DNA of 64,000 nt from Spirochaetales bacterium (GCA_016936555.1 JAFGXR010000021.1:1-64000), one strand, 5' to 3'. Positions 1-64,000 are shown, counted from the stretch's first letter. The notes: generated from the letters alone by a model not told the origin. Numbers and translations are program-made.

Positions 1-588
1 GTATCGTCTTCCGGTTCTTCCTCTTCGAGGGAAATCTCGTCAAGCGTCAGGTCTTCGGAACCGAAATCATCAGAGTCCTCTTCGATTTCAATTTCATCGA
101 GTGAAAACTCCGTATCCTCTTCCGGCAGTTCCTCTTCGAGGGAAATCTCGTCGAGCGTCAGGTCTTCGGAACCGAAATCATCAGAGTCCTCTTCGATTTC
201 AATTTCATCGAGTGAAAACTCCGTATCCTCTTCCGGTTCTTCCTCTTCGAGGGAAATCTCGTCGAGTGTCAGGTCTTCGGAACCGAAGTCATCAGAGTCA
301 TCTTCGATTTCAATTTCATCGAGTGAAAACTCCGTATCCTCTTCCAATAGTTCATCATCGAGGGAAATCTCGTCGAGTGTCAGGTCTTCGGAACCGAAGT
401 CATCAGAGTCCTCTTCGATTTCAATTTCACCGAGAGAAAACTCCGTATCCTCTTCCGGCAGTTCCTCTTCGAGGGAAATCTCGTCGAGTGTCAGGTCTTC
501 GGAACCGAAGTCATCAGAGTCCTCTTCGATTTCAATTTCATCGAGTGAAAACTCCGTATCCTCTTCCGGCAGTTCTTCATCGAAGGAT
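1..588. repeat. 111-bp tandem repeat array inside the acidic protein gene
   Basis: The unit beginning GTGAAAACTCCGTATCCTC recurs at 101, 212, 323, 434 (GAGAAAACTC variant) and 545, exactly 111 bp apart. Position 1 is in phase with the same unit. That gives just over five copies inside the window, and the array may continue to the left. The copies differ at only a few bases. The period is a multiple of three (37 codons), so gain or loss of a unit keeps the frame of the host gene. Confidence 0.95.
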
Positions 589-1946
589 ATTCCTACCTCT
601 TCGGTTAAATCAGGACCAGGTTCGAGAGCTTCTTCATCTATAGATATTTCATCGAAAGCTATTTCATTGTCCGGGCCGATATCGACTGTAATTTCATTTT
701 CTTCATCAAGAAATGAATTAACATCTATCTGCTCAAAGTCACCATCGCTGCTTTCTTCGACAAGGTTGTCGTCAAATGAGGAAAGGTCGATATCTTCGAG
801 ATCTTCAAAGGGGACTGATTTTTCCGATTCAGAAAAACTTCCGCCATCCAGTTCCTCTTCAACCGCGATGTCAATTTCTTCTCCCTCGTCGAACACCCCA
901 TCTTCATCCTCTTCGATTATGAAAGACTCTTCTATCCGGTTTTCCGAAATGTATGACTCAACAAGTTCCTCATTGCCGGACATTTCAGAAAGGGACGGTG
1001 AATTTTCGTCAGCACTGTATTCTTCGACTGTAAAGCTATCGCCATCAGACCCTTCAAATTCTTCTACGGAAAAAGATTCACCATCAATTTCGAAACTCTC
1101 TCCCGAATCGTCCATATCGGGAATATCGTCCAGATCGAAATCTTCGGGTATGTCATTATTAATAATCAATTCCTCGGACATGAAATCATCATCAATCTCA
1201 GTCAGTTCCGCCAGAGCCGGATCATCTTCTCCCAGTGACAGATCATCGAGTAGAGAGTCGTCGAGTTCTGTGTTGCCAATGAGATCTTCCGTATCCTGAA
1301 ATTCATCTTCATCGAGTATATTCGATTCATTGAACTCTTCCGGAATTTCATCACCTTCTCCGGTACTGATTATATCATCGAGATCAGGCTCTACTTCCAC
1401 TGATGCCGATTCAAGGATATTGTCCAGTTCATCCCCGGTAAGAGCTATTGTTTCATCATCGTCCTCATCGAAAAAACCGGTTGACTGAGCTTCTGCTTCC
1501 GGAGGAAACGACATAGATGATTCGGGAGACTTCTGAATCTGGCTTAATTCTTTTTTAAGGTCTTTTACTTCATTCCGAAGACCCACGAGCTCATTTTCAA
1601 TGCTTTGAAGGATTTTCATGGAAAGGTCAGGGTTTTTTGCCTGCCCTCCTGTGAAATCATCGTCAGGAAGCTCCATACCGAATGTATCGTCTTCTTCATC
1701 ATCGAGATCGCCGAACTCATCAAAGGAAATATCTCCGAAAGAACTCTCGGTTTCGCTGGATTCAAGTTCACCGAGAAGCATTTCCTCTTCTTCAGTCATA
1801 AGTGCGTTTTCAGGATCGCCATCTATTGCGAAATCGATATCAAGGTTATCAGTTTCGAGATCTTCAGGGCTGCCTTTTACCCAGCTCCCGTATTGTTCGA
1901 GCTCTTTTTCCGCTTCTTCGAAGTTCTTCGGTTTATTTGCTGCCAT
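1..1946 (-). CDS. Highly acidic tandem-repeat protein (3' end outside window)
   Basis: I do not recognise a family. The frame is open from the ATG at 1946 to the left edge (about 648 residues seen, no stop). The start follows an AGGAGCG ribosome-binding site, and the protein begins MAANKPKNFEEAEKEL. Composition is dominated by Asp, Glu, Ser, Leu and Ile. A short segment near residues 110-140 (MKILQSIENELVGLRNEVKDLKKEL) looks like a coiled coil. There is no signal peptide or membrane segment, so it is probably cytoplasmic. From about residue 455 on it becomes 37-residue repeats of the type EEDTEFSLDEIEIEED / SDDFGSEDLTLDEISL. The opposite strand also stays open across the repeats, but this is a by-product of the repeat composition. 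The function is unknown; a scaffold or charge-rich spacer is a guess. Confidence 0.8.
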   Translation of the reverse strand, partial: MAANKPKNFEEAEKELEQYGSWVKGSPEDLETDNLDIDFAIDGDPENALMTEEEEMLLGELESSETESSFGDISFDEFGDLDDEEDDTFGMELPDDDFTGGQAKNPDLSMKILQSIENELVGLRNEVKDLKKELSQIQKSPESSMSFPPEAEAQSTGFFDEDDDETIALTGDELDNILESASVEVEPDLDDIISTGEGDEIPEEFNESNILDEDEFQDTEDLIGNTELDDSLLDDLSLGEDDPALAELTEIDDDFMSEELIINNDIPEDFDLDDIPDMDDSGESFEIDGESFSVEEFEGSDGDSFTVEEYSADENSPSLSEMSGNEELVESYISENRIEESFIIEEDEDGVFDEGEEIDIAVEEELDGGSFSESEKSVPFEDLEDIDLSSFDDNLVEESSDGDFEQIDVNSFLDEENEITVDIGPDNEIAFDEISIDEEALEPGPDLTEEVGISFDEELPEEDTEFSLDEIEIEEDSDDFGSEDLTLDEISLEEELPEEDTEFSLGEIEIEEDSDDFGSEDLTLDEISLDDELLEEDTEFSLDEIEIEDDSDDFGSEDLTLDEISLEEEEPEEDTEFSLDEIEIEEDSDDFGSEDLTLDEISLEEELPEEDTEFSLDEIEIEEDSDDFGSEDLTLDEISLEEEEPEDD

Positions 1947-2066
1947 AAACGCTCCTGAATATTTTCCAAACGTAATTATAATGTAACATCTTATTGATTA
2001 TCGGACAATAGAAGTGAAATTTTAAGCAAAATGAAAGTCTTCAGGAAAGTCCGGTTTTATCCGTAA

Positions 2067-2516
2067 ATGTATGGTATGAAATGGTCAATTTTTCTTTTCT
2101 CCCTGCTTATCGGTTTAAGCGTATACAGTGTTCTTATTTTTGCGAAAGGCGACACCGGTCTGTCGGCAATGGAACAGGCAGAGAGCTATAAAAATCTTCT
2201 CTCGGAAAATCTCGATGAGATCCGGGAAATTAACAGGGAGCTGACAGTTGACTTCGACGCTTTATCCTCCGATGAGGAGTTGATCAAGCTGAAGGCGAGG
2301 GCTTTGGGATATTATGAAGCTGCGGATCATCTGGTGCATATCGTAAACTGGAATCCCGATGCGAACGAATACAAACCGGGTTTTATCGTAAAAAGGGATT
2401 ACAAAATCAACGTTGATGAAAAGCCTTTCCGTATTCTGGGGTTGACCGGAGCTCTTTCGGTGATGATTGCCGGACTGACACTCAATCTGTCCGGTTTCAG
2501 AAGAAACCGGATCTGA
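2067..2516 (+). CDS. FtsB/DivIC-like septum formation initiator family protein
   Basis: This 149-residue protein has one N-terminal membrane segment (residues 5-25). A helical, charged region follows (about 33-75) with a DEELIKLKARALGYY stretch resembling the end of the FtsB/DivIC domain. A second hydrophobic segment lies at 122-142. FtsB/DivIC proteins are small bitopic coiled-coil components of the division complex; a second C-terminal membrane helix is not typical. The start is uncertain: ATG at 2067 or in-frame ATG at 2076, neither with a good ribosome-binding site. It is transcribed divergently from the acidic repeat gene and converges on the ABC ATPase gene, with 3 bp between the stops. 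Assignment is moderate and rests on architecture rather than a strict motif. Confidence 0.6.
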   Translation: MYGMKWSIFLFSLLIGLSVYSVLIFAKGDTGLSAMEQAESYKNLLSENLDEIREINRELTVDFDALSSDEELIKLKARALGYYEAADHLVHIVNWNPDANEYKPGFIVKRDYKINVDEKPFRILGLTGALSVMIAGLTLNLSGFRRNRI

Positions 2517-2519
2517 TAT

Positions 2520-3344
2520 CTATTCAATGACTTTTGCATTGATGCCGCTTAAGTCTTTTTCTGACACTTCACCGAGCATATGATGGCGATAGAGGTTTTC
2601 CCGCTGATGGAGCATATCCATAGGCACCTGATAAGCTTTTTCCAGATTCTCTCTGGTCAACAGTTCAGATGTCAGTCCCGTTAGGATCTGCCCTTCTTTT
2701 GTAAATAGCAGAACTGATTCGGAATACTTCAGAGAAAGATCGATTTCATGAACGGAGTAGTATATTGTCACATTGTATCGGGCAGCATATTCATTCAGGT
2801 ATGCCAGTACTGTTGCTTTGCGGTCGGTTTCAAGGGCGAATACCGGTTCATCCATCATAATAATCGATGAGCCGTAGAGAAGTGAAAAGGCGATAACCGT
2901 TCTCTGCATTTCACCCTTGCTGATCTCTCCGGTTCTTTTCCCGAGAAGAGGTGAGAGATCCAGAATATCTATGATTTTATTCAGAAGATCCGGTTCTCTG
3001 GTTACATGAAAGCCGTTCTCGTAGATACTGGAAAGGAGCTCTCCGATAGTTTCCTCCGTTTCGAACTCCATATTCTGATAGATGAAAGATACGAGTCCGT
3101 TTCTTTCTTCTTCGCTGGCCAGCTCTCTACTGTCCCTGCAGAGAATCTCAACAGTCCCTGTATCAGGTTGCAAACGTCCTCCTGCGATAAGCAGCAACGT
3201 CGATTTCCCCGTACCGTTCTGCCCGACAAGAGAAACAACTCCCCCGGGCAGATCCAATGACATATCTTTAAAAACAGGTTTATCCTCTTCATAAGAAAAA
3301 CTTATGTTTTTAAGAGAGATAGGCGCTTTTTCCCTTTTGCTCAT
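2520..3344 (-). CDS. ABC transporter ATP-binding protein (orphan ATPase)
   Basis: A single ABC ATPase domain of 274 residues. The Walker A motif GQNGTGKST is at about 41-49. A Q-loop (IYQNMEF), the signature ISKGEMQR and Walker B SIIMMDEP follow, then a switch histidine (YSVHEID). It would energise a membrane transporter, but no permease gene lies beside it, so its partner and substrate are unknown. I chose the ATG at 3344, with CGGAG 11 bases upstream. A TTG nine bases earlier would sit only three bases from that site. It is last in a minus-strand run after the M20-like and gpgS genes (27 bp gap), so co-transcription is likely. Confidence 0.85.
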   Translation of the reverse strand: MSKREKAPISLKNISFSYEEDKPVFKDMSLDLPGGVVSLVGQNGTGKSTLLLIAGGRLQPDTGTVEILCRDSRELASEEERNGLVSFIYQNMEFETEETIGELLSSIYENGFHVTREPDLLNKIIDILDLSPLLGKRTGEISKGEMQRTVIAFSLLYGSSIIMMDEPVFALETDRKATVLAYLNEYAARYNVTIYYSVHEIDLSLKYSESVLLFTKEGQILTGLTSELLTRENLEKAYQVPMDMLHQRENLYRHHMLGEVSEKDLSGINAKVIE

Positions 3345-3371
3345 AATTGACAATACTCCGATTGATTAAAC

Positions 3372-4346
3372 TTACGAACGACCGAACTTTTCCCTGTACT
3401 CCGGGATCGTAATCATAGGGGGTCTTTCGTATTCCCGGATATTGTACTCTATCGTTTCAAAAGTTTCATCCCTAACCTGAAACTGCCTGAAAACCGTATT
3501 CAGTTCGGGTAAGTGTTCAATATCGTGTTTCTTTTTCAACCGGTGGAGAAAGGTCTGGAGAATCCCGAAAGACATCTTTCCCAGAGCCCTGGTCGTCTGA
3601 TTGCGGTGAACACGCTGATCCAGATCGGTCTGGGCAAAAGCGTTTAAACCGTATTCTTCATAGATATCTAAGAGATGGGACGTTTCAACACCGTATCCGA
3701 TGGGAAAGGGGATTTTTTCGATGACATCGCGGCGGACGGCATATTCTCCTGAAAGCGGCTGAATGATGGCAGTCAGATCGGGATAAAAAAGTGAAAATAA
3801 GGGTCTCGTCAGGATTTCGGTCACTCGGCCTCCCCCGGAAGGGCGGATGCTGCCCGAAAAAGCCAGGGGCCGGTCGTAAAAGGCTTTGACATACTGTACT
3901 TCAGGCTTGAGAAGAAGAGGCGCAACCAGCCCGTAGACGAAACGGGGGTGTATATTTTTTATATCCGCATCAATATAAACAATGATATCGCCTTTCAATT
4001 GATAAATGGCTTTCCAGAGATTTTCTCCTTTTCCTTTTTTATCCTCCAGTTGCGGCAATATCTGAGCTGCCAGATAGGTGTCGGCTCCGAAAGATGAAGC
4101 GACTTCGAGAGTCCTGTCCTCGGATCCCGAATCGATAACAGCAATTTCATCGAGAAGGGGAAAGCGCTCCATCAGTTCCGATTTGAAAAGAACGATTTCT
4201 TTTCCGATAGTCTTTTCTTCATTGAGCGTGGGGATACACAGGGAAATGGACAGCTTCTGAGCTTCTTTCAGCTCCACCAGTTCCTTTATATTGGAAAATT
4301 GAGAGTGGTGGAATGTGTTGTTTTTTAGCCAATCATTAATTTGCAT
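3372..4346 (-). CDS. gpgS: Glucosyl-3-phosphoglycerate synthase
   Basis: A GT-A fold glycosyltransferase of 324 residues, resembling GpgS (GT81). This enzyme transfers glucose from a sugar nucleotide to 3-phosphoglycerate, the first step to glucosylglycerate, a compatible solute. Visible motifs are PTLNEEKTIG near the N-terminus, VIDSGSEDRT, the metal-binding YIDADIKNIHPRF, and a later LSGEYAVRRDVIEKIPFPIGYGVE block typical of the family. I chose the ATG at 4346 because a G-rich ribosome-binding site precedes it with a 7-base spacer. It overlaps the 3' end of the M20-like gene by 11 bp, so translation is probably coupled. No obvious phosphatase (GpgP) gene is adjacent. Confidence 0.85.
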   Translation of the reverse strand: MQINDWLKNNTFHHSQFSNIKELVELKEAQKLSISLCIPTLNEEKTIGKEIVLFKSELMERFPLLDEIAVIDSGSEDRTLEVASSFGADTYLAAQILPQLEDKKGKGENLWKAIYQLKGDIIVYIDADIKNIHPRFVYGLVAPLLLKPEVQYVKAFYDRPLAFSGSIRPSGGGRVTEILTRPLFSLFYPDLTAIIQPLSGEYAVRRDVIEKIPFPIGYGVETSHLLDIYEEYGLNAFAQTDLDQRVHRNQTTRALGKMSFGILQTFLHRLKKKHDIEHLPELNTVFRQFQVRDETFETIEYNIREYERPPMITIPEYREKFGRS

Positions 4347-5505
4347 TGCAGAACCCCCCGTCAATCGCTTCGATAAGCGCCACAAGTTGAGCCAGTCCTG
4401 TGAATATCGGCTCAATCTGAATTGATTCATCGAGCTCTCCGAGATTTTCTCCGGAAGTTATCCCCATGGTTATTGCCGGGATCTCCTTATCTATAAATGC
4501 AGCCAGTTCTGAAGTTGACGGGGAAAAACGAGGTTTTATGCCCAGGTGATTTAATATATCCCGGCTTCGGGAATTGAGGGGGTGTGAGAAGAGGGTCCCG
4601 CCGGGTTTCCGTCTGGCTATTTCGTGAAACAAAACCTCTGAGCCTGTTTTGGAAGACATTTCATCAGCCAGATTTCCGATATCTTCGGCGAGGGACTCCA
4701 CCATTTCTTCAGATTCACTCCTGATTTCGAATTTGAGCTTTGCTTTCATCGCCTGCATGTTATAGGAACTTCCGGCTTCGACGGATCCGAGATTGATGCT
4801 GGTTCTCGGCCGGCCGGGAAGTGGTATTTCAAGTATTCTGGAAATCATTTCCGTCATATTGACTATGGCTCCGACCGAATTGAAACGGGTCCAGTCGTAC
4901 TCTTCGGGAATTTTATAAGTCAATTCACCTCTGAGCATCCCGATAGAAGAATAACTGATTCTACCGAGCTGTACGCCTTCTATACAGATACCGCTGCTGA
5001 TGCTCATCTGGGAATGATCCAGAAAAAAACGCAATCCCTCAAGATCCCCTTTACCCAGGCTTCTCGATGTCCCGATGAGAATAATATTGGAATTGAATTG
5101 CAACCCCAGCTCCTTGAGAATCAGAGGCAGGGTGACGAGAGCAGAAAGACCCGCTCCGTTATCCGCCACTCCGGGACCGGTAACCAGATTGGGCTGAATT
5201 GAAACTGTCGTATCGGTATTTTCAGGAAAAACCGTATCCATATGGGCACAGAGAAGAATATTGCCTTCTCCGGTTTTTCCGGGAATAACGGCAAGGGCAT
5301 TTGACTTTTCATCGACCGAACAGTTTTGTAGCTCATAGTCGGTAAACCGCTCCAGGATAAAATTCCTGCGTTTTTCTTCCATAAAGGTCGGTGCCGGAAT
5401 TTCACTCAGCATAACCAGGTTGGCGAGAAATATATCTTTCAGATGGTATATCCTTTCTACATAGCTATCCAGTTTTCCAAGAATATCAACGAAATTTTGT
5501 GCCAT
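4336..5505 (-). CDS. M20-family peptidase-like protein, catalytic residues altered
   Basis: A 389-residue protein with the M20/M28 metallohydrolase layout (deacetylase, desuccinylase and peptidase T relatives). It has a metal-binding CAHMDTVFP and a GVADNGAGL segment carrying the bridging Asp. A dimerisation domain lies around 190-300. The region where M20 enzymes have an adjacent Glu-Glu pair (GEEG.GDL.G) reads IGTSRSLGKGDLEG, so both glutamates are missing. The C-terminal segment that normally carries the last metal-binding His reads GENLGELDESIQIE, without the His. It may therefore be a non-catalytic homologue or use other chemistry. It is first gene of the operon with gpgS and an ABC ATPase. 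Confidence 0.75.
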   Translation of the reverse strand: MAQNFVDILGKLDSYVERIYHLKDIFLANLVMLSEIPAPTFMEEKRRNFILERFTDYELQNCSVDEKSNALAVIPGKTGEGNILLCAHMDTVFPENTDTTVSIQPNLVTGPGVADNGAGLSALVTLPLILKELGLQFNSNIILIGTSRSLGKGDLEGLRFFLDHSQMSISSGICIEGVQLGRISYSSIGMLRGELTYKIPEEYDWTRFNSVGAIVNMTEMISRILEIPLPGRPRTSINLGSVEAGSSYNMQAMKAKLKFEIRSESEEMVESLAEDIGNLADEMSSKTGSEVLFHEIARRKPGGTLFSHPLNSRSRDILNHLGIKPRFSPSTSELAAFIDKEIPAITMGITSGENLGELDESIQIEPIFTGLAQLVALIEAIDGGFCNAN

Positions 5506-5655
5506 TTTTTTTCAGTTCCCGTAGATTTTATGATGTGTCTTTATAAATGATAGTATAGATGGCGCCGAAAAAAAATGGAAAAAAAATCCAGGATGTTTGT
5601 AGAATAAAACAACAAATGGCGGTATTATTATTTACTTTTCCTAAGAGAGGTCCTT

Positions 5656-6954
5656 ATGAGCCAGAAAATCGATTTTACAATTTCTAAATTAGGGAGGAAT
5701 ACTGTTAAATCTCCTATACCCTATTCTGTTGAAAAAGAGCAGGGAGGGGCTAGATTTGTCAGTGATGATGAATTTATTCTTCCTTCCAATACGGTAAGAG
5801 ACCAGAATTCAGCCAAACTTCTGGAGAAAGCCGGCCCCAGGGAAATGATCTATTTCAATCCCAATCATGTCCATGCCGCCATTGTCACATGCGGCGGGCT
5901 CTGCCCGGGTTTGAATGATGTTATCCGTGCTGTTGTCAGAACTCTCTGGTATCGCTACGGTGTTCAGAGAATCACGGGGATCCGGATGGGGTATAAGGGG
6001 TTTCTCCCGGAATACAATCTTCCCGTGAAAGAGCTCAATCCCTATATCGTGGATCATATTCATAATATGGGCGGGTCCATTCTCGGCTCATCCCGCGGCG
6101 GATCCGATACGGTCAGAATCGTTGACGCCATGGAGAGAATGAATCTGAATATCCTCTTCGCGATCGGAGGTGACGGAACGCAGCGGGGAGCTTTGGCTAT
6201 TACCGAGGAAATAAAAAAGCGCAATCTGAATATCGCTGTCATAGGGGTTCCAAAGACCATTGATAATGATCTCAGTTTTATACATAAGTCCTTCGGTTTC
6301 GACACGGCGGTTGAAAGAGCGGTGGAAGCTGTCAACACGGCTCATACAGAAGCGAAATCTGCCATAGACGGTGTCGGACTAGTCAAACTGATGGGCCGGG
6401 AATCGGGATTTATCGCAGCCCATACTTCTCTGGCAACAAGTGAAGTTAACTTCTGCCTGATCCCGGAGGCTGAGTTTTCTCTTGAAGGAGAAAACGGATT
6501 GTTAAAGAAGCTGGAAGAAAGGCTCGACGCAAGACATCACGCGGTCATAGTCGTCGCGGAAGGGGCCGGTCAGAATCTTCTTGAAGTGTCGGGTGAAACA
6601 GATGAATCGGGAAATAAAAGACTGGCAGACATAGGACTATATCTCAAGGAAAAAATCACAGCCCATTTTAAAACGATAGGAAGAGAATCTTCTCTCAAAT
6701 ATATTGACCCCGGTTATATGATACGCGCATCGGCAGCAAATCCCGTTGATTCTCTCTATTGTGCCCGACTGGGAGCCAATGCCGTCCATGCCGCCATGTC
6801 GGGACGGACAGGGATGCTGATTTCGCAATGGAACAATGCCTTTGTTCATGTTCCGATCGATATGGCCGTATCGAAAAAGAATTGCGTGGATCCCGAAGGC
6901 AGTCTCTGGAGAGATGTTATAGAGTCTACCAGGCAGCCGGCCCGTATGTATTGA
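5656..6954 (+). CDS. pfkA: 6-phosphofructokinase (ATP- or PPi-dependent, TP0542-like)
   Basis: Phosphorylates fructose 6-phosphate in glycolysis. The 432-residue protein has an N-terminal extension of about 75 residues, then CGGLCPGLNDVIR, GGDGT (171-175), PKTIDND (199-205) and KLMGRESGFIA. These place it with the long phosphofructokinases of spirochaetes and trypanosomes. The donor is not settled by sequence. Gly after GGD is usual for ATP enzymes, whereas the Lys in PKTIDND is usual for PPi enzymes and for the trypanosome-type ATP enzymes. The ATG at 5656 follows an AGAGAGG ribosome-binding site. It stands alone on the plus strand, divergent from the M20-like operon. Confidence 0.9.
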   Translation: MSQKIDFTISKLGRNTVKSPIPYSVEKEQGGARFVSDDEFILPSNTVRDQNSAKLLEKAGPREMIYFNPNHVHAAIVTCGGLCPGLNDVIRAVVRTLWYRYGVQRITGIRMGYKGFLPEYNLPVKELNPYIVDHIHNMGGSILGSSRGGSDTVRIVDAMERMNLNILFAIGGDGTQRGALAITEEIKKRNLNIAVIGVPKTIDNDLSFIHKSFGFDTAVERAVEAVNTAHTEAKSAIDGVGLVKLMGRESGFIAAHTSLATSEVNFCLIPEAEFSLEGENGLLKKLEERLDARHHAVIVVAEGAGQNLLEVSGETDESGNKRLADIGLYLKEKITAHFKTIGRESSLKYIDPGYMIRASAANPVDSLYCARLGANAVHAAMSGRTGMLISQWNNAFVHVPIDMAVSKKNCVDPEGSLWRDVIESTRQPARMY

Positions 6955-6972
6955 TAACAGAAGAAAAAAATC

Positions 6973-8013
6973 TTGACTGATACAGCGTTTCATTTAGACT
7001 ATTCAAATATGAATAAACTAGAAGATAAACATTTCATTGAAAATGTTGAGAATTTGATTGATCCCGAAGAAGCCGGTCTTCTCTTTTTCTTTCAGAAGTT
7101 CAGAAATCTGCTCCCGAAATCTGTTTTCAGAAAAATCCTCTTGAGAACATCAAAGAAAAATCCCCGTATCGGCTTTGTCATTGAGCCCTACAGTTTCTTT
7201 CTTTTTTTCAAGTTGAAAGATGTTGACCGGGTCAGGGATCTGCTGCCTGAAAGATATGAGCTGATTAAAAGCCGTATTTTTGCCGACGAAGAACCGGAGT
7301 ATTATTTGGGTCTGGGGATATTCAATACGAGAGCCACGACTTTCTGGGGTGCGAGGCTGGAGTGTTATCTCATTGCCCGGGATAAGGAAACAGGTCTTCC
7401 TTCATGGATTTTTCTCGATGTTCTAAGTAATACACTTATTGCTATGCCGAAGACCGGTATTGAATCTCCTAATTGTGAAAAATCCTTTATAACGACAAAC
7501 TCAAGGGGAGAAATTTATCTCGATTTCATTGAGAAAAAATCAAAAAGACAGATAAAAGTCCACGGTACTATCGTAAATGGAAAAATGCGCAATCTGGACC
7601 AGCCCCTATGGCTGATGGGCAATACTTCCATCGGCCATATAAAGTCGCTCGCCGGAAAGAACGATGATCCTTTCGCCGTTATTTTCGATCCTGCTGAAGT
7701 AGAGAAATGTCTGGAAATTCCCGTAGAGGATATCTCCGTTGACATCAATACACTTTTTCCCGGTTTGGCGGAAACCCGAATATCAAAGGTGCTCTGCTTT
7801 CCCTATGCGCAGCATTATATCGCAGACAGTCCCGGTTGCAGAACCTTCATCAGAGACAGGGAATCGATGATCGATTTCTACAGGGAAATGTCGGATAAAG
7901 CCGGTATGAAGTCTTTTTCTACCAGGGGAATACGGAAAGTGTTTTATGGTGGGATGATCGCAACCGGAATTATGTCGGTGTTGTATATTCTTTCCCTATG
8001 GGGAATCGTTTAA
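6973..8013 (+). CDS. Conserved hypothetical protein with C-terminal membrane anchor
   Basis: I do not recognise this 346-residue protein. It has no signal peptide. One hydrophobic segment at about 322-342 (GGMIATGIMSVLYILSLWGIV) would anchor it by its C-terminus, leaving a soluble domain in the cytoplasm. The domain is rich in beta-type alternation, and nothing in it reads as a known catalytic motif. The start is ambiguous: TTG at 6973 has a weak AGAAGAAA upstream, while ATG at 7009 has none. It lies 18 bp after the phosphofructokinase gene, so it probably shares that transcript, which ends at the terminator at 8017-8046. Confidence 0.7.
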   Translation: MTDTAFHLDYSNMNKLEDKHFIENVENLIDPEEAGLLFFFQKFRNLLPKSVFRKILLRTSKKNPRIGFVIEPYSFFLFFKLKDVDRVRDLLPERYELIKSRIFADEEPEYYLGLGIFNTRATTFWGARLECYLIARDKETGLPSWIFLDVLSNTLIAMPKTGIESPNCEKSFITTNSRGEIYLDFIEKKSKRQIKVHGTIVNGKMRNLDQPLWLMGNTSIGHIKSLAGKNDDPFAVIFDPAEVEKCLEIPVEDISVDINTLFPGLAETRISKVLCFPYAQHYIADSPGCRTFIRDRESMIDFYREMSDKAGMKSFSTRGIRKVFYGGMIATGIMSVLYILSLWGIV

Positions 8014-8016
8014 AAA

Positions 8017-8046
8017 AAACCGTGGAGTCCTTAAGATCCACGGTTT
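8017..8046. terminator. Bidirectional intrinsic terminator
   Basis: A perfect 10-bp stem AAACCGTGGA / TCCACGGTTT with a 10-base loop lies between two converging genes. The plus strand continues into ATTTC after the TTT of the stem, and the minus strand continues into a run of T (AAAAAAA on plus before the stem). It can serve both the gene ending at 8013 and the minus-strand gene ending at 8071. Confidence 0.85.
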
Positions 8047-8070
8047 ATTTCTATAAATTTGATCAGGAAG

Positions 8071-8274
8071 CTATCGGATAAAACCCTGTTCCTGAGCCAA
8101 GTCGTATTCATCTGGATAATCTTCAAGTTCGTCAATGCTTATGCCGTAGTGATCGAAGTAATCGTAGTCTGGATCATCTTCATATTTTTCGATTTCTCTT
8201 TCGGCATCATGGCGGTCATCGAAAACTGCGATCAAATTTGCTCCGTCGGTTACAAACCAAAGTTTTGAGCTCAT
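8071..8274 (-). CDS. Small acidic conserved hypothetical protein (67 aa)
   Basis: A 67-residue cytoplasmic protein beginning MSSKLWFVTDGANLIAVFDD, rich in Asp, Glu and Tyr. The AGGAGAACAGT spacing before the ATG at 8274 is an excellent ribosome-binding site, which supports it over the antisense frame in the same stretch. The N-terminal half could form a small alpha/beta fold with an acidic tail (EKYEDDPDYDYFDHYG). The function is unknown. It is a single gene bounded by the terminator at 8017-8046. Confidence 0.75.
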   Translation of the reverse strand: MSSKLWFVTDGANLIAVFDDRHDAEREIEKYEDDPDYDYFDHYGISIDELEDYPDEYDLAQEQGFIR

Positions 8275-8405
8275 ACTGTTCTCCTAATGGAAAGAGATCG
8301 TATAAATGTGAATAGGTGAAGGATCCACTCCATGCCTAACCTGTCACTTATACCTTTTATTTTCACCCTCCAGGGGAAAAATCTCTTCCAAGAAATAAAG
8401 ATATA

Positions 8406-8442
8406 AGCAGACATTGTTAGCATATAGGTTCCTTTGTCTGCT
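8406..8442. repeat. Inverted repeats in the 8275-8493 intergenic stretch
   Basis: This 219-bp gap holds no gene that I can support. It contains a perfect 8-bp inverted repeat AGCAGACA / TGTCTGCT (8406-8413 and 8435-8442) with a 21-base loop. A separate near-adjacent dyad CTATTGA-G-TCAATAG lies at 8474-8488, just after the stop of the HsmA-family gene. Neither is followed by a convincing T-run. They could be operators, a weak terminator, or chance. Confidence 0.4.
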
Positions 8443-8493
8443 AAGAATTAATTTCTCAATACACCTTTTTGAGCTATTGAGTCAATAGAGAAA

Positions 8494-8853
8494 TCACATA
8501 TTCATGAAAAGACCGCTCAAGTACGGTATGAGCCAGATTATCCAGACGATAAGACTGAATCGGTGAAAATTTTCTATCATTTTTTCATCTTTCCGGATTA
8601 AAACCATTGTGGCCCATAAAGCGTGAAGAATCATAAGCAGTATAGCTGTGACGCCTGTTATAGTATGGAGACTTATTTCATGGGATCCTGCCAGAGATGT
8701 CATCATAGCCGTTCCCGTTGTATCCATAATCAGACCCGCCCAGAAGAGAATGAGAAAAGCCGGTTTTAATTTTCCCGAAATTTTTTCACCCCAGACTCCG
8801 GCCGAATAAAAAACAAGGGCTAAAGAAATAAAAATAATAGCAGAAGTGAACAT
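8494..8853 (-). CDS. HsmA-family membrane protein (TIGR03987-like)
   Basis: A 119-residue integral membrane protein with four hydrophobic helices, beginning MFTSAIIFISLALVFYSAGVW. It contains the conserved LILFWAGLIMDTTGTAMM and ITGVTAILLMILHALWA segments that I associate with the HsmA/TIGR03987 family of small membrane proteins of unknown function. The start at 8853 is fixed by AAAGGAG five bases upstream; a longer frame from 8883 lacks a site. It is divergent from a tetR gene, a common arrangement for a repressor and its target. Confidence 0.75.
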   Translation of the reverse strand: MFTSAIIFISLALVFYSAGVWGEKISGKLKPAFLILFWAGLIMDTTGTAMMTSLAGSHEISLHTITGVTAILLMILHALWATMVLIRKDEKMIENFHRFSLIVWIIWLIPYLSGLFMNM

Positions 8854-8894
8854 TATGACTCCTTTGAATTTATATGCACTCATAAGTGTATAAA

Positions 8895-8910
8895 TGCATT
8901 ATTGAATGCA
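8895..8910. promoter_or_regulatory. Candidate TetR operator between hsmA-like and tetR genes
   Basis: A perfect dyad TGCATT-attg-AATGCA lies 42 bp upstream of the HsmA-family start and 45 bp upstream of the tetR start. Its size and symmetry fit a TetR-type dimer, and the divergent layout suggests that the repressor controls both promoters. Assignment is by position only. Confidence 0.5.
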
Positions 8911-8954
8911 ATTATGGTGATGAGTTATATTAATGTCAAGAGGCTGCAATCTGA

Positions 8955-9545
8955 ATGGATGAAAAAGGAGTTTTTGTGGAGATCAAACCGGGGAAGTGGG
9001 AAAGAACCAATAGGAAGTTAATGGAATCGGCAATTACGCTCTTTCTTGAGAAGCGATCTGCTAATGTCTCTATGGATGACATAGCCGATAAGGCAGCCGT
9101 CGCAAGGAGGACCCTTTTCAATCATTTCCCGAGTAAGGAAATTCTTGTTCTGCGTATCACTTCACCTATTCTTGAAGGGGGTCTTCATTATCTAGAAGAA
9201 GTAAATCGCTGGGAATATGTGTCGATAGATGAAATAATCAACCTATTCCTCTATTTATGGAAAAATCACGGTTCAAACCTGAATCTTCTTTACGCAGTCG
9301 ATTTTGAAGATTTTCAGGATCTTAAGGATTTACACGGTAAATATGTCCGGGAGTATATGAAGGCATTCGGGAAAATCGCAGACTGGCCTGCAGAACTGGA
9401 TGAGAAAAAAAAAGAAATTGCCATTCTCCTTTTTAAGGTTTTTGTTAATATCCTCAACGCTCTCGACGGCATGGGAGACCTGGATAAACGTTTCAACAGC
9501 GCTATGAAAAGTATGCTGAGCGGTATCAGTCTTTCCGCGGGGTAA
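8955..9545 (+). CDS. TetR/AcrR family transcriptional regulator
   Basis: An N-terminal TetR helix-turn-helix is present (ALTLF-type helix, then VSMDDIADKAAVARRTLFNHFPSKEIL, residues about 38-65). The C-terminal ligand-binding domain is variable and all-helical. The length, 196 residues, is normal. The start is uncertain: ATG at 8955 has only a distant AGAGG, while an in-frame GTG at 8976 has AAGGAG five bases upstream and would remove seven residues ahead of the conserved region. It probably represses the divergent HsmA-family gene. Its last 20 bp overlap the 3' end of the convergent RND exporter gene. Confidence 0.85.
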   Translation: MDEKGVFVEIKPGKWERTNRKLMESAITLFLEKRSANVSMDDIADKAAVARRTLFNHFPSKEILVLRITSPILEGGLHYLEEVNRWEYVSIDEIINLFLYLWKNHGSNLNLLYAVDFEDFQDLKDLHGKYVREYMKAFGKIADWPAELDEKKKEIAILLFKVFVNILNALDGMGDLDKRFNSAMKSMLSGISLSAG

Positions 9546-11913
9546 TGAAATTTATGATAATTTTTTTTATATCCAGGTAAGTGAATTGGGTGTTTCTCTG
9601 TTTTCGGCTTTGTGAGGGTAAAATTTTTTCTTTCTTTCCGTAGAAGTAGCTGATCAGAAGTGGCGTTATGAAAATATCGGCGCCATAAGCTGCAGCCATT
9701 CCCGTTGCTGATAATATGCCCATGTTGCGTATACTGTTCACATCGGAAACCAGAAACACCAGGAAAGTCATACAGAGGATAATCGTTGTTTCGGTAATGG
9801 CGGTCCCTACTGTCCGGTAGGCGAACCCGATGCTCATTTGCGGATTCCCGGTGATGAGCATATCTTTTCTTATATGAGAAATAAAGTGAATTGTGTCATC
9901 CACCGCCAGCCCCATGACCATCGGGGCAATGGTCATCGTGACAAACTCCATAGGTATTCCGGCGAATCCCATTACGGCTCCGCAGATAATCAATGGATAG
10001 ATATTGGGAATCATGGCGACCAGTCCCAGTTTAACGCTCCTGAACAGGATGATCAGTAACAGGGCTATCATCGCCGTTGCAATCAATACGGTTCTGACGA
10101 GGCCTCTGGTAATGTACTGGTTCATTATCGCCATCTGATAGGAAGAGCCGCTCATATAGAATGTCACTTCGTCGGAAAAGTTCTCTTTTATGAGTTTTCC
10201 AGTATTTTCCAGGAGCTTCTCGATTTCCATGGATGAAAAATCTTTCAGCTCCACGAATATACGGGCGGTCTTGTATTCGGTATCAATCCAGGGGTTGATA
10301 AGCTCCGGAGCAATTCTTTCATAATAGAGGAGAAGCCCCCTCACGAGAGAGTCTTTCTCCGGAATATTATATTTATCCCAATTTCTGTTGTAGCGGAGGT
10401 AGTTGAATTCCATAACCGCTTCCGCTAGAGAATAGGTATCTTTCACAAGAGGAGATTTCATAAGCTCATCTTCAATGTTTTTCAGATTATGAAGGTTATC
10501 GGATGTTTTGAATTGATCGGGATTCAGTTTTATAACCAGCTCCAGGGTTTCCCCTGTCGCGATATCGGACCGGCTTATACGCAGATGATCTTTCATATGA
10601 CTCAAACGGTTTCCCATCATTTTGACTCCGTTAAAATCAACTTCGAGTTTCATCAGACCGAAGATGCTGATGATCAGTGATAATACGAATAAGAGGACGA
10701 TAGGTTTTTTTCTTTTTTCCAGAAAGCCCGGTATTTTACTGAGGACCGGTTCAATGCGGTCAGTTTCCGATCTTGTTATTTCCGGATCTTGATCTTTTCC
10801 CAGGGACAGAAGCAGGGGGTAGTAGATTAATGTCAGGGCACAAACCGCTGCGATGGATAACGCCGATGTCAGTCCAACCCATTGAATCGGGCGGATTTCC
10901 ACGAAAAAAAATGACAAGAGGGCAACTATGGTGGTTAATGCCGTAAAGAGTATCGGTTTTCCGCTTTCCTGTACGGCGTATAGAACGGATTCATCTCTTT
11001 TTCCTGTTTTTCTGAAATAGATTCTGAAAAAACGGGTGAAATGGACAGTGTAGCCTATAGAAACCCCCATGGTAAGTAAAATGGGGACGGAAATGAAAGC
11101 GCTGTCAATAGTGATATGCCAGAACCCCTGTATCCCGAAAACGACCAGCAGGGACAGGATGATTATCAGGATGGCGCCGGCAACGCCTCTGGGTGACCGG
11201 ATTATTATCGAAGAAAGCAATAGAGCTACCAGGCAGCCCATAATAAGCACTCTCATGAGATCGCTGATCATTTCAGTTTGTTTTCTGTAGGAATAAACGG
11301 GAATGCCGGTGCCGGTCAAGGTTGCATTTCCCGGATCTATCGCGGAGATAATCTCATAGGCTTTCCTCCCGACGGAAAACTGATCCCATTCTTCTGTATA
11401 GGGAGAAAGCTGTAGAATAATCCAGGCTTCTTTGTTGTCGAGTGAAAACAGTGTGCCGCCGATAGAAGGTATCGATTTGTATAAATCCTCGATTTCAGTA
11501 ATTTCAGGATCGCTCGACAGGAGTTTCGGGCCGTCAAAGTTGAATGATTTTCCGTTTAAGGGGAGATCTTCCAGCTCCGTGAGTGATATTAGTTTTCCGG
11601 CCAGAGGGACTTCATTCTTTAAAATAGAACCGGTTCTGTGAATGAGTTCAAGCGTCTTCCGGTCGAAAACATCGGCGCTTTCCACCAGAACTCCTATAAA
11701 ATCACTGTTTCTGAACAGTTTCTCAAATTCTTCATTATTTTTGAGTATTGGATCTGAGGACACAAAAAAATCTTCCATATCCACGGATATGTTCAGTCCC
11801 CGGATCTGTAATAGGGAAAAGACAATAGCTGCGGCGAGGATTGCTGCAGCTATGACAGGATTTTTCAGTACAGAGAGGAGAAATCTATTGGAAGGGGAGT
11901 CGGTAATATTCAC
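9526..11913 (-). CDS. RND/MMPL-family transporter
   Basis: A 795-residue membrane protein of the RND superfamily (MMPL/hopanoid-exporter type). Each half has one leading helix (residues 17-36 and about 405-423), a large extracytoplasmic loop, and a block of five helices (about 215-370 and 610-765). The second helix block contains GLAVDDTIHFI, with the Asp pair seen in helix 4 of proton-driven RND proteins. The first block has GVSIGYTVHF at the same place, without the Asp pair. It would export a lipid or hydrophobic compound by proton motive force. The start codon is GTG with a poor ribosome-binding site. No adaptor or outer-membrane gene is adjacent. Confidence 0.85.
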   Translation of the reverse strand: MNITDSPSNRFLLSVLKNPVIAAAILAAAIVFSLLQIRGLNISVDMEDFFVSSDPILKNNEEFEKLFRNSDFIGVLVESADVFDRKTLELIHRTGSILKNEVPLAGKLISLTELEDLPLNGKSFNFDGPKLLSSDPEITEIEDLYKSIPSIGGTLFSLDNKEAWIILQLSPYTEEWDQFSVGRKAYEIISAIDPGNATLTGTGIPVYSYRKQTEMISDLMRVLIMGCLVALLLSSIIIRSPRGVAGAILIIILSLLVVFGIQGFWHITIDSAFISVPILLTMGVSIGYTVHFTRFFRIYFRKTGKRDESVLYAVQESGKPILFTALTTIVALLSFFFVEIRPIQWVGLTSALSIAAVCALTLIYYPLLLSLGKDQDPEITRSETDRIEPVLSKIPGFLEKRKKPIVLLFVLSLIISIFGLMKLEVDFNGVKMMGNRLSHMKDHLRISRSDIATGETLELVIKLNPDQFKTSDNLHNLKNIEDELMKSPLVKDTYSLAEAVMEFNYLRYNRNWDKYNIPEKDSLVRGLLLYYERIAPELINPWIDTEYKTARIFVELKDFSSMEIEKLLENTGKLIKENFSDEVTFYMSGSSYQMAIMNQYITRGLVRTVLIATAMIALLLIILFRSVKLGLVAMIPNIYPLIICGAVMGFAGIPMEFVTMTIAPMVMGLAVDDTIHFISHIRKDMLITGNPQMSIGFAYRTVGTAITETTIILCMTFLVFLVSDVNSIRNMGILSATGMAAAYGADIFITPLLISYFYGKKEKILPSQSRKQRNTQFTYLDIKKIIINFITPRKD

Positions 11914-11934
11914 TTATCGGTATTTTCCATCCAG

Positions 11935-11956
11935 GATGCCGGAAATTACCGGCATC
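11935..11956. other. GC-rich hairpin between kinase-like and RND genes
   Basis: A perfect 8-bp stem GATGCCGG / CCGGCATC with a 6-base loop lies 22 bp upstream of the RND gene start and downstream of the minus-strand kinase-like gene. On the minus strand no T-run follows, so it is not a classic terminator for that gene. It could be a processing or attenuation element, or a plus-strand terminator, since T-rich sequence follows there. Confidence 0.5.
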
Positions 11957-12039
11957 TATTTTATATGCTTTCTATTGCGGAATTTTCCTGAATTGCATTC
12001 AAATAGTCAATAAAAGGAAAATAGTTTTATAAAGATTTT

Positions 12040-13407
12040 CTATTCTCTGATCCTTTCGATCTGATCAATGACCCAGGTATCTTTGATAAATGAAAGGTGT
12101 ATTCTATCTTTTCTCTTCTCTCCCAGTGGCATAAGGGGTTCTGTGCTTTCGGGATTATCCGCCAGGGCCGGCGTCCATTTTATGTATTCCGCTTCATATA
12201 TATCATTCCCCAGAGACCGCACATCGAGACCTGAAATCCCCCAGACCTGAGTTCCCGGTGGTACGGGTTCCATACCACTGGCTATCCATTCTTCTGGATC
12301 GAGTAAACCCGTAGAGCCTTCGTATGATGTTCTGACTCTGGTTGTGACATAAATGGTGCTTATTTCATTGATATCTTCCTTTCCGGCTCTGGAGGTTATG
12401 GTGTCTTCGAGCGCTTCCATATCCAGAGTCCGGAAACTGCTGTAGTACAATCGGACAACTTCTTCCTGATTCATTCCCGCAGTGACAGGTTCCGCCAGAT
12501 ATTTTGAAAGCGGCGCCTGTACGATCAGTGCCAGAATCATGATAACCGCACCGATCCCGATGAGAATGGATCTGTTTTTCGAAAGGAAAAAGGCGGTCTT
12601 CATCTTACGCAGGCGGGCCTCTTCTTTTTTCTGCTCCTCGAGTTCTCTTCTTTTCAGATCTTCCTCTGATATACCCGTATCCTCTATTCCCGATTCGATC
12701 CATTTTTTCAGAAGGACTCGCCATAAGCCGAGAGTTCCGGAGCCTTTAAATGACTGATCAAGGAGCGAAACGGTTTCATCATTCAACCGGGGACAGGAAA
12801 GTAACGGGGAGGTGTAGTTGGCTTTTGACATAAGTCTTTCGATCTCTTCCTCATCTTCTCCGGGAAAGGGCACGGCGCCGGTCATTACTTTATAGGCCAG
12901 AGACGCAATTGTAAAAGCTCTCGCCGCATCGCCGCCGAGACCCGGTTTATTCCAGGGAGTTATCATTTCCATACTGTTCTGTCTGACCCTGTGGCTGTTG
13001 AGAAATTCCATAAGCCTCGGGGGGAAGAAGAGGATATCGCCGTTTTCGCAATAGAAAACGGAAGAAAGGCTGAAGTTCCGAACGGGAAAGTTCCGGTCCT
13101 TTATTGTGTGTAATGCTTCTGCAAGATCCAGCAGGACTGGCGGAGTCAGGTCCAGCTCGGCAAGTGTTTTCCCCTTTAGATAAGGGCCGTAGAAATAAGT
13201 GCTTCCTTCGACTTCTGTAATTCCCAGAAGATTCCAGTTGCTTATTTCACCATTTGCCACAATCAGACCGGGAAGGGACTGGAGACTGCTCGTGTCTACT
13301 CCGACAAAGGCTCTGTTTTTCAAGCCGCTGTCAATTGCCAGAAATGCAGTTTCCGGGTTCTCTAAAAAAGCGGAACCCTCCGATGTGCCGGTTATGGTGA
13401 AGTCCAT
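12040..13407 (-). CDS. Degenerate protein-kinase-like protein with membrane and extracytoplasmic domains
   Basis: A 455-residue protein in three parts. Residues 1-235 resemble a Hanks-type kinase in order of elements (YFYGPYLKGKTLAEL hinge-like, LLDLAEALHTIKDRNFPVRNFSLSSVFYCENGDILFFPP, and a GGDAARAFTIASLAYKVMTGAVPF C-lobe helix). They lack a recognisable VAIK Lys, HRD or DFG. A basic linker (RRELEEQKKEEARLRKMK) leads to one membrane helix at about 278-298. The last 150 residues lie outside the cytoplasm and may adopt an NTF2-like fold (EEVVRLYYSSFRTLDMEALED). GGAGAAACAC before the ATG supports the start. I infer a pseudokinase sensor; the ligand is unknown. Confidence 0.65.
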   Translation of the reverse strand: MDFTITGTSEGSAFLENPETAFLAIDSGLKNRAFVGVDTSSLQSLPGLIVANGEISNWNLLGITEVEGSTYFYGPYLKGKTLAELDLTPPVLLDLAEALHTIKDRNFPVRNFSLSSVFYCENGDILFFPPRLMEFLNSHRVRQNSMEMITPWNKPGLGGDAARAFTIASLAYKVMTGAVPFPGEDEEEIERLMSKANYTSPLLSCPRLNDETVSLLDQSFKGSGTLGLWRVLLKKWIESGIEDTGISEEDLKRRELEEQKKEEARLRKMKTAFFLSKNRSILIGIGAVIMILALIVQAPLSKYLAEPVTAGMNQEEVVRLYYSSFRTLDMEALEDTITSRAGKEDINEISTIYVTTRVRTSYEGSTGLLDPEEWIASGMEPVPPGTQVWGISGLDVRSLGNDIYEAEYIKWTPALADNPESTEPLMPLGEKRKDRIHLSFIKDTWVIDQIERIRE

Positions 13408-13512
13408 GTGTTTCTCCGATTATTATATTTTTGTAGATATGAAAAAAAAATACATTTAACCGCTCTATTATATGATAATTATTAAAAAGGGCACCAGTGG
13501 AATATTCCGTGT

Positions 13513-16500
13513 ATGAGAAAAACTGAAAAAATTGAGTTATATCAACCGGCTAACTCGAATAGTTACACCATTGAATCTCTGGCCTTGACAATTCCATCCA
13601 TTCGTCTGATCTACGAACATACGTTCCGGCACCGAAGAGACGGGGACATCGAAATAAAAAGAACAAACGGATACAGTCGTGACCCCTCTCTGATCAAAGC
13701 GCCGCAGTGTTCAGAATTTTTTGAGTTGAAACACTTTTACAATACTTTCGGTGATAGATCCAAGGAAATATTCAGAATCCTTCAGAGAAAAGGATTCGTC
13801 AGTCTCGAAGGAAATCGGATTCATATCAATCCGAAGACCAGAATGGCAAATCCCGAAAGCTTCCGGCTCGGATATTCGCCTGATGAGGACAGGGATATCC
13901 TGGAAAAACTGAACCGGGTTCTCTGGCGCAGAATTTCTATGAAACCCGATGAGGAGGGATATCTCGATCCTATGGCGGAGAGCCTTTACACGTACCACGG
14001 CGTCACGGTCATTGGAGAAAAAGAAGGTATCAGAAATTACAAATTCAGAATCGGACACACCATACTTTCCGTCGAGTTTTTCCAGGAACCGGCTATCGAG
14101 CTGCTCGAGCTGGTCAGCCTGAGAATCCTCCTTATTTTTCAGGAACAGCTGCAGAATTTTTTCGCCGCATCGGCCGTGCAGAATTACAATACCGATGTCT
14201 GGTTCAGGGCTGTGGATAAAAGGAAGCTCTTCTTTGATATAATCTCCACTTTTCTCTATCACTCATGGAACCCTTTCGATCTGGAAGAGTGTATCATCGT
14301 TATAAACAGCGGCAAGGGGCTCTACAGTTTTTCCGACGGAAAGATTATCTACCGCTTTGATTACGACGGATCGGAGTCGAGTATTGTCGAGGACAGCGTC
14401 GTTCTGGACAGAGAGATAACCGATAAGAACCGGGAGTTTATTCAGAGAGATATCGATATCGGAATCAACCGGGAGAAAATGGAAACGATCTATCTGTCCA
14501 TATATCTGAAAAGCCGCAGCTATCACAATGTCGATCCGCGCATCAACAGATTAAGTCACCACTACATAAAGATGTTTATTGAGTCGGTCGGGAAACTGAT
14601 AGATGTGATTATACCGATTCTACAGAAAGAGAGAACCCAGGACGCCCTCCGGTGGAAGAGCTTTTACGACCAGTCCAGAATCTCCGGCCTGAGAATGGGC
14701 GAGAATATCAATGCGGTACTCTACGAGTCTGTTAGAATCCTGAAAATAATCTATGGAATAGAAGATGTTATTTTTTACAGCGAAGACAGTTCCATTATCG
14801 AACTCATTACCATTTTCCGGCAGATGGAAGAGAACCGCCGGGCGAACTTCTCCTATATCACCAGACCTCTGAGGAGGAGTGAGATCGTCGAGGGAAACTA
14901 TGTTTCATGCAGTCTCAACGATAATATCAAAGAGAGGATTATTCTCTATTTCAAGCTTCCTGTCATATATAAACCCGTAGCCGGAAGATATCTTTCGGGG
15001 ACTTTCATCTACAGGCAGCTGACGGAAACCAGCGAGATGCTCAAGCTCAGTGATCCGGGAGAACTGCTGGCCATAATCGCCAGAACGACTTTCAGCCTCA
15101 ACCTCACCCTTACAAAGAGGAAAGCTGTTGAGAAGCTGACAAAAAGATTCCCGGAGTTCCCCGGCGAGATTATCGACCGTGTCATCAGTAAGCTGGCACA
15201 ATCCTTTACGGATTTTTTTACGCTTCTCGATACCATCAGTATCAATATCAACTCTGCAGTCAGCACCATGAGAGGCAGCCGGGACAGCCTTACGGGATTA
15301 TACAACCGCCAGTCTCTCAACAGGCGGATGGAAACTTTTTTCAACGAGTACGAGAAAACCGGTCCGGGATTCGGAGTCATGTTCATCGATATGGACTCTT
15401 TTAAAATCTACAACGATACAGTGAATCACTCTTTCGGCGATAAACTCATTATAAGGCTGGCCGAGCACCTTTTAAAAGCCCAGCGGAATCTCTCCTTTGA
15501 GACTGTTCCCGCCCGGTTCGGCGGAGACGAGTTCTGTTTCGGTATAAACAGGATTTCTCCCGATCAATTTGAAGAACGCGCATTTTCCCTTTTCGCCGAT
15601 ATTACACTCCAGCCGATCGAAGTTGTTTTTCATATCGGCGATTTTCAGGAAAGCGGCGGTTTCGAAATCAATCTTCTCTCTTTTCTTCACCGGTTCATCC
15701 GCCCCGATATCGGAGGGGAACGAGGAGAAATAACCGGATACAGCGAAAAAGAAAACGAAAGCCCCAAAGAGCATATCGTCAATATATTCCTCCACTACCT
15801 CGACAGCGGTCAGGGGGGAGGCACCGATTCGGCAGCCATTCTGGAAGAGGCTCTTCTGGAAGATCACTTAAGTGAAAATCTCAAAGTTAAAATTATTGAT
15901 TCTCTGGCAGATAAGGTTTGTCTGAAAATTGTGAACAACAGTATCCTCAAGGAAATTGACGATCAGTTCCGGCAGATCGTCGGTCTCTTTCTCAAACTGC
16001 AGCTCGAAAACTATACAACAGGGGCAATCCGGAAGGAGATCGTCCGTATCATGGGACTGACAAAGCTGGAAAGGACGATCTATCAGAGAGTCAGCATCGG
16101 CCTGTCCCATTCCTCGGAAGACAGACTCCGATCGGTTTCATCCATCTTCAAGCAGGCTGATGCCCGTTCATATCTGGCAAAGCAGAACGGCAAGAATTGT
16201 GTGTTCGGTATAAATAACAAACAGATAAAAAGATCGTTTAAACAGGAAATCTCCATTCTGATCATTGACGATGAACAGGAATATATAGACATTCTCCGGA
16301 GGATCCTTATGGAGCGTTACGGATGGCATCATGTCTACAATTTTATGAACGATGAGGATGAAGAGATCTCCTATAATAAACTGAAGAATATCGATGTGAT
16401 AATTCTCGATCTGCAGCTATACAGCGATGAGGACTTTAATGTGATCCTGGCTTATCTGAAAGGGGTTTCGGAAAACAGAGAGCTGCAGATAATCGTCAAT

Positions 16501-16659
16501 TCCGGCTTTATTGAGCAAAAAGCGCATCTGCTGGATAAACTGAAAAATACTGCCGGTCTGAAAGTCATAGCCGTTTTTTCAAAAGACGAGACGGTCTATG
16601 AAAAAATTAACAGGATCATTAGTGAGCGATTCAATATCCTTACAGATCTTCCTCGCTGA
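13513..16659 (+). CDS. Large GGDEF protein with interrupted GGDEF domain and C-terminal receiver domain
   Basis: A 1048-residue cytoplasmic signalling protein. Residues 1-585 are unrecognised. A GGDEF domain starts at about 587 (RDSLTGLYNRQSL) and carries an intact RFGGDEF (668-674), so it should bind GTP and make cyclic di-GMP. The final GGDEF strands and helix (RVSIGLSH, then KQADARSYLAKQNGKN) appear only at about 859-905. An insertion of roughly 140 residues therefore splits the domain. A receiver domain follows, with acidic pocket IIDDE (917-921) and likely phospho-acceptor D966 in ILDLQL. Receiver domains usually precede their output. The 3' end overlaps the AMMECR1-like gene by 20 bp, tail to tail. 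Confidence 0.8.
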   Translation: MRKTEKIELYQPANSNSYTIESLALTIPSIRLIYEHTFRHRRDGDIEIKRTNGYSRDPSLIKAPQCSEFFELKHFYNTFGDRSKEIFRILQRKGFVSLEGNRIHINPKTRMANPESFRLGYSPDEDRDILEKLNRVLWRRISMKPDEEGYLDPMAESLYTYHGVTVIGEKEGIRNYKFRIGHTILSVEFFQEPAIELLELVSLRILLIFQEQLQNFFAASAVQNYNTDVWFRAVDKRKLFFDIISTFLYHSWNPFDLEECIIVINSGKGLYSFSDGKIIYRFDYDGSESSIVEDSVVLDREITDKNREFIQRDIDIGINREKMETIYLSIYLKSRSYHNVDPRINRLSHHYIKMFIESVGKLIDVIIPILQKERTQDALRWKSFYDQSRISGLRMGENINAVLYESVRILKIIYGIEDVIFYSEDSSIIELITIFRQMEENRRANFSYITRPLRRSEIVEGNYVSCSLNDNIKERIILYFKLPVIYKPVAGRYLSGTFIYRQLTETSEMLKLSDPGELLAIIARTTFSLNLTLTKRKAVEKLTKRFPEFPGEIIDRVISKLAQSFTDFFTLLDTISININSAVSTMRGSRDSLTGLYNRQSLNRRMETFFNEYEKTGPGFGVMFIDMDSFKIYNDTVNHSFGDKLIIRLAEHLLKAQRNLSFETVPARFGGDEFCFGINRISPDQFEERAFSLFADITLQPIEVVFHIGDFQESGGFEINLLSFLHRFIRPDIGGERGEITGYSEKENESPKEHIVNIFLHYLDSGQGGGTDSAAILEEALLEDHLSENLKVKIIDSLADKVCLKIVNNSILKEIDDQFRQIVGLFLKLQLENYTTGAIRKEIVRIMGLTKLERTIYQRVSIGLSHSSEDRLRSVSSIFKQADARSYLAKQNGKNCVFGINNKQIKRSFKQEISILIIDDEQEYIDILRRILMERYGWHHVYNFMNDEDEEISYNKLKNIDVIILDLQLYSDEDFNVILAYLKGVSENRELQIIVNSGFIEQKAHLLDKLKNTAGLKVIAVFSKDETVYEKINRIISERFNILTDLPR

Positions 16660-17185
16660 ACACCTCAGCTGTAAAAGAGTAGATCTCCGTGTCCGCATCG
16701 TTTCTCAGATCCGGCGCTAAGCCGGCCTTATGGAAGGTCTGATCAATGAAAGTTTCTCTGTTCCAGTTCTGTTCTGTCGCTACCTGAGGCAGGAGAAGGC
16801 CGGAACGGGAGCCGTTTCTCACCAGGAGTCCGTCTCTTCCGGTTTTTATTTCATCGGTATTATTCACTTTTTTAAGAGGGGACAACAGGGAGATCTCAAT
16901 AGACAGATCCTGAAATTCTTCAGATTCGAGGGGGAGGAAGCGGGGGTCATGGAAAGCCGCCGAAAGAGCCATATTGCGTATCGTTTCGGAAAGAGGCCGT
17001 TCCGAGACGATATTGCCGATGCATCCTCTCAGATTCCCTCTTTTGCGCAATGTAACGAAGGCTCCCGAAGGGTCTCCCTGCTGTTCCATTTCGGGAGGAG
17101 ATTCCCTGAGTCCGAGCTTCCAGGCGATGGTCTCTCTTGCGAACTGAAGATACATGTCTTTTTCTTTTCGGTTCAATTGGCTCAA
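16640..17185 (-). CDS. amrA: AMMECR1-domain protein (AmmeMemoRadiSam system protein A)
   Basis: A 181-residue AMMECR1 protein. The hallmark LRGCIGNIVSERPLSETI is at about 52-69, followed by AAFHDPRFLPL and LSIEISLLSPL. The family is widespread, but its reaction is unknown. Bacteria often encode it with a MEMO1-like protein and a radical-SAM enzyme (AmmeMemoRadiSam). It starts at TTG 17185, with AGGAG six bases upstream overlapping the stop region of the MEMO1-like gene, so the two are translated together. No radical-SAM partner is found beside it in this window. Confidence 0.85.
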   Translation of the reverse strand: MSQLNRKEKDMYLQFARETIAWKLGLRESPPEMEQQGDPSGAFVTLRKRGNLRGCIGNIVSERPLSETIRNMALSAAFHDPRFLPLESEEFQDLSIEISLLSPLKKVNNTDEIKTGRDGLLVRNGSRSGLLLPQVATEQNWNRETFIDQTFHKAGLAPDLRNDADTEIYSFTAEVFSEEDL

Positions 17186-17188
17186 AAT

Positions 17189-18016
17189 TTACTCCTCTAT
17201 AAACGACAATGCCCCGTACGCGACGGTTTTACCTTTTTCCGATTCCTTTCCAACAGATTCAAAGCGGTCGAGAACATCCATCGAAAGAGGTTTCCCCAGG
17301 AATTTCAGGACGGCGGAAAGGGCGCCGGCTCCGCACGCCTCTATTTCTCCGGCTCTCGATCCTTCAATAATACTCCGCCAGTCCCCTCGGGAAAAAAGAC
17401 TCAGCGCTCTGTCCGCAACGGCCAGAGAATCTTCTTTCCCGGTATAGGTGCTGAGATTTCCCGAAACAACGAAAAGAACATTTTCCCTATTATCGCCGTA
17501 AGCCCTTTCCAGGGCGGAAGCCAGTTTTCCGGCCAGCTTTATGGTCGTTTTCCCCATTAAAACGGGAAGAATGGATGCTTCGGGAAAGAGATGCTGAATA
17601 AAGGGAAGCTGATCTTCTATAGCGTGTTCTTCTAGATGGGGGATATCGTCGCGGATAATCGTTTTTTCCTCCCCCTGAAAAAGGTGGAGGGATTTCATAT
17701 TGACCGGAATTTTCCCGAGAGGGCTTGAGAAAAACTTGAACCGGGGAAGTATGATCATATCATTTTCCTCCCGGTGAACCGGCGATATTATGACAACTTC
17801 GCTAATTGTCCTGTCCGATGCGGAACTGAAGGCCCGGCCGATCAGCCTGCCGGCCGCAGAATAGCCGGCATGAGGGGTGTATAGCAGAGTGCTCTTCCCC
17901 CTAATATTGTTCTGCGTGAAAGATTCAACCAGCGCTGTCAGTTCTTCTTTTTCAGCAGGATAAAAAATACCCTCCACAATAGCCTGTCTTACGGTCTTAT
18001 CTTTTCTGTCATCCAT
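17189..18016 (-). CDS. amrB: MEMO1-like protein (AmmeMemoRadiSam system protein B)
   Basis: A 275-residue MEMO-family protein related to class III ring-cleaving dioxygenases. It shows VEGIFYPAEKEEL at the N-terminus, the TPHAGYSAAGRLIGRAF block with a conserved His, a VIISPVHRE segment, and EEHAIEDQLPFIQHLFP, all landmarks of the family. I chose the ATG at 18016, just after the NFACT gene ends. A longer frame from TTG 18091 would overlap that gene. No clear ribosome-binding site precedes 18016. It lies 3 bp from the AMMECR1-like gene, which follows in the same operon. The reaction is unknown. Confidence 0.85.
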   Translation of the reverse strand: MDDRKDKTVRQAIVEGIFYPAEKEELTALVESFTQNNIRGKSTLLYTPHAGYSAAGRLIGRAFSSASDRTISEVVIISPVHREENDMIILPRFKFFSSPLGKIPVNMKSLHLFQGEEKTIIRDDIPHLEEHAIEDQLPFIQHLFPEASILPVLMGKTTIKLAGKLASALERAYGDNRENVLFVVSGNLSTYTGKEDSLAVADRALSLFSRGDWRSIIEGSRAGEIEACGAGALSAVLKFLGKPLSMDVLDRFESVGKESEKGKTVAYGALSFIEE

Positions 18017-18047
18017 GGGACAATTATCTGTTTTTAGCCGTTTTCTT

Positions 18048-19469
18048 TCAACTGCCGGTCTTCCTGATTTGCTCAATCCTTTCCCTGTCAAATTTTATGT
18101 GGATATTTTTATCTTTCTGAACCAGAACCTGACCGGGAGATCCGCCTTTAATTCTTTTCAGATTTTTGACTTCGCAATAATGGACATCGGCTTCTGAATT
18201 TTTTTTCATCGAGCTGTAGAGCAGGGCCAGGTTGGCGGCATCCAGGAGTGTCTCCAGTGGAACCGACTTGCCCTTCCTTACTTTTATTATGACAAACCCG
18301 CCGGGATACTGGCGGACATGAAGCCAGAGATCGTTTCCCCGTGCATACTTTCGCAGAAGCTCATCGTTTTCTCTTGAATTCCGGCCGACGAGGATATTAA
18401 ATCCCCCTGATTGAAAGACTAGGCCTGTCTTTGTCTTCTCTTTCCGTTGCAGGTTTTCCCCGGGCTTGTCCCTGTCTGGAAAATCATCTATCTCCGGAAG
18501 ATGAACAAGTTCTGTGGCCTTTTCTGTTTCCTCTATAAGGTCGGTCAGTTTCGAAATGTCACTTTCCGCCTGCTTTATTTCCCTGCTGATCCTTTCGAAC
18601 CCCCGCCGGTATTTTTTCGATCTGCTGTAGAAGGAGTCTCTGTTCTCAACAGGTCCGAGTTCCGGTTTCAGAGGAATATTGACAGTTTCTCCGTTGTGGT
18701 AATTGACGGTTTGAAAAGATGATTCACCCTTTTTGATGAGATGCAGAGAGGCTCCTATGAGCTCTCCCCATAGGCTCAATTCATCAGATTTCGAGTATAT
18801 GTTCCGCTTCTCCCTCAGGCTATCCATCTGGCTTTGCCGAGCTCGGAGTTTCTTGTTCAGAATTCGGAGAATCGTCACCTTACGGTTTGTGAAATCGCTC
18901 CGGTTGTCTGAGCTGTTGTAAAAATGATTGATACAGCTGTTGAAGTCGGAAAAGCCTGCGAAATCCCTGATCTCCCTGGGGCCGGGAGTTTTTTTCCCCG
19001 CAAGGGACTTAAAATCGGGAAGGAAAACTTCTCCCGGAATCTCTTTTTTCTCTTTCTTCCGGAACAGGACGTCAATGATCCTGTTGTTACCGTCTGTCAG
19101 GATGATGTTGGGGTTTCCGCTCCAGAACCTGATCCAGAGATTATAAGTTTCAATGCCTTTAGACAAAACAAGATGAACGATTCTCTCCTGATCGGGCTGC
19201 GATACGGCCCTGATCCGGAATCCCCGGAGACGGGCTGTCAGGAGCTGGGCAAAACGGGGAGGTGTGTCCGGGAGTTCGGGTTTCTCCGTTATTCTGCATA
19301 AACGCACCGCATTGTGATAGAGTCCTATCTGAATTTTCTGCTTTCGTTTATGGCCGTAGGTTTCAAGATACAGGGAGAAACGGTCGGGCTGACCTATTCT
19401 GTCGATCCGGGAGGAGACCAGATCCAGTTCTTCCAGAATCAGATCGATCTCCCTGCAATTGAGGGACAT
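18048..19469 (-). CDS. rqcH: NFACT family protein (RqcH / fibronectin-binding-like)
   Basis: A 473-residue NFACT protein, related to bacterial RqcH and eukaryotic Rqc2/NEMF, which bind stalled 50S-peptidyl-tRNA and add alanine tails. An N-terminal NFACT-N domain (1-170) is followed by a helical and coiled-coil middle with many basic residues (about 190-320). The C-terminal NFACT-R domain carries GNDLWLHVRQYPGGFVII. The length is shorter than many RqcH proteins (about 570), mainly in the middle region, so ribosome rescue is likely but not certain. It starts at ATG 19469, one base after the DUF445 stop codon, so translation is coupled. The MEMO1-like gene follows. Confidence 0.8.
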   Translation of the reverse strand: MSLNCREIDLILEELDLVSSRIDRIGQPDRFSLYLETYGHKRKQKIQIGLYHNAVRLCRITEKPELPDTPPRFAQLLTARLRGFRIRAVSQPDQERIVHLVLSKGIETYNLWIRFWSGNPNIILTDGNNRIIDVLFRKKEKKEIPGEVFLPDFKSLAGKKTPGPREIRDFAGFSDFNSCINHFYNSSDNRSDFTNRKVTILRILNKKLRARQSQMDSLREKRNIYSKSDELSLWGELIGASLHLIKKGESSFQTVNYHNGETVNIPLKPELGPVENRDSFYSRSKKYRRGFERISREIKQAESDISKLTDLIEETEKATELVHLPEIDDFPDRDKPGENLQRKEKTKTGLVFQSGGFNILVGRNSRENDELLRKYARGNDLWLHVRQYPGGFVIIKVRKGKSVPLETLLDAANLALLYSSMKKNSEADVHYCEVKNLKRIKGGSPGQVLVQKDKNIHIKFDRERIEQIRKTGS

Positions 19470-19470
19470 A

Positions 19471-20187
19471 TCAGGGAATGAAACTCATGACCAGTCCGAT
19501 GAGGCCGCCGAAGACGCCCCCCCAGATGACCAGCCATCCCAGATGCTTTCTGATCATATCCTGAATGATTTCCTTTACCATTTGAGGAGTCAGTTCATCG
19601 AGCCGTCTCTCGACGATCAGGCTGATTTTATCTATCAGCTCCTGAGATACCTTATCGGTTGAGATCTCACTGCCTATAGCTGACATAAACTCGGGAGACG
19701 ATGTCTCTTCCCTTATAAAGTCCTTGATTTTTCCGATCATCGGTTCTCTGAAGGACTCCAGAGCCGAAGCCCCCCCGAACATGCTCAGCATGCCTCCGAA
19801 ACGGGAACCGAGAATCGCTTCAGTAATTTTCTCGAATATGCGGTTGTAATCGACGGAATTGATAGCCGATTCGAAATCGATCGAAGGCATAAGCGAGGCC
19901 GATTCCTCGCGGATAATCCGGCTGATATTGTCGGATGTGAAGAACTGGTTCATTATCAGGTCTTTTATTCCCCTCTTGAATTCCATAAAATGGAGGGGGA
20001 TAACGCCGGATCCGTAAAGAAAGGGGACTTTCTCAAAGAGCATATGTATGGCGAGCCAGTTCGTGACGGCTCCCGAAAGGGCGAAATATCCCGTATTGAG
20101 TATCTGATCCCTGAAGACCGGAGAAAAATATCCGATAATGATGACTAGAATGGTGACTAATGTTGTAATTGAGCTCTTATTTATCAT
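19471..20187 (-). CDS. DUF445 family membrane protein
   Basis: A 238-residue protein with hydrophobic segments at both ends (residues 6-25 and about 218-236) and a helical middle. The segment GAVTNWLAIHMLFEKVPFLYG is the DUF445 signature (GxxTNxxAIxMLF). The function is unknown. The ATG at 20187 is preferred. An upstream in-frame TTG at 20226 coincides with a -35-like TTGATC, and the matching -10 TATATT ends 10 bases before the ATG. It is first gene of the operon with the NFACT, MEMO1-like and AMMECR1-like genes, and divergent from the ankyrin gene. Confidence 0.8.
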   Translation of the reverse strand: MINKSSITTLVTILVIIIGYFSPVFRDQILNTGYFALSGAVTNWLAIHMLFEKVPFLYGSGVIPLHFMEFKRGIKDLIMNQFFTSDNISRIIREESASLMPSIDFESAINSVDYNRIFEKITEAILGSRFGGMLSMFGGASALESFREPMIGKIKDFIREETSSPEFMSAIGSEISTDKVSQELIDKISLIVERRLDELTPQMVKEIIQDMIRKHLGWLVIWGGVFGGLIGLVMSFIP

Positions 20188-20197
20188 AACGAGAGAA

Positions 20198-20226
20198 AAT
20201 ATACTGATATAGAAAGCTATGATCAA
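20198..20226 (-). promoter_or_regulatory. Promoter for the DUF445-NFACT-MEMO-AMMECR1 operon
   Basis: Reading the minus strand, TTGATC (20226-20221), a 17-base spacer and TATATT (20203-20198) fit a sigma-70-type promoter. The ATG at 20187 is 10 bases beyond the -10 box, so the expected transcript has a leader of only a few bases. The promoter overlaps the first codons of the divergent ankyrin gene. Confidence 0.55.
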
Positions 20227-21280
20227 GTTTCAAGTAAAATTGTTAATAATAATTTATCTTTTCTTTTCACTTCCCTGTATGCTTCGGGCCAACCGGGTTT
20301 CAGGATTATACGATCCTCCAGTCCGCTCCGTACGGTTCGGCAATGCAAATCCCTATTCCTTTATTCCAGTGGGGTGGTCCGATTCGGGGCAAAGTGCTTT
20401 TATGATTCACAATCATGAATCGGGCGAGGTTCTACTAACTATTTTTGATGCTGTTGAAGACAAATCCCTTTATGTTTCCGAAACTTTTTTTCTCTCTGAT
20501 GGAGGAATTCCTTCTCTCTGGTACGATCACCAGGATGCTTTCAGCCAGAAACTGGGGGAGTTTTCGATTTTGCCTGATGGGGATCCCTCTTACGGCCCCG
20601 CTGTCTTCTCATGGGGAAACGATGAGTATTCAATCTATAATGAGGTGACAAATCTTCCCGGGAACCGAGGTATCGCCAGCCTGAGTCTTCTTATCAGTTC
20701 CGAGAAGAAGGGAATGAAGAAAGTCACTTCCTATATTCATAAAGATGAAGACGTTCTTCTTCTTGACAGTTCGATTGCCGGTTATTATCTCAGTTCATCA
20801 GAGAGGAGAATTCTGGTTATCTCTCTCGATGATCTGGAATATCAAGATGGAAAAGAGAACAGAGTCCTGCGCTTTAACGGGGCTCATCTCACTATCGGGT
20901 ATGTCCGTGAGAGGAATGAAAATAGCGGTCTGATCGATGCGGTTCTCTCCGGCCAGTACTACACGGCCAGGTCCTGGCTGAATAAGGGGTCTGATCCAGG
21001 GGTCGAAGTGGAGGGAATCCCTCTGCTGTTCATGGCGGCGGAACAGGGCAACTGGGATATCGTTTTCCTTTTAATGGAGAATGGAGCCAGCCCGGCAGCC
21101 GTTGACAACCGGGGAAGAATACTTCTTCACTATGCGGCGGGAGAGGGGAACAGAGAAGCGGTTGTGAAACTTCTGGCTTTGGGGATGAATAGAAAATTCA
21201 GAGATGAAGATGGGAGAACACCGGCAGATCTGGCTGAAGAATCGGGGTTCTATGATCTTGTGCCTCTCTTGAAGAACTGA
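20219..21280 (+). CDS. Secreted ankyrin-repeat protein
   Basis: A 353-residue protein with a signal peptide (MIKFQVKLLIIIYLFFSLPCMLRA, cleavage about residue 24). Residues 25-235 form an unrecognised, beta-rich domain. The C-terminal 110 residues carry about three ankyrin repeats (GIPLLFMAAEQGNWDIVFLLMENG, RGRILLHYAAGEGNREAVVKLL, DGRTPADLAEESGFYDLVPLL). It probably acts in the periplasm in protein-protein contacts; the partner is unknown. AGAAAG lies a few bases before the ATG at 20219. Its stop abuts that of rlmH, which converges from the other strand with no intervening base. Confidence 0.8.
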   Translation: MIKFQVKLLIIIYLFFSLPCMLRANRVSGLYDPPVRSVRFGNANPYSFIPVGWSDSGQSAFMIHNHESGEVLLTIFDAVEDKSLYVSETFFLSDGGIPSLWYDHQDAFSQKLGEFSILPDGDPSYGPAVFSWGNDEYSIYNEVTNLPGNRGIASLSLLISSEKKGMKKVTSYIHKDEDVLLLDSSIAGYYLSSSERRILVISLDDLEYQDGKENRVLRFNGAHLTIGYVRERNENSGLIDAVLSGQYYTARSWLNKGSDPGVEVEGIPLLFMAAEQGNWDIVFLLMENGASPAAVDNRGRILLHYAAGEGNREAVVKLLALGMNRKFRDEDGRTPADLAEESGFYDLVPLLKN

Positions 21281-21760
21281 TTATTTATGGTAAGGCTCAT
21301 TGCGCATGATACGGTAGGCGCGGTAAATCTGTTCCAGTAGTATCAGTTTCATAAGTTGATGCGGAAAGGTCATTTTCGAGAAGGACAAGGCGAAATCGGA
21401 TCTTTTTTTCAGAGAATCGCTCAGTCCCAGAGAGCCGCCGATCAGAAACGTGATGTGGCTGACGCCGCCTGTGGCGGTCTTTTCCATTTTTTCAGCCAGT
21501 TTTTCCGAGCTGAGCTCCCGGCCTTCAATTTCAAGTGTTATAAGGAAGGTCCCTTCTTTCAATCTGGAGGCGATTCTTTCGCCTTCCCTGTTTTTTATAA
21601 TTTCCCTGTCCGCTTCGCTTAAGGTTTCAGGGCATTTTTCATCGCCCACTTCAATAAGCTCGAGGGAGCAGTAGCGGGAAAGTCTCTTCGAATATTCGGC
21701 AATCCCGTCTTTCAGATATTTTTCTTTGAGTTTTCCCACGGATATCAAGGTAATTTTCAT
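21281..21760 (-). CDS. rlmH: 23S rRNA (pseudouridine(1915)-N3)-methyltransferase
   Basis: A 159-residue SPOUT-class methyltransferase that modifies pseudouridine 1915 in helix 69 of 23S rRNA, using S-adenosylmethionine. It shows [26 protein letters not shown] at the start, the cofactor-binding [11 protein letters not shown] loop, and the very conserved end [21 protein letters not shown]. Length and ends match the family exactly, which fixes the start at ATG 21760. The longer open frame upstream has no family support. It is a single gene converging on the ankyrin gene. Confidence 0.95.
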
Positions 21761-21799
21761 ATTTCCATTGTTCCTTAAAGTTCTGATTTCATCAATCCA

Positions 21800-21829
21800 T
21801 TGAAATTTATACCTAATTGTGTATTTATA
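21800..21829 (+). promoter_or_regulatory. Probable hexokinase promoter
   Basis: TTGAAA (21800-21805) is followed after 17-18 bases by ATTTAT/TTTATA (21823-21829). This lies about 35 bases upstream of the hexokinase start in the rlmH-hexokinase divergent region. The -10 box is imperfect, so support is moderate. Confidence 0.35.
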
Positions 21830-21862
21830 TGAAGAATATAGTGCAAAACAAAGGATGTGTAG

Positions 21863-23182
21863 ATGAGCAAAGAGTTTACTGCGGTAAAAGATTTTCTCGG
21901 AAAGTTGAATATGTTCCATGAACAGGTCGATATGGAAAAAGCTTATCAGCATTTCCTTGCCGAGATGGAGAAGGGGCTGAATGGAGAACAGAGCTCCCTC
22001 AAGATGATTCCCACTTTCATCGAAAGTGAAATGGAAATTCCAGTCAATGAGAAAGTGATTGTTATGGATGCGGGGGGAACCAACTTCCGGACGGCCCTCA
22101 TTCACTTCGACGAGAACCGGCAGGTCGTCATCGACCGCTTCAAAAAAAGCCCCATGCCTGGCAGCGACCGGGTTCTGACTTTCGACGAGTTCTTTGACAC
22201 CCTGGCCGACGCTGTTATGGATATAGCCGAGGAAAGCGGGAAAATAGGGTTCTGTTTTTCCTATCCAACGGAAATAACCCCCGATAAAGACGGGCGATTA
22301 ATCAAATTTGTAAAAGAAGTCCAGGCTCCTGAAGTGGAAGGAAAGATGATCGGGAAAAATCTTCTCGAAAGGCTGAAAAGCCGCGGTGTCAAGAGAGATC
22401 ACAGGATAGTAATCCTCAATGATACGGTCGCCACTCTTCTTACAGGAAAAGCCTCCGCTCCGGAAAGAAACTACGAAGAGTATCTCGGCTTTATTCTGGG
22501 TACAGGTCTTAACAGCTGTTATTCCGAATCGAACGAAAACATCCACAAGCTCGATACCATACATCTCGATGGAACCCATTCACAGATCATCAATGTCGAA
22601 TCGGGAAATCTCTCCGTACAGGAGAGAGGAAAGCTTGATAAAGTTCTCGATGAAAAAACTTCGGTCCCCGGCTCTTATTTCCTTGAGAAAATGACTTCAG
22701 GAGCTTATTTCGGCGCTCTTGTTTCGGAAGTGCTTTTTGAAGCGGAAAGGAGTGATCTTTTCGATAAGGGGTTTACAAGCGAGCTCGAAATAGCCGGAAA
22801 TCTCAATACGAGACAGGTTAACGAATTTCTCCAGAACCCATTTATGAAAGAAAATATTCTGACGAAGATCTGTGACCGCCATTCGGGACACAACAGAGAA
22901 CTCCTCTACTGTCTGATCGATGCCATGCTGGAACGGGCTGCAAAGCTGATCGCCGTGAACATGGCCGGAATCATATTAAAATCCGGAAAAGGGGAAAGTC
23001 CGGTAAGGCCTATATGCCTGACCGTTGACGGGACCACGTTCTATGCCTATCACAAATTCCGCTTCAGAGTTGAAAAGTATCTGAATAATTTTCTGACAGG
23101 GGAGCGCAAGCGCTATTACGATATAGTGAAAGTTGAAGACGCACCGCTGATAGGGGCGGCCATAGCCGCTCTGACGAACTGA
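21863..23182 (+). CDS. Hexokinase (eukaryote-type family)
   Basis: Phosphorylates glucose and related hexoses with ATP at the entry of glycolysis. The 439-residue protein carries the actin-like ATPase fold of the eukaryotic hexokinase family, found in spirochaetes: [16 protein letters not shown] (phosphate 1), [18 protein letters not shown] (sugar-binding), [13 protein letters not shown] (catalytic Asp in LNDT), and [10 protein letters not shown] (phosphate 2). The ATG at 21863 has AAGGATGTGTAG just upstream. It is a monocistronic gene ended by a strong terminator at 23191-23221. Together with the phosphofructokinase gene it indicates sugar glycolysis without a phosphotransferase entry step. 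Confidence 0.92.
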
Positions 23183-23190
23183 AATAAGAA

Positions 23191-23221
23191 AAGGGGCTGT
23201 CCGGTACACGGACAGCCCCTT
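23191..23221. terminator. Intrinsic terminator after hexokinase
   Basis: A perfect 13-bp GC-rich stem AAGGGGCTGTCCG / CGGACAGCCCCTT with a 5-base loop is followed by a short T stretch. It lies between the convergent hexokinase and coiled-coil genes, and the A-rich left flank lets it work in both directions. Confidence 0.9.
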
Positions 23222-23237
23222 TGCAATATATAAAAAA

Positions 23238-23927
23238 TTAAAAGGAGACGTTGATCAGAGTATCCACTTCTTTCTGATAGGAAGAGGATTTTTCCATAAG
23301 GATTTCGGCGGAACCGGTTTCCCGGCCCGTATATTCTATACAGCTTTCCAGATAGGAAATCCTGCTGTTGTTTTTTCTGATAAATAGATTATTCAGAGTC
23401 ACAAAACGGTCGGCAGTCTCTATTGAACGGCTCAGGTTTTCTTTTTCAGCTACAAGTACGGCTCGCCTGTTTGTCAGATCGTATATCTGCTGCCGGTTCT
23501 CTTCAATACTGTTCTGTAGTTTCTGCCTAATATTACTGTCGGTCTGACTTCCCTTTGCCGAAAAGAGTTCAGCGGAAGTCGATTTCAATTCAATGACAAG
23601 AAGATCTATTTTATTTATCACAGAAGTTATTTCCGCTTTTTGGGAACGTTCCTCATCACCCCGGTTTTTATAATGATCGATATCCGTTTTAAAGCGGATG
23701 ATCTCTTCTGAAAGAGACTCTATCTCTTTTAATGCCGATTCAATATTGATCTGTCTCGGTGCCAGGCTGTCATAATCGAGAATGCTCCCGAAATTAGTGC
23801 CGTAGAGGTCGCCGCGGCTTCTGTTGAGGTCCAAATCATTCTTTCCGTAAATGTTGTCGAGATTTGTTGCGAAAATACTCGATGCGCCCAGTAGTAAAAA
23901 CATTGTAATGATATAGCTTTTTTCCAT
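23238..23927 (-). CDS. Secreted coiled-coil protein
   Basis: A 229-residue protein with a signal peptide (MEKSYIITMFLLLGASSIFA). About 175 residues of predominantly helical, heptad-like sequence follow, rich in Glu, Lys, Ser and Ile (ESALKEIESLSEEIIRFKTDIDHYKN and later segments). It probably acts in the periplasm; the role is unknown. I chose the ATG at 23927 because it places the signal peptide at the N-terminus. The upstream in-frame TTG at 23963 coincides with a -35 element. No ribosome-binding site is present, and the -10-like box ends seven bases before the ATG. Confidence 0.7.
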   Translation of the reverse strand: MEKSYIITMFLLLGASSIFATNLDNIYGKNDLDLNRSRGDLYGTNFGSILDYDSLAPRQINIESALKEIESLSEEIIRFKTDIDHYKNRGDEERSQKAEITSVINKIDLLVIELKSTSAELFSAKGSQTDSNIRQKLQNSIEENRQQIYDLTNRRAVLVAEKENLSRSIETADRFVTLNNLFIRKNNSRISYLESCIEYTGRETGSAEILMEKSSSYQKEVDTLINVSF

Positions 23928-23934
23928 GTAAAAT

Positions 23935-23963
23935 ATAATGCAAAATCCGTACCACCTTTTCAA
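23935..23963 (-). promoter_or_regulatory. Promoter abutting the coiled-coil gene start
   Basis: On the minus strand TTGAAA (23963-23958), a 17-base spacer and CATTAT (23940-23935) precede the ATG at 23927 by only seven bases. Transcription would start at or next to the A of the ATG, predicting a leaderless mRNA. Confidence 0.4.
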
Positions 23964-24054
23964 TGGCTTTTAATCAGTAAAAAAGTCCTCATTGAAAAAA
24001 AATCGACGTGATAGTCGAACCGGACGACCCCGGGGGCGTGTTTTCCCTTTGTTC

Positions 24055-24083
24055 TTGACGTAGCTTTGGCTCCGCCATATCAT
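24055..24083 (+). promoter_or_regulatory. Promoter of the nucleoside uptake and catabolism operon
   Basis: TTGACG (24055-24060), a 17-base spacer and TATCAT (24078-24083) closely match the sigma-70 consensus. The predicted start near 24090 gives a leader of about 38 bases carrying AAGGAG before the first gene. That is too short for a purine riboswitch. A GC-rich CCCCGGGG palindrome lies about 25 bases upstream of the -35 box. Confidence 0.7.
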
Positions 24084-24127
24084 TTTTAATAGTATCAAAA
24101 TTATTTACTGAAAAAGGAGATTGATTG

Positions 24128-25243
24128 ATGAAGAAAATTGCAACTCTGGTCTTGTCCTTTCTTCTCGTGTTTGCTTCCGCACTGACGGCAGGTGGACAAC
24201 AGGGAAAAAGCGATTCGGTTGAAACCGAAGTATTGAAAATTGTTCTGATCCTCAACGGGACGCTCGGAGATAAATCGTTTTTCGACTCAGCTGATAACGG
24301 CATGAAATTGATCAAAGAGAAGTACGGGAACAAAGTGCTCGTAAAGACAATAGAGATGAACTACGACGAAACAAAATGGGAACCGACACTTCTCGATGTT
24401 GCCGAACAGGACTGGGACATCATAATCATGGGGACCTGGCAGATGACTGAAATGCTCCAGGAATGCGCTCCTGATTATCCGGACAAGAAATTTATAATTT
24501 TTGATACGGAAGTCGATTACAGTCTGCCCGATATGGAAAACATCTATTCCATTACCTATAAGCAGAATGAAGCGTCCTTCCTGGCCGGAGCCATGGCGGC
24601 CAGAATAACAACGTCCGATATGCCCCTCGCCAACCCCGAAAAGACGATCGGATTTCTGGGCGGTATGGATATTCCCGTCATCAACGATTTCCTCATAGGG
24701 TATATAGAAGGTGCTCAGTATATCGATCGTGATATTAAAGTCGCCGTTTCCTACATAGGTTCTTTCGACGATTCGGCAAAAGGGAAGGAGATGTCCCTGG
24801 CCCAGTACAGCCAGGGAGCGGATATCGGTTATAATGTTGCCGGCCAGGCGGGACTGGGACAGCTCGATGCCGCAAAGGATGCCAATCGCTACGCCATAGG
24901 CGTTGACTCGGATCAGGCGGAACTGTTTCTTTCTTCCGACCCCGGCAAAGCCGAACTTATAACCACTTCAGTCTTGAAACGGGTCGATAACTCCCTTCTC
25001 AGAGCCATCGATCTCCATATGGCCGGAACGGCCCCCTGGGGAAGCACAGAAGTTCTCGGCTTCGAAGAGAAAGCCGTTGGTTTCGCTGAAAATGATATTT
25101 ACATGAAAGTTGTTCCAACGAAAATCCGCGAAGAAATGGATATGCTCCAGAAGAAAATCATTGCCGGAGATATCGTCGTCAGCAGTGCTTTCGGAATGAG
25201 TTCCAGCGAGATACAGGCTTTGAGAGACAGCGTCTCTCCATAA
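24128..25243 (+). CDS. BMP family substrate-binding protein (nucleoside ABC transporter)
   Basis: A 371-residue periplasmic binding protein of the basic membrane protein family (PnrA/TmpC type), which binds purine nucleosides for an ABC importer. It has a signal peptide (MKKIATLVLSFLLVFASALTA). The mature part starts with KIVLILNGTLGDKSFFDSADNGM, with the LGD(K/R)SF motif of the family. GFLGGMDIPVINDFLIGYIEGAQY and YAIGVDSDQAEL follow. Most relatives are lipoproteins, but no Cys follows this signal peptide, so it should be soluble. It starts at ATG 24128, with AGGAG eight bases upstream. It is the first gene of an eight-gene operon. Confidence 0.92.
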   Translation: MKKIATLVLSFLLVFASALTAGGQQGKSDSVETEVLKIVLILNGTLGDKSFFDSADNGMKLIKEKYGNKVLVKTIEMNYDETKWEPTLLDVAEQDWDIIIMGTWQMTEMLQECAPDYPDKKFIIFDTEVDYSLPDMENIYSITYKQNEASFLAGAMAARITTSDMPLANPEKTIGFLGGMDIPVINDFLIGYIEGAQYIDRDIKVAVSYIGSFDDSAKGKEMSLAQYSQGADIGYNVAGQAGLGQLDAAKDANRYAIGVDSDQAELFLSSDPGKAELITTSVLKRVDNSLLRAIDLHMAGTAPWGSTEVLGFEEKAVGFAENDIYMKVVPTKIREEMDMLQKKIIAGDIVVSSAFGMSSSEIQALRDSVSP

Positions 25244-25260
25244 TCAATAGGCAGTATTCG

Positions 25261-25295
25261 GGTTGCGCTCATCACAGGGCGCAGCCTTCTTTTTT
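25261..25295 (+). terminator. Attenuator-like terminator inside the nucleoside operon
   Basis: A 10-bp stem GGTTGCGCTC / GGGCGCAGCC (two G-T pairs) with a 6-base loop is followed directly by TTCTTTTTT. It lies 17 bases after the binding-protein stop and ahead of the ATPase gene. Partial termination here would yield more binding protein than membrane components, a usual ratio for ABC importers. Confidence 0.8.
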
Positions 25296-25309
25296 AAGGG
25301 AGTTTATGA

Positions 25310-26863
25310 ATGCAGACTGATTTCCTCAGTATGAACAACATAACCAAAGTATATCCCAACGGTATCGTTGCCAATGATGGAGTGGATTTTTCTCTGAGAA
25401 AGGGAGAAATCCATGCCCTTGTCGGTGAAAACGGAGCCGGGAAATCAACATTAATGAAAATTCTTTTCGGTCTCGAACATCCGGAAGAAGGAGAAATCCT
25501 TTTAAAAGGGGAATCCATTCATGTCAGTTCTCCCAATGTGGCCATAGAACATGGAATCGGAATGGTACATCAGCATTTTATGCTGGTTCCTTCGCTTACG
25601 GTAGCGGAAAACATGGTTCTGGGATCGGAGCCGCGGAGAGGAATATATACCAACATCAAAAAAGCCGAATCGGAAACCCTTGAACTATCGAGAAAGTACA
25701 ATCTTACTGTCGAGCCCTCTGCCAGAATCAGGGATTTGCCGGTCGGTATCAAGCAGAAAGTTGAAATCTTGAAAGCCTTGTACCGAGGGGCTGAAATACT
25801 CATTCTCGATGAGCCTACAGCTGTGCTGACTCCCCAGGAAACGAAAGAGCTCTTTGAGGAACTCCATCTCTTAAAGGAAAAAGGCAGCACTATAATTTTT
25901 ATCTCTCATAAGCTTCATGAAATTAAAGAGCTCTGCGACAGATTGACGATTATGAGAAACGGGCGGTCTCAGGGTGTCTTTAACGTCGCCGATGTAACGG
26001 AGAAGGAAATCTCCCGTCTGATGGTCGGCCGTGACGTCATTCTGGAAGTGGACAAAGGTCCGGCTGCCCCCGCGGAGATATCTCTGAAAGTCCGGAACCT
26101 CACCGTCGTGAATGATTTCGGCAAGAATGCCGTCAATAACATTTCTTTCTCTTTGCGGAAAGGGGAGATCCTCGGTGTCGCCGGGGTCGAAGGAAACGGG
26201 CAGGGGGAACTGGTAGAAATTCTGACGGGCCTTCAGCGTATCAACTTCGGTTCGGTGGAAATCGAAGGAGAAAATATCGCTGGAAAGACGATTAAGGAAA
26301 TCCGGAATCTGGGGACATGCCATATCCCCGAAGACAGAATGACTTACGGTGTGGCGGAAACACTGGATATTGAACAGAATCTACTGGCTGATAAGCATGA
26401 TTCGCCGCGGTTTACCGGGAAAATACTAACAAGGCCCAAGGTCATACGGGAGAATTCCCTTAAGCTTATCGGAGAATATAGAATCAAATGCGGATCTCCT
26501 CTGGAAGAAGTAAAAATGCTGTCAGGTGGTAATATTCAGAAAGTCGTCGTGGCAAGGGAGTTTTCATCGGATCCCAAACTGATTATCGCCGACCAGCCCA
26601 CAAGGGGGATTGATGTCGGAGCCACGGAGTTTATCAGAAAGCGCCTGGTGGAATTACGTGATGAGGGCAGCGCCGTTCTTCTCGTTTCTGCCGACCTCAA
26701 CGAAGTCATGGAACTCTCGGACAGTCTTATCGTTATGTATAACGGGGAAATCACCGCCTTTATAGAGGATGTGAGATCACTCTCCGAGGAAGAATTGGGT
26801 TTATATATGCTGGGGATTAAGAAACAGACTGACGGTGAAATCGGGAGGGCGCTTCATGTTTAA
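25310..26863 (+). CDS. Nucleoside ABC transporter ATP-binding protein (two ATPase domains)
   Basis: A 517-residue protein with two fused ABC ATPase domains, as in sugar and nucleoside importers of the RbsA/YufO type. Domain 1 has VGENGAGKST (Walker A) and ILILDEPTAVLTPQE (Walker B). Domain 2 has GVEGNGQGELVE in place of a classic Walker A, signature MLSGGNIQK and Walker B LIIADQPTRGIDVG. The altered second P-loop is usual for this family. It powers nucleoside import by the two permeases that follow. AAGGGAG lies ahead of the ATG at 25310. The 3' end overlaps the first permease gene by 8 bp. Confidence 0.93.
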   Translation: MQTDFLSMNNITKVYPNGIVANDGVDFSLRKGEIHALVGENGAGKSTLMKILFGLEHPEEGEILLKGESIHVSSPNVAIEHGIGMVHQHFMLVPSLTVAENMVLGSEPRRGIYTNIKKAESETLELSRKYNLTVEPSARIRDLPVGIKQKVEILKALYRGAEILILDEPTAVLTPQETKELFEELHLLKEKGSTIIFISHKLHEIKELCDRLTIMRNGRSQGVFNVADVTEKEISRLMVGRDVILEVDKGPAAPAEISLKVRNLTVVNDFGKNAVNNISFSLRKGEILGVAGVEGNGQGELVEILTGLQRINFGSVEIEGENIAGKTIKEIRNLGTCHIPEDRMTYGVAETLDIEQNLLADKHDSPRFTGKILTRPKVIRENSLKLIGEYRIKCGSPLEEVKMLSGGNIQKVVVAREFSSDPKLIIADQPTRGIDVGATEFIRKRLVELRDEGSAVLLVSADLNEVMELSDSLIVMYNGEITAFIEDVRSLSEEELGLYMLGIKKQTDGEIGRALHV

Positions 26864-27920
26864 ACAAAAAAGGCTTTTTGAGCTGGTCAGAACGGTTCTT
26901 GCGGTCCTGATCGCTCTGATAGTTGCCTTGGTTACGATCCTTTTTGCCAGCGATGAACCGGGCCGGGCTTTGAGTTTATTCCTGTTCGGCCCCCTCGACA
27001 GCCTGCGCCATTTCGGTAATGTTCTGGAAATGATGATTCCGCTCCTCTTCACGGGACTGGCCGTCAGCATCATGTTTTCCGCGGCACAGTTCAATCTGGG
27101 CGCGGAAGGTGCCTTTTTTCTCGGTGGAATAACCGCTACCTCCGTCGCCATAAATCAGAGTCTTCTGCCCGTTGTTCACCCTGTACTTTCCATATTGGCG
27201 GGAGGTCTTACCGGGGCTTTGTTCTGCGGAATTCCCGCTCTGCTCAAAGTGAAATGGAATGCATCGGAACTGGTTTCATCCTTAATGTTCAATTATGTCG
27301 CCTTGTTCCTGGGGCTGTATCTGATCAATTACTACATGCGCGATGTCGATGCGGGAGCCATGGTTTCCTTCAAACTGGCTGACACCTCCAAGCTCATAAG
27401 AATTATTCCCAAAACGAGAGTGCATTTCGGCCTGATCCTGGCCGCTTTGACTGTAGTTGCCGGTTATTATTTTATGTACCGAACACGCTGGGGCTACAGA
27501 ATAAGGCTGACAGGTCTGAATAGCAGTTTCGCCCGTTATTCCGGAATTCAAACGGCTTCTGTCATTATATTGTCACAGGTCCTGGGAGGTTTTATTGCGG
27601 GATCGGGCGGGGCGATTGAAATTCTCGGAATGTACAGACGGTTTTCCTGGCAGTCTCTCCCCGGTTACGGTTGGGACGGTATTATCGTAGCCATACTGGC
27701 CAGAAACAATCCCGCTCTTATTCCGGTAGGTGCTTTTTTTCTGGCCTATCTGCGGATCGGGGCTGATCTGATGGCCCGTTCTTCCGATGTCCAAAGCGAA
27801 GTCGTCTATATTATCCAGGGCGTCATGATCGTTTTAATCGCAGCCGAAAGCTTCCTGGCCCACTACAGGCATAAACTTGTCTACAGGGAAGCCCGGAAAA
27901 CAGCGGCGTCAGGAAAATAG
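26856..27920 (+). CDS. Nucleoside ABC transporter permease 1
   Basis: A 354-residue integral membrane protein of the BPD_transp_2 (RbsC-like) superfamily with eight or more hydrophobic helices. AAQFNLGAEGAFFLGGITA and the later GSGGAIEILGMYRRFSWQSLPGYGWDGIIVAILA are typical of the YufP/NupP-type nucleoside permease. It starts at ATG 26856 inside the end of the ATPase gene, with GGGAGG upstream. It pairs with the second permease to form the channel. The next gene starts 8 bp downstream. Confidence 0.92.
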   Translation: MFKQKRLFELVRTVLAVLIALIVALVTILFASDEPGRALSLFLFGPLDSLRHFGNVLEMMIPLLFTGLAVSIMFSAAQFNLGAEGAFFLGGITATSVAINQSLLPVVHPVLSILAGGLTGALFCGIPALLKVKWNASELVSSLMFNYVALFLGLYLINYYMRDVDAGAMVSFKLADTSKLIRIIPKTRVHFGLILAALTVVAGYYFMYRTRWGYRIRLTGLNSSFARYSGIQTASVIILSQVLGGFIAGSGGAIEILGMYRRFSWQSLPGYGWDGIIVAILARNNPALIPVGAFFLAYLRIGADLMARSSDVQSEVVYIIQGVMIVLIAAESFLAHYRHKLVYREARKTAASGK

Positions 27921-27928
27921 GGGGATTT

Positions 27929-28900
27929 ATGGCTGATTTTTTTAACATTATCTTTTCCGTCGATTTCGGTTATGCCGTACTTCGGGTTACAACTCCGATT
28001 CTCTTCGCCGCCATGGGCGCGCTGATTTCCGATAAAGCAGGCGTAATCAATATCGCTCTAGAGGGCATGATGCTCATCTCCGCACTGACAGGCGTCATCA
28101 TGAGTGCTCTGTCTCATAGCGCCGGGCTTGGACTGCTGGGCGCTGTCATCGTAGGGGCTCTGGTCGGGATGGTACTGGCATACTTCGCCCTGAACCTGAA
28201 AACCGATGTCATTCTGGCGGCTATCGCCATCAATCTCATAGCCATGGGTGGAACTGTCTTCGTTCTCTTTATGGTCGGAGGCGATAAGGGAATTTCCTCC
28301 TCGCTGGCCAGCAAGGTCTTGCCCAGAATCGACATTCCTCTCATAAGATCCATTCCGGTTCTTGGTCCGATTCTGTCGGGACACAATATCCTCACTTATC
28401 TGGCCTTTCTGTCCGTATGGGTTATGTATATCTTCATCTACAGGACACCGCTCGGTTTGAGAATCCGTGCGGTCGGTGAAAATGCTGATGCCGCTGATTC
28501 TGTCGGAATCAGTGTGCGGAAAATTCAATATACAGCCCTTATCCTGAGCGGCGCTCTCGCCGGTTTCGGCGGTGCCTATATGTCCATGGGCTATGTTTCA
28601 TGGTTCAGTAAAAACATGACGGCCGGTCGCGGATTCATCGCCCTGGCGGCGGAAGCTATGGGAGGAGCGACGCCCCATGGCGCCATGTTCACATCTCTGC
28701 TTTTCGGAATGTTTGATGCTCTCTCAAACTCCCTTCAAACCCTGCGGGTGCCGGCTGAATTTATCCAGATGATTCCCTATCTGGCCACGGTTATCGGCCT
28801 TGTCATATATGCTGCCAACAAAACGGAACAGATTAAAAGAATTCAGGCTCATCAGAACCGGGAAGCCCGCAAAGGGGCACAGGAGGTTAAACTGCTATGA
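27929..28900 (+). CDS. Nucleoside ABC transporter permease 2
   Basis: A 323-residue integral membrane protein of the same superfamily (YufQ/NupQ type). About eight helices are visible. [19 protein letters not shown] near residue 45 and [25 protein letters not shown]-like sequence near 235 mark the family. It forms the heterodimeric membrane unit with the preceding permease. GGGGGA lies ahead of the ATG. Its stop overlaps the start of the first nucleoside hydrolase gene (ATGA), which ties import to nucleoside cleavage. Confidence 0.92.
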
Positions 28901-29826
28901 AGATCCCCTGCATAATGGACTGCGATCCAGGCCATGACGATGCAATTGCGCTGATTCTGGCCTATGGGAGCGATAAAATAGATATTCGCGCCGTAACCAC
29001 GACAGCGGGCAATCAGACAATCGAAAAAACGACGAAGAATGCTCTGAAGATCATGACTTTTCTCGGGGCGGATATTCCCGTAGCCGCCGGTTGCGCCAAA
29101 CCCTTATTCCGGGATCTCATCATAGCCCCGGAAGTTCATGGCGAGAGCGGTCTCGACGGACCGGTCCTTCCCGAACCGGCTTACGGAGTCGAACCTGTCC
29201 ATGCCGTTGAGCTGATGGCCGAAACTATCAGAAAAAGCAAAGAGAAGATTACGATCGTTCCGACGGGAGCTCTTACCAATGTAGCTCTGTTTCTGTTGAC
29301 TTACCCGGAGCTGAAGGGCCGGATCGAGAGAATCTCGCTCATGGGCGGAGCCTGCTGGGGAGGAAACTGGACACCCGCTGCGGAGTTTAACATACTCGTT
29401 GATCCCGAGGCGGCCAGAATCGTTTTTGAATCGGGAATTCCTATCGTCATGAGCGGCCTCGATGTCACCCATAAAGCCTATATAACCGATGCAGATCGGG
29501 AAAGATTCAGGAAGATCGGAAGGAGAAGCGCAGTTCTCGTTGCGGAATTGCTCGATTTTTTTGCCCGGTTTCATAAGGATAATTTCGATTTCGAGGGGAG
29601 TCCGCTTCACGATCCCTGTGCCGTCGCCTGGCTTATTGCTCCGGAACTGTTTACAGGAAAAGACTGTCACGTCGACATCGAGACGTCCGGTAAATTGACG
29701 ACAGGATCGACGGTTGTGGATTACTACGACGTGCTGAAGAAAGAGAAGAACGCAACTGTCCTTTTTGATGTGGACAGAAAAAAGTTCGTTGATCTTCTGG
29801 CCGGACATCTGGAGAAAATGCCATGA
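28897..29826 (+). CDS. Nucleoside hydrolase 1
   Basis: A 309-residue inosine-uridine preferring nucleoside hydrolase family enzyme (RihA/RihB-like). It cleaves ribonucleosides to base and ribose. The Asp cluster [13 protein letters not shown] binds Ca2+ and ribose; [28 protein letters not shown] and [12 protein letters not shown] carry the other active-site residues. It is cytoplasmic, with no signal peptide. Base specificity cannot be read from sequence. It overlaps both neighbours by ATGA junctions, so it is translated in step with the permeases and the second hydrolase. Confidence 0.93.
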
Positions 29827-30764
29827 GAGATCAGAAAACTGGAAGACCGGTGCTGTTGGATTGCGATCCCGGAATCGACGATGCTCTTGCAATATTTATG
29901 GCCCTTGCGAGCGATGAGTTAAAAGTGGAAGCCATAACGACTGTCGCCGGAAATGTTCCCGTCGAACATACGGCTCGGAACGCCCTTCAGTTGGTGGAAC
30001 TTGCCGGATTTGATGTCGAAGTGGCTGCAGGAGCATCTGATCCTCTTTATTCGAAGAAAAAAACAGCCGAATCGGTTCACGGGAAAAACGGGATCGGAGA
30101 TATTATACTCAATCCGCCGAAAGGGGCTTTATCCTGCCGTACAGCCAGAGAATTAATTTATCAGAAAGCGCTGGAACAGGCGGGTGATCTTGAGATTATA
30201 GCAACAGGTCCCCTGACAAACCTCGCGTCGGCTCTTATGATTTATCCCGATCTGAGAAATCTGATCAGTCACATCTGGTTAATGGGTGGATCGGCATACA
30301 GCGGCAACAGGACTCCCGCAGCCGAATTTAATATCTATGCCGATCCTCACGCCGCGTCGATTGTCTTTGAATCGGGAATCCCATTGACCATGTGCGGACT
30401 CGATGTTACGAACAAAGCACTTATATTTAAAGAAGATATAGAACGTCTTGCCGGTTATGATAGTGATGTCGCAAAAAAATCGGCGGAAATGCTTACCTGG
30501 TATCTGGGGTTTTACAACAGCTTCGGTTTTAAAGGGTTAGCCATGCACGATCCTTTTACGGTTGCGGCGGCTATCGATCCGACTCTCATTGAAACGAAAC
30601 ACCTTTTTGTCGATGTCGAGACGGTGGGAGAATTTACCCGGGGCCAGACAGTTGTGGATCTTCTGAACGTCAGCGGCAAAAAGCCTAATGTCCAAGTCGC
30701 ACTGGAACTGGATAATACCCGTTTCCTGTCCCTCTTTGAAAAACTGATGAGGTTTTATGGCTGA
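29823..30764 (+). CDS. Nucleoside hydrolase 2
   Basis: A second 313-residue nucleoside hydrolase, clearly homologous to the preceding gene but well diverged. It has [46 protein letters not shown] and [12 protein letters not shown]. The active-site Asp/Asn/His pattern is intact, so it should be active. Tandem copies point to complementary substrates (for example purine versus pyrimidine), but which is which cannot be told here. It overlaps the first hydrolase gene by 4 bp and the next gene by 8 bp. Confidence 0.92.
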
Positions 30765-32052
30765 TATTCTGCTGAAAAAGGGAAAACTGATTGATGAACT
30801 GGGCCGGGTCTCTGATAACCGCGGGATTCTTATTCGCGACGGCATTATACATTCGATGGCGGCCGAAGACCGGGGGCTCTTGCCTGAAACCGAGGTCATC
30901 GACTGTTCCTCTTTTTTCGTAACACCGGGTATCCCCAATCTCCACACACATTCTCCCATGAATATATTCAAGGGGATAGCAGAGGATGTGGATGAACACA
31001 GCTGGTTCAATCAGGAAATCTGGCCTTATGAAAGCAAAATGGAAGCCGGTGATGTCTATGCCGGTTCTTCTCTGGCGATAGCTGAGATGATCAACAGGGG
31101 AGTAACAGCTTTCGCTGACCATTATTTTCAGGCGGATCAGGTCTGCCGGGCTGCTCTGGATTCGGGAATCCGGCTCGATATGGCTCCTACTTTATTCGGT
31201 ATGGCCGGTCATTTTGAAGAACAGCTGGAAGCTTCAACGGCACTTATGGACAGTTTCCAGAAATATCCGGGACATCTCGCTTTTCATTACGGTCCCCACG
31301 CACCTTATACCTGCAGTCCTGCTCAGTTGCGGAAAACGGCGGAAGCCGCGGAGAAATCAGGAAGGGGCATTCATATCCATGTCGCCGATGCCGAGGCTCA
31401 GATAGCGGCCAGTCTGGAGCAGTACGGCCGCACCCCTTTTCAGGTTCTGAAGGATGCGGGTGTGCTCGACCTGCCTCTGATTGTGGGGCACGGTTTATGG
31501 ATTCTGGAAGAGGAAGTGGATCTGATAGGAAATGATGCGGCTTTCGCCGTCTGCCCGAAGACCTATATGAAGCTGAGCGCCGGTACGGGACGTATCTGGC
31601 AGTTCAGCCGGAGGCTTCCCCTGGCTATAGGAACCGACGGGGCGGCCAGTTCGGGCAGTCTCGATCCTCTGGAACAGCTGAGGCTTTTTCTACTTCTGGG
31701 AAAACTGACAGGAGGTGATGCGCGGCGTTTCACTCTGGAAGAAGGATGGGCTGTTCTCATGAGCGGCCATAAGGCCATGCCCTTCCGGACAGGCAGACTG
31801 GAGGAGGGCTTCGGGGCCGATCTCCTTTTCTGGAATCTCGATCATATTAATACGGCGCCTGTATACAATCCCCTCGCTTCGATCATCTACAGCAGCACGG
31901 CGGAAAATCTCGTTCACTCCATGTCTGGCGGCCGTTTCCTTAAAAGAAACAGTGTCGTTCAGCTCGACACAGATCAGATCCTGAAAGAAGCGGGAGATCG
32001 AGCCAGGGCTATACTCAAGAGGGGAAAGGGGCCCACGAAATTGATTTTTTAA
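30757..32052 (+). CDS. Amidohydrolase, probable nucleoside or base deaminase
   Basis: A 431-residue metal-dependent amidohydrolase of the TrzN/SsnA/MtaD branch. Metal and active-site segments are visible: LHTHSPMNIFKG (HxH, about 62-64), HYGPHAPYTCSP, HIHVADAEAQ, IVGHGLWI and GTDGAASSGSLD (metal Asp). Relatives deaminate methylthioadenosine, S-adenosylhomocysteine, adenosine, guanine or cytosine. The residue that is usually Glu in HxHxxE is Asp here (HIHVAD), so the substrate may differ. Its place between nucleoside hydrolases and purine-nucleoside phosphorylase suggests deamination of a nucleoside or free base. Confidence 0.82.
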   Translation: MADILLKKGKLIDELGRVSDNRGILIRDGIIHSMAAEDRGLLPETEVIDCSSFFVTPGIPNLHTHSPMNIFKGIAEDVDEHSWFNQEIWPYESKMEAGDVYAGSSLAIAEMINRGVTAFADHYFQADQVCRAALDSGIRLDMAPTLFGMAGHFEEQLEASTALMDSFQKYPGHLAFHYGPHAPYTCSPAQLRKTAEAAEKSGRGIHIHVADAEAQIAASLEQYGRTPFQVLKDAGVLDLPLIVGHGLWILEEEVDLIGNDAAFAVCPKTYMKLSAGTGRIWQFSRRLPLAIGTDGAASSGSLDPLEQLRLFLLLGKLTGGDARRFTLEEGWAVLMSGHKAMPFRTGRLEEGFGADLLFWNLDHINTAPVYNPLASIIYSSTAENLVHSMSGGRFLKRNSVVQLDTDQILKEAGDRARAILKRGKGPTKLIF

Positions 32053-32082
32053 CACTAAAATTCTAAAAAAGGAGACCACAAA

Positions 32083-32784
32083 ATGGGTACACCACATCTG
32101 GAAGCAAAAAAAGGGGATATAGCAGAATCGGTCCTATTACCGGGAGATCCTCTCAGAGCGAAGCATATTGCTGAAAAATTTCTTGAAAACCCTGTCTGTT
32201 ATAATCAGGTGCGCGGTATGCTCGGGTACACCGGGACCTACAAAGGCAAAAGAGTATCCATACAGGGAACGGGGATGGGAATCCCTTCTATCTCCATCTA
32301 TGTCAATGAACTCATAATGGAATACGGTGTCAAAAAACTGATGCGGATCGGAACATGCGGATCAATACAGAAAAATGTCAATATGAGAGATGTTGTTCTG
32401 GCGATGAGCGCTTCGACCGATTCGTCCACTAATAAAATACGCTTCGGCGGACTGGATTACGCGGCCACGGCTGATTTCGAGCTTCTCTACAAAGCCTGGA
32501 ATATTGCAGGGGAGCGCAATATTCCCGTCAAAGCCGGACCGATCCTCACATCCGACACGTTTTACGGTGATGATCCCGACTGGTGGAAACACTGGGCGGA
32601 TTTCGGCATTCTGACTGTGGAAATGGAAACGGCCGCTCTATATACTCTTGCCGCAAAATTCAAAGTACAGGCTCTGGCATTGTTGACGGTAAGCGACAAT
32701 ATTCTGACAGGGAAGTCCACAACGCCCGAGGAAAGGCAGTTGACTTTTAATCAGATGATAGAGATCGCACTGGAAACAGCCTGA
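32083..32784 (+). CDS. deoD: Purine-nucleoside phosphorylase
   Basis: Splits purine (deoxy)nucleosides with phosphate to base and (deoxy)ribose 1-phosphate. The 233-residue protein has the hexameric NP-I pattern: [17 protein letters not shown] (phosphate site), [26 protein letters not shown], and [16 protein letters not shown]. The catalytic region reads [11 protein letters not shown], with the expected Asp. AAAAGGAG precedes the ATG. It is last gene of the nucleoside operon. Phosphorolysis saves the sugar phosphate bond, in contrast to the two hydrolases upstream. Confidence 0.95.
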
Positions 32785-32787
32785 TTT

Positions 32788-32952
32788 TCAGCTCTTTTTC
32801 TTCTCAATCTTCTCGTCTTTTTTTCCCTCTTCCTCTTTAAGAGGGAAAGAGAAGCGTCCGTATAAGATACAACCTTTGACTCCGGGATTGCATTCTTTAT
32901 TGATTCTCCGGCACTGGCCGTCCCTGATTTTAAACTGGCAATCAAAACTCAT
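32788..32952 (-). CDS. Small conserved Cys-containing protein (54 aa)
   Basis: A 54-residue frame reading MSFDCQFKIRDGQCRRINKE, then CNPGVKGCILYGRF and a highly charged KEEEGKKDEKIEKKKS tail. Four cysteines (C5, C14, and the pair in ECNPGVKGC) could bind a metal. I remember similar short Cys proteins in spirochaetes, but know no function. The ATG at 32952 overlaps the stop of the diguanylate cyclase gene (ATGA), so it is very likely translated by coupling. It converges on deoD with a 3-base gap. Confidence 0.7.
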   Translation of the reverse strand: MSFDCQFKIRDGQCRRINKECNPGVKGCILYGRFSFPLKEEEGKKDEKIEKKKS

Positions 32953-33971
32953 AATCTTTCTATTCTGTTCCTTCCGCTTTCCTTGGCTTTGTAAAGAGCC
33001 TTATCGGCCCGTTCGATCAGATCTACCGGAACAAGATCTTTCCCCTGAATGTATCTTGTAATTCCTATGGAAATGGAAGTTTTGACAACTTTTCCATCAT
33101 AGATAAATTCTTTCTGTTCTATAGAGGAGCGGATCCTTTCGGCAATCTGTTCTGCCACGGATATATCGATATAATGGAGAATGATCGTGAATTCCTCGCC
33201 TCCGTAACGGGCAGCCATATCCTCCACTCTCACGTGCTTGAGAATGATGGATGCCACGCCTTTCAGAACCGTATCGCCGAAAGAATGCCCGTAGGTGTCG
33301 TTGAGACCCTTGAAATGGTCGATATCCATCATCAGAATTGTAATATTCTCGCCGTTGTAGTTAGAGAAAAGATCTCTCAAGTGATGCATAAGAATATGCT
33401 TCTGTTTCAGATGGGTCATCATGTCTGTCGATGAAACTTCGAGCAGGAACGTGTTGTGTATGGCTATCGCTCCGAGATCAGCTACATTCCGGAGGAAGTG
33501 CTTTTCCTCATCGGAAAAAACGGTGCCTGTGATTTTTTCGCCCAGTATGATAATGCCCTGAAGATCATTTTTCATAACGATGGGGATAATGAGAGAGGGA
33601 TCCAGAATGGTAAAAAGCTTGATATCGGAGATTTCCCGGATATCATCAAGAAGTTCGGGCATAGTCAGGCAGCCTGAAGCTTTTTTCAGGGAAAAGATCA
33701 GTTCCGATTTTTCGGGGATTGAAAAATCAACACTCTTATCGGGATTGAAACCTTCGTAGTTTCTGTACAATGTAAAATCCGTGCTGTCCACATCATGACG
33801 GATGAAGAGTCCGGCTTTTACCACCATAGCCCGGCCCATACAGGTTAAAAGAAGGGAGTCGAGCAGTGTGGCGTAGGAGAGATTGGAATTGAGGCTTTTA
33901 CCTATGTCAATAAGTTCTCTCAGATCCTTGATTTTCTGTTCATATATTTCTTTTTCACCGGCTGTGAGCAT
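32949..33971 (-). CDS. Diguanylate cyclase with GAF-like sensor domain
   Basis: A 340-residue cytoplasmic protein. A short helix (5-30) leads to a GAF-like domain (about 30-175), then a GGDEF domain (about 185-338). The active motif is AARYGGEEFTIIL; metal and product residues are in MMDIDHFKGLNDTYGHSFGD; the end is ERADKALYKAKESGRNRI. It should make cyclic di-GMP from GTP in response to a ligand of the GAF domain. No RxxD inhibitory site is obvious before the motif. The start ATG at 33971 lacks a clear ribosome-binding site. The small Cys protein gene is coupled to its 3' end. Confidence 0.9.
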   Translation of the reverse strand: MLTAGEKEIYEQKIKDLRELIDIGKSLNSNLSYATLLDSLLLTCMGRAMVVKAGLFIRHDVDSTDFTLYRNYEGFNPDKSVDFSIPEKSELIFSLKKASGCLTMPELLDDIREISDIKLFTILDPSLIIPIVMKNDLQGIIILGEKITGTVFSDEEKHFLRNVADLGAIAIHNTFLLEVSSTDMMTHLKQKHILMHHLRDLFSNYNGENITILMMDIDHFKGLNDTYGHSFGDTVLKGVASIILKHVRVEDMAARYGGEEFTIILHYIDISVAEQIAERIRSSIEQKEFIYDGKVVKTSISIGITRYIQGKDLVPVDLIERADKALYKAKESGRNRIERL

Positions 33972-34014
33972 CTACTTGAATTTAAATCAGCTGAATGCAT
34001 CTTTCCAGCATTTT

Positions 34015-34704
34015 TTAAAATATAAATTTATAGCCCCGGCCCCGGATTGTCAGGATATGGCGGGGTATCTCCGATTCTCCCAGTTTCTGCCGGATCCTGG
34101 CGATATGGACATCGACGGTTCGGGAAGAGGTTTCCGAATCGTAGCCCCAGACTTCGTCGAGAAGCGTATCCCGGCTTATGATTTTATCGGGATTCGCAAG
34201 AAGGTAATCGAGAAGCCTGTATTCCTGTCCGTTGAACGGAATCTCTACATCTCTCCGGAAGAGTGACCCTTTTTCCCTGTCCAGTATGAACTCTCCGAAA
34301 GTTGCGGAGGAGAGAGACGGCGAAGTCCTTTCTTCACTCATTGATGAGCGGCGTATCTGAGCTTCGATTCTGGCCAGAAGAACCGCCATATCGAAAGGCT
34401 TTGCAACATAATCATCGGCTCCCTGGCGTAGACCGAGGACTGTATCCAGATCGGTGTTGCGGGCTGTGAGCATGATTATGGGGACTGTCGAACCGCTTTT
34501 GCGGATCTTTTCACAGACGGCGAACCCGTCTCTTCCGGGAAGCATAATATCGAGAAGAATCAGACTGAAGCCCCCCTTTATGGCCGTTTCTTCGCCGGTG
34601 ATACCGTCGGAACAGCTTTTCACTCCGTATCCCTCGGCGGACAATCTGTCCTCAAGTGTCATTCTGACGCCCGGTTCATCTTCAATTATAAGTATGGTAT
34701 TCAC
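34015..34704 (-). CDS. OmpR-family response regulator
   Basis: A 229-residue DNA-binding response regulator. The receiver domain (1-118) has acidic pocket E8/D9, phospho-acceptor D52 in LILLDIMLPG, T in MLTA and K in AKPF. The winged-helix output domain (about 130-229) ends with RTVDVHIARIRQKLG and IRGRGYKFIF. It is coupled to the sensor kinase gene by an ATGA overlap at 34701-34704. Its likely target is the divergent efflux operon, whose promoter carries three TTTACAT direct repeats, the kind of tandem site that OmpR/PhoB proteins bind. Confidence 0.93.
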   Translation of the reverse strand: MNTILIIEDEPGVRMTLEDRLSAEGYGVKSCSDGITGEETAIKGGFSLILLDIMLPGRDGFAVCEKIRKSGSTVPIIMLTARNTDLDTVLGLRQGADDYVAKPFDMAVLLARIEAQIRRSSMSEERTSPSLSSATFGEFILDREKGSLFRRDVEIPFNGQEYRLLDYLLANPDKIISRDTLLDEVWGYDSETSSRTVDVHIARIRQKLGESEIPRHILTIRGRGYKFIF

Positions 34705-36407
34705 AGCCGGTTCTCCTCTACGGCTTCGATATAAGGCAGTAAAAGGGTAAAGGATGTACCGCTTCTGGATTTCCCGTCCGTTCTGACGTAAGGACTTTCC
34801 ACGTTTACAGATCCTCCCAGCAGTTTCACCTTCCGGCTGACCAGATACAGTCCCAGACCGCTTCCCTTGATCTGCTCCCGGAAACTTCTATCTCCTCTGA
34901 AAAAAGGTTCGAAAAGATGTTTCTGTTCCTTTCTGGATATGCCGTATCCATCATCATCGACTGAAAAAATAAGGGTCGCAGGCATTTTCAGATGTGCTGA
35001 AAGACGTATTTCTCCGGTCTCATCTTTCGAATAGCCGTGGCGGAAACTGTTGGTTATCAAATTCGTCAGCGCAAGGACCAGAGTTTCCCTGTCCGTCATG
35101 GAACAGGTCGGTAGTGAGCCGAAATCAACCGACATTTTTATTCTGCCATCCCTGTGGAGCGAGGAGAAGAAGAGTTCCAGTTCCTCTTTTATAAGCTGAA
35201 AATCAACTTTTTGCAGAATCGGTGCTTGTTCAGCTTTCCCTTCAAGCCTGGAGAAAAGAAGAATTCCCTCTATCATGGAGGAGAGCCGGGCCGACTGCTC
35301 CTTAATTAAGTCGCCGTAAGGAATGAGTTTTTCACTGCTGAGGATTCCGCTCTGAATATTGTCGGCGGCGGAATGAATCACCGTTAAAGGTGTACGCAAT
35401 TCATGGCTAATAGTCGCGACAAATTCCTTCTCTTTTCTGCGGAGTCTGGTCAGTCTGTTCTTCTGAAAGAGAATCAGGCTATAGGCTCCGCCGATTCCCA
35501 GAAGGAGCAGAAGCCCTGTAAGCCATTGAACAGCTATGGAAAGCTCGCGTTCGAAAAAAAGCGATTCACCCGATGTCGACTGCAAAGCCAGAAAGATTGC
35601 GCCGGGAATTTCTTCAGATGGCGGCTTCTGATCCGGATCCCTTGAAACTCTGTATATGGGGAGACGCAGAAAAGGGATGTTCATATAATATACCTGTTCG
35701 TTACCGCCAATATAACTTATCAGTGTTTTTACAGGGGAAAACCGGTAGTTGTGGTTTTCGAGAAGGACCATATCCGGTTCAAGTTTCGAGATGAGATTAA
35801 TCGAATAATTATCAAGATTTTTATTTACAACCGGAAAGAGTTCTCTTTCAATAAAAAGTCTCAGATCGAAATGAATGAGAGATACGTAGTTTCCTCCGGG
35901 ATATCGTCTTAACAGATACACCATTCCCGGAGTTTCAGGATCGGTGATCGTGGATATTTCGTGGAAATCCGGTTCTCCATGGTCGGAACCTGTGAGTAAT
36001 CGGTCAAAGATTTCTCTGTTTCCCTCTTTCCAGAAGCCCCTTTCATAACTGAAAAAAGCTGCACCGTCCTTAAGGTTGCAATAAGCCAGAAACAGGATGA
36101 ATTTTCCTGTGTATTCCATTTCAAATTGGCTGTCCATATACTCGAGTCCCGATCTGATGTCATCTCCCGAAGGAATATCTTTTCCTCCCGGACGGAGATT
36201 GAATAAGTCAATACGGCTTATTTCCTGAGCAAGAGATCCGAATATGCGGAACTCATAGGACTTGGCCAGATCGTTAATCGTCTTCTCTCCCGAATTGACC
36301 GCCCATTTATATTGAAGGATCGACAGCACGGCTATGGCTGAAAAGACAGCGGCTGTGGTCAGCCTCATAATCGCCATTCCTCTTCTCTCTTTTCTGTTCA
36401 TGCCCAT
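34701..36407 (-). CDS. Sensor histidine kinase
   Basis: A 568-residue membrane kinase. TM1 at about 15-33, an extracytoplasmic sensor of about 260 residues, TM2 at about 294-314, no clear HAMP, then HisKA with FVATISHELRTPL (phospho-acceptor H335) and an HATPase domain with NLITNSFRHG, VDDDGYGIS and GSGLGLYLV. It pairs with the response regulator gene that follows. Start choice is uncertain: ATG 36407 directly follows a TATACT -10-like box, so ATG 36401 or a later one may be used. The signal is unknown; the link to the efflux operon suggests envelope stress or a toxic compound. Confidence 0.9.
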   Translation of the reverse strand: MGMNRKERRGMAIMRLTTAAVFSAIAVLSILQYKWAVNSGEKTINDLAKSYEFRIFGSLAQEISRIDLFNLRPGGKDIPSGDDIRSGLEYMDSQFEMEYTGKFILFLAYCNLKDGAAFFSYERGFWKEGNREIFDRLLTGSDHGEPDFHEISTITDPETPGMVYLLRRYPGGNYVSLIHFDLRLFIERELFPVVNKNLDNYSINLISKLEPDMVLLENHNYRFSPVKTLISYIGGNEQVYYMNIPFLRLPIYRVSRDPDQKPPSEEIPGAIFLALQSTSGESLFFERELSIAVQWLTGLLLLLGIGGAYSLILFQKNRLTRLRRKEKEFVATISHELRTPLTVIHSAADNIQSGILSSEKLIPYGDLIKEQSARLSSMIEGILLFSRLEGKAEQAPILQKVDFQLIKEELELFFSSLHRDGRIKMSVDFGSLPTCSMTDRETLVLALTNLITNSFRHGYSKDETGEIRLSAHLKMPATLIFSVDDDGYGISRKEQKHLFEPFFRGDRSFREQIKGSGLGLYLVSRKVKLLGGSVNVESPYVRTDGKSRSGTSFTLLLPYIEAVEENRL

Positions 36408-36463
36408 AGTATATAACAGCGGCTGGACGCAGGCGAGGATGAAATAGGCTCCGGACAGTCACT

Positions 36464-36526
36464 TTTACATAGTTTACATTCCTTTTACATTGAGTTAACC
36501 ACGATATTTTTCTCCCGATATATATT
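36464..36526 (+). promoter_or_regulatory. Response-regulator box (three TTTACAT repeats) and efflux operon promoter
   Basis: TTTACAT occurs at 36464-36470, 36473-36479 and 36484-36490, starts 9 and 11 bases apart, about one helical turn. A -10-like TATATA/TATATT lies at 36519-36526, and no good -35 box is seen where expected (about 36496). This is the layout of a promoter activated by an OmpR/PhoB-type regulator bound next to the -35 region. AAGGAGG and the adaptor start follow. The divergent two-component genes may be autoregulated from the same site. Confidence 0.65.
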
Positions 36527-36547
36527 CAGGTCATAAGGAGGCAGAAC

Positions 36548-37840
36548 ATGGCCGAACTGAGAAAAATCATACAGGTTGAGGAATCATCACCACTCATATC
36601 GAGAAGTAAAAAGAAAAAAGCATATATATCCGGAGCCGTAGTTGCCGCAATCTTCGCTGCCGTTGTCATCGTGATATTTCTGAATACATCGGGAGATATT
36701 AGAACTGTGGGAGACTATACCGTAGCCAAAGTCATATCAGGATCATTCACAACATCCACAGAGGCCAGCGGGACGGTCGTGCTTCCGACCCAGGTTTCCA
36801 TTGTAAATATGGAAACAGGTTATGCCAGGGAAATCTATGTAAAAGAAGGTGATTCAATTACCGAATCAACAATCCTGGCCGTTCTCGATGTGCCTGACCT
36901 GGAAGAGCAGAGAGACGACCTGTTGGACGAACTTGAAACTCAGAAAATCGCCCTTGAAGAAATCAGACTTTCCCATGAGTACTCGATCCGGGAACTGGAT
37001 ATAAGCCTGAAGAGAAATGAAGCCGATATTGGCGAAGCCGAGGAAACTGAAGCGACTGAAAAAGAGCTGATGGAGCTGAAAAGTTCCAGAGCCAGTGATT
37101 ACGAGGCGGCTGTCGATGCCCTCCAGAGCCTCCGGGAACAGAGAGAGGATCTCCTGTTAAGCAGGGAAAAGGCTGTGAGAAGCGGTGTACTGAGTCTGAA
37201 AAAGCAGGAAGCTCAGATCTCTTCGCTGGAAGTTTCCCTGAAAAGGGTTCAGGCGGATATTGAAGATGCGAGAATAACCAGCCCCATTTCCGGCGACATT
37301 CTCAGTCTCGAAGACAATCTCATGGTTCCCGGAAGCCTCATTGAACAGAATACCGCGCTTTTCACAGTAGCCGATACGACCGATGTCTATATCGATCTGG
37401 AAGTATATGAACAGTACACTTCCTATCTCGAAGAAGGGGGAACCGTTGAGCTGGTTATCAGCAACAACGTTATAGAAGGTGAAATTTCCCAGATCGGCCG
37501 GGTGGCCTCCATGTCCTCCGATGGTCTGGCGGCTACTGTTACGGTTCGAGTGAAACCTGTAGGTGTCAGCAATCTGACTCCCGGTGCATCGGCGGTAGCG
37601 GAAATCCCGCTGGGCACGACGGAAGACGCTCTTCTGCTTCCCAGAGGATCCTATCTTACTACGGGAGGACAGAAATATGTCTATAAAATCGACGGCGTCA
37701 GAGCCTATAAAACACAGGTTGTTTTCGGTGAAATCCAGGGGAGTCAGGTGGAAGTTCTGAGCGGACTGGAAGCGGGAGATACAGTCATTATCAGTTCCTA
37801 TCAGGACTTTATAGATCAGGATGTCGTGGAAATTAAATAA
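36548..37840 (+). CDS. Efflux periplasmic adaptor subunit (HlyD/MacA family)
   Basis: A 430-residue membrane fusion protein. A cytoplasmic N-terminus precedes one membrane helix (about 28-48). A lipoyl/barrel-sandwich half (VSIVNMETGYAREIYVKEGDSI) is followed by a long coiled-coil hairpin (about 115-240, rich in Glu, Lys and Leu). The second lipoyl half (ARITSPISGDILSLEDNLMVPGSLI) and beta-barrel complete the protein. It would bridge the inner-membrane ABC permeases and the TolC-like protein encoded downstream. AAGGAGG lies eight bases before the ATG. It is first gene of a five-gene operon. Confidence 0.9.
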   Translation: MAELRKIIQVEESSPLISRSKKKKAYISGAVVAAIFAAVVIVIFLNTSGDIRTVGDYTVAKVISGSFTTSTEASGTVVLPTQVSIVNMETGYAREIYVKEGDSITESTILAVLDVPDLEEQRDDLLDELETQKIALEEIRLSHEYSIRELDISLKRNEADIGEAEETEATEKELMELKSSRASDYEAAVDALQSLREQREDLLLSREKAVRSGVLSLKKQEAQISSLEVSLKRVQADIEDARITSPISGDILSLEDNLMVPGSLIEQNTALFTVADTTDVYIDLEVYEQYTSYLEEGGTVELVISNNVIEGEISQIGRVASMSSDGLAATVTVRVKPVGVSNLTPGASAVAEIPLGTTEDALLLPRGSYLTTGGQKYVYKIDGVRAYKTQVVFGEIQGSQVEVLSGLEAGDTVIISSYQDFIDQDVVEIK

Positions 37841-37846
37841 GATATT

Positions 37847-37875
37847 CCGGAGGATGCGATAGCATCAGGATCCGG
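37847..37875 (+). other. Nested hairpin between adaptor and ATPase genes
   Basis: An inner stem GATGC / GCATC with a 4-base loop lies inside an outer pairing CCGGA / TCCGG. No T-run follows, so it does not look like a terminator. It may be an mRNA stability or processing element within the efflux operon, 22 bases ahead of the ATPase start. Confidence 0.45.
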
Positions 37876-37897
37876 GCATAGCTGAAGGAGAAATAAA

Positions 37898-38584
37898 ATG
37901 ATCGAATTGAAAGATATCAGTAAATTGTACGATCTGGGTGAAGTGAAAGTCAACGCCTTAAAGGATGTGAATCTGAAGATAAACAGAGGAGAGTACGTTG
38001 CCATCATGGGGCCTTCGGGTTCGGGCAAATCAACACTTATGCATATTCTGGGAATACTGGACACCGCCTCAGATGGGAAATATTTTCTCGAGGATTATGA
38101 TATTACAGCCCTGCCTGACAAAGAGCAGGCGCGAATCAGAAACAAACACTTCGGGTTTATCTTCCAGAGTTTCAACCTCTTTCCCGAATTGAGCGCTCTG
38201 GAAAATGTCATGCTTCCCATGTCCTATGCGGGCATCGGCTATAAAAACAGAAGGTCCCGGGCGCAGGAGCTTCTTGAGGAAGTTGGACTGAGCCACAGGA
38301 TGTACCACCTTCCCACTATGATGAGCGGGGGCGAGCAGCAGCGCGTCGCCATTGCCAGGTCGCTTTCCAACGATCCGGATCTGATTCTCGCCGATGAGCC
38401 TACGGGAAATCTCCCTTCCGACAAGGGAGAGGAGATTATGGTCATGCTGGAAAAGCTCAACGGCAAGGGCGTCACCGTTGTCATGGTAACTCACAATCCC
38501 GAACAGGGAGACCGGGCACGAAGAAAAATCTCAATCAAAGACGGCTCGCTGTTCAGCGACGAACTCATTGCACAGGGGATCTGA
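37898..38584 (+). CDS. MacB/LolD-type ABC transporter ATP-binding protein
   Basis: A 228-residue ATPase of the MacB/LolD/FtsE group. [21 protein letters not shown] (Walker A with the typical LGxLD), [20 protein letters not shown] (Q-loop), [15 protein letters not shown] (signature), [16 protein letters not shown] (Walker B) and VTHNPE (switch) are all intact. It drives a mechanotransmission-type exporter with the two FtsX-like permeases that follow, rather than substrate passage through the membrane domain. GAAGGAGAAATAAA precedes the ATG. Confidence 0.93.
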
Positions 38585-38585
38585 T

Positions 38586-39971
38586 ATGAAAAACGAACCA
38601 ATGCTTATCGTACAGAGGCGCTTTACCGGAAGAATCCTCGAATCGGGGCTTCTGATTCTGGCTGTCGCGCTGGGCGTGGGGGCCGCGGCTTCGGGTCTTT
38701 CCCTGCTGCTCCATACGAACAGTTACAGCCGGAAGATGCTCGAATCGCCGGAATACAGAGAGCTGATAGTTTCGACTCAGGACAACGCCTCCGACATGGA
38801 AACGCCCCTCATCGAAACGGTTAAGGGTGATGATGTCATTCTGACATACGAAGATCTCGAAGCGGCTGAACTGGTTCCCCAGGTTTCCTACGCCTATTTA
38901 TCGGGAAAGAGCCGTATGCGATTTATGAACGAACAGTTTCTGGCGGAAATGCAGCAGATGGAAGCCAGCAGGCCGGAAGCCGGAGCCGGAGAAAATTCTC
39001 CCGAAGGCCAGGACGCTCTCCAGCCGCCCGATGGAGGAGATTTCCGGGAAAATATGACGTCAATGATGGAGGAAGCCGCTTCGGACAGCTCAATCATCAT
39101 TCCGGAAATTGAGGAGCTCTACGGATACGAAGTGACACCCCAGTTTTTCAGCGCCTGGAATCTGGAAGCACAGTTTGGAAGTCTTTTTACCCAGAGCGAT
39201 ATGAACGGAACATCAGATTATGTCGTGCTTGGAATTGACGCCGCCCGGATGATCAATCTGAATGATGAACCGCTGGAAAATCTGATAGGGAAGAAAATCC
39301 TCTCCATGCGGGATTATTACATTATCGCCGGCATTCTCGAGGAAACGGGCACAGCTTATGATGAATCCTATTTCTCTCTGGACAAGCAGGCCGGATTTGC
39401 AGGTGCCATGGACAGATTCCGTCCGGGCGGAAATAAACAGCTCAGGTTCACCGTTGCCGATCCGGAAGATCTCGATGCCGCGGCGGAGCTTCTTTCCTCC
39501 TGGTTCGCTTCCGAATACGGAGAAGGGCAGACGGTAATTTCCAATCCCAGGGAAGAAGCGGAAAAGCTTATGAACAGAAACAGGGGTATTAGTTATCTGA
39601 TTCTCTTCCTGAGTACGGCCGGACTATTTATCGCGTCGGTCAATATTTCAAACATTCTGATGAGCCGGACACTCCGGATGAAAAAACATGTGGGAATTCT
39701 GAAAGCTCTGGGAGCTTCCAATGTGAGCATTCTCAAGCTTTTCTCAGCAGAAGCCGCGGCTATTACAGCGATAGGGGCGATTCTGGGAACAATTATCGCC
39801 TTTCCCCTGGCCGGAGCCATGGAAACAGCCATGGGACTTGAAAAGGGAAGCTGGATTTTAATTTTTGCCGGTGTTCTGCTTTCATCGATTCTCACATTCG
39901 CCTTTTCGGTTATACCCTCATTTCAGAACTCCGGTTTCGAAGCGGCGGAAGCTATGAGACAGGCCGGATGA
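38586..39971 (+). CDS. FtsX-type ABC permease 1
   Basis: A 461-residue permease of the MacB/FtsX family. One N-terminal helix (about 15-38) is followed by a periplasmic domain of roughly 290 residues, then three C-terminal helices (about 340-360, 390-415, 425-450). The conserved cytoplasmic loop LRMKKHVGILKALGASN is present. The periplasmic part contains a low-complexity, Glu/Gly/Pro-rich stretch (EAGAGENSPEGQDALQPPDGG). The ATG at 38586 lies one base after the ATPase stop; CAGGGG serves as its ribosome-binding site. It probably forms a heterodimer with the next gene product. Confidence 0.88.
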   Translation: MKNEPMLIVQRRFTGRILESGLLILAVALGVGAAASGLSLLLHTNSYSRKMLESPEYRELIVSTQDNASDMETPLIETVKGDDVILTYEDLEAAELVPQVSYAYLSGKSRMRFMNEQFLAEMQQMEASRPEAGAGENSPEGQDALQPPDGGDFRENMTSMMEEAASDSSIIIPEIEELYGYEVTPQFFSAWNLEAQFGSLFTQSDMNGTSDYVVLGIDAARMINLNDEPLENLIGKKILSMRDYYIIAGILEETGTAYDESYFSLDKQAGFAGAMDRFRPGGNKQLRFTVADPEDLDAAAELLSSWFASEYGEGQTVISNPREEAEKLMNRNRGISYLILFLSTAGLFIASVNISNILMSRTLRMKKHVGILKALGASNVSILKLFSAEAAAITAIGAILGTIIAFPLAGAMETAMGLEKGSWILIFAGVLLSSILTFAFSVIPSFQNSGFEAAEAMRQAG

Positions 39972-39984
39972 GCAGGAGAGCACA

Positions 39985-41295
39985 ATGAAAAAATTTTTGA
40001 CAATGTTAATTAGACACTGGGTAAAAAGCCCGGTAAAAATACTGATGACGATTTCAGCCGTTGCATTGGGAACAGGTATTCTGATAATTTCATTCAGCGC
40101 CGGTTCGGTGCTTGAAAGCGAAGTCCTTGCCAAAATGAACGACAGCGGCGTTATCCTCTACGGAGCCAATGGAGAATGGGCTTCCGACGGATCTCTGGAA
40201 CAGGAGAGACCGGGGCAGTTCGATCAGAATGTCTTCGGATCTCTGGTGACTGAAGGCGCGACGATAAGCGATGCGGCCATTGTAATGGGTGTGCCGGTCA
40301 ATGAAATAACAGCAGACGGAAAGACATGGCAACTCAGAAGCTCTGTCGGAACCGATCCTTCCTATTTTGATGTCTTCGGTCTTGAAATTATTGCCGGAGA
40401 AGCCATGACAGAAGATGTATACAGTGCCGGTTTCAAGAGGGTCTGGATCAGCGAGTCAGCTGCCATTATGCTTTTCGGATCAGCCGATGATGCGGTCGGA
40501 AAGAAGATCGCCCCTCCTGGAATGAGTTTCATGAGAGGACCGGGGGGAAACAATTCCCGTGATCTGATTACGCAGTACACAGTTTCCGGAGTCTTCGCAG
40601 ACCCTACCGAAGTGGCCAGGCGGTCATACGGGATCGCAGATGTGATTTTCCCCGTAACGGCCATGATGCCCAATTCGGATTTCGCCTCAAGGATGCTCGA
40701 CTTTATGTCCGGACAGTTTGTCGTTAAAAGCTCATCGACCTCTGTGGAAAAAGTTCAGGCGGAGATCGCAGCCGTTATCGAAAACAATTACGGTTATGAC
40801 GTCAGTCTCGTCTCCTGGGAGGGGAGTCTTAATGGAGAGTCGACCTACATGGAAGAACTCCGCCAGGCCGTATCAATTTTTACGGTTTCGGTAAATATTC
40901 TGGGCATAGTTCTGCTTCTTACCAGTTCTCTCGGGATTTTCAGCATAATGGTTGTCGAATCTCTGGGAAGACGAAGGGAAATCGCCCTGGAAAGGTCTCT
41001 CGGCGCATCCCAGATCCGGGTTATAAGAGAGTTCTGGTCCTGGTCCATGATGCTCAGCCTTCTTGGTGCCATAATCGGTGTTCTTCTGGCTCTGCTTATA
41101 GGTAAACCGGTTCTGGGAACGCTTTCTCCGCTCCTCGGGGAACTTTCATCGGATTTCGGTTCTGCTGCCGGTATAAAAATCCTTCCTGTATTCGGAGGTT
41201 TTTCACTGGCTATCGGCTGCGGCGGACTTCTCGGTCTTCTTCCCGCATTTTCTGCCGTAAAAGGCAATATCGCCGAAACCTTAAGAGAGGTCTGA
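39985..41295 (+). CDS. FtsX-type ABC permease 2
   Basis: A 436-residue MacB/FtsX-type permease. An N-terminal helix (about 18-37), a MacB-like periplasmic domain (about 40-285), and three C-terminal helices (about 298-322, 345-370, 395-420) are visible. The conserved loop LGRRREIALERSLGASQIRVIREF is present. It partners the first permease and the ATPase. AGCAGGAGAGCACA precedes the ATG. The TolC-like gene starts one base after its stop, which supports one functional export unit. Confidence 0.88.
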   Translation: MKKFLTMLIRHWVKSPVKILMTISAVALGTGILIISFSAGSVLESEVLAKMNDSGVILYGANGEWASDGSLEQERPGQFDQNVFGSLVTEGATISDAAIVMGVPVNEITADGKTWQLRSSVGTDPSYFDVFGLEIIAGEAMTEDVYSAGFKRVWISESAAIMLFGSADDAVGKKIAPPGMSFMRGPGGNNSRDLITQYTVSGVFADPTEVARRSYGIADVIFPVTAMMPNSDFASRMLDFMSGQFVVKSSSTSVEKVQAEIAAVIENNYGYDVSLVSWEGSLNGESTYMEELRQAVSIFTVSVNILGIVLLLTSSLGIFSIMVVESLGRRREIALERSLGASQIRVIREFWSWSMMLSLLGAIIGVLLALLIGKPVLGTLSPLLGELSSDFGSAAGIKILPVFGGFSLAIGCGGLLGLLPAFSAVKGNIAETLREV

Positions 41296-41296
41296 T

Positions 41297-42595
41297 ATGA
41301 GTAGGGTAAAAAAGATGATTCTGATCAGTCTTGCCGGTTTCTTTATCCAGACGATGGGAGCCCAGACTGTCCTTTCCTCTCTCGACGAAATTGCCGCTTA
41401 CGGTGCAGAGAACAGTCTCGATTTTAAAAACGACCAGGTTTCCCTTCTGAAAGCGGAGAATAACAGGCAGAGTATCCTTTTGCTGAAAGATACATCTGTA
41501 AGCGCTACCGGTTCCTATGGGAATTCTGCTCAGCCAGATAACAGTGATGATAGCCTTTGGGGAGTCGATGTGAAAATAGACATTCCCGTCATCGAACAGA
41601 TAGGCCTTTCAGGGAGTATCAATGAGAATGGAGAGGGAAGCGCGTCCATAGTTCTGAAACCACTTTCTCATTCGGACAGCCGCGAACAGTCTATGCTTTC
41701 ATATCAAAGCGCCCTGATAACCGCCGAAGCGGCGAGGATGGAAGCAGAAAGCAATGCTGTCGATGCCGCGCTGAGCTGGATGGCCGCTTCGAGAGAATAT
41801 GATACGCAGGAGAAGCAGACCCAGCTTACTCAAGCCGCCTGTCGGGATGATAAGGTCAGATTCGATCTGGGAGAAATCACCTTTGATGAACTTCAGGATT
41901 CGCTCGTCAGCTGGTCCGAGGCGCGAGTGGCCTTTACGGAGAAGGAAAAGCTGTTCCGGACGGCTGAAAGCACACTCTATTCAGCTCTCGGAGGCTCAAA
42001 GGAGAGTGTTTCTCTTCAGCTTCTGACCATTGATACTCTTGAAGCCGAAGTCGACCGGATTGCGAACGAACTGAACCGTGCCGCCGGGGAATACCTGAAG
42101 AGCACTCAGCTGAAACTTGCTGTTCTGAATAAAAGCAGTGCCGATGCGGCTTTAAAAAATACCTGGATCTATGAGCCGGAGCTGACAGCAAGCGCATCCC
42201 TCAACTTCGACGAATCGGGGTATAAAGGGTTCAGCGCATCGCTAACATTTTCAATATCACCCGATGATATACAGGTTGCTGAAAAAGAAATCAGCCGGGA
42301 AGAATATCAAATTGCGTCTCTGAAAGAAATTCAGAGCCGGTATGAAGCGGAGCTGGAGTTCGATCAGATAATAGATGCTACGGAGAGTGCTGGATTGAAC
42401 AGGGAAATTACATCTATCGGATATGAGCAGGCCAGGATTCTTCTTTCGGAAGCAGAGCTTCTTCTTAAAAGGGGTGATATTTCCGAACTTGACTATGAAG
42501 AGAGCCGTCTTTCGCTCCAGGAGAGTGAAAATGCACTCTTCAGGGCGCTTGCCGAAGAGTATAAGGCCTGGATCAGTCTTAAAGCTTATCTATAA
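41297..42595 (+). CDS. TolC-family outer membrane efflux protein
   Basis: A 432-residue protein with a signal peptide (VKKMILISLAGFFIQTMGAQ). It has the internal two-fold helical pattern of TolC proteins: long amphipathic helices rich in Ala, Glu and Ser (ALITAEAARMEAESNAVDAALSW and later EISREEYQIASLKEIQSRYE), and ISELDYEESRLSLQESENALFRA near the end. It would form the outer-membrane and periplasmic exit duct for the exporter. It is last in the operon; a hairpin follows at 42599-42629. Sequence similarity is weak, as usual for TolC relatives, and context strengthens the call. Confidence 0.85.
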   Translation: MSRVKKMILISLAGFFIQTMGAQTVLSSLDEIAAYGAENSLDFKNDQVSLLKAENNRQSILLLKDTSVSATGSYGNSAQPDNSDDSLWGVDVKIDIPVIEQIGLSGSINENGEGSASIVLKPLSHSDSREQSMLSYQSALITAEAARMEAESNAVDAALSWMAASREYDTQEKQTQLTQAACRDDKVRFDLGEITFDELQDSLVSWSEARVAFTEKEKLFRTAESTLYSALGGSKESVSLQLLTIDTLEAEVDRIANELNRAAGEYLKSTQLKLAVLNKSSADAALKNTWIYEPELTASASLNFDESGYKGFSASLTFSISPDDIQVAEKEISREEYQIASLKEIQSRYEAELEFDQIIDATESAGLNREITSIGYEQARILLSEAELLLKRGDISELDYEESRLSLQESENALFRALAEEYKAWISLKAYL

Positions 42596-42598
42596 ATT

Positions 42599-42629
42599 AC
42601 CCGGGAGCCCCCGGGGCTCTCCTTCGGGT
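42599..42629 (+). terminator. Probable terminator of the efflux operon
   Basis: A GC-rich imperfect hairpin pairs ACCCG with CGGGT and GGAG with CTCC, with CCCC/GGGG near the tip. It begins right after the TolC-like stop. The best T-run (TCTTTTTTAA) is about 12 bases further on, so termination strength is uncertain. Confidence 0.55.
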
Positions 42630-42683
42630 CTTTCAGCAGATCTTTTTTAATGATATTATTGGAATTCAATAAAAGGATTGTCA

Positions 42684-44552
42684 ATGAAGATCAGAAGTAA
42701 ACTCCAGATACTAATCATCTCGCTCATTCTCGGCATGTTGGTGGCTTTTGTCGTCAATTATGCTTTTCAGCAACTTGTCAAAAAAACTGAGTATGAAAAA
42801 AGCTTACTCCTTGAACTGAAAGATATGGTTATGTTTGAGCACATAGAAATTTCAAATTTCCTATACGACGGCGTCATTGTAAAGAATCAGATGGAGGTTG
42901 TCAAAAAGACGGTTTCCGACAAAGAAGCCGTTCTCGAAGAGGTCGGAAATATCGAACTTCTCTCCCGGATGAGCGCCGATATCAGAAAAGCCATATCCCG
43001 GATAATCAGTTTGAACGACCTTCAGGTCACGTCCCAGAACCTGTTGATAGAAGCAGGCGAAACGCTTATGACAGATGTCGTGGAAGTTTTCGGATACGAC
43101 CCTAAATACTCTCTCGATGATGTCTATTCCGACCTGGCGCGGAGCCGGAGCGGATACAACAAACTCACAATCAGCACCTATAGGTTCCGTTCCCAGATAA
43201 TGGCACTGAAGAGCGCACTGGAAGGTTCTGAAACAACTATTCGCGAACAGTACGAAATCATTAATAAACAGATAAACTATTTCAGACAAATGGGCTCGGC
43301 CATAACGGCTGCCCTGATCGTTGTCATTATCATTCTCTCTTTTTTTATATCCACTCTTATCGCAGGACGAATTGCGAGATCGGTCCGGATTATCGGGAAA
43401 AGTCTTACGTTAATGGCATCGGGTGATCTGACAAATAAAATTATCGCTGTTTCAAAAGACGAAATAGGAGAGCTGAGTTCTGAAATGAACACCTTTCAGG
43501 CGGGTTTGAGAAATTCTCTGAATCAAATGAAAACCTATTCGGAAAGCAATCGGGATGTGAAGGAAGAACTGATCGCAACCGCTGCTGAAACATCTGCCGC
43601 CGCGGTTCAGATATCCGCCAATATAAACTCCATCAGCAATCAGATGACCTCCCTCGACAGCAATATTTCGAAATCCACGAGGGAAGCTCTGGAAATATCG
43701 AGTTTTTCCAGGGAATTGAGTGATGACATCTCAGAACAGACTGTTATGGTGGAAGAATCGACCGCTTCGATTACAGAGATGATCGCATCGATCGAAAATG
43801 TATCCAGGTTGACAGAAAAAAACAGGGAGATTATCAAAGTCCTCGTCGATACCGCCGAAGACGGCGATAAAAAGCTGACTGAGACAACAGCTATTATCGA
43901 AGAGATTAATTCGTCGGTTAATGAAATCAACAGCATGGCATCTATCATTCAGAACATCTCGTCCCAGACGAATCTCCTCGCCATGAACGCTGCGATAGAA
44001 GCCGCTCATGCCGGAGATCAGGGGCGCGGTTTCGCCGTCGTTGCAGATGAGATCAGGAAGCTGGCAGAAGCTTCAGCGGGCAATACGAAGGAGATTACCA
44101 GGAATCTCAAAGAGATAATTTCGCGCATTGAAGGGGCTTCCCAGTCCGGACAGAGCACCAGAGAAGCATTTGCAAAAATCAACAATGAGATCAATAGCGT
44201 TTCCGAAGCTCTGCTTACGGTCTCGGCCAGCACGGCGGAACTCAATGCCGGCGGAACGCAGATACTCCAGGCCATGTCAGGTCTGAGCGGTATTTCCACC
44301 CGCGTAAAGGACAAGTCGGAGATTGTAAAAAGTTCTGCCGAATCAGTAACTTCACTTATGGGACAGGTTTCGGAGATCTCGGGGCTGGTGACAAGTGCGA
44401 TTACGGAAGTCAATGTCGGATTCAACGAAGTTTCGGAAGCCGTAACGGGACTGAAGGAAATTTCAGATAGAGTCGGAAGAGTTTCCGATGAAATCGGAGA
44501 GGAAATCAATCAATTTAAAACAGAAGATGAAAAAGATGGATCTCCTGATTAA
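42684..44552 (+). CDS. Methyl-accepting chemotaxis protein
   Basis: A 622-residue transmembrane chemoreceptor. TM1 (about 9-30), a helical periplasmic ligand domain of some 175 residues, TM2 (about 205-228), HAMP (about 229-281) and a long cytoplasmic signalling coiled coil. The conserved tip near 421-470 reads [20 protein letters not shown], then [20 protein letters not shown]. It controls CheA activity and flagellar motion; the ligand is unknown. ATG at 42684 follows AAGGA by seven bases. Its last 17 bases overlap the start of a deaminase gene, suggesting that the ligand or signal relates to that enzyme's substrate. Confidence 0.93.
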
Positions 44553-45804
44553 AAATGTTTCATATAACAATAAAAAACTGCACATTTTTATTCGGGAAGG
44601 AGTCATCAGTCAAATTTCCGATAATCTGTCGGATTTTAACATGCCCCTGTACACTATTCTCGACGGGGATGATAATTATATTTTCCCAATGCTCCATAAC
44701 GGGCATACTCATTCCCCTATGGTTCTCTTCCGCGGTTACGGCGATGATATGGGACTGGAAAGCTGGCTGAAAAACAGGATCTGGCCAGCTGAGGCGCGGT
44801 TATCCGAAGAAGATTATTTCTGGGGTAACCGTCTCGCTCTCCTTGAGATGATAAAAAACGGAACGGGCTTTTTTAATGAAATGTATATGAATCCCCGTTC
44901 GATGGTCAGGGCCCTGGATGATCTCCCTCTGAAGGCATTGATTAATTACCCGGTTATTGACGGGATGGATGAAGATAGAGCAAAAGTGCAGATTCGGGAT
45001 TGCTCTCAGTTCATCGAAGAGACAAACTGGTCCGCCAGACTGAAAGGCGGCATTGCTCTCCATTCCGTTTATGCCAATTCGGAGTACTCTCTGAAATGGG
45101 CCGGGAAATACGCCAGAGAGAGAAAAGTCCCTCTTCATATACATCTGGCAGAGACTGAACAAGAAGTTTTTAACTGCCGTAGGAATCATCGTGGACGGAG
45201 TCCCGTCGAATATCTCGATTCTCTTGATTTCTTTAAAGACAACAGAGTATACGCCGCCCATAGCCTCTGGATGAATGAGAGGGATATGGAAATCATGGGT
45301 GACAACGATGTGGTAGCTGTACATAATCCCGTCTCGAATATGAAGGTGGCCGCAGGGGCATTCTTCCCCTATGAAAAACTGAAGGATAAGGGTATTCCCA
45401 TAGTTATCGGCTCCGACGGCGCCGCTTCCAATAACAATCTGGATCTGCTGGAAGAAATGAAAATAGCGGCTCTTATGCAGAAGCACCATTCCGGGAATCC
45501 AGGCCTGATGACAGCGGAAGAAGCATTTTCTCTGGGCTCCGGTGATATACCGGCCGGGATTTTCGGTACAGGAACCGGCAGGATTGAAGTCGGATCGGAC
45601 GCCGATTTTATAATTATAAACAGAAAATCCCCTTCCATGGTCCCCTCTTTCAACAGGACTTCAAACCTCGTGTATTCCGCTTCGGGAAGCGATGTGCTTC
45701 ATCTGATCTGCGGAGGAAAAGTCCTTATGGAAAATAGAGTGGTCGAAGGTGAGGACGTCATCCTTTCAAATGCCCGAGCCAGAGCAGAAGCTTTATTGAC
45801 TTAA
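44536..45804 (+). CDS. Amidohydrolase, MTA/SAH deaminase-like
   Basis: A 422-residue amidohydrolase resembling 5-methylthioadenosine/S-adenosylhomocysteine deaminases. [19 protein letters not shown] (HxH), [22 protein letters not shown] (canonical HxHxxE), YAAHSLWM and [19 protein letters not shown] (metal Asp) are intact, so it should be active on an adenine-type or related base. It is homologous to the amidohydrolase of the nucleoside operon at 30757-32052. ATG 44536 is chosen because [10 protein letters not shown] begins the usual N-terminal strand. It overlaps the chemoreceptor gene by 17 bp, and its stop shares TTAA with the convergent HDOD gene. Confidence 0.85.
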
Positions 45805-47114
45805 TCAAGTACTTTGTTTTCTTCGAACAGGCTATTTAAATGCTGGAATTTTTTGATGAATTCTTCAGGTGAAAAGAGGTTATGGCTTTTCAGCACTTTG
45901 GCATTAATGGAATCGACTTCCAGTTCTCCATTCTCAAAGGAGACGAGAGCATCAGCCAGATAGACGACATCATTTAAATTTCTGATACTTTCCGGCGCTG
46001 ATTCAGGTTCGTGATGAAAGCGCATAACGAGTTTCAAAGAATCGGGGAGATTCCATTTCTCGGCCATAAGATATCCGGTTTCACAATGTCTTATACCTGT
46101 CAGGGCATCTTCTATATCACTCAGAAAAATCTTATACCGGGAACAGAAGGGAATCAATTCCTCATTGTTATCATCGAAAATAGTCGTTATGGGAAATTTG
46201 CCTATATCGTGAAGGAGCGCTGCTGTGTATATGCTGTCCGTATGGGCTATTTTCACATTCAGAATATGAGCGATATGACAGGCATAAAAAGCGCTTTTAT
46301 AGGAGTTGTGCCAGAACTCGTCCAGGTTTTTATCGGAAAAGGAAAGAACGTTGCGGATAGCCAGCGTTATCATAAGATTGTAAAGTTCTCTTAAGCCGAG
46401 ATATTTGAGCGCCGATTGAATATCCTCGATTCTCGAACTGAGCATATAGGCTCCTGAATTTACAATTTTCAGAATATCCATTGTCAGAGCGGGATCCGTT
46501 CCAACCTGACGGGCGATGGCATTCATATCAAAAGAGCCGGAATGAAGCATCTCTTCAAGCTTCAGAAGATTCTCTTTGAGAGGAGGCAGAGCTTCGATGG
46601 ACTCGATTACAGTCTCTCTTATCTCATTCCAGTTGTCCTCAGATAGCTTGGAATCGGGAATATCCAGCTCCAGTTTATTTGAGGAATAGGTGATATTGTC
46701 CGGCTCAATCTGCTTGATTTCAAAAAGCTTTTTCAGGAACTGGATATCGGAATAGTAGGCCTGTCTGGGCATTTCATCATTCAGATCGTTGATGAATTCA
46801 ATAAATTCTCTTTTATTGATTATCTGATTCAGATAGTCTGATAAAATCTGTATGCCGAATGATCTCTCTTTTTTTATAAACCTTATGCTGCATTGTTCAA
46901 GGTTACAGCTCTCGATAGCAAAATGAAGCAGTCCTCTGGTTATAAGACTGAAATAATCGAACCATACCTCCATTTTGTAGAACTGAAGTGTATAGAGGAT
47001 TAGCTGGTCCATATTCTTAAATGTGTTTTTTTCCAGATTCGCCACTTTGACCGATATTTTATTATTTCGGTCCAGCATCGAATGCACGCGCTTAAGATTG
47101 CCGGTACTGTTCAT
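45801..47114 (-). CDS. HDOD domain protein
   Basis: A 437-residue cytoplasmic protein. Residues 1-165 are unrecognised. An HDOD domain follows (about 172-370): LPPLKENLLKLEEML, IARQVGTDPALTMDILKIVNSGAYM, and AALLHDIGKFPI. HDOD proteins are related to HD phosphohydrolases but usually lack full metal sites, and act in signalling, often near chemotaxis or cyclic di-GMP genes. GAGGCGAA precedes the ATG. The 199-bp upstream stretch 47115-47313 is very AT-rich and shows no gene; it probably holds the promoter. Confidence 0.85.
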   Translation of the reverse strand: MNSTGNLKRVHSMLDRNNKISVKVANLEKNTFKNMDQLILYTLQFYKMEVWFDYFSLITRGLLHFAIESCNLEQCSIRFIKKERSFGIQILSDYLNQIINKREFIEFINDLNDEMPRQAYYSDIQFLKKLFEIKQIEPDNITYSSNKLELDIPDSKLSEDNWNEIRETVIESIEALPPLKENLLKLEEMLHSGSFDMNAIARQVGTDPALTMDILKIVNSGAYMLSSRIEDIQSALKYLGLRELYNLMITLAIRNVLSFSDKNLDEFWHNSYKSAFYACHIAHILNVKIAHTDSIYTAALLHDIGKFPITTIFDDNNEELIPFCSRYKIFLSDIEDALTGIRHCETGYLMAEKWNLPDSLKLVMRFHHEPESAPESIRNLNDVVYLADALVSFENGELEVDSINAKVLKSHNLFSPEEFIKKFQHLNSLFEENKVLD

Positions 47115-47313
47115 TTCGCCTCATAGTCAAATTGATTATCGGAAAAAGAGTAAATAATCTTCTCGATAAAGTCTCGTGACTTGTTTATTTTATTTAATTT
47201 TAAAAATATTTTGAATCCAAATTGTTATTACATGTTAAATAATATTTCAAAATTTAGCTTCGAAAATATATCAGCTGAATAAAAAAAAGTCGAGAACCGG
47301 AATGGAAAAATCA

Positions 47314-48714
47314 TCATATCCGTATAGTTTCCCATTTCTTCGAAAAGTATCCTCCGATAAGGATCAAAGCGTGAAACAACTGGTATAACCCGAAGGAAAA
47401 CCAGGCTCCGTAAATGCCGAACCCCAGAACTTCAGTAGCCAGCCATGTACTGGTGAAAATGAACAGGATATTTGTCAGAGCCTCGGAAAAAAGTACAAAC
47501 TTGGCCCAGCCGAGGTTTTGAAAAATTATTTCCAGAGAGAATCCCATTACTTCGGCGAAGAAGAAGAAAGCGAAAAACCGCAGAGCTTTCATCCCCGTTT
47601 CAATTGTAGCGCTGTCGGTCGTGTAGATGGAAACAATGAAATCGGGGAAAGTCAGGACCAGTATGAGTATGAAGACTCCCACAACAGCCGCGATCTTCTC
47701 CATTGACACGATTATCCTGTTCGCCTCTTCCCTGTTATCGGTGCCCATGGCGTTTCCCGCCAGAATCGAGGCTCCCCTTGCAAAACCGCCTACAATGGTT
47801 TTATTGATGCGGTACATGGAAAAGACTATATGAGTTGAGGCCAGATAGACAGTCCCGATGCCTCCGACCATTGACTCGTATAAGAGAAAAATCGCGAAGG
47901 CTCCGCCGTTCTGAATCGCCGCAGGATAGGATAGTTTTACGATTCTTCCAATAAGAGTTCTGTTCAACCCGGTAAAATGAAAAACTTTGTAGGATTTCGC
48001 CTGTTCCGACTTAAGAATATAGGCGATCAGGATCAGAACGGCTGAACCGTTCGCTATTAGAGTTCCCAGTGCAGCCCCGCGGATTCCCATTGCCGGAAAA
48101 CCGAGTTTTCCGAAAATCAGAACATAATTGAGTCCTATATTGAGAAGGTTGGGTACCAGCGTGGTATACATAACTATTTTAGTGCTTCTAATACCGCTCA
48201 GAAAGCCGGTAAAAGCGCTGGCAACTCCGATTACGGGAAAAACGAACCGCATAACTGACAGATAGCCGAGAGCATAGGGGAGCAGGGATTTATCGGTGAT
48301 AAGCCGGGAAAGAACGGGCGGTGCTGCTGCTACGGCCAGAATACCGATCAGTCCGAGAGACAAACCGGTTACGATACCGTTATCGAGGACTTCGCCTGTA
48401 TGTTCTCTGTTTTTTTCATTATTTTTATCGGTACTTGTCTGAAAGCCGTATCGCCTCGCCGTAAGCGCCTGTACGCCGATGGAAACTGGCCAGACCAGAA
48501 CGGCCAGAACATAGAAAAACAGGCTGGACATGGAAATAGCGGCAAGCTGCTCAACACCAAGTCGGCCCACCATGGCCGTATCGGCCAGATTCATAAGGTA
48601 ATGGGACATCTGGCTGGCGAGAAGCGGAAGTCCGGTAATCAATATTTTTTTAACTGTATTGCCATTCATCTGTCCGATTATAATCGGATTATACAATCTA
48701 AACAATCTGTTCAT
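47314..48714 (-). CDS. MATE family efflux transporter
   Basis: A 466-residue integral membrane protein with about twelve helices in two homologous halves, typical of the DinF/NorM group. ILITGLPLLASQMSHYLMNLADTAMVGRLG at the N-terminus is the family hallmark (about 25-53), and the second half begins at KLSYPAAIQNGGAFAIFLLYE. It exports organic compounds in exchange for Na+ or H+. ATG 48714 and an in-frame ATG at 48669 are both possible, neither with a strong ribosome-binding site. It is divergent from a two-component system that may regulate it. Confidence 0.92.
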   Translation of the reverse strand: MNRLFRLYNPIIIGQMNGNTVKKILITGLPLLASQMSHYLMNLADTAMVGRLGVEQLAAISMSSLFFYVLAVLVWPVSIGVQALTARRYGFQTSTDKNNEKNREHTGEVLDNGIVTGLSLGLIGILAVAAAPPVLSRLITDKSLLPYALGYLSVMRFVFPVIGVASAFTGFLSGIRSTKIVMYTTLVPNLLNIGLNYVLIFGKLGFPAMGIRGAALGTLIANGSAVLILIAYILKSEQAKSYKVFHFTGLNRTLIGRIVKLSYPAAIQNGGAFAIFLLYESMVGGIGTVYLASTHIVFSMYRINKTIVGGFARGASILAGNAMGTDNREEANRIIVSMEKIAAVVGVFILILVLTFPDFIVSIYTTDSATIETGMKALRFFAFFFFAEVMGFSLEIIFQNLGWAKFVLFSEALTNILFIFTSTWLATEVLGFGIYGAWFSFGLYQLFHALILIGGYFSKKWETIRI

Positions 48715-48871
48715 AATGTTTTAATGTCCGGTTTATAGGCAATTGTGCCCCGCCGGCTTATTCTTGTAATATGGATGACAACAATGACCTGGACCCGTTT
48801 CTTTTTTTTGCCTTCGTTCTCGGGATTCTGACTGTTGATGCGGAGAATAAAGAAAAGACAGAGGTGAATGA

Positions 48872-49576
48872 ATGCACGCAAGAGTTCTGATTATCGAAGA
48901 CGAAGAGGATATCGCAAGGCTGATCGCCATGTATCTCAAAAGAGAGGGAATCGATTCCGACTGGTGTGAAACCGGGGAAGAAGGGCTTCAGCAGCTAAGC
49001 GGACGTTTATACGATATGCTTGTTCTCGATATAAATCTGCCGGGGATAGACGGGTTTGAAACTCTTCAGAAAATACGGAAAGATAACAATATTCCGGTTC
49101 TCATATTATCCGCCCGGAGGGAGGATGCCGATATGCTTATCGGTTTCGGCGGCGGCGCTGATGATTATGTGACGAAGCCTTTCAGCCCCGGGGTTCTGAC
49201 TGCAAGAATCAGAGCGCATCTGAACAGAATCGCCGCTGAGAACAGCAGCCGGGAGACGCTTTTCCAGTTCGGCGAAATCATTTTCGATCCCGCTCATTAC
49301 ATATTGAAGAAAGGTGACGAGAGAATCGATCTGTCGAGGCGTGAAATGGATCTTCTGTTATTTCTGACGAAAAACAGAGGAAAGGTCTTTTCCAAGGAGG
49401 AGATCTATAAAGAGGTCTGGGGGAATGAATATGGCGATATTTCCACCGTGACTGTTCATATGCAGCGTTTGAGAAAGAAAATTGAAATTAACCCCGCGGA
49501 ACCTCAGTTCCTTATGACAAAGTACGGTTACGGCTATTATCTCTCCGGGGAAGGGGAACATGAAGCAGTCCTTTAA
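48872..49576 (+). CDS. OmpR-family response regulator
   Basis: A 234-residue response regulator. The receiver has acidic residues E9/D10 and phospho-acceptor D53 in MLVLDINLPG, with LSAR and VTKPF in the expected places. The winged-helix domain starts near 135, with the DNA-contacting STVTVHMQRLRKKIE and a C-terminal TKYGYGYYL hairpin. AGAGGTGA lies before the ATG. It overlaps the histidine kinase gene by 17 bp, so the pair is co-translated. The target is unknown; the divergent MATE gene is the obvious candidate. Confidence 0.93.
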   Translation: MHARVLIIEDEEDIARLIAMYLKREGIDSDWCETGEEGLQQLSGRLYDMLVLDINLPGIDGFETLQKIRKDNNIPVLILSARREDADMLIGFGGGADDYVTKPFSPGVLTARIRAHLNRIAAENSSRETLFQFGEIIFDPAHYILKKGDERIDLSRREMDLLLFLTKNRGKVFSKEEIYKEVWGNEYGDISTVTVHMQRLRKKIEINPAEPQFLMTKYGYGYYLSGEGEHEAVL

Positions 49577-50891
49577 TCTGAAAACAATGTTTACGCTCTT
49601 TCTGGCCGCTCCCTTTATCGTTCTGATCGTGATGATTTTCATTTTTATGGGAATTGCCGGGAGCCGGAACGGCAAATTCGGATCCCTGGAAGCCCCGAAA
49701 TACCTGTTGATACCCCTTACATATATTATCGAGCATGACTATAATCCCCCGGGGGATCCCAAGGGTGTTATCATGGTTCTAGACAGCTCGGGAAAAGTCG
49801 TTTACTCCCAGATCGATCTCGCAGGCGGTACGGATCGTGAAGATACGGCGGGAATGCTCGCTCAAATTGTTCTGAAAGGATCGACCAATATGAGCATCTC
49901 TCACTATAAATATGAAGATGAGCCTTATTTCTGTTTTTTTGACAACGCCATGTTTCCGGCAATATATAAACAGCAGATGCGCATCGGCATTTCGCTTTTT
50001 ATTATTATCATATCCTGTCTCGGGTTGATTTTCGGCCAGATTTCCACCGTCATCATCAACAGTTCCATAAGAAAACTGATTGAAGCATCGGACCGTATTG
50101 CCGATGGCAATCTCGAGGAAAGTATTAATCTCAAATACGACAACGAGCTTGTTCACGTAGCAAACGCCATAGACCGGATGAGGGTGGAGCTGAAGGAAAA
50201 GCGGAACGTGGAACAGCGTTTTGTCATGTCGGTCACTCATGATCTGAAAACGCCGCTTACATCGATCAACGGATATCTGGAAGCTCTTTCCGACGGATTG
50301 ATTACTGAAACGGAAGAAGTGGCATCAACGGTTGAACTCATGCAGAAAAAGGCGGCATTGCTCGACAGCCGGATCAATGAACTTCTGGAATACAGCAGAA
50401 GCAGAACGGCAGGATGGCGGGAGAACTGGAAGGACATATCCATGGCAACGTGGTTGAGGGATATTTCCACCATGTTCCGCAATGACGCCGATCTATGCGG
50501 AAGAAAATATCTCGAAGAGATCAATATAGATGAAAACACTGTTCTGAAAGGTGATGACAAGCTTCTCTCAAGGGCACTTGAGAATCTCTTTGATAACGCC
50601 TGCCGGTATACAGAGCCGGGGGATTATATCATATTTTCAGCCGGACAGAGAGAGGGGAAAGACCACAGTGAAATCGAAATTGTTTTCGAGGATTCCGGTT
50701 CGGGAATCAGTGAGGAGAATCTTGATAAAATATTTGAACTTTTCTACAGGAATGACCGGGGCCGCAACAGCAGGGGTATGGGAATAGGATTGGCTTCTGT
50801 CCAGACCATAATCAACGATCACGGCGGAACGATTAAATGTACAAACAGCGAATCGGGCGGCGCCAGATTCACTGTCGTACTGGAAGTCTGA
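49560..50891 (+). CDS. Sensor histidine kinase
   Basis: A 443-residue membrane kinase. TM1 (about 12-32), a short extracytoplasmic domain, TM2 (about 140-162), HAMP (about 163-215), HisKA with FVMSVTHDLKTPLTSINGYLEAL (phospho-acceptor H227) and an HATPase domain with ALENLFDNACRYT, VFEDSGSGIS and RGMGIGLASVQTI. All catalytic boxes are intact. It pairs with the preceding regulator. GGGGAAGGGG inside that gene provides the ribosome-binding site. The signal is unknown; a small sensor loop suggests envelope or membrane-proximal sensing. Confidence 0.93.
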   Translation: MKQSFNLKTMFTLFLAAPFIVLIVMIFIFMGIAGSRNGKFGSLEAPKYLLIPLTYIIEHDYNPPGDPKGVIMVLDSSGKVVYSQIDLAGGTDREDTAGMLAQIVLKGSTNMSISHYKYEDEPYFCFFDNAMFPAIYKQQMRIGISLFIIIISCLGLIFGQISTVIINSSIRKLIEASDRIADGNLEESINLKYDNELVHVANAIDRMRVELKEKRNVEQRFVMSVTHDLKTPLTSINGYLEALSDGLITETEEVASTVELMQKKAALLDSRINELLEYSRSRTAGWRENWKDISMATWLRDISTMFRNDADLCGRKYLEEINIDENTVLKGDDKLLSRALENLFDNACRYTEPGDYIIFSAGQREGKDHSEIEIVFEDSGSGISEENLDKIFELFYRNDRGRNSRGMGIGLASVQTIINDHGGTIKCTNSESGGARFTVVLEV

Positions 50892-50897
50892 TAATGT

Positions 50898-52409
50898 TTA
50901 TAAGAGCTGCTCTTTCGCCATTTCGCCGATAGTGCGGAAATCCGCTTTTCCGCTCCCCATCTTGGGGAACTCATCTATGACCAGAAACTTCTTAGGTATG
51001 GCGATAGGGGGCAGTTTATCGGCCAGATCTCTGATGAGTTTCTCCTTGTCCACTTCGTGAGTCAGCACACAGACTAAAGAGGCTCCTTTTATATTATCGG
51101 GGACATCGACGACACAGCATTCGATATCCTCGTGAAGAACATCTTCAATAATCATCTCCGTCTTGACCAGAGAGACCATTTCCCCGCCGATTTTGACAAA
51201 GCGCTTCAATCGACCTTTATGCCAGAGGAACCCGTCATCATCGAGTAACCCGATATCTCCGGTGAAATACCATCCGTCGTTAATGGCTTCTTTCGTCTGC
51301 GCCTCGTCTAGATAGCCTTTCATAACCAGATCGCCTCTGACCATGATTTTACCTTCTTCTCCGACGGGAACCTCTTCTCCGCTCGCTATATCGATAATCC
51401 TCACCTCACAGCTGGGATAGGGAAGACCGACACTGCCCGGTTTGTTCCAGTTTCTCCGGTTTACGCTGATGACAGGACTTGTTTCAGTCGCTCCGTAACC
51501 TTCCACGATTTCGATATTGTGTTTTTCCCTGTATCCCTCTCTCAGCCAGTCAGGCGTTTTATCCGCACCGGCTACGATGAGAGTCAGCTTTTCGAAATCA
51601 CCGGGTTTTGATTCTCTCAGATATCCCGAAAGAAAAATCGGTGTCGAAGCGATGGCTGTACAGCCTTCCCGCTTCATAATAGAAACGACGGTTTTGTATT
51701 CCAGAGGGTTCGCATAGGTAACCGCCGTAAAACCATGGGTCAGAGGCAGCCAGAAGTTGGTCTGCAAACCGAAGATATGGAACAACGGCAGACCTGAAAA
51801 CATAACGTCATTCTCGTTCAGTTCAAGTACATTGTAGGAATCGATAGCATTTGACCCGATATTTTTATGGGACAGCTGAACGGCTTTGGGATCTTTCTCG
51901 CTGCCGCTTGTAAAAAGGATTGCCGCTGTATCATCAATATCAGCAGCAGGAAGGCTTTTTATAATGGATGAAGCAGGCAGCTTGGTTTTCAGCGCCGCTC
52001 CGACTTTGTCGAGAGCCGTCACAGATTCCATGATATCTTCGATAAGAATCATGCCTTCGATGACCGGGCACTTAATTTTCTCCAGAAGTGCTTTTGACGT
52101 GATAATGGTCGTAAAACCGCATGTCCTCTGAGCATAACGGCAATTCTCTTCGGCACCGGTGGAATAGTTGATCATAACGGGAATTTTCCCGGCCATAAGC
52201 GTTCCGATGGAGGAGAGCATGGCTCCCGCAGAGGTGGGAATCATAATACCAAGATATTTGTCTTCGTACTTCCTGAACTTTTTTGACAGTATCAGAGAGG
52301 CGATCAGAGCTCTATCGAACGATATCGTGGCTCCGGTCATTCTATCTTTTATAGCTGTTCTGCTTTTATTTTTTTTTGCGGTCTCGATAAACTGGTAGTG
52401 AAGAATCAC
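50898..52409 (-). CDS. AMP-binding acyl-CoA/acyl-ACP synthetase (Aas-like)
   Basis: A 503-residue ANL-superfamily enzyme that adenylates a carboxylic acid and transfers it to a thiol. LFTSGSEKDPKAVQLSHKN (P-loop), VEGYGATETSP, YFTGDIGLLD and the hinge KRFVKIGGEMVSL match the synthetase half of Aas-type proteins. The C-terminal catalytic Lys is in FPKMGSGKADF. No acyltransferase domain is attached. The start is GTG 52409, with AAGGAG seven bases upstream. It is divergent from the 2-oxoacid oxidoreductase operon and may activate fatty or branched-chain acids, but the substrate is not determined by sequence. Confidence 0.87.
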   Translation of the reverse strand: MILHYQFIETAKKNKSRTAIKDRMTGATISFDRALIASLILSKKFRKYEDKYLGIMIPTSAGAMLSSIGTLMAGKIPVMINYSTGAEENCRYAQRTCGFTTIITSKALLEKIKCPVIEGMILIEDIMESVTALDKVGAALKTKLPASSIIKSLPAADIDDTAAILFTSGSEKDPKAVQLSHKNIGSNAIDSYNVLELNENDVMFSGLPLFHIFGLQTNFWLPLTHGFTAVTYANPLEYKTVVSIMKREGCTAIASTPIFLSGYLRESKPGDFEKLTLIVAGADKTPDWLREGYREKHNIEIVEGYGATETSPVISVNRRNWNKPGSVGLPYPSCEVRIIDIASGEEVPVGEEGKIMVRGDLVMKGYLDEAQTKEAINDGWYFTGDIGLLDDDGFLWHKGRLKRFVKIGGEMVSLVKTEMIIEDVLHEDIECCVVDVPDNIKGASLVCVLTHEVDKEKLIRDLADKLPPIAIPKKFLVIDEFPKMGSGKADFRTIGEMAKEQLL

Positions 52410-52475
52410 AGTTTACTCCTTCTATATAGTAAAATTTGAAAATTTATACGAGTTGTGATTCATTATATTCTATTC

Positions 52476-52497
52476 TTACAGAATTTAAAATCTGTAA
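52476..52497. promoter_or_regulatory. 22-bp palindrome in the divergent iorA promoter region
   Basis: TTACAGA (52476-52482) and TCTGTAA (52491-52497) are exact inverted halves around A-TTTAAA-A, itself palindromic in the centre. Only the A/A pair breaks full symmetry. It lies about 40 bases upstream of the -35 box of iorA and about 67 bases from the GTG of the divergent synthetase gene. This is a good candidate operator for a dimeric regulator of one or both operons. Confidence 0.6.
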
Positions 52498-52533
52498 ATA
52501 AAAAAATCGGCTAAAAAACCATCATAAAATATT

Positions 52534-52581
52534 TTGACTAAAAATCAAATTAATTGTATATAATCAAATATAGTCTATAAT
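52534..52581 (+). promoter_or_regulatory. Tandem promoters of the iorAB-ptb-buk-aminotransferase operon
   Basis: TTGACT (52534-52539) with TATATA at 52557-52562 (17-base spacer), overlapping TATAAT at 52559-52564, forms a strong candidate. A second TATAAT at 52576-52581 with TTGTAT 16 bases upstream forms another. The region is strongly AT-rich. The leader to the iorA ATG is 30-50 bases and carries AGAGGTCTGAT as ribosome-binding site. Confidence 0.6.
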
Positions 52582-52618
52582 AAAAGACGATAGAGTTAAA
52601 AAAATAAAGAGGTCTGAT

Positions 52619-54220
52619 ATGAGTGAATTGGTATTGCTGGGAGATGAGGCTGTTGCTCAGGGCGCTATAGATGCCGGATTGTCCATCGCCTACGGTTATC
52701 CCGGAACCCCCTCCACTGAAATTGTCGAATATCTGCAGGACTGGAAACGGAAAGAGGATAATTCCCTGATCGCTTCGTGGTGTTCCAATGAGAAAACAGC
52801 TTACGAAGCGGCTGTAGCTGTCTCCATGATGGGGAAAAGGGCGCTTGTCACAATGAAGCATGTCGGGCTCAATGTCGCCGCCGATGCTTTTATGAATTCA
52901 ATAGGATACACCATTCACGGCGGGCTGGTACTGGCTGTCGCCGATGATCCGGGCATGCATTCATCGCAGAATGAACAGGATTCCCGCTATTATGCCGATT
53001 TTGCCAGAACGATTTGTCTCGAACCGAGAAATCAGCAGGAAGCCTATGAGATGACCAGGGACGCTTTCGAATTATCGGAAAAACTCCATTTGCCTGTTCT
53101 TCTGAAACTGACCACGCGAATTTCACATTCGAGAGCTGTCATCAAGCGGGGAGACGTAAGGCCCAAAAACGAATTCAATCCTTCAAAGGACAGGTCTCAC
53201 TGGACAAATCTTCCCTTTCTGAGCCGTCAGAATTATGAAGATCTGTGGCAGCAGCGTCCTGTTCTGGCAGAAATCTCTGAAAGCAGTGATTACAATCCGC
53301 TCTCTATAAACGACAGGAATAAAGAGGTCGCTGTAATTACGACAGGTCTGGCATACAATTATTACAAAGAAGCCGAAAAAGAGCTGGAAAATAAACCTTC
53401 TCATCTTCATATCAGCTTTTATCCCATGCCTGAGGATAAAATCCGCAAACTGGCGGGAAGCGCTGCAAGAATCATCGTTATTGAAGAGGGATATCCCTTC
53501 GTCGAGAGATTTCTCAAGGGAATCCTTCCTCAGGCGGTTCAGGTTGACGGAAAACTCAACGATGTCATACCGCACCTCGGTGAAATCACGCCCGATATAT
53601 GCCGGAAAGCCATGGGACTGGCATCGTTCGAAAAAGCTGAAGTCAAAGCTTTCGATATGCCGGGCCGCCCGCCGCAGCTCTGCAAAGGCTGTCCTCACAC
53701 AGACAGTTACAAAGCCCTGAACGAGGTTATGGCGGAATATGAAAACCCAGTGGTGACATCGGATATCGGCTGTTATACCCTGGGATATTTCGCACCCCAC
53801 AATGCTATTCACAGCTGTCTCGATATGGGCGCTGCCGTAACCATGGCCAGAGGCGCCGCCGAAGCCGGTGCTCATCCGGCCGTCGGCGTCATCGGGGACA
53901 GTACTTTTATGCATACGGGAATCCAGGGACTGGTCGATATGCTGTCCGCCGGAAACAGAGTCACGCTCATGATTCTCGACAACAGCATTACCGCAATGAC
54001 CGGTATGCAGAGAACCATAGTCGAATCATCGGGAATTCCAGAGATAGTCAAGGGCTGCGGGGTCGATCCAGCTCATGTGAGAACAATTGTTCCTCTTCCG
54101 AAATATCACGAGGAAAATGTCAAAGTGATCCGCGAGGAAGTGGAATATGACGGTGTTTCGGTGATTATCGCGCAGAGAGCCTGCATTCACGTAGTTAAAG
54201 CTAAATACGCTAAGGGGTAA
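52619..54220 (+). CDS. iorA: Indolepyruvate-type 2-oxoacid:ferredoxin oxidoreductase, alpha subunit (no ferredoxin domain)
   Basis: Oxidatively decarboxylates 2-oxo acids to acyl-CoA, passing electrons to ferredoxin, with thiamine diphosphate. The 533-residue subunit has the transketolase-like N-terminal part (LLGDEAVAQGAIDAGLSIAYGYPGTPSTEI) and the thiamine-binding C-terminal part (QLCKGCPHTDSY, GDSTFMHTGIQGL, LDNSITAMTG). It stops after IIAQRACIHVVKAKYAKG, whereas most IorA proteins continue with a two-[4Fe-4S] ferredoxin domain to over 600 residues. Electron transfer must therefore use a separate protein. It is first gene of the operon. Confidence 0.9.
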   Translation: MSELVLLGDEAVAQGAIDAGLSIAYGYPGTPSTEIVEYLQDWKRKEDNSLIASWCSNEKTAYEAAVAVSMMGKRALVTMKHVGLNVAADAFMNSIGYTIHGGLVLAVADDPGMHSSQNEQDSRYYADFARTICLEPRNQQEAYEMTRDAFELSEKLHLPVLLKLTTRISHSRAVIKRGDVRPKNEFNPSKDRSHWTNLPFLSRQNYEDLWQQRPVLAEISESSDYNPLSINDRNKEVAVITTGLAYNYYKEAEKELENKPSHLHISFYPMPEDKIRKLAGSAARIIVIEEGYPFVERFLKGILPQAVQVDGKLNDVIPHLGEITPDICRKAMGLASFEKAEVKAFDMPGRPPQLCKGCPHTDSYKALNEVMAEYENPVVTSDIGCYTLGYFAPHNAIHSCLDMGAAVTMARGAAEAGAHPAVGVIGDSTFMHTGIQGLVDMLSAGNRVTLMILDNSITAMTGMQRTIVESSGIPEIVKGCGVDPAHVRTIVPLPKYHEENVKVIREEVEYDGVSVIIAQRACIHVVKAKYAKG

Positions 54221-54227
54221 TTTAAAA

Positions 54228-54794
54228 ATGACATACAATATTGTTTTATGCGGAGTCGGCGGACAGGGTGTTCTCTCTGTTGCCGCAATTATTGCCAGAG
54301 GAGCCATGATGGAAGGGCTCCAGGTCAAACAGGCTGAAGTTCACGGCATGTCCCAGCGGGGTGGTGCTGTTATCGCCACCATGAGGATATCATCGGAAGA
54401 AATCTTCAGCGATCTGATTTCGGAAGGACAGGCCGATATGATTCTATCCATGGAGCCTCTCGAGTCGATCCGTCATATAGCTTATCTGAAGAAAGGCGGC
54501 CAGCTGGTTACGGGGAAAGATCCCTTTATCAATATTCCCGATTATCCCGATAGGGAAGAGCTCTATTCGGTTATAAATTCCATAGAGGGATCGATGCTCA
54601 TAGATACGAAAAATCTCGCTGTCGAAGCGGGATCCCAGAGAGCCCAGAATATGGTTCTCGTAGGCTCCGCATCCAAAGTGCTGCCTATAAAGGAAGATAC
54701 TTTTCTGGGGGCTATCGAAAATGTTTTCACCCGCAAAGGGGAAGATATCGTAACAATAAATAAAAAAGCATTTGTACTGGGAAGGAATTCATAA
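54228..54794 (+). CDS. iorB: Indolepyruvate-type 2-oxoacid:ferredoxin oxidoreductase, beta subunit
   Basis: A 188-residue gamma-type POR domain subunit that forms the active enzyme with IorA. The hallmark GVGGQGVLSVAAIIARGAMMEG at the N-terminus is followed by QAEVHGMSQRGGAVIATMR. The length is normal for IorB. It starts 8 bases after the iorA stop and ends directly against the next start. It acts on 2-oxo acids derived from amino acids by transamination. Confidence 0.92.
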   Translation: MTYNIVLCGVGGQGVLSVAAIIARGAMMEGLQVKQAEVHGMSQRGGAVIATMRISSEEIFSDLISEGQADMILSMEPLESIRHIAYLKKGGQLVTGKDPFINIPDYPDREELYSVINSIEGSMLIDTKNLAVEAGSQRAQNMVLVGSASKVLPIKEDTFLGAIENVFTRKGEDIVTINKKAFVLGRNS

Positions 54795-55673
54795 ATGACA
54801 TTTAACGAACTGGCTGATCGTCTGAAAGGCGGTCGGAAACCAATAATTGCCGTTGTGGCACCTACGGGAGAAAACGTCTATTCTGCTCTTAAGGAAGTCG
54901 AAAGCGAGGGAATCTGTTCTTTCCTCCTCGTCGGAAATGAAAACCTGATCAGCCGGGAGACCGCTGATTTCGGTTTGACAGAATTTGAAATTTTCCCCAG
55001 CATTAATCCGGCAGATGATGCCGTGGAAGCCGTTCTCAGCGGAAGAGCCCATGTCCTGATGAAAGGGAAAGTCGATACTTCCGTCTTTATGAAGGCTGTC
55101 CTCAACCGGAAGGAAGAACTTATGAAGAGTCCGCTCCTGTCCCATATTCTCGTAGCGGAGACTTCAGAAGGAAAGCTGTTGGGAGTTACAGATGGCGGTA
55201 TGGTCATAAATCCGGACCTTCAGCAGAAAACAGCCATTATTCAGAATGCCATTGATGTTTTCAACAATCTCGGTATCTCAAACCCGAAAGCTGCGGTTCT
55301 TACAGCTATGGAAAGGGTTAACCCTTCCATTCCCGCCTCTCTCGATGCGGCACTGCTGGCAAAGATGGCGGAAAGAGGACAGATTACCGGAGGTATTGTC
55401 GACGGGCCTCTGGCCATTGATCTGGCTTTGAGTAAAAGATCCTGTGAAATAAAAGGCGTCAAAGGTCCGATTCAGGGGGACGCGGATATTCTCGTGGTTC
55501 CCGATATGAATACGGGGAATATATTCGGGAAAAGTCTCATACTCTGTGCCGGTTTTCCATCGGGAGGTATGATAGCCGGAGCCACCTTCCCCATCATCAT
55601 GTTATCCCGGGCCGATCAGGCCAGCGAAAAGAAAAATTCCATTATTCTGGCACTGGCCGCGGCGGGGGTCTGA
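54795..55673 (+). CDS. ptb: Phosphate butyryltransferase-like acyltransferase
   Basis: Converts acyl-CoA plus phosphate to acyl-phosphate plus CoA. The 292-residue protein belongs to the phosphate acetyl/butyryltransferase family: VLMKGKVDTSVFMKAVLN, LGVTDGGMVINPDLQQKTAIIQNA, ALDAALLAKMAERGQI-like helix, and GGMIAGATFPIIMLSRADQASEKKNSI at the C-terminus. Size and pairing with butyrate kinase favour Ptb over Pta. It starts one base after the iorB stop, with AAGGA inside iorB. In this operon the substrate is probably the branched or aromatic acyl-CoA made by IorAB. Confidence 0.9.
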   Translation: MTFNELADRLKGGRKPIIAVVAPTGENVYSALKEVESEGICSFLLVGNENLISRETADFGLTEFEIFPSINPADDAVEAVLSGRAHVLMKGKVDTSVFMKAVLNRKEELMKSPLLSHILVAETSEGKLLGVTDGGMVINPDLQQKTAIIQNAIDVFNNLGISNPKAAVLTAMERVNPSIPASLDAALLAKMAERGQITGGIVDGPLAIDLALSKRSCEIKGVKGPIQGDADILVVPDMNTGNIFGKSLILCAGFPSGGMIAGATFPIIMLSRADQASEKKNSIILALAAAGV

Positions 55674-55674
55674 T

Positions 55675-56748
55675 ATGAAGAAGATTCTTGTCATCAACCC
55701 CGGCTCCACCTCGACTAAGGTCGCTTTATATGAAAGCGGCAAAGCCGGTGATGTGAAGGAAATTGCCTCGCAGTCTCTTTCTCACAGCCCGGAAGAACTG
55801 GACAGGTTCACGTCTACGGCAGCTCAGGAGGATTTCAGAGCTGAAACGGTCACGCGTTTTCTAAAAGAGAACAATGTGAAGGAACTTGACTGCTGCGCCG
55901 GCAGAGGAGCACCTGTGAAAGCCCTTGAAGCCGGCAGTTACTCGATCAATGAAACGATGCTGGAAGAGTTAAGAACAGAAAAATACTCCAATCATCCCTC
56001 CAATCTGGGAGCGCTCATTGCACATTCTGTCTCAGAGGAATTCGGTTGTCCGGCTCTGATCTGCGATCCTGTTTCTGTCGATCAGTTCGAACCCTTTGCC
56101 CGATATTCCGGATTGCCCGGAATGAATCGTAGAAGCAGGCTTCACGCTTTAAATATAAGGGCCATGGCGAGGCATTTTGCAGTTTCACAAGGCAAATCCA
56201 TGGATGAGCTCAATCTCGTTGTAGCCCATCTGGGTGGAGGTATTTCCATTGTTCCGATGAAAAAGGGACGGATGATCGATACCAATGACGCCAATGACGG
56301 CGGTCCCTTTTCCCCGCAGAGAGCGGGAACTCTGCCTTCCACACTTCTTGTAAAGTTGTGCTTTTCCGGAGAATACGCTTCGGCGGCACAGCTCAATAAT
56401 ATCCTGACGCAAAAGTCGGGGCTTCTCGCCTATCTCGGTTCCGATGACGGCCGGGAGATTGAGAAGCGCATAGCTGGTGGCGATAAGGAAGCGGAAGAGA
56501 TATATCATGCTATGACGTATCAGATCGGAAAAGAGATCGGAAGCGCTGCAGCCGCCCTGAAAGGGGAGGTCGACGCCGTGATACTGACCGGCGGACTCGC
56601 ATATGCTCCGCTCTGCACAAAATGGATTACAGAATATGTGGAGTGGATTGCTCCGGTCGTCGTGCAGGCGGGAGAACACGAATTGAATGCTCTGGCTGAA
56701 GCCGGAAGCCGGTTTATATTCGGAGAGGAAGAACTTAAGGAGTATTAA
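55675..56748 (+). CDS. buk: Butyrate kinase (branched-chain acyl kinase type)
   Basis: Transfers phosphate from acyl-phosphate to ADP, yielding ATP and a free carboxylic acid. The 357-residue ASKHA-family protein has VINPGSTSTKVALYESGK (phosphate 1), RHFAVS...LNLVVAHLGGGIS (His and phosphate 2), DTNDANDGGPFSPQRAGTLP (active-site Arg) and VILTGGLAYAPLC. All match butyrate or branched-chain fatty acid kinases. It starts one base after the ptb stop. The product in this context may be isovalerate, isobutyrate or an aryl acetate rather than butyrate. Confidence 0.92.
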   Translation: MKKILVINPGSTSTKVALYESGKAGDVKEIASQSLSHSPEELDRFTSTAAQEDFRAETVTRFLKENNVKELDCCAGRGAPVKALEAGSYSINETMLEELRTEKYSNHPSNLGALIAHSVSEEFGCPALICDPVSVDQFEPFARYSGLPGMNRRSRLHALNIRAMARHFAVSQGKSMDELNLVVAHLGGGISIVPMKKGRMIDTNDANDGGPFSPQRAGTLPSTLLVKLCFSGEYASAAQLNNILTQKSGLLAYLGSDDGREIEKRIAGGDKEAEEIYHAMTYQIGKEIGSAAAALKGEVDAVILTGGLAYAPLCTKWITEYVEWIAPVVVQAGEHELNALAEAGSRFIFGEEELKEY

Positions 56749-56749
56749 A

Positions 56750-57940
56750 TTGCCTATTGCAAAAAACCATCTTGTTGCGGTTTTCGGAACATCTCTCATC
56801 CGGAAGATGTTCAATGAAGGAACCAGACTGAAAGCGGAGCATGGAGAAGAGAATGTCTTCGATTTCAGCCTGGGGAACCCTATTGTTCCTCCGCCTCAGG
56901 AGTTCACCGATGCCGTAATCCGGATTATGAAGGCCGATATTCCCGGTAAGCATGCCTATATGACCAATAGCGGGTATCCTGAAACCAGGGAGTTTGTCGC
57001 CCGGTTCCTGACGGAAGAGCAGAGTGTAAAGGTTCATATGGAAAATATTGTCATGACCTGCGGTGCCGGTGCAGCGCTGACTCTACTTTTCCAGGCGATT
57101 CTCAATGTCGGCGATAACGTCGTTGTTTCCATACCGAATTTCGTGGTTTACAAGACTTATGTGGAGAACTTCGGCGGTGTCTTGAGAACTGTTCCCTGTC
57201 AGGAAAATTTTTTTCTCGATCTCGATGCCATGGAGAAAGCCATCGACGGCAACACAGCCGCTGTCCTTATTAACTCGCCCAACAACCCCTGCGGCGTCAT
57301 CTACCCGCAGGAGCAGATCGATGGGCTTGCGGCACTCCTTGAGAAAAAGAGCCGGGAGTTCAATCGGGCCATATATCTGGTCAGCGATGAACCCTACAGA
57401 CAGATAGTATTCGACGGATATAAGGTTCCGGCCATATTTCCCTCATATAAACACTCCATTATCGTTTCCTCTTATTCTAAAAGTCTTTCCATTCCCGGAG
57501 AGAGAATAGGATGGACAGCCGTTCATCCCGAAGCCGATGAGGGCGATCTGATCATCAAGGTCATGACCACGGCTACTACGGGGCTCGGCTTTACCAATGC
57601 TCCCGCTCTGATGCAGAGAGCTCTCGTGGAGGTGAATGGAAAAACTGTGGACCCTGAAATCTACAGGCACAAGCGTGATCTCCTGGCTGAACCGCTGAAA
57701 GAAATGGGGTATGACTTTATACTCCCCCACGGAACTTTCTATATCTTTATCAAAGCTCCGGGCGGCGATGATATGAAGTTTGTGGATACATTGCAGAACG
57801 AATTGATACTGGCAGTTCCTGGTTCAGGTTTCAATATGCCGGGATATTTCAGGCTTTCGTGCTGTGTTGAAGATGATATGATTATCCGGTCTCTGCCGGG
57901 ATTTAAAAAAGCAATAGAAAAAACATTGAAAAAAAACTGA
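56750..57940 (+). CDS. Class I/II pyridoxal-phosphate aminotransferase
   Basis: A 396-residue fold-type I aminotransferase. It shows FDFSLGNPIVPPPQEFTDAV at the substrate entry, a NSPNNPCGVIY block (Asn contacts PLP), the SDEPYRQIVFDG segment (Asp/Tyr to PLP), and the lysine motif SSYSKSLSIPGERIGWTA. It makes the 2-oxo acid that IorAB oxidises, with an acceptor such as 2-oxoglutarate. The start is TTG 56750, with AAGGAG seven bases upstream, two bases after the buk stop. Amino acid specificity (branched-chain or aromatic) cannot be read with confidence. Confidence 0.88.
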   Translation: MPIAKNHLVAVFGTSLIRKMFNEGTRLKAEHGEENVFDFSLGNPIVPPPQEFTDAVIRIMKADIPGKHAYMTNSGYPETREFVARFLTEEQSVKVHMENIVMTCGAGAALTLLFQAILNVGDNVVVSIPNFVVYKTYVENFGGVLRTVPCQENFFLDLDAMEKAIDGNTAAVLINSPNNPCGVIYPQEQIDGLAALLEKKSREFNRAIYLVSDEPYRQIVFDGYKVPAIFPSYKHSIIVSSYSKSLSIPGERIGWTAVHPEADEGDLIIKVMTTATTGLGFTNAPALMQRALVEVNGKTVDPEIYRHKRDLLAEPLKEMGYDFILPHGTFYIFIKAPGGDDMKFVDTLQNELILAVPGSGFNMPGYFRLSCCVEDDMIIRSLPGFKKAIEKTLKKN

Positions 57941-57957
57941 TGCGAAGCGTTCCTGAA

Positions 57958-57987
57958 GGGGAGCTGGATTCTCTATAACAGCTCCCC
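57958..57987. terminator. Hairpin terminating the iorAB-ptb-buk operon
   Basis: A perfect 9-bp stem GGGGAGCTG / CAGCTCCCC with a 12-base loop lies between the convergent aminotransferase and regulator genes. A run of six T follows on the plus strand 11 bases later, and eight T on the minus strand about 18 bases beyond the stem, so it may serve both. Confidence 0.65.
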
Positions 57988-57995
57988 GAAGGACG

Positions 57996-58664
57996 TCATT
58001 TTTTAGACTGTTCCTTAATCGCCTTCAGGTAGTTGTAAACAGTGAATCTCGAAATACCCAGTTCTTCAGCTGTAATCTCCACCCCTTTTTTGACACTGAA
58101 AATGCCTTTTTTATATAATTCACATATAACGGCTTTATTCCTTTCCGTTGAAGACATACCTCTCTGCTTATTGACCTCTTCCAGGGCCAGGGATATGGAC
58201 GAATCAATGAGTTCTCTCGTAGACTGCCTGTACTCTGCGGTTTTCGTCCCTGAATATTTATCCGAATCCGCCTGAAGGAAATCCTTGAAAAACTCCTGAA
58301 CGGGGATAGACAGATCCATATTGATGCAGAGGGCGCCGATAATGATATTGTTGCTGTTCCGAATCAGGGTGGTACATGACTTCAGCTCATTTTTACTCAA
58401 CGTGGTGTTCTTGAAGAAATTAATGAACGGCTCGTCGGCCTTTGACATATCTTCCAGCAGCTTGAAGACAAAATCGCTCATAGGCTCACCGACATCTCTG
58501 CCGCTTACATGTTTATTCTCAATAGCGATGATCGGTCTGTCCGAGGTTTCCATGGAATGGAGAACGACTTCGCAATTATTTCCGTAAATGAAAGCAATAC
58601 CTTTCATAACTGACTTGACACCTTTCAGTATAGCGTGGTCTTCTCTGTCGAAAGTATAATCCAC
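57996..58664 (-). CDS. YheO/DauR-type transcriptional regulator (PAS-like plus HTH)
   Basis: A 222-residue regulator. An N-terminal YheO-like PAS domain (about 10-125: FIYGNNCEVVLHS, RPIIAIENKHVSGRDVG, LIRNSNNIIIGALCINMDLS) precedes a C-terminal helix-turn-helix (about 165-218: IFSVKKGVEITAEELGISRFTVYNYLK). Relatives include DauR, which controls D-amino acid catabolism. It starts at GTG 58664, two bases after the upstream PilZ gene. Its position next to the amino-acid fermentation operon makes it a likely regulator of that operon, perhaps through the palindrome at 52476-52497. Confidence 0.85.
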   Translation of the reverse strand: MDYTFDREDHAILKGVKSVMKGIAFIYGNNCEVVLHSMETSDRPIIAIENKHVSGRDVGEPMSDFVFKLLEDMSKADEPFINFFKNTTLSKNELKSCTTLIRNSNNIIIGALCINMDLSIPVQEFFKDFLQADSDKYSGTKTAEYRQSTRELIDSSISLALEEVNKQRGMSSTERNKAVICELYKKGIFSVKKGVEITAEELGISRFTVYNYLKAIKEQSKK

Positions 58665-58666
58665 GG

Positions 58667-59425
58667 CTATCTCACAAGCTCTTTCAGTCTGTTGTTCAGA
58701 ACATTGAAAATAATATTGAATAGGGTCTTCTGATGAAAATCCTCAAATAGTCGCTGGAATTTGATGATGTACTGTCTCTTGTTGAGCCTGGAATTCCCTA
58801 TGACCGTTCCGATTAACCGGCATTTCAAATCTCTGTAGATCAGGGTCATTTCATTCAGTTCCAGGGCAGGAGCCAGAAGTTTTTCATGACTCAGCGTCAG
58901 GCTCATGGCCGCAGAGCTTAAGGCGTCGAGTCTTCCTGTAATTATCTGCCCTTTGAGTTTAATCTCGAAAGTGACCGGGTCATCATGATCAAAATCAAGC
59001 TTCAGTATTTTGCTGCCCGATTGTTCTCTTTGGCTTCCTACTATCCGGCGGATGTCTTCTTCATATTTTTTTGTCCTCCGTGACAAAAGGTGGTAACCGC
59101 AGTCTATTTTTAATTCTTTCATGTAAATATCGATCAGTCTCTGGTCGTTGTTGAAACTGAGAATTCCGATCCTGATCCGGGAAAAGTGGGGATCGTTCCG
59201 CAGACTTTTAATATATTCAATCCATTCCGTTTCCGTCAAAACTGAGTCGATATTGATAAATGCTATGGAATTTACATTAAAAATTTTCAGAGCGTCTTTA
59301 AACTCGACATGATTGTTGAGGACAAAAGCTTCATTCTGTTCCGTAACGAGAATTTCGGCCAGTTCTTCAAAAATAAGCTTCTGGGGAAAAAGGAAAAATG
59401 TTTTTAAATTGTTGTTGTGAAGCAT
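58667..59425 (-). CDS. Receiver-like plus PilZ-like domain protein
   Basis: A 252-residue cytoplasmic protein. The N-terminal 125 residues show a receiver-like alternation (KTFFLFPQKLIFEELAEILV, SIAFINIDSV, RIGILSFNN) but no convincing phospho-acceptor Asp. The C-terminal part (about 140-250) looks like a PilZ-type beta-barrel (PVTFEIKLKGQIITGRLDALSSAAMSLTL), which in other proteins binds cyclic di-GMP, but no RxxxR motif is clear. The ATG at 59425 has no ribosome-binding site; a promoter ends five bases upstream. The regulator gene follows after two bases. Confidence 0.6.
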   Translation of the reverse strand: MLHNNNLKTFFLFPQKLIFEELAEILVTEQNEAFVLNNHVEFKDALKIFNVNSIAFINIDSVLTETEWIEYIKSLRNDPHFSRIRIGILSFNNDQRLIDIYMKELKIDCGYHLLSRRTKKYEEDIRRIVGSQREQSGSKILKLDFDHDDPVTFEIKLKGQIITGRLDALSSAAMSLTLSHEKLLAPALELNEMTLIYRDLKCRLIGTVIGNSRLNKRQYIIKFQRLFEDFHQKTLFNIIFNVLNNRLKELVR

Positions 59426-59430
59426 GACTT

Positions 59431-59460
59431 ATAATATCTTTTTCAATGACCGGAAGTCAA
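59431..59460 (-). promoter_or_regulatory. Promoter abutting the PilZ-like gene (leaderless mRNA predicted)
   Basis: On the minus strand TTGACT (59460-59455), an 18-base spacer and TATTAT (59436-59431) are followed by only AAGTC before the ATG at 59425. Transcription should begin on or next to that ATG. This promoter would serve the PilZ-like gene and the YheO/DauR-type regulator gene. Confidence 0.55.
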
Positions 59461-59466
59461 CAAAAC

Positions 59467-60114
59467 TTACAGGCTAAAACCCATTGTGATGAGGAATTGT
59501 GCGGCGCCGTAAGTTGAAATAATGAGGCTGTAGGAATAGAGCTTTTCTCCCTTGAAAGTGCTTAATGCCAGCAGCGTATCGGAAATGAGAAAAAACAGAG
59601 ATCCCGTAAAGGGAAGAAGAAAATTACTGCTGAAAGATACATTTTTATAGAGCAGGGCCGTATAGCTCATGGCAATCAGACAGAGCATGTACAGGGGTAC
59701 GGGCACCAGCATCTCACCGAGATCCTTTTTCAGATACAGAAAGATTGCTATCCCGAAAATAAGGTAGGGGATCAGCCAGATTGAATCTGCCGAAATGAGT
59801 GATGTCCCCGGTTCTGTCAATCTTTGCCCCAGGAGGATAATATAAAAAATATGCCCTGTGAGAAAAGAAACGAGACCTCCGGTAAATCGCTTTCCTTCCG
59901 GCTTTATAAGAAAGATATCTCCCAGCCATCCGAAAAATAATCCACCTAATAATAGAAAATGAATTGTTGATGAAGAAACAATATGAAGAAGAATAAGAGA
60001 GGGCATCAGCAGGGGTTTGAATACTTTTATGTATATCGGTTTTTTCACAAGGCTGCCGAAAACATTAAAGATAATAGATGCCGTAAAAATAGAAATAAGA
60101 ACAGTGTTCACCAT
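59467..60114 (-). CDS. Lysoplasmalogenase (YhhN/TMEM86 family)
   Basis: A 215-residue integral membrane protein with about eight helices. The YhhN signatures are visible: GGLFFGWLGDIFLI (conserved Asp, about 56-69), FLTGHIFYIILL, and FFLISDTLLALSTF (second conserved Asp, about 175-188). The family hydrolyses the vinyl-ether bond of lysoplasmalogens. Spirochaetes that live anaerobically can contain plasmalogen lipids, so the role is plausible. It lies 11 bp after a PilZ-type gene in the same direction; AAGG precedes the ATG at a long distance. Confidence 0.88.
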   Translation of the reverse strand: MVNTVLISIFTASIIFNVFGSLVKKPIYIKVFKPLLMPSLILLHIVSSSTIHFLLLGGLFFGWLGDIFLIKPEGKRFTGGLVSFLTGHIFYIILLGQRLTEPGTSLISADSIWLIPYLIFGIAIFLYLKKDLGEMLVPVPLYMLCLIAMSYTALLYKNVSFSSNFLLPFTGSLFFLISDTLLALSTFKGEKLYSYSLIISTYGAAQFLITMGFSL

Positions 60115-60125
60115 AAAATATTACC

Positions 60126-60962
60126 TTATTCAACCACAGTTTCGGATTTAACTTCCTGCTGGGCTTCCTGGGAAGATGCTTTTTTCAGAACCGTGTAGAT
60201 TATGTCCGTGAGGAATCCTGAAAAATCCAGTTTGATATCCAGTATGGAATACCCCGGGATTTCATCGGAATCCTTCCTGGTGACAACGATTCCAGCCACA
60301 AAAAAAGAATTATCTTTGCTGAATAATTCTATTTGAACCCTCGTATTCGGCATATAGGTTTCATCGGGATCGTCACCGATTATCTTCATGACCGACATGG
60401 ATGAATTTATGATCAGCATTTTCAGAGGTTCCGTTCCTTTTTCCGTCCTCAGGTGAATGGAATCATCAACTCTTCCAAGCTTGAGAAGCTGTCTTTTTAT
60501 CGACTTTCCCCGGAATTGTTCATTTTTGAAAAGATATTCAAGCGCTTCATTCCGTTTGTAAAAATTTATGAGAATTTCTTTATAATCATTCGGTATAACC
60601 GTGTATTCAAGGGTTACCAGACAGTGGCGGGTTTCAGGGTTCATGACGTTGAGATTCGTAATTTTGCAGCGGTTGAAAAGGGATATCGGTTTTTTATAAA
60701 TCGGATTGTTGAAAACAAAATGAACAGAATGAATCTTAGCGAATGATCTTTTGAAAAATTCGATTTCCTTGCTGTCCAGAATCATCAGAACGCTGCAATC
60801 CCTCAAACCCAGGTCATAGGGAATGCAATAGAGATGAAAATCATTGATTTTAAGAACGGTCTGATTGCCGACTATTCCCAGTTTTTTAATGATATAGTTA
60901 TCGAGATGGATTTTCCGGGATTTAAATTTCTCAAAATTCTGATCGATGACGTATTTATCCAA
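60126..60962 (-). CDS. PilZ-like domain protein (PilZN3-type)
   Basis: A 278-residue cytoplasmic protein. Residues about 15-115 form an N-terminal beta-rich domain of the type that precedes PilZ in spirochaetes (TVLKINDFHLYCIPYDLGLRDCSVLMILDSKE). A linker (KRNEALEYLFKNEQFRGKSIKRQLLKLGRVDD) leads to a PilZ-like barrel (about 165-262: TEPLKMLIINSSMSVMKI). A cyclic di-GMP-binding RxxxR is not obvious. The start is TTG 60962, with GAGG six bases before it. Its neighbours are the lysoplasmalogenase and the other PilZ-like gene. Confidence 0.65.
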   Translation of the reverse strand: MDKYVIDQNFEKFKSRKIHLDNYIIKKLGIVGNQTVLKINDFHLYCIPYDLGLRDCSVLMILDSKEIEFFKRSFAKIHSVHFVFNNPIYKKPISLFNRCKITNLNVMNPETRHCLVTLEYTVIPNDYKEILINFYKRNEALEYLFKNEQFRGKSIKRQLLKLGRVDDSIHLRTEKGTEPLKMLIINSSMSVMKIIGDDPDETYMPNTRVQIELFSKDNSFFVAGIVVTRKDSDEIPGYSILDIKLDFSGFLTDIIYTVLKKASSQEAQQEVKSETVVE

Positions 60963-60979
60963 GGAAACCTCATAATATT

Positions 60980-61007
60980 TTGAACCTGTTGTTATATATT
61001 GTATAAT
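60980..61007 (+). promoter_or_regulatory. Promoter of the class V aminotransferase gene
   Basis: TTGAAC (60980-60985), a 16-base spacer and a perfect TATAAT (61002-61007) precede the gene by about 125 bases. The leader of roughly 118 bases starts with CCCGGGACT, and GGGACT can pair with AGTCCT near 61080-61085, so a structured leader is possible. I recognise no riboswitch class. Confidence 0.6.
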
Positions 61008-61131
61008 ATAACTACCCGGGACTGGTACCCCTTTTTTAAAATTTCACGACCTGGGTAAAATGCCCGAAATTCCTGTTGAAGTCCTGTGAATGTAGAGTTA
61101 TTATCTAGGAACTGTATAGGAGCATGTAAAA

Positions 61132-62856
61132 ATGGAACCAATAAAAGAGATGATAGAGCAGGAATGGCTCCGTCATGAGATAATCGGGCGCAATGATATG
61201 TTTAAAACGCCTGTAGGAGAAAGACCTCTCGTTTATGCCGACTACACAGCCAGCGGACGGGGACTCTACTTTATTGAGAACTATCTGCAGGATTTGCTGC
61301 GTTACTACGCCAATTCCCATACTGATGATGACTTTACCGGGAAAACCATGACAAATCTGCTTCACGAAGCGGAAGCCAGAATCAAGAAGATAGTCAATGC
61401 GGGAGAAACGGGAAAAATCATTTTTGCCGACACCGGAGCGACCGGTGCCATAATGCGTCTTCAGCAGATTCTCGGAGTGTTCTGGCCGCCGGCTACAAAA
61501 AACCGGCTTGAAGGAATGATCGATTCCTGCTCCCTGGTGGAAGAAGTCAAATCTCCCTGCCGGACTTCTCTGAGAAAGCAAATGGATAAAAACAAACCGG
61601 TCGTCTTTGTCGGCCCTTATGAACATCATTCCAATGAAATCATGTGGCGCCAGAGCCTCTGTGAAGTTATTGAAGTCCCTCTGAGTTCTACCGGGGAACT
61701 CGATCTCGATGCGCTCGAGTCCATGGTCTCCGATCCCAAATACAACCACAGAGAAAAAATCGGATCATTTTCAGCAGCTTCCAATGTGTCCGGTATCAAA
61801 ACACCTATTTATGAAGTGGCCAGGATTCTGCACCGAAACGGTGCTATCGCCTGTTTTGATTTCGCGGCCTGCGCCCCCTATGTGGAAATTGATATGAATC
61901 GCGATGAAGAGGCCTATTTCGATGCCATCTTCCTGTCTCCCCATAAATTCCTGGGCGGTCCCGGAGCATCGGGGTTACTTGTGTTTAATGAGAAAATCTA
62001 CAACAAAACTCTCCCGCCCTCTGTCGCTGCCGGGGGAACTGTGGATTTCGTTACATACGAGACGCAGAAATTCTCCGATGATATCGAAACCCGTGAGAAA
62101 CCGGGAACCCCTGGTATCCTTCAGGCCATAAAAACATCTCTTGTATTCCAGCTTAAGGATAGAATCGGTATCGATACGATAGAAAAAATCGAGCATTATC
62201 TCTTCTCCCAGTTTATCGAGCGTTTCGGGAATGATGACCGCATCGAGTTCTACGGTTCAACCGATCCCGATAAAAAAGTGAATATCATCGCTTTCAATGT
62301 CAAACACGGAGACAGACTTATCCACCCCCGCCTTTTCACAAGAGTCATGAACGATTTTTTCGGTATTCAGACCAGGGCCGGATGTTCCTGCGCCGGACCT
62401 TACGGGCACAGACTTCTGAGTATCGATAAGGTTTTGTCAAACCGGTTTGTTCATCTTGTGGAGGACAGGGGGCTTAACGGAATGAAGCCCGGCTGGGTCA
62501 GGCTGAATCTCCATTACAGCTTCTCCGCTGATGAGTTTGATTACATATGTGATGCACTCGATTATCTGATTGAGAATGCCTACAGATTTATTCCACTTTA
62601 CGAATTTGATATCAGATCGGGAGAATGGCAGTATAAAGATGCTGTTGATGACAGAATAACTCTGGATTTTGATCAGGTTCTGAATTCTCAGCCACCTTGG
62701 AAACGTTCGTCCCCTTCACTTAATCTTCTTTTCGGGGAAGCCGTGGCCGATGCCGACAGAATCCTCGCTTTAGCGGAAAAAGAACCGGAATATCACAAAT
62801 TTGACAGTGAAGTGGAGGATGTCATTTTCTTCCAGTCTCTTAAGGTTCGGGAGTAG
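61132..62856 (+). CDS. Class V aminotransferase / cysteine desulfurase-like protein, extended
   Basis: A 574-residue PLP enzyme of the class V group. An N-terminal VYADYTASGRGLYFIE segment, the FDFAACAPYVEID block (Asp contacts PLP) and the lysine motif SPHKFLGGPGASG (K272) are present. RAGCSCAGPYGH carries C418 and C420 where cysteine desulfurases have their catalytic loop. It is well above the family's usual 370-430 residues because of insertions and a C-terminal extension beyond about 490. It could release sulfur or selenium, or act as a lyase on an unknown amino acid. AGGAG precedes the ATG. It is a single gene. Confidence 0.82.
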   Translation: MEPIKEMIEQEWLRHEIIGRNDMFKTPVGERPLVYADYTASGRGLYFIENYLQDLLRYYANSHTDDDFTGKTMTNLLHEAEARIKKIVNAGETGKIIFADTGATGAIMRLQQILGVFWPPATKNRLEGMIDSCSLVEEVKSPCRTSLRKQMDKNKPVVFVGPYEHHSNEIMWRQSLCEVIEVPLSSTGELDLDALESMVSDPKYNHREKIGSFSAASNVSGIKTPIYEVARILHRNGAIACFDFAACAPYVEIDMNRDEEAYFDAIFLSPHKFLGGPGASGLLVFNEKIYNKTLPPSVAAGGTVDFVTYETQKFSDDIETREKPGTPGILQAIKTSLVFQLKDRIGIDTIEKIEHYLFSQFIERFGNDDRIEFYGSTDPDKKVNIIAFNVKHGDRLIHPRLFTRVMNDFFGIQTRAGCSCAGPYGHRLLSIDKVLSNRFVHLVEDRGLNGMKPGWVRLNLHYSFSADEFDYICDALDYLIENAYRFIPLYEFDIRSGEWQYKDAVDDRITLDFDQVLNSQPPWKRSSPSLNLLFGEAVADADRILALAEKEPEYHKFDSEVEDVIFFQSLKVRE

Positions 62857-62874
62857 TCTCCGGACTGTACTGTT

Positions 62875-62917
62875 TTCCCTTTTTTCATTATTATTGATAT
62901 CTTATGGAAAAAGGGAA
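62875..62917 (+). promoter_or_regulatory. Inverted repeat sequestering the RNB-family start codon
   Basis: TTCCCTTTTTTCAT (62875-62888) can pair with ATGGAAAAAGGGAA (62904-62917) over 14 positions with one G-U pair and a 15-base loop. The second arm begins with the ATG of the exoribonuclease gene. The hairpin would hide the start codon and is followed by no T-run. No Shine-Dalgarno sequence is visible. Confidence 0.5.
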
Positions 62918-64000
62918 TCTGGTTTTATACAAACATAATCCCGCCATTGTTACGGCAGTGGCGGATAAAATCGATATCGTCCTGAAGGGCGGCAAATCAA
63001 AAAAAGTGCGGGATAAAGATATTCAGCTTCTTCATAAAGGCCCTGTAGCGAAGCTGGAGGATCTGACTGAAACTGAAGGTCAGGTTGAAGAGGGGTGGGA
63101 ACTCCTTCTTGGAGAAAAGCCCGATCTGGAAGAACTCGCTTCACTAATTTTCGGTGAATATACACCATCAACTGCCTGGCAGGCCTATCTTCTCCTCAAC
63201 CGGACCGTCTATTTCAAAGGTACGGTTGACGATATCACCGTCTGTTCTCCCGATGAAGTCGAAAAAGCAACAGCGGAACAGCGGGCAAAAGAAGAAGAAG
63301 AATCGCGATGGCTGGATTTTATGGAGAGACTGAAACGCGGATCCTTTCTTCCCGAAGATAAACCTCTGTTTATCGATCTTGAGAATATGGCCTATAAAAA
63401 GAGTAAAAGCTCCCGGATCCTCTCTGAGCTGGGAAAGGCCAGAACTCCGGAAAACGCTCATAAAACACTTCTTGAACTGGGAATCTGGGACTATCGTATC
63501 AATCCCTGGCCGAACCGCTTTGAACTGTCCCTGAAAAGTTCATCGGCGGAATTAGCTGCTTTCGATGAGACCGAAAGAATTGATTTGACTCATCTTCCCG
63601 CTTTTGCCATAGATGATGAAGGCAATAAAGATCCCGATGATGCCATCAGCATTGAAGGCGAGAAGATGTGGATACATATTGCCGATGCCGCATCACTGGC
63701 TCCTCCAGACAGCGAAGCCGATATCGAGGCTTCGAGACGGGGAGCCAATCTCTATATTCCGGAAACAACAGTGTCGATGCTTCCTCCGGAAGCGACGGAA
63801 AAGCTGGGGCTGGGGCTTCATGATGTCTCCCCGGCTTTTTCCTTCGGCCTGACCTTCGATCTGGATATGAACATCGATGAAATCTCTCTGGTTCTATCCA
63901 ATGTAAAAGTGACAAGAATGACCTATGAAGAAGCCGACAAGCAGCTCGATCAGGGACCTTTGAAAGAAATTTTTGCCATAACCAACCGCTATAGAGCCAG
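62904..64000 (+). CDS. RNB-domain exoribonuclease, RNase II family (3' end outside window)
   Basis: The first 365 codons are in the window. Residues 1-70 resemble the small N-terminal beta domain of the cyanobacterial/plastid RNase II branch (MEKGNLVLYKHNPAIVTAVADK). A helical region with a charged stretch follows (AEQRAKEEEESRWLDFMERL). The RNB domain starts near 230: DLTHLPAFAIDDEGNKDPDD, then AISIEGEKMWIHIADAA, with the Asp cluster that binds Mg2+ for 3'-to-5' RNA cleavage. The frame is open to the window edge. The ATG at 62904 sits in a hairpin, and no ribosome-binding site is visible. Confidence 0.85.
   Translation, partial: MEKGNLVLYKHNPAIVTAVADKIDIVLKGGKSKKVRDKDIQLLHKGPVAKLEDLTETEGQVEEGWELLLGEKPDLEELASLIFGEYTPSTAWQAYLLLNRTVYFKGTVDDITVCSPDEVEKATAEQRAKEEEESRWLDFMERLKRGSFLPEDKPLFIDLENMAYKKSKSSRILSELGKARTPENAHKTLLELGIWDYRINPWPNRFELSLKSSSAELAAFDETERIDLTHLPAFAIDDEGNKDPDDAISIEGEKMWIHIADAASLAPPDSEADIEASRRGANLYIPETTVSMLPPEATEKLGLGLHDVSPAFSFGLTFDLDMNIDEISLVLSNVKVTRMTYEEADKQLDQGPLKEIFAITNRYRA

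Follow-up and report, generated by a model that had tools for sequence, protein, structure and literature searches.

A ferredoxin-domain-less indolepyruvate-type oxidoreductase in a candidate amino acid fermentation operon of a Spirochaetales bacterium

Gene content of the locus

The window, the whole stretch of 64,000 nucleotides analysed from a Spirochaetales bacterium, carries five plus-strand genes in the order IorA-IorB-Ptb-Buk-aminotransferase, all with open frames and with gaps of 7, 0, 1 and 1 bp as determined by ORF calling. The original prediction of an aminotransferase, IorAB, Ptb and Buk operon with gaps of 0 to 8 bp was borne out, and the gene identities held in Pfam and NCBIfam searches, but the aminotransferase, which it had named first, comes last. 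The first gene (52619-54220) codes for an IorA-type 2-oxoacid oxidoreductase subunit of 533 residues with fused alpha and beta parts (TIGR03336, 495 bits), in which the POR_N (PF01855, 56 bits) and TPP_enzyme_C (PF02775, 44 bits) domains both scored above cut-off. It is followed by the gamma-type subunit IorB (54228-54794; POR domain, PF01558, 112.7 bits; NF005324, 256.8 bits, cut-off 222), a Ptb-like phosphate acyltransferase (54795-55673; PTA_PTB domain, PF01515, 125 bits), the butyrate-kinase-family acyl kinase Buk (55675-56748; Acetate_kinase domain; TIGR02707, 415.6 bits, cut-off 289.1) and a class I/II PLP aminotransferase (56750-57940; Aminotran_1_2 domain; NF005305, 515 bits, cut-off 376). 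Buk and IorB exceeded the NCBIfam cut-offs for butyrate kinase and IorB, and IorA and Ptb stayed below theirs, Ptb reaching 273 bits against the 410.5 of TIGR02706 (phosphate butyryltransferase). Among solved structures, Ptb resembles the phosphate butyryltransferase 7vg9 (E 7.5e-60) and Buk the Probable butyrate kinase 2, 1x9j (E 1e-91). Mechanical ORF calling places the start of the aminotransferase at 56687, within buk. The TTG at 56750 appears to be the better start, since AAGGAG precedes it and the long ORF matches the profile only from residue 31 onwards.

The five genes are flanked by a divergent ligase gene (50898-52409, minus strand) and a convergent regulator gene (57996-58664, minus strand). 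The ligase has an AMP-binding domain (PF00501, 205 bits) and is acyl-ACP or long-chain acyl ligase-like. Its best NCBIfam match, NF006386, scored 482 bits, far below the cut-off of 1221, and the protein most resembles the ligase portion of acyl-ACP--phospholipid acyltransferases. Its identification as PaaK was rejected because PF14535, the PaaK C-terminal domain, had no match anywhere in the genome. The regulator is of the YheO type, with PAS_6 and HTH_22 domains (PF08348, PF13309), and may control the operon. Both genes had been predicted to complete the locus. They are present, the ligase outside the interval 52476-58664 assigned to the module, but they adjoin the operon only in a clade of three genomes (the window's and those of L013 and L014), and we therefore treat their part in the pathway as unproven.

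Between the ligase and iorA lies an AT-rich divergent promoter region (52410-52618). A candidate plus-strand promoter was noted by eye, with TTGACT at 52534-52539 and TATAAT at 52559-52564, separated by 19 nt. The pair is only suggestive, since a consensus scan, which took spacers of 16-18 nt only, gave no plus-strand site in 52410-52618. The number of sites in the promoter and terminator scan was no higher than in shuffled sequences.

IorA without its ferredoxin domain

Canonical IorAB (TIGR03336/TIGR03334) shares with the window's enzyme the fused alpha-beta IorA, a separate IorB, four cluster cysteines and the TPP domain, but canonical IorA also has a C-terminal 2x[4Fe-4S] ferredoxin domain, which is absent from the window IorA. 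This absence had been missed in the original prediction. The TIGR03336 match stops at model position 536 of 595 and its score lies below the equivalog cut-off of 650.9 bits; a domain-bearing control (L168) matched positions 1-595. The domain alone is not decisive for the cut-off, as the IorA of L209, which also lacks it, passes with 670 bits. Alignment of the window IorA with 80 relatives showed that the domain is missing in all 81, and that C355, C358, C385 and C522 are invariant in the same 81 sequences. The AlphaFold2 model of IorA (pLDDT 91.5) aligned over its full length (residues 1-533) to PFOR, with 505-512 residues and a Z score of about 30.

The genome-wide profile match to IorA runs across the TAA stop codon. 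Read-through of this stop to restore the ferredoxin domain was rejected, as the frame beyond it overlaps iorB and is without a ferredoxin motif. An explanation of the missing domain by sequencing error or pseudogene was rejected as well, because the 80 relatives stop at about the same place.

In PFOR, four cysteines are expected to hold the cluster nearest TPP, and by analogy C355, C358, C385 and C522 would be the ligands of the TPP-proximal cluster. The Sulfolobus OFORs offer a precedent for enzymes with one cluster. Electrons probably leave IorA via its single cluster straight to soluble ferredoxin. A sequence search of the PDB for a solved IOR returned other OFORs only.

IorA proteins of this kind form a widespread IOR-type branch without a built-in ferredoxin domain, found in Spirochaetota, Bacteroidota, Cloacimonadota, Calditrichota and others. 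A tree of 119 IorA sequences requires at least three changes between presence and absence of the domain; this was a quick tree with no bootstrap, and the cysteine motif used to score the domain may overlook divergent copies. L205, L207-L211, L213, L214 and L218 make up another group of IorA lacking the domain (518-541 residues, identity about 42%), most of them close to PaaK-like genes. No ferredoxin-domain-less IorA was found in the literature, which is not proof of absence, and neither was the pairing of such an enzyme with Ptb and Buk in spirochaetes.

Relatives of the operon and other fermentation genes

The gene order was compared among spirochaetes, as the original prediction had proposed. 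The complete seven-gene array, in unchanged order, is also present in L013 and L014, both from Spirochaetaceae MAGs, with identities to the window of 80-83% for IorA, 80-81% for IorB, 73-76% for Ptb, 79-81% for Buk and 74-75% for the aminotransferase. Because these are close relatives and synteny with L013 reaches past the operon on either side, we counted the three as one lineage. The IorAB-Ptb-Buk core occurs in three further lineages, L165/L166 (genomes G371/G377), L167 (G203) and L031, the last two also with an aminotransferase, which lies upstream in L031. A chance arrangement is ruled out, since L013 and L014 keep all seven genes and the other lineages keep the core. The pairing of IOR with Ptb and Buk is absent from most spirochaetes.

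Aminotransferase homologues adjoin IOR in L013, L014, L031, L167, L170, L173 and L021, and one aminotransferase family stands beside IOR in the PaaK setting (L173) as in the Ptb/Buk setting. A longer IorA with the ferredoxin domain is linked to Ptb in L168-L170, and in L170 Buk and an aminotransferase accompany it. Several loci depart from the common layout. At L167:5781-8114 (minus strand) IorA and IorB are fused in one frame of 778 residues, again without ferredoxin domain. At L031:5994-9976, genes for PaaK and a LIV-type branched-chain amino acid transporter are convergent to the aminotransferase-IorAB-Ptb-Buk genes. In the rumen and gut spirochaetes (L021-L024, L026, L175), an aminotransferase gene lies upstream of IorA-IorB with no Ptb/Buk or PaaK nearby; at L021, the sole annotated locus of this set, an M20 peptidase gene follows IorA-IorB.

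Trees were built from 59 rows for Ptb and 55 for Buk; these are quick trees with some long branches, and support values are SH-aLRT. Seven Ptb proteins linked to ferredoxin-domain-less IOR fell on one branch (98), apart from the main branch of VOR-linked Ptb (99). The Buk proteins of the same seven loci likewise shared one branch (99), away from the large one with VOR-linked Buk (97). By these trees, the Ptb and Buk of the window are phylogenetically separate from most VOR-linked ones. Among the neighbours of the spirochaete Ptb genes fetched, VOR was found within 5 kb in 24 cases and IOR in 12. The spirochaete VorBAC-Ptb-Buk clusters (for example L188, L191, L199, L274) resemble the window in joining an OFOR to Ptb and Buk, but they have a four-subunit VOR and Ptb and Buk of other branches. 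The genome G203 holds both modules, IOR-Ptb-Buk-aminotransferase at L167 and VorBAC-Buk-Ptb at L274.

Of the 58 ferredoxin-domain-less IorA sampled in spirochaetes, 28 had a PaaK-like gene nearby and 7 had Ptb/Buk, with both present in L031; the 24 with neither neighbour include some on short contigs. The PaaK-like genes matched TIGR02155 best, at 480-578 bits, below its cut-off of 646. In Spirochaete and Bacteroidota clusters such as L173 and L176-L179, IorAB belongs to the same family as that of the window, but an AMP-forming phenylacetate-CoA-ligase-like gene replaces Ptb and Buk. Two of these loci, L176 and L177, lie in genomes (G350 and G362) of the GTDB family to which the window belongs and have IorAB followed by two tandem PaaK-like genes; a search for Buk in G350 gave no match.

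The window's genome contains, separately from the operon, a complete four-subunit VOR (VorD-B-A-C) at C1. Its VorB scored 534 bits against a cut-off of 399, VorA and VorC adjoin it, and a two-cluster ferredoxin subunit is encoded upstream. This VorB shares 67-68% identity with its counterparts of G256, G371, G377 and G381, and 46-59% with the VorB adjoining Ptb/Buk in other spirochaetes. The oxidoreductase of the window has two subunits rather than four separate genes, and the use of a two-subunit IOR in place of a four-subunit enzyme, as had been proposed, does not describe this genome, which has both. Two more loci with POR domains code for a multi-subunit set (C20) and a fused form of 1174 residues (C132). 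The acyl kinases of the genome are two acetate kinases, the window Buk and a second Buk that stands alone at C113 (L097:8699-9760), which lies between genes for an ABC sugar-type transporter and a Na/Pi symporter and is 40% identical to the window Buk. Its phosphotransacylases are Pta, the window Ptb, which is the only stand-alone Ptb, and an HTH_3-Cupin_2-PTA_PTB fusion at C52 (L275:6465-7946, minus strand). The same type of fusion occurs at L165:2795-4354 (minus strand), and in G371/G377 its gene is the fifth of the IorA-IorB-Ptb-Buk operon; the protein may be a regulator sensing acyl-CoA or acyl-phosphate. An ADP-forming acyl-CoA synthetase as alternative exit was rejected, as the single match in the genome was a 307-residue frame of SucD size. 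Rnf and [FeFe]-hydrogenase genes are also encoded.

Proposed pathway and its alternatives

Both the families of the proteins and the conserved clustering of their genes support the predicted route from amino acid to 2-oxo acid, acyl-CoA, acyl-phosphate and finally acid plus ATP. We propose, with a probability of about 60%, that the genes form a single catabolic operon converting aromatic amino acids to arylacetates with ATP formation, via an IorAB without ferredoxin domain, Ptb and Buk. The aminotransferase would form the 2-oxo acid of its amino acid substrate, for which phenylalanine, tyrosine and tryptophan are the likeliest candidates, and IorAB would decarboxylate this 2-oxo acid oxidatively with CoA to the acyl-CoA. 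The two electrons would pass one by one from TPP to the one [4Fe-4S] cluster and on to soluble ferredoxin, to be reoxidised by Rnf, [FeFe]-hydrogenases or both. Ptb would then form the acyl-phosphate, and Buk the free acid and ATP. The likeliest main substrates of the oxidoreductase would be phenylpyruvate, 4-hydroxyphenylpyruvate or indolepyruvate.

The choice of arylpyruvates rests on the separate VOR, the Ptb and Buk clades, the PaaK-linked relatives, the presence of both modules in G203 and the preferences of two Clostridioides difficile kinases. In C. difficile, the IOR-adjacent kinase prefers phenylacetate and hydroxyphenylacetate, and the VOR-adjacent kinase prefers propionate, isobutyrate and isovalerate (PMC13285125). 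Arylpyruvates are thus the probable substrates of the window IorAB. For the use of indolepyruvate, no sequence motif or rule is known (PMC13290082).

The original prediction had assigned the operon to branched-chain amino acids. In that reading, isobutyrate, isovalerate and 2-methylbutyrate would arise from the 2-oxo acids of Val, Leu and Ile through IorAB, or through the separate VOR with the window Ptb and Buk acting on its products, and Buk would be the branched-chain fatty acid kinase described for a marine spirochaete. The VOR at C1 has no adjoining Ptb/Buk, and its products may share the only stand-alone Ptb of the genome, which leaves branched-chain use some likelihood. Two acetate kinase isozymes and a branched-chain fatty acid kinase were described in a spirochaete (Harwood and Canale-Parola 1982, cited in PMC3956926), and the two acetate kinases and two butyrate-kinase-type genes of the genome fit this enzymology loosely. 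If the genome is that of Spirochaeta isovalerica, the 1982 kinase could be either Buk. The existence of the second Buk at C113 counts against the branched-chain reading. The literature searched did not link the physiology of S. isovalerica, from the early 1980s, to genes. The membership of the oxidoreductase in the IOR family also speaks against this reading, as do its PaaK-linked relatives, the distinct Ptb/Buk clade and the two modules of G203, and we consider it unlikely. Slightly less probable still is a broad-range module, in which IorAB favours aromatics and promiscuous Ptb and Buk serve the products of IorAB and VOR about equally. It would account for a single Ptb alongside at least two oxidoreductases that make acyl-CoA, and the VOR of Clostridium sporogenes is reported to be broad, phenylpyruvate included (PMC13290082), but the distinct IOR- and VOR-linked clades suggest specialisation and VOR may rely on the other Buk, at C113. 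Finally, an operon running in reverse, from acid and ATP through acyl-CoA and reductive carboxylation to 2-oxo acid and amino acid, appears very improbable: every step of the clostridial counterpart is described as reversible (PMC13285125), and relatives adjoin PaaK-like ligases, which spend ATP to make arylacetyl-CoA, but the replacement of PaaK by Ptb/Buk suits ATP production and the genome is devoid of any PaaK.

In Bacillus and Enterococcus, ptb-buk-bkd operons convert branched-chain acyl-CoA to acid and ATP via Ptb and Buk, like the exit proposed here, but the oxidative step falls to an NAD-linked dehydrogenase complex and not to a ferredoxin-linked oxidoreductase. Clusters of OFOR, phosphotransacylase and kinase genes, IOR-linked ones included, have been published for clostridia, and one was reconstituted (PMC13285125); OFOR, Ptb and Buk also co-occur in Blautia and Intestinibacter (PMC13290082). 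The combination of IOR with Ptb/Buk, which had been regarded as unusual, was already described in Peptostreptococcales (PMC13285125). The window clusters its oxidoreductase, phosphotransacylase and kinase genes like HpdDEFG-HpdJ-HpdK of Clostridium scatologenes (PMC13285125), which likewise leads from amino acid to acid, ATP and reduced ferredoxin, but the Hpd oxidoreductase is a four-subunit enzyme of the VOR cluster, whereas that of the window is two-subunit and IOR-type without ferredoxin domain. By its published description, cluster 2 of the Firmicute C. difficile shares with the window an IOR-type enzyme and an acyl kinase (PMC13285125).

More tentatively, a single-cluster IOR without ferredoxin domain, mostly found beside PaaK-like ligases, might have been re-wired in several spirochaete lineages onto a single Ptb-Buk cassette that moves as one piece. 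An aryl-acid route that consumes ATP would thereby have become a fermentation of aromatic amino acids that yields it. If so, the single-cluster enzyme would be a distinct class of IOR with its own electron partner. The acyl-CoA exit, PaaK or Ptb/Buk, differs among related genomes and should determine whether ATP is spent or gained, and the label 'VOR' or 'IOR' alone could misassign products in annotation. For free-living spirochaetes, the operon puts the fermentation of amino acids with ATP yield on a genetic footing that can be tested.
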